This document shows positions 1 through 10,691 of a stretch of DNA of 10,691 bases, piece by piece. The notes under the pieces were generated by a model. It worked only from the letters and a program-made list of their open reading frames with translations. It did no database searches and had not been told where the DNA came from. Origin of the DNA: Thermoproteota archaeon (GTDB lineage: Archaea; Korarchaeota; Korarchaeia; B14-G2); NCBI GenBank assembly GCA_003661385.1, contig QMWA01000044.1:1-10691 (forward strand), in the 5' to 3' direction. Numbering within the stretch: position 1 is the first letter of the stretch; every line of letters starts with the position of its first letter. Both the position numbers and the translations under genes were made by a program.

Positions 1-461
1 GGGAGATAGGCTACGCTGACCTCATGCGTGACGTGCTGAGGATGCGCCCAGACTACTGCATCGTGGGCGAGAGCAGGGGGGAAGAGACCAGGATACTCGC
101 GCAGTTCATAGCGATGGGCCGCACCGGGTTCGCTACCTTCCACGCTGTCTCGGTTCAGGATGCCTTGAGGAGGCTTGTGAGCCACCCACTCAGCCTCACT
201 CCAGAGCAGGCTGCGATGTTCCAGGTGATAGTCCTCCTGAGGGTGGTCGAGGGCAGGAGGCTTGTAGCTGAGATAGCTGAAACAGAGGCTGAAAGCGGGC
301 TTGTGAAGGCTAGGAGCCTGTTCAAGCTCAGGGGAGGAAGACTGGAGGGTGGTGTCGAGGATAGCAGCGCTCTTGCGAGAATAGCTGAGAGAAGAGGGTG
401 TAGTATGGGGGAGGTGCTTGAGGATTGGAGGAAGAAGCTGAGGAAGCTCAGGGAGCCTTAA
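1..461 (+). CDS. Type II/IV secretion (type IV pilus-like) assembly ATPase, 3' end only
   Basis: This is the C-terminal part of a GspE/PilT/ArlI superfamily ATPase; the gene begins before the window and the reading frame is open from the first base. The ATPase would drive assembly of an archaeal type IV pilus-like filament at the cytoplasmic face of the membrane. The visible diagnostic stretch is LRMRPDYCIVGESRGEE, matching the Walker B-like region usually read as RPDYIIVGEVRGEE. It is followed by MGRTGFATFHAVSVQDALRRL, which corresponds to the His box (usually GHGGLSTFHADSV). Two positions differ from the usual pattern: GESRG for GEVRG, and GR where the first His-box histidine normally sits; the second histidine (TFHA) is kept. 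The Walker A motif lies outside the window. The last about 60 residues are basic and family-variable. The 3' end overlaps the next gene by 37 nt, indicating translational coupling. The family call is secure; the exact filament served is not visible. Confidence 0.9.
   Translation, partial: EIGYADLMRDVLRMRPDYCIVGESRGEETRILAQFIAMGRTGFATFHAVSVQDALRRLVSHPLSLTPEQAAMFQVIVLLRVVEGRRLVAEIAETEAESGLVKARSLFKLRGGRLEGGVEDSSALARIAERRGCSMGEVLEDWRKKLRKLREP
406..415 (+). promoter_or_regulatory. Shine-Dalgarno sequence deciding the TTG start at 425
   Basis: The purine run GGGGGAGGTG ends nine bases before the TTG at 425 and lies inside the coding region of the upstream ATPase. It matches the anti-Shine-Dalgarno of archaeal 16S rRNA (complement GGAGGTGA). 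It supports the overlapping TTG start over the GTG at 479, whose upstream bases (CCTAAGCTA) carry no such signal. Confidence 0.6.
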
Positions 462-2032
462 TCCCTGAGCCTAAGCTAGTGTACAGGGTTGCACGCAAGC
501 TCTTCCCTGAGAGCCTGCTGGCCAGAGGCTTAGCTGGCAAGATGCCTGAGGACGCCGCCAGGGAGCTGCTGCTCACATCTCTGGCTGCAGCCTCGCTTGC
601 AGCTACGTCAAGCTACGTGGTGAGAGAGCCTCTAGCACTGCTTCCTCTCATGGCTGTCCCAGTCAGCTTGCTGGCACCCAGGTTAGGGGCTAGGTCTCTG
701 GGTGAGGAGCTCGACCGAGAGCTCTGGCACGTGCTTGGTGCGCTGTGGATCCTGTTCGCAGCTGGAAGGAACCTCTCAGCGTCGCTTAGGGCTGCAGCAC
801 GGGCCTCGGGAGGCAAGGCAGGGGAGTGGCTCACGCGTGCCGCAGCCAGGGTGGAGCACCTTGGGCCTGTGAGGGGGCTCAAGGCCAGCATAGCTCTATG
901 CCCCTCAGCTAGGCTCAGGCAGCTGCTGGAGAGGCTCCTAGACTACTGCGTTGGGAGGGGGGAGATGACGGTGGAGATGCTCAAGCGCGAGCTTGAGGAG
1001 CAGAGCACAGTGATGGAGGGGCAGCTTATGGCAGCTGCTAGGAGGCACATGCTCTTCCTGACCATGTACACCGTTGTGATGGTTGTGTTCCCAGTGGTGC
1101 TAGCTCTAGTGTACGTGCTTAGAGCTATAGCTGAGCCTACTCAGCTGAACCTCACACCATTCATGCTAGCAGTAATGCTCCCTGCACCAGCTTTCACAGC
1201 CTTGTTCAGGAGGCAGCCCAAGCTCTATACCCTGCCGAGGAAGCTCGTAGCCTCAAGCTGGGCCATAGCCCTGGTAGCAGCTGCAGCAGCCTTGGCAGCA
1301 GGCCTAAGCCTGGCGGCAGCAGGCCTAGCACTAGGCTTAGGGTACCTCATGGTAGCTAAGGCAGAGAAGGAACTCCACCAGCAAGCACTAGAGCTACCAC
1401 ACTTCATTGAGGATGTCAGCGCTGAGCTGGCAGGAGGAAAGACGCTGAGCAAAGCCATCCTCAGGATGCAGGCAGAGTACAGAGGGCTCAGAGAGGCTCT
1501 CAGGAGGCTTAGAGCTCAAGCAGAGCTCTCGATGCCGTACACGAGGGCTCTCAGGGGGTTGCAGAAGGCAGTAAGGCATGTGGAGACATCAAGCCTCCTG
1601 AGGCTGCTTGAGGAAGCCCTGAAAGCAGGCGCAAGCCTAGAGGAAGCCCTGAGGAGCACGTCGGCATTCGGCAGGAGGCTTAGAGCCGTGTTCCTGAGGA
1701 CAGAGGCAGAGAAGAGGCAGCACTACATCGTGGTGGTGGCGTGCTTCGCGATAGCAGCAGCAAGCATCACGCTGATCCAAGCACGCCTAGGGCTACAGGA
1801 GCTGATCCCACAGCAGCTAAGCAACCTGACACGCACCCTAAACCTGCTGATAGCAGCGCAGGCGATAGCAGTAGGCCTGGTGCTAGGCACAGCGAGAACA
1901 GGACACCTGACCTCAGGGCTGAGAGAAGCAGCCATCCTCTCTGCCATAGCCCTCACAGCACATCTGATAACACGCTCAGAACTGCATGCAGCCTACACCA
2001 TGACGGCAATGCTCCATATGCTCATGCCGTGA
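425..2032 (+). CDS. TadC/GspF/ArlJ-like polytopic membrane platform protein of the pilus motor
   Basis: This 535-aa membrane protein follows the secretion ATPase and is the expected platform subunit of an archaeal type IV filament machine. I see about eight or nine hydrophobic segments: near residues 47-65, 68-87, 207-232, 243-262, 273-310 (probably two), 434-452, 470-490 and 500-516. Between them are two related cytoplasmic helical blocks (about 95-200 and 315-430). Each has a leucine-rich start and a glycine turn (FAAGRNLSASLRAA and LAGGKTLSKAIL), the layout of duplicated T2SSF domains in long archaeal ArlJ/TadC proteins. The chosen TTG start at 425 has a GGGGGAGGTG ribosome-binding sequence at 406-415, nine bases ahead. 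A GTG at 479, just after the upstream stop, is a weaker alternative. Family assignment rests on gene pairing and topology more than on sharp motifs. No pilin or prepilin peptidase gene is in the window. Confidence 0.8.
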   Translation: MEEEAEEAQGALIPEPKLVYRVARKLFPESLLARGLAGKMPEDAARELLLTSLAAASLAATSSYVVREPLALLPLMAVPVSLLAPRLGARSLGEELDRELWHVLGALWILFAAGRNLSASLRAAARASGGKAGEWLTRAAARVEHLGPVRGLKASIALCPSARLRQLLERLLDYCVGRGEMTVEMLKRELEEQSTVMEGQLMAAARRHMLFLTMYTVVMVVFPVVLALVYVLRAIAEPTQLNLTPFMLAVMLPAPAFTALFRRQPKLYTLPRKLVASSWAIALVAAAAALAAGLSLAAAGLALGLGYLMVAKAEKELHQQALELPHFIEDVSAELAGGKTLSKAILRMQAEYRGLREALRRLRAQAELSMPYTRALRGLQKAVRHVETSSLLRLLEEALKAGASLEEALRSTSAFGRRLRAVFLRTEAEKRQHYIVVVACFAIAAASITLIQARLGLQELIPQQLSNLTRTLNLLIAAQAIAVGLVLGTARTGHLTSGLREAAILSAIALTAHLITRSELHAAYTMTAMLHMLMP

Positions 2033-2218
2033 GCCACCCTCTAAGCTCAAGCTCCTGTCAACAAGGAGATCTTAGGCCAGAAACCTGACGGCACGCCTCA
2101 AGCAGTGCACCCACATGCTACAGCTGAATCGATGCAGCCATGGGCTTAAGTACACCGTTCAGAGGCCCTGTGAAGCAGGCTATAGCACATTATTATAGGC
2201 TACCTCTTAAGGCTGGGG
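2033..2218. other. Intergenic region of 186 bp, no gene recognised
   Basis: The gap between the pilus motor gene and the DUF998 gene holds no convincing ORF, tRNA or C/D-box RNA that I can see. It contains a weak hairpin (CTCCT / AGGAG, five pairs around a 7-nt loop) soon after the stop codon, with no following T-run. It also has a TTAAG-type TATA-like word (CTTAAG, 2145-2150) and the better-placed TATA box described separately. The first half reads like the GCA- and CAC-rich DNA of the preceding gene end. Confidence 0.5.
2191..2199 (+). promoter_or_regulatory. TATA box for the DUF998 gene
   Basis: TATTATAGG is centred about 25 nt before the GTG start at 2219. This is the spacing expected for an archaeal TATA box feeding a leaderless or nearly leaderless transcript. 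It is among the most AT-rich words in the intergenic region. A GGGGGT run touches the start codon but is too close to act as an ordinary ribosome-binding site. Confidence 0.55.
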
Positions 2219-2767
2219 GTGCTGTTGGCTAGTAGATGGCTGAAGCTCCTCTTTGGTGCATCTCCATTCCTGGTCGCCTTCGTGTTCATAGCAGTGTCCA
2301 TTGCAGTCTACCCTGGGTTCAGCTGGAGGAGGAACGCTTTAAGCGACTTAGGGCATGCTACTAGAAGTAGAGCTGCTGTAGCCTATAACCTGGGGATCTT
2401 TACAGCCGGCTTCCTCGCCGCCTTATATGCCATGAAGTACGTTGTTGGCAGGTGGCTTGCCACTGGCTTATGCCTTGAGCTAGCTGGGTACACGCTTGGG
2501 CTTGTAGCTGTGTTCGACGAGGTGTATGGGCGTGTCCATGGAGCTGTCTCAGCCTTGTTCTTCCTCATGCTGCTAGCTGCCTCCATAGCATACTCCATTG
2601 AGCGTAGGTGGCTGGCTCCTGGGGTGCTTGGTGGGCTTGGCTTGCTCAGCTGGATGGCCTTCTGGGCTGACGTATTCGAGTGGGGGGCTGCAGTCCCTGA
2701 GGCGATCTCTGTTGCCCTAGCCTTCATCTGGTATCTTAGGCTGGTAGCTGAAGCCTCTAGCAGGTGA
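2219..2767 (+). CDS. DUF998 family integral membrane protein
   Basis: The 182-aa product is almost entirely hydrophobic, with about six helices near residues 13-31, 52-72, 80-98, 107-126, 131-150 and 156-175. The segment YPGFSWRRNALSDLGH (residues 31-46), between the first two helices, is the hallmark of the DUF998 family (typically a W-x-x-N-x-L-S-D-L-G pattern). A second polar patch, EVYGRVHGAVSALFF (101-115), carries the conserved-type histidine at the start of helix 4. The family's function is unknown to me; the conserved Asn, Ser, Asp and His suggest a membrane-embedded polar site. The GTG start is chosen because it lies 25 nt downstream of the TATA box; a TTG at 2225 is possible. The downstream synthase gene has its own TATA box immediately after this stop, so the pair is probably not one transcription unit. 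Confidence 0.8.
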   Translation: MLLASRWLKLLFGASPFLVAFVFIAVSIAVYPGFSWRRNALSDLGHATRSRAAVAYNLGIFTAGFLAALYAMKYVVGRWLATGLCLELAGYTLGLVAVFDEVYGRVHGAVSALFFLMLLAASIAYSIERRWLAPGVLGGLGLLSWMAFWADVFEWGAAVPEAISVALAFIWYLRLVAEASSR

Positions 2768-2768
2768 C

Positions 2769-2776
2769 TTTTTAAG
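2769..2776 (+). promoter_or_regulatory. TATA box for the aminopropyltransferase gene
   Basis: TTTTTAAG starts two bases after the DUF998 stop codon (2765-2767) and is centred about 26 nt before the ATG at 2798, ideal for a leaderless start. The five-T run could also help terminate the upstream transcript, since archaeal termination favours T-tracts. A GGAGGA at 2791-2796 sits only one base before the ATG, too close for canonical Shine-Dalgarno spacing. Confidence 0.6.
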
Positions 2777-2797
2777 CTGGCATAGAGGGCGGAGGAT

Positions 2798-3727
2798 ATG
2801 CCTGAGGAGGCCAGCCTGTATGCTATACCAGGGCTATCTGGAGTGTGGGTTGTTGAAGACATCACTAGGAACAGCTTCTTCATATACAAGGTTAAGAAGG
2901 TCCTGGAGTACGTGAGAAGCAGGTACCAGGAGATCTGCGTAACAGACACGCATGACTTCGGGCTCGCTCTCATGCTTGATGGGAGAGTGCAGTTCACTGA
3001 GCGAGATGAAGCAGTATACCATGAGAGCCTAGTTCACCCTGTGATGCTAGCCCACGAGAGCCCTGAGAGGGTGCTGATAGTCGGTGGTGGAGATGGGCTT
3101 GCTCTCAGAGAGGTGCTGAAGCACAGCTGTGTCAAGAGAGCTGAGCTCGTCGACCTGGATGAAGCTGTCATAGAGGTCTGCAGGAGGCACTTCAGGAAGA
3201 TCCTCAAGGGAGCATTCGAGGACTCTCGAGTGAGAGTCCACATAAGCGATGGCAGGCTCTTCTTGGAGAAGGCTCCTCAAAACCACTATGATGTAGTGGT
3301 GCTAGACTTGACAGATCCCCTTGGAGGAGGCCCTGAAAAGCTCCTCTACACTGTAGAGTTCTACAAGCTCGTCAGGAGAGTCCTGAAGGAAGGAGGGCTT
3401 ATGGCTACTCAGGCCACGTCGCCATTCTACCCCAAGGTCTTCGGCAGCATAGTGAAGACAGTCAAGGAGGTCTTCCCTAGCGTCAGCTACCACCTAGCTT
3501 TCGTCCCCTCATACTCCCTCCCGTGGGCATTTGTGGTGGCAGGTGAGGAGCTACCTGAGCTCACAGCTGAGGAGGCAGCCAAGAGATTGAAGGAGAGAGG
3601 TGTGAGCTTAAGGTACTTCAGCCCTGAGATCATAGCTTCCCTCAGAGCCTGGGCGACTTCACCTGAGCTAGCTAGGATGGTTGAGGAGGCTAAAGCAGCT
3701 ACCGACGCAAGCCCGCTGCCACACTAG
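2798..3727 (+). CDS. Spermidine/thermospermine synthase family aminopropyltransferase
   Basis: The 309-aa protein has the whole spermidine synthase fold signature. It would transfer an aminopropyl group from decarboxylated S-adenosylmethionine to a polyamine in the cytoplasm. Visible elements are QFTERDEAVYHESLVHP (residues 65-81), the nucleotide-binding VLIVGGGDGLALREVL (92-107), the acidic pair in ELVDLDEAVIEV (119 and 121), and ISDGRLFL (Asp151). The catalytic region is LDLTDPLGGGPEKLLYT (169-185), with Asp170 and Asp173 in the positions of the catalytic aspartates. The YHESLVHP and GGGPxKLLYTxxFY wording is closer, from memory, to plant ACL5-type thermospermine synthases and archaeal relatives than to bacterial SpeE, which usually reads DSTDPVGPAxxLF. 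Thermospermine or longer polyamines are common in hyperthermophilic archaea, so this product is plausible, but specificity is inference. The stop codon overlaps that of the convergent gene. Confidence 0.9.
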   Translation: MPEEASLYAIPGLSGVWVVEDITRNSFFIYKVKKVLEYVRSRYQEICVTDTHDFGLALMLDGRVQFTERDEAVYHESLVHPVMLAHESPERVLIVGGGDGLALREVLKHSCVKRAELVDLDEAVIEVCRRHFRKILKGAFEDSRVRVHISDGRLFLEKAPQNHYDVVVLDLTDPLGGGPEKLLYTVEFYKLVRRVLKEGGLMATQATSPFYPKVFGSIVKTVKEVFPSVSYHLAFVPSYSLPWAFVVAGEELPELTAEEAAKRLKERGVSLRYFSPEIIASLRAWATSPELARMVEEAKAATDASPLPH

Positions 3728-5766
3728 CCTAGGAGCTTCAGCAGTAGAGACTCCAGCTCAGGAGTCAGCTCCCTGACCCCAACCCCCACTTTAAGCCCCA
3801 TGCCAGCTAGCCTAGCTAGGAGAGGCTTTAGCACGTAAGCTGGTGGAGGAGACTTCAAGTCCACCTGGACACCTGTTATCTTGAGGAGCTTTGAGTCCTC
3901 CTCGATCAGCCTAGCTGCCTCACCTGTAGGTGGTATGTGCCTCACCACCTCCCTGCTTTGAGCTAGCTTCTTGAGCTGGCGGCTCCAGTCTGGCGCGGAT
4001 ATGGGTGGGCCTGCTACACCAACCTTGTACCTTAAGCTCGACAGCTGCTCGAGAACCTCAGCTGGTGGGCTTGGAGTGCCTGGTGTTATGAAGAGTATCA
4101 CTTGAACCCCCATGGCATCAGCTTCCCTAAGAAGCTCTGGGATGCTAGCCCAGTCTGAGACCTTTACCTCGAGTACAGCTGACAGCCTAGACGCCAGCTC
4201 TAGAGCCTCCCTCACAGCCTCCTGTGTCGTGGCTATGTGGACCTCTACATGGGTAGCTGGAAGCTCCAGGTGCTCTAGCGCCTGTAGGCTGAGAGCAACC
4301 CAGCTTAACTCCACCTCAGGGGTCTCGTGGCGGACTTCAGCCACGATGTACTTGCCGAACTCCGCTATGACCCTGGCTCCAGGAGCTCTCAGGACGAGCT
4401 CAGCTTGCCTTGCTGTCAGCACGAACACGCCGCTCTTCCTGCCCTCCCTCACAGCCCTCTGGAGCTCTGTGCCGCCTACCTCCCTGTACATCCCTGAGTC
4501 GGTGAGCCTGCCTGTAGTCAGGGTTATGTAGTCTGCCAGCGGCCCCATCGGCACATGGAGGACCTCCTCCTCAGGGATGTTCGCAGCAATCCACTCTGAG
4601 AGCTCTATGAGAGCAGGGTCGTTCAGAGAGAAGCCCCATGGGTCCCTGATGTCAGCCCCTGAGGCTAAGGCTAGCTCAGCTAGCAGAGGAGACTTGCACC
4701 TCCTTCCTCCAGCAACCTCCCACAGGGCCCCGCCTGCCCCCGTGAGCATGAGCACGCTAGGCTCGCATAAGGCTGACCCTAGAGCTAAGGCCAGCGCTGC
4801 TACAGCAGCTAGCCTCCTCCTCTCAGCTACCTTATCGAGGACCACAGCTGCAGCGAGCGCATTCACCATGGGGGAGTGCAGTATGTACCTTGAGCCGTAG
4901 GTTAAGGCTATTAGGGTGAAGCCTACTGGGGCTGAGGCTGGAATCGAGTACCCCCTCCTCTCCCCTGTGAGCGCCACTGAGAGAGCTACTCCAACTGGAG
5001 TTAGTGCTAGGAGCAGAGTGCTCGCTGACAGCGCTGTGGCAACTAAGCCTATGGCCTTAAACCTCCTCACCATGCTCAAGTACTCCAGGTTCGCTGCCAC
5101 ATGAAGCCCCCAAGGGAGGTAGAGGGCTAGAGCTAAGGCAGCTGAAGCAGCCAAGTCACGCCACAGGCTCTCACCATAGGCGTGAAGGATGGCAGCCTGT
5201 AGGAGCAGGCACGCAAAGAACACCAGAGGGATCCCTAGGTGGAGGTACAGGACTGCAGCAAGCAGGAGGCCCGTGGTGACCCTGCGTCTAGCTAGAAGGC
5301 AGTAGGCGAGAGGAGGGTAGAGGATGAGAGCTAAGGCGGTGGGAGCCACTGTAACCTGCCACATCCAGAAGTGAGTTGAGCTAGATAGCAGCAGAGCAGC
5401 TATCAGAGCCAGCCTAGAGGAGAACAGCCTCCTTGACACCAGGTAGAGTGAAGCCAAGGACAGGGGGTACTGGACTACTGTGATCAGCCTCCCAACTGAG
5501 ATGAAGTCAAGGCCTGTTGCAGCATGGATCCACCACACCAGCACATGGAGAAGCGGAGGATACAGGTTAGGCCTCCCAACTGGAGCATACTCGTAGTAGT
5601 CCCAAAGACACACCTTGCCATAGTCACTGAACATCTTCCCCATCAGCAGGTGGTATGGCGTGTCAAGCCCTAAGGGAAGCCTGCTCCAACCTAGCGCCAG
5701 CAGAGCAAGGTGGCTAGCTACAAGCACAGCAGCAGCGGCATCATACCTATCCAACATCAGCCCCAT
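3724..5766 (-). CDS. GT-C glycosyltransferase-like membrane protein with C-terminal soluble domain
   Basis: The 680-aa product begins with a hydrophobic block (about residues 10-345, roughly nine or ten helices). Its first exterior loop holds GLDTPYHLLMGKMF (33-46) and APVGRPNLYPPLLH (61-74). An acidic residue after helix 1 (Asp35) and a G-R-P-x-L-Y-P-P loop recall the GT-C superfamily (PMT/STT3-like) that uses lipid-linked sugars on the outside of the membrane. Residues 385-475 (LSEWIAANIPEEEVLHVPMG) resemble the soluble region that follows the helices in such enzymes. The last 200 residues alternate strands and helices (VEVHIATT, VLEVKVSDW, GVQVILFITPG, YKVGVAGPP, GLKVGVGV), perhaps a partial TIM-barrel-like fold; I do not recognise it. 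The ATG at 5766 is chosen from the TATA box 24 nt upstream; an in-frame ATG at 5757 is possible. An N- or S-layer glycosylation role is a guess. Confidence 0.6.
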   Translation of the reverse strand: MGLMLDRYDAAAAVLVASHLALLALGWSRLPLGLDTPYHLLMGKMFSDYGKVCLWDYYEYAPVGRPNLYPPLLHVLVWWIHAATGLDFISVGRLITVVQYPLSLASLYLVSRRLFSSRLALIAALLLSSSTHFWMWQVTVAPTALALILYPPLAYCLLARRRVTTGLLLAAVLYLHLGIPLVFFACLLLQAAILHAYGESLWRDLAASAALALALYLPWGLHVAANLEYLSMVRRFKAIGLVATALSASTLLLALTPVGVALSVALTGERRGYSIPASAPVGFTLIALTYGSRYILHSPMVNALAAAVVLDKVAERRRLAAVAALALALGSALCEPSVLMLTGAGGALWEVAGGRRCKSPLLAELALASGADIRDPWGFSLNDPALIELSEWIAANIPEEEVLHVPMGPLADYITLTTGRLTDSGMYREVGGTELQRAVREGRKSGVFVLTARQAELVLRAPGARVIAEFGKYIVAEVRHETPEVELSWVALSLQALEHLELPATHVEVHIATTQEAVREALELASRLSAVLEVKVSDWASIPELLREADAMGVQVILFITPGTPSPPAEVLEQLSSLRYKVGVAGPPISAPDWSRQLKKLAQSREVVRHIPPTGEAARLIEEDSKLLKITGVQVDLKSPPPAYVLKPLLARLAGMGLKVGVGVRELTPELESLLLKLLG

Positions 5767-5786
5767 GAAGCCACCCTAGCTCCTCC

Positions 5787-5793
5787 TATAAGC
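5787..5793 (-). promoter_or_regulatory. TATA box for the minus-strand GT-C-like gene
   Basis: On the minus strand this reads GCTTATA, centred about 24 nt before the ATG at 5766, consistent with a leaderless start. It is directly followed by GGAGGA (5786-5781), which is too far from the ATG for ordinary ribosome binding. A nearer GGGTGG (5776-5771) could help if a leader exists. Confidence 0.5.
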
Positions 5794-5846
5794 GTTGTGA
5801 ACACAGGAGAAGCTCTGGAGCACAGGCTCGAGTACAGCTACAGTAC

Positions 5847-5868
5847 ACTGCATGCAGGTGCATGCAGT
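5847..5868. repeat. 22-nt perfect inverted repeat, candidate operator
   Basis: ACTGCATGCA and TGCATGCAGT are exact reverse complements of ten bases each, separated by GG. The symmetry and the 22-nt length fit the binding site of a dimeric winged-helix or helix-turn-helix regulator. As RNA it would form a hairpin with a very tight loop. It lies about 55 nt upstream of the minus-strand TATA box and about 220 nt upstream of the plus-strand TATA box, so it could act on the minus-strand gene. Function is inference. Confidence 0.5.
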
Positions 5869-5886
5869 AGCTGACTTCAGCTCTAA

Positions 5887-5920
5887 GCTGCCCGCTGGCG
5901 TAGCCAGCATCCAGGGCAGC
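5887..5920 (+). repeat. Nested hairpin (outer 7 bp, inner 6 bp)
   Basis: The outer arms GCTGCCC (5887-5893) and GGGCAGC (5914-5920) pair perfectly. Directly inside, GCTGGC (5894-5899) pairs with GCCAGC (5903-5908) around a GTA loop, leaving ATCCA as a one-sided bulge. A competing stem, AGGGC (5913-5917) with GCCCT (5923-5927), would exclude the outer arm. It could be a structured leader RNA, an sRNA or a chance GC-rich fold. No ACA box or C/D boxes accompany it. Confidence 0.35.
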
Positions 5921-6086
5921 AGGCCCTCAGCCTCCAACTCAGCTGCAGCTCACTGCGAGGCAGGTGTGAAGCCTAGGAGCTCCACCTGTACTCCTGATCA
6001 CAGCTGGCTTAGCTAGGCTGAGGGAAGCTGAGAGGAGAGAAAGCAGCTCTAGCGGGATTTAAGCACTCTTCTGCTGGCTGAGTAAG

Positions 6087-6094
6087 CTTATAAC
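6087..6094 (+). promoter_or_regulatory. TATA box near the DUF389 gene start
   Basis: CTTATAAC lies about 15 nt before the GTG at 6106 and about 33 nt before the TTG at 6124. Transcription from this box would start near 6115-6118, downstream of the GTG, which favours the TTG. A second TATA-like word, GATTTAAG at 6056-6063, would place the transcript start near 6086 and allow the GTG. The choice of box therefore decides the start codon. Confidence 0.45.
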
Positions 6095-6105
6095 TGCTGG
6101 GCAGG

Positions 6106-8520
6106 GTGGTGCTAGGGGTCTGCTTGAAAACCATAGTGCTCTCAGTGCTCTTGCTTGCTGGACTACAGCCCTACCTTGCAGTAGACCTGAGCTCCAGCAG
6201 CGTCTTTCCTGGCGGTAACGTCACTGTCTCCGCCTCGCTTTCCCCCAGCCTCCCAGCCATATTCGAGGCTTACCTTTACTGTGGTGAGGAGGCCATCTCC
6301 AGAGCTACAGCCACCTCGCTGACCGGTATAGCCCAGCTTACGCTAGAAGTCCCTAGTGGAGCTGAGCCTGGCACCTATAGGGTTGTTGTGGTGGCTTTAG
6401 GTGAGAGGTTCAGGGTTGAGGGTGAAGCTGAGCTAGCTGTAGCCCCCTCTCTCCAAGATGTAGCTGAGCTAGCTGCCAGAGCTGCTGTAGCCTCCTATAA
6501 GGCTGAGAGGGCTGCTGAGGCTTTAAGCGGGTATCCTGAGGCTGAGAGGCTAGCTGAGCTCAGGAGCTCTGTCTTAAGCGGGATCCACAGGCTATTTGAG
6601 CTATGCTCCAGCGGGGAAGCTGAGGAGGCAGCTGCCCTCTACTCTAGAGTGCAGGAGGATGTGAGGAGGCTTGAGAAGGAGGTAGAGGAGGTTAGTGGAG
6701 CTAAAGCTGCAGTCTGGAGCATAGCTAGGCGTGTAGATGAGTCGCTGGAGTTCAACCCAGCTGTGGCATTCAGGTTCTGGGCTAGGCTAGCTACAGCCTC
6801 AACCCTACTCCTGATCGCGCTAGTCGTGCTGTTCCCACTCTACTCCACAGGGCACCTCACCTTTGCAATCCAGGTAGCTAGAGAGCTCGCCAGCAAGGGC
6901 GAGGACATCGATAGCATCGAGGTGGTGTCCGCTGTGGAGGAGAGAGCTGCTAACGCGCTCGAGCTAGCGTACTCCCAGGCATCAGAGAGCCTAGATGCCA
7001 GAGGGCTCTCCATGAACGCTGTCGCAGCTGTGCTAGCTACAGTCGGGCTCCTAGCTGACAACATAACTGCTGTCATAGGCTCGATGCTCCTAGCTCCCCT
7101 CATGAGCGTCTTCATAGCTGCAGCAGTAGGACTCTCGCTGGTAGGCTTCAGGAAAGGCGAGGTCAGCGGCGAGCTCGTGTTCTATACTGGGCTCAGAGCT
7201 GGGCTCGTTGGCGTGGCGGTAGTGGTGCTCATATCGTGGCTCACAGCCCTTGCCTCAAAGGCTTTTGTCCCACTCAGGCTCACAGGCCAGCTCTCAGCTA
7301 GAGCTGCACCCAACTTGGCTGACTTCGGGATAGCTCTTGGAGCTGGGCTCGGAGGAGGCATAGCCTCTACTAGCAGGCGTGGAGGTGAAGCCCTAGCTGG
7401 AGCAGCTGTAGCCATAGCGCTAGTTCCACCTGCCTCAGCAGTGGGCTGTGGGCTAGCTATGCTGAACTCAAGCCTCCTGCTTGGGTCGACAGCCCTCCTT
7501 ACAACAAACATAATAGCTCTGCTGGCTTCAGGCTACCTGACAGCGAAGATGTACATAGTTTACCCTGTACTCGAGCTCATGTACTCCAGAGTGAAGAGAG
7601 AGGTCAGTGAAGCCTACAGGGGGGTTCCACCTGCCTCAGCTCTCCTAGCCTTCGCAGTCTTCCTAGCTGAGCTCCTTGAGCTAGCTCTGCTCTGGGTCAA
7701 GCTGGCAGCGGGGGTCTCAGCCTCAAGAGGCTTCACGAAGGCAGCTAGAGCTCTAGCTGAGAGGGTAGCTAGGCTAGCTACCCCATTCATGCTGGCTGTA
7801 GCAGCTTGGGCTCTGATATCAACTGAGGCATCAGCCTTCTTCTCAGCCCCCCTGGCTCTGCTGTTCACTGAGCTGTCTCAGGCAGCAGCGCTCCTGAAGC
7901 TCAGCTGGCTAGCCCCCCTGCTGAAGAGCTTCCCGGCCATAGCCTTAGCTGCCGCCCTGCTTACAGCTGGAGTCTTGAGGTGGGCTTCCTCAGCTAGGCA
8001 AGGCTCCAAGAGGAGCCTCAGCAAGCTCCTGGCTGGAGCAGCCCTGCTATGGGTTACCTTAGGCTACATGCTTAGAGCACACATGTACTCCCATGTAGCA
8101 GCGTCATACACCCTAGCCCTAGCGCTCGGGGTTGCTGTCTGGTCTTCCAGGAGGCTCTGGAAGGCTAGAGGTAGGATAGCTGTGTACGCTTTCCTCGTCT
8201 TCACCCTACTGACCTTGATGGCGCACAGCACGGAAGCATATCAGAGGATATACCTCGGGAAGGTTGCAGCTGAGCTCGAGGCCAACAGGGTTGTGAGAGA
8301 AGCCATAGCAGCCTACACAGGGATCCCACCCGAGAGGGTTGAGGTCGACATAGAGCCTACTCCACAGGGCTGGCTGGCTCATGTCAAGGTCACAGCTGAC
8401 ATCAGCGAGCTGAGCAAGCTGCAGCCAGCTGCCTTCAGTGAGGCAGAGCAGGCCTCTGAAATAGCCTTACAGCAGGACATCCAGCTTAAGGTGGAGTACA
8501 GGGTTGTGCCAGGTGGCTAG
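6106..8520 (+). CDS. DUF389 membrane protein with signal peptide, beta-domain and coiled-coil extension
   Basis: This is an 804-aa multidomain protein. Residues 7-25 form a signal peptide or anchor (LKTIVLSVLLLAGL). Residues 28-112 look like an Ig/CARDB-type beta domain (PGGNVTVSASLS, EPGTYRVVVVAL). Residues 115-200 are alanine/glutamate-rich and likely coiled coil. A helix at about 226-246 leads into the DUF389 core at about 300-490, with ATVGLLADNITAVIGSMLLAPLMS, RAAPNLADFGIALGAG and AGAAVAIALVPPASAVGCGL matching the family's core motifs. More helices follow (about 560-710), then an 80-residue soluble tail. DUF389 proteins are polytopic and, to my knowledge, of unestablished function. The start may instead be the TTG at 6124, giving MKTIVLSVLLLAG with an AGGGGT upstream, which fits the nearer TATA box. 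It forms an operon with the downstream TatD gene, one base away. Confidence 0.8.
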   Translation: MVLGVCLKTIVLSVLLLAGLQPYLAVDLSSSSVFPGGNVTVSASLSPSLPAIFEAYLYCGEEAISRATATSLTGIAQLTLEVPSGAEPGTYRVVVVALGERFRVEGEAELAVAPSLQDVAELAARAAVASYKAERAAEALSGYPEAERLAELRSSVLSGIHRLFELCSSGEAEEAAALYSRVQEDVRRLEKEVEEVSGAKAAVWSIARRVDESLEFNPAVAFRFWARLATASTLLLIALVVLFPLYSTGHLTFAIQVARELASKGEDIDSIEVVSAVEERAANALELAYSQASESLDARGLSMNAVAAVLATVGLLADNITAVIGSMLLAPLMSVFIAAAVGLSLVGFRKGEVSGELVFYTGLRAGLVGVAVVVLISWLTALASKAFVPLRLTGQLSARAAPNLADFGIALGAGLGGGIASTSRRGGEALAGAAVAIALVPPASAVGCGLAMLNSSLLLGSTALLTTNIIALLASGYLTAKMYIVYPVLELMYSRVKREVSEAYRGVPPASALLAFAVFLAELLELALLWVKLAAGVSASRGFTKAARALAERVARLATPFMLAVAAWALISTEASAFFSAPLALLFTELSQAAALLKLSWLAPLLKSFPAIALAAALLTAGVLRWASSARQGSKRSLSKLLAGAALLWVTLGYMLRAHMYSHVAASYTLALALGVAVWSSRRLWKARGRIAVYAFLVFTLLTLMAHSTEAYQRIYLGKVAAELEANRVVREAIAAYTGIPPERVEVDIEPTPQGWLAHVKVTADISELSKLQPAAFSEAEQASEIALQQDIQLKVEYRVVPGG

Positions 8521-8521
8521 C

Positions 8522-9226
8522 ATGCTGGTAGACGCCCACACGCACTTCCATGAGATCCCACCAGATGAGAGAGCCAAGTACATGGGGATGTGGATCATAG
8601 CTGTAGCAGACGACCTTGAGAGCTCAGCTGAGACCCTCAAGCTAGAAGGCGAGCACCTAGTGAGGTGCGTGGGGATACACCCTTGGAGCGTAGGGGGTGC
8701 AAGCTCAGCTCACCTAGATGAGCTGGAGAAGCTAGCCTACAGGGGTGAGGTGGAGTGCATAGGTGAAGTTGGCCTAGACAGGAGGCGTAAGGGCTTCAGC
8801 AAGCAGCTCGAGTTCTTCAGGAGACAGGTGAAGCTCGCCATAGACCTCGGAGTCCCGCTGAACCTGCATGCCCTAGACGCTTGGAGGGATGTCCTGGAGG
8901 TTCTGGACCACTATGGAGCTGAGAGGGCTCTCTTCCACTGGTACTCTGGGCCCACTAGCCTCCTGCCTGAGCTTGAGGAGAGAGGCTACTTCATCTCAGT
9001 GAACCCATGTGTCGTGTTCCAGAGGAAGCACATGAAGGCGCTGGAGCAAGCAAGCTTGGAGATGCTGCTGACTGAAAGCGATGGCCCCTACGTCTACAGG
9101 GGAGTGAAGCTTGAGCCCTCGATGGTGAGAGAGAGCCTAAAGGCTATAGCCAAGGTGAAGGGCATTAGCCTAGCTGAAGCAGAGGAGCTGGTTGAAGAAA
9201 ACCTCATGAGGTACCTCAGCAGGTAG
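8522..9226 (+). CDS. TatD-type metal-dependent hydrolase
   Basis: The 234-aa protein belongs to the TatD group of the amidohydrolase superfamily: a TIM barrel with a two-metal site, known from characterised members as Mg-dependent nucleases. The ligands are all in place: VDAHTH (His6, His8), ECIGEVGLD (Glu82), NLHALDAW (His116), ALFHWYSG (His139) and LLTESDGPY (Asp187). GIHPW (52-56) is also typical. Wording differs slightly from bacterial TatD (HCFSG, ETDSPY), and the protein is about 20-30 residues shorter than the usual roughly 260. I chose the ATG at 8522 over an in-frame GTG at 8504. The family starts right at this strand, and AGGTGG (8511-8516) is five bases ahead. It begins one base after the DUF389 stop, so it is co-transcribed. 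Substrate is unknown; DNA repair or RNA turnover is possible. There is no Tat translocase context. Confidence 0.88.
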   Translation: MLVDAHTHFHEIPPDERAKYMGMWIIAVADDLESSAETLKLEGEHLVRCVGIHPWSVGGASSAHLDELEKLAYRGEVECIGEVGLDRRRKGFSKQLEFFRRQVKLAIDLGVPLNLHALDAWRDVLEVLDHYGAERALFHWYSGPTSLLPELEERGYFISVNPCVVFQRKHMKALEQASLEMLLTESDGPYVYRGVKLEPSMVRESLKAIAKVKGISLAEAEELVEENLMRYLSR

Positions 9227-9234
9227 CTTTATCA
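9227..9234 (+). promoter_or_regulatory. TATA-like box ahead of the candidate sRNA
   Basis: CTTTATCA directly follows the TatD stop codon and is centred about 26 nt before position 9257, where the candidate C/D-box RNA would begin. It is an imperfect TATA box but well placed. The RNA could also be cut from the 3' end of the TatD transcript. Confidence 0.35.
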
Positions 9235-9252
9235 GGCTGCTCAAGGCAGGCT

Positions 9253-9311
9253 AGTGGGATGAGGAGTAACCTCGAGCCTGAGTGGTGATGACCTGAGACC
9301 TCGCTGACCTA
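9253..9311 (+). ncRNA. Probable C/D-box guide sRNA (2'-O-methylation guide)
   Basis: The gap between TatD and the convergent creatininase gene has the ordered elements of an archaeal C/D-box sRNA. They are a C-like box GGGATGA (9256-9262, one mismatch to RTGATGA), a 15-nt guide, D' CTGA (9278-9281), a 3-nt spacer GTG, a perfect C' GTGATGA (9285-9291), a 12-nt guide CCTGAGACCTCG, and D CTGA (9304-9307). The size, box spacing and position between 3' ends are typical of crenarchaeal sRNAs. CTAG before and CTAAG after could form a short terminal stem with one bulge. By the N+5 rule the D guide would direct methylation of the second G of CGAGG in a target reading CGAGGTCTCAGG; the D' guide's target would read GCTCGAGGTTACTCC. 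The imperfect C box and weak terminal stem are the main doubts. The RNA 3' end may overlap the creatininase stop codon by a few bases. Confidence 0.5.
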
Positions 9312-10040
9312 AGGCAGCCCTAGCTCACCCCTCTTCATCTTCTCAACAACCTCAGCTAGCTTGCTGACGACGAGCTCGAACACCCTCTCGCCCTTCTCTC
9401 TGCTAGCAGTCTTAGCTAAACCTATCACGCCTGTCTTCGTGACCTCACCTGTCGTCTTCACCTCTGATACTGGAGCAGCCTCAGGAAGAGGGCCGTCTAC
9501 GATGAGGCTCTCGTCTACCAGCTCAGGAGCCAGGTGCATCATGAGAGAGGACTCCTCTGCTCCAGCGTGATGCCTCTCCTCCGGCTTGAAGAGACTGAGC
9601 TCAGCTGAGACATGCCACCACTCAGCTACCAGGACCGTCATGCTGAGCTCTATCCTAGCTTCTAAGGCAAGCTCCCTCAGGACAGCAGAGTTCCCTCCGT
9701 GCCCGTTTACAACTAGAAGCTTTCTAACACCCTGCTCCCATAGGCTGTAAAGCACATCTCTCAGGTAGGCTTTGAAGGCCTCAGGTGAGACATAGACTGT
9801 CCCAGGGAAGTCCTTGTGGTGAGCTGAAACCCCATATGGGACTGGAGCTAGAGCTGGAACCCCAGCTCTCTCAGCTACAGCCTCAGCTATCCTCCAGCTG
9901 GCCAAGTAGTCTGCTCCAACAGGGAGAGCAGGGCCATGCTGCTCAACTGAGCCGACTGGAAGGATCGCTACATCACACTCCTCTAAGGCATCCTCTAGCT
10001 GCCTCCAGCTCTTCTCCCACCACCTCAAGCCTTCCACCAC
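9309..10040 (-). CDS. Creatininase-family metal-dependent amidohydrolase (ArfB-like possible)
   Basis: The 243-aa protein carries the creatininase-family motifs. These are AILPVGSVEQHGPALPVGAD (25-44, with Glu33, His35 and Asp44 as metal-site residues), PYGVSAHHKDFPGTVYVS (68-85), VVNGHGGNS (110-118, His114), and RHHAGAEESSLM (156-167) with a conserved-type Glu. The family includes creatinine amidohydrolase, the mycofactocin peptidase MftE and the archaeal formamide hydrolase ArfB. ArfB acts in riboflavin and F420 precursor synthesis; in an archaeon it or an unassigned amidohydrolase is likelier than true creatininase. No riboflavin or F420 gene is nearby, so the choice stays open. The GTG start at 10040 is followed at once by a second GTG (10037); the TATA box lies 21-24 nt upstream of them, so either may be used. 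It converges on TatD and diverges from a small membrane protein gene. Confidence 0.85.
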   Translation of the reverse strand: MVEGLRWWEKSWRQLEDALEECDVAILPVGSVEQHGPALPVGADYLASWRIAEAVAERAGVPALAPVPYGVSAHHKDFPGTVYVSPEAFKAYLRDVLYSLWEQGVRKLLVVNGHGGNSAVLRELALEARIELSMTVLVAEWWHVSAELSLFKPEERHHAGAEESSLMMHLAPELVDESLIVDGPLPEAAPVSEVKTTGEVTKTGVIGLAKTASREKGERVFELVVSKLAEVVEKMKRGELGLP

Positions 10041-10056
10041 CAGCCCTAGCTGTCGT

Positions 10057-10066
10057 ACTTTAAAGA
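10057..10066 (-). promoter_or_regulatory. TATA box for the creatininase-family gene
   Basis: The minus strand reads TCTTTAAAGT, with a symmetric CTTTAAAG core, centred about 21-24 nt before the GTG pair at 10040/10037. The spacing fits a leaderless transcript, and slightly favours the second GTG. Confidence 0.5.
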
Positions 10067-10082
10067 CAACTGTGACCCAAAG

Positions 10083-10091
10083 ATATTAAAG
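10083..10091 (+). promoter_or_regulatory. TATA box for the small membrane protein gene
   Basis: ATATTAAAG is centred about 45 nt before the GTG at 10132. Transcription would begin near 10113 and leave a leader of roughly 19 nt. That leader contains GGTGGC (10121-10126), a ribosome-binding sequence at a good distance from the GTG. This gene therefore appears to use a leadered transcript, unlike its divergent neighbour. Confidence 0.45.
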
Positions 10092-10131
10092 CCTACTGAG
10101 GCAGGCCGTCCAACCAAGCAGGTGGCTAACA

Positions 10132-10470
10132 GTGGGCAGCATACTCCTACTCCTGAGGCTTCTCTCAGCTGCATTCGGGCTTCTTATACTCATCGGAGTA
10201 ATAGAGCTGGCCTACATAGTTCTGGATGTGGATAGGTTCAGAGCAGCTAGGGCGTACATATACCTGAAGGTGCCTCAGCTCAGGATAGCCTTCCTAACAC
10301 TGCTGGTCGGAGTCATCTTCGAGATAGCTGGAGGAACCCTCATCATGCTAGCTGCAATAGGTGTAATACCAAGCAACATGAAGGCTGCATTAGCTCTCAT
10401 CACAGTAGGCCACCTGGCAGTCTTCATCGGCCTCCAGCTCCTATACTTCATATTCTCAGGCAGGATATGA
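10132..10470 (+). CDS. Small three-helix membrane protein, function unknown
   Basis: I do not recognise this 112-aa protein. It has three strong hydrophobic helices at about residues 4-31, 50-76 and 84-107. A basic loop (DRFRAARAYIYLKVPQLR, about 34-51) lies between the first two, and only a short tail (FSGRI) follows the last. Glu25 and Glu64 lie inside helices 1 and 2, which is unusual and could mark a functional or oligomer contact site. The GTG start is supported by GGTGGC six bases upstream and by the leadered promoter. It stands alone: the next gene has its own TATA box, and a palindrome separates them. Reality as a gene is supported by clean membrane topology and the promoter, not by homology that I can name. 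Confidence 0.65.
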   Translation: MGSILLLLRLLSAAFGLLILIGVIELAYIVLDVDRFRAARAYIYLKVPQLRIAFLTLLVGVIFEIAGGTLIMLAAIGVIPSNMKAALALITVGHLAVFIGLQLLYFIFSGRI

Positions 10471-10483
10471 GCGTGTGCTCGCA

Positions 10484-10505
10484 GCAGCCTCATGTATGAG
10501 GCTGC
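10484..10505. repeat. 22-nt perfect inverted repeat, candidate operator or hairpin
   Basis: GCAGCCTCAT and ATGAGGCTGC are exact reverse complements of ten bases, separated by GT. The repeat lies 14 nt after the small membrane protein stop and about 32 nt upstream of the TATA box of the PfpI gene. It could be a dimeric regulator site for the latter or a 3' hairpin for the former. No T-run follows, which argues against a terminator. Confidence 0.5.
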
Positions 10506-10535
10506 GTTAGGCCTGCTGACATGCTAGAGCCCAGA

Positions 10536-10544
10536 GCATATAAG
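10536..10544 (+). promoter_or_regulatory. TATA box for the DJ-1/PfpI gene
   Basis: GCATATAAG is centred about 24 nt before the ATG at 10564, a classic leaderless spacing. GGTGGGGG (10553-10560) lies between them and could serve as a ribosome-binding site if transcription starts slightly earlier. Confidence 0.6.
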
Positions 10545-10563
10545 CAGCAGGTGGTGGGGGCTC

Positions 10564-10691
10564 ATGGTGGTAGGCGTGCCTAAGGTCCTGATCATAGCTG
10601 GAGATGCTGTCGAGGCCCAGGAGATATTCTACCCATATTGGAGGCTTAAGGAGGAGGGCATTGAGGTCCATGTGGCAGCTCCGTCCAAGAA
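10564..10691 (+). CDS. DJ-1/PfpI family protein, 5' end only
   Basis: Only the first 42 codons are in the window. KVLIIAGDAVEAQE (residues 7-20) is the first strand and loop of the DJ-1/PfpI fold, including the glutamate that sits next to the nucleophilic cysteine in the family. EGIEVHVAAPSKK (30-42) is the second strand, with the usual A-P-x-K end. The nucleophile-elbow cysteine lies beyond the window. Family members include intracellular proteases, deglycase/glyoxalase-type enzymes and chaperones, so a specific activity cannot be given. The wording VEAQEIFYPYWRL resembles archaeal PfpI-like proteins (often VEDYE). The ATG is chosen from the TATA box 24 nt upstream; a GTG two codons later (10570 is GTA, 10567 is GTG) is less likely. 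It has its own promoter and a palindrome further upstream. Confidence 0.8.
   Translation, partial: MVVGVPKVLIIAGDAVEAQEIFYPYWRLKEEGIEVHVAAPSK

Follow-up and report, generated by a model that had tools for sequence, protein, structure and literature searches.

A probable C/D box small RNA gene between convergent genes of an uncultivated archaeon, with candidate targets at the root of 23S rRNA domain IV

We analysed a stretch of 10,691 nucleotides (the window; contig QMWA01000044.1) from an archaeal MAG of 1.74 Mb in 206 contigs, whose 23S rRNA scored 2719 bits against the archaeal model. The 82-bp gap between two convergent genes in this window (9227-9308) is filled by what is very probably an archaeal C/D box sRNA gene, judging from its ordered motifs (Table 1). 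The boxes C, D', C' and D (RUGAUGA / CUGA) are present in that order, three of the four perfect, while box C departs from consensus at position 5 only. Placing box C at 9259 gives guides of 12 and 12 nt and a total of about 54 nt, within the 10-12 nt and 50-70 nt of archaeal C/D sRNAs, and the motif ACCTCG is common to both candidate guides (the D' guide as first noted and the D guide). By inspection, the features of a k-turn are present, with G9261-A9262 for the sheared G-A pairs, U9260 and G9264-C9304, and with the U-U pair turned to G-U. The possible terminal stem is weak because it consists of two G-C pairs only; the spacer folds no better than shuffled sequences (z = 0.60), and we found no stable hairpin in competition. 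A first-pass annotation had read this gap as a C/D box sRNA, a reading supported by the architecture, by Rfam matches, by the presence of fibrillarin and Nop5 and by other flawless sRNAs in the genome. The boxes D', C' and D, the 3-nt spacer and the 12-nt guide that it named all lie where it had placed them, as do the 82-bp gap and the TATA-like box upstream.

Table 1. Features of the candidate sRNA locus (window coordinates) and of the sister sRNAs (contig coordinates).
Feature	Position	Strand	Basis or remark
TatD-related DNase gene, upstream neighbour	8522..9226	+	PF01026, E = 3.1e-49
CTTTATCA, weak TATA-like box	9227..9234	+	box C about 30 nt downstream; sequence only, putative promoter
Minimal sRNA (candidate), ~54 nt	9256..9309	+	short terminal stem possible: G9256-G9257 with C9308-C9309
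Box C, ATGAGGA (RUGAUGA, U5 to G)	9259..9265	+	Rfam model alignments and 12-nt guide spacing
D' guide GTAACCTCGAGC, 12 nt	9266..9277	+	best own-rRNA site is 23S CTCGGGGTTA
Box D', CTGA	9278..9281	+	sequence
k-loop spacer GTG, 3 nt	9282..9284	+	3 nt also in the C20 and C53 sRNAs
Box C', GTGATGA, consensus without mismatch	9285..9291	+	sequence
D guide CCTGAGACCTCG, 12 nt	9292..9303	+	under the published rule, 23S CGAGGTCCCAG is its best site in own rRNA
Box D, CTGA	9304..9307	+	sequence
Creatininase family gene, convergent neighbour	9309..10040	-	PF02633, E = 2.1e-68
C53 sRNA, flawless	C53:6580-6611	-	locus L056; D guide GTTTGCCGATTA
C20 sRNA, flawless	C20:4469-4525	+	23S gene about 900 nt upstream (loci L021, L055, L127)
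C143, likely C/D sRNA	C143:2255-2284	-	TTGA D box, CTGATGA C' box; L059

Box C can be read in two ways with one mismatch each: as GGGATGA at 9256-9262, which leaves a 15-nt D' guide, or as ATGAGGA, 3 nt downstream, which leaves one of 12 nt. Since L7Ae needs the box C uridine and guides are 10-12 nt long (PMC7994747), box C is better read as ATGAGGA, a placement that retains this uridine, makes both guides 12 nt and matches the alignment of the Rfam archaeal C/D models. The sR28 model aligned without a gap over 55 positions with box C at ATGAGGA, and the sR17 consensus has A at the mismatched position of the candidate. The first-pass annotation had chosen GGGATGA, a sequence that is indeed present, and had cautioned that the element might be degenerate or single-guide. 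With ATGAGGA as box C, the D' guide would be GTAACCTCGAGC, of the same length as the D guide, so the single-guide label is unwarranted and the sRNA appears less degenerate than feared.

The candidate shares its strand with the TatD gene, whose stop lies about 30 nt to its 5' side, while the stop codon of the creatininase family gene (9309-9311) begins 1 nt past box D. Most C/D sRNA genes in archaea overlap or adjoin gene ends, with which the position of the candidate agrees, and a TATA-like motif is found at only about 20% of them (PMC7994747). Its transcript may start from the weak TATA-like box CTTTATCA or may arise by read-through from TatD; an sRNA cut out of such a longer transcript could do without the TATA-like box.

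The host genome encodes the protein machinery and further sRNAs of this class. Genes for fibrillarin (E = 1.8e-94) and Nop5 (Nop domain; E = 2.2e-62) are neighbours on contig C3. A crude motif scan over roughly a quarter of the genome gave no L7Ae, a result that carries no weight either way. Contigs C20 and C53 each carry a flawless C/D sRNA and C143 a weaker one; these sister sRNAs have 3-nt or 2-nt D'-C' spacers, and the C' box GTGATGA is common to C20, C53 and the candidate. The D guide of the C53 sRNA (GTTTGCCGATTA) matches the host's own 23S at 1836-1848 near-perfectly, a pairing that served as the positive control for the target scan and that corresponds to about E. coli 1672. The best D' site of the same sRNA is 23S 2133-2140, again across the closing helix of domain IV, of which it forms the 3' strand in the RF02540 structure. 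The D guide of the C20 sRNA (AGATCTTGAGTA) pairs with a tRNA (L083, C28:214-310), and no clear target was found for the likely sRNA on C143. Many host tRNA genes are 95-113 nt long (L064, L066, L073, L076, L078-L081, L083), which suggests introns. The 16S gene is split over two contig ends (C126:6-609, minus strand, and C20:1-400, plus strand), with nt ~605-1110 missing from the assembly, and an Rfam SSU search of the genome missed both pieces.

Chance is a poor source of this arrangement. Of 400 first-order random sequences of 21.4 kb (equal to both strands of the window) with the window's base-to-base frequencies, not one had the architecture with one C-box mismatch. When at most two mismatches were permitted over all boxes together, 411 kb of the host genome yielded four C/D structures and the reversed controls of the same 411 kb none; two of the four came from loci picked for matching a C/D pattern, so the count of four is biased and the zero in the controls is not. 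An Rfam search of the window placed its best matches exactly at the candidate (spanning 9255-9310), and all of these were archaeal C/D families, led by sR28 (E = 5.6e-4) and snoPyro_CD (E = 0.008). The matches are significant by E-value yet under the gathering scores, and the candidate has neither the gathering score (27.6 bits against 39) nor the shared guides that mark members of sR28 (RF01136). At the DNA level, 60 genomes searched with the spacer gave chance-level matches only, and three distant loci found in relatives through the neighbouring TatD gene lacked a C/D structure in the sequence examined. These Rfam scores, the mismatch in box C and the lack of conservation found in the 60 genomes count in favour of the boxes being a chance arrangement in a short spacer or the remnant of a decayed sRNA; we consider this very unlikely, given the empty reversed and random controls, the canonical form of three boxes and both guide lengths, and the machinery and sister sRNAs in the genome. 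Slighter still is the probability that the spacer serves the convergent genes as no more than a terminator or untranslated region, since that reading, though suited to a spacer between two gene ends, sits badly with folding no better than that of shuffles and leaves four ordered C/D boxes unexplained.

Taking the candidate as a C/D box sRNA, we searched for its targets under a published rule of at most one mismatch, at most two G-U pairs and a Watson-Crick pair at nucleotide 5; the usual cut-off is nine straight Watson-Crick pairs (Dennis et al. 2015, PMC4644070). Perfect complements of either guide, which the first-pass annotation had proposed looking for in rRNA and tRNA, were absent from the host's own available rRNA (16S nt ~605-1110 missing), and the search instead gave imperfect best sites of 10 pairs each in the 23S. 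For the D' guide this site was 1813-1822 (L021:2351-2360; CTCGGGGTTA), with one G-U among its 10 pairs, and for the D guide 2121-2131 (L021:2659-2669; CGAGGTCCCAG), with 10 pairs and one mismatch; both fall short of nine straight Watson-Crick pairs. Taken singly, the D' site had a shuffle P of about 0.07 and the D site one of 0.43, and over 54 scoring variants the former always ranked first and the latter between first and fifth. The first-pass annotation had suggested related or overlapping target sites; these two lie about 310 nt apart and do not overlap, but are near each other in secondary structure. In the structure of the RF02540 alignment, the D' site starts the helix closing domain IV and the D site forms the 3' strand of the helix just inside it. 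By a MAFFT alignment, the predicted methylation sites G1816 and G2125 correspond to about E. coli 1650 and about E. coli 1983, and the helices are H61 and H64. Dennis et al. 2015 (PMC4644070) list helix 61 as a methylation hotspot. In class relatives the sequence of the 23S D' site is different, and matches to a correspondingly changed D' guide occurred in the phylum at about the number expected by chance, none in a C/D context. Two other sets of matches to the D guide were rejected: one at 23S 308, which required four G-U pairs, and those in tRNA T-arms, which had an internal mismatch and an uncommon site of methylation. We also scanned the 16S of relatives in the sense direction and found that a hairpin in class relatives containing GAGGTTTCGG, at about E. 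coli 835, could pair with the D guide through at most nine Watson-Crick and two G-U pairs. This hairpin falls in the part (nt ~605-1110) that is missing from the host's own 16S, where a better target could be hidden.

The two 23S sites taken together are more telling than either singly. They lie beside the two sites of the C53 sRNA, one in each stretch, and none of 3000 shuffled guide pairs had its top sites in both of the corresponding narrow zones; these zones were based on the C53 sites and were drawn once the matches had been seen. With a zone half-width of 30 nt the count was again 0/3000, and at 100 nt it was 12/3000. We judge the chance that the two named sites are correct to be about even. 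A real C/D box sRNA whose true targets lie elsewhere (in the missing middle of the 16S, in tRNA, or nowhere), with a domain IV pairing due to chance, is somewhat less probable than that. Both 23S matches are imperfect and weak singly, part of the 16S is absent, the hairpin in the relatives' 16S offers the D guide a possible partner, and about one third of known archaeal C/D sRNAs are without a clear rRNA target (PMC4644070), all of which favours targets elsewhere; against it, top sites that both fall inside the two stretches of the C53 sRNA are rare among shuffles. We tentatively suggest, with rather less than even confidence, that the candidate and the C53 sRNA form a pair, both bridging these two stretches of 23S at the domain IV root, where they may act as a concerted methylation and folding chaperone of the closing helix.

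An RNA of 50-55 nt transcribed from the plus strand would carry the boxes ATGAGGA, CTGA, GTGATGA and CTGA, a pair of 12-nt guides and a k-loop of 3 nt. L7Ae would bind the C/D k-turn and the C'/D' k-loop, Nop5 and fibrillarin would then join the complex, and the ribose of the target opposite guide nucleotide 5 would be methylated. The D' guide on 23S 1813-1822 is predicted to place a methyl mark at G1816, in the helix closing domain IV, and the D guide on 2121-2131 one at G2125, in a nearby helix of the same domain. By holding both stretches, the sRNA may also aid folding of the domain IV root.

The Rfam archaeal C/D sRNAs snoPyro_CD (RF00095), sR28 (RF01136) and sR5 (RF01304) resemble the candidate in having four boxes, 12-nt guides, a 3-nt k-loop and 50-60 nt in all, whereas its guides differ and its box C reads AUGAGGA. 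With different guides and scores under gathering, it has no orthologue among the named Rfam families; it is otherwise an ordinary member of the known archaeal C/D class. Some double-guide C/D sRNAs have been described as bridging rRNA segments that lie far apart (Dennis et al. 2015, PMC4644070), and the predicted targets of the candidate are like theirs in lying about 310 nt apart yet near in secondary structure, although its complementarity is weaker than nine Watson-Crick pairs and its bridging is a prediction. A further comparison is the C53 sRNA, which is alike in architecture and whose two guides find their best sites in the 23S stretches that the candidate also matches, but which differs in its guides, its perfect boxes and its near-perfect D guide match. 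The candidate leaves knowledge of the C/D mechanism unchanged. For an uncultivated archaeal lineage without any guide RNA in the searched libraries it supplies a well-formed one, and it gives a concrete, testable example of possible cooperation between two sRNAs at the 23S domain IV base.
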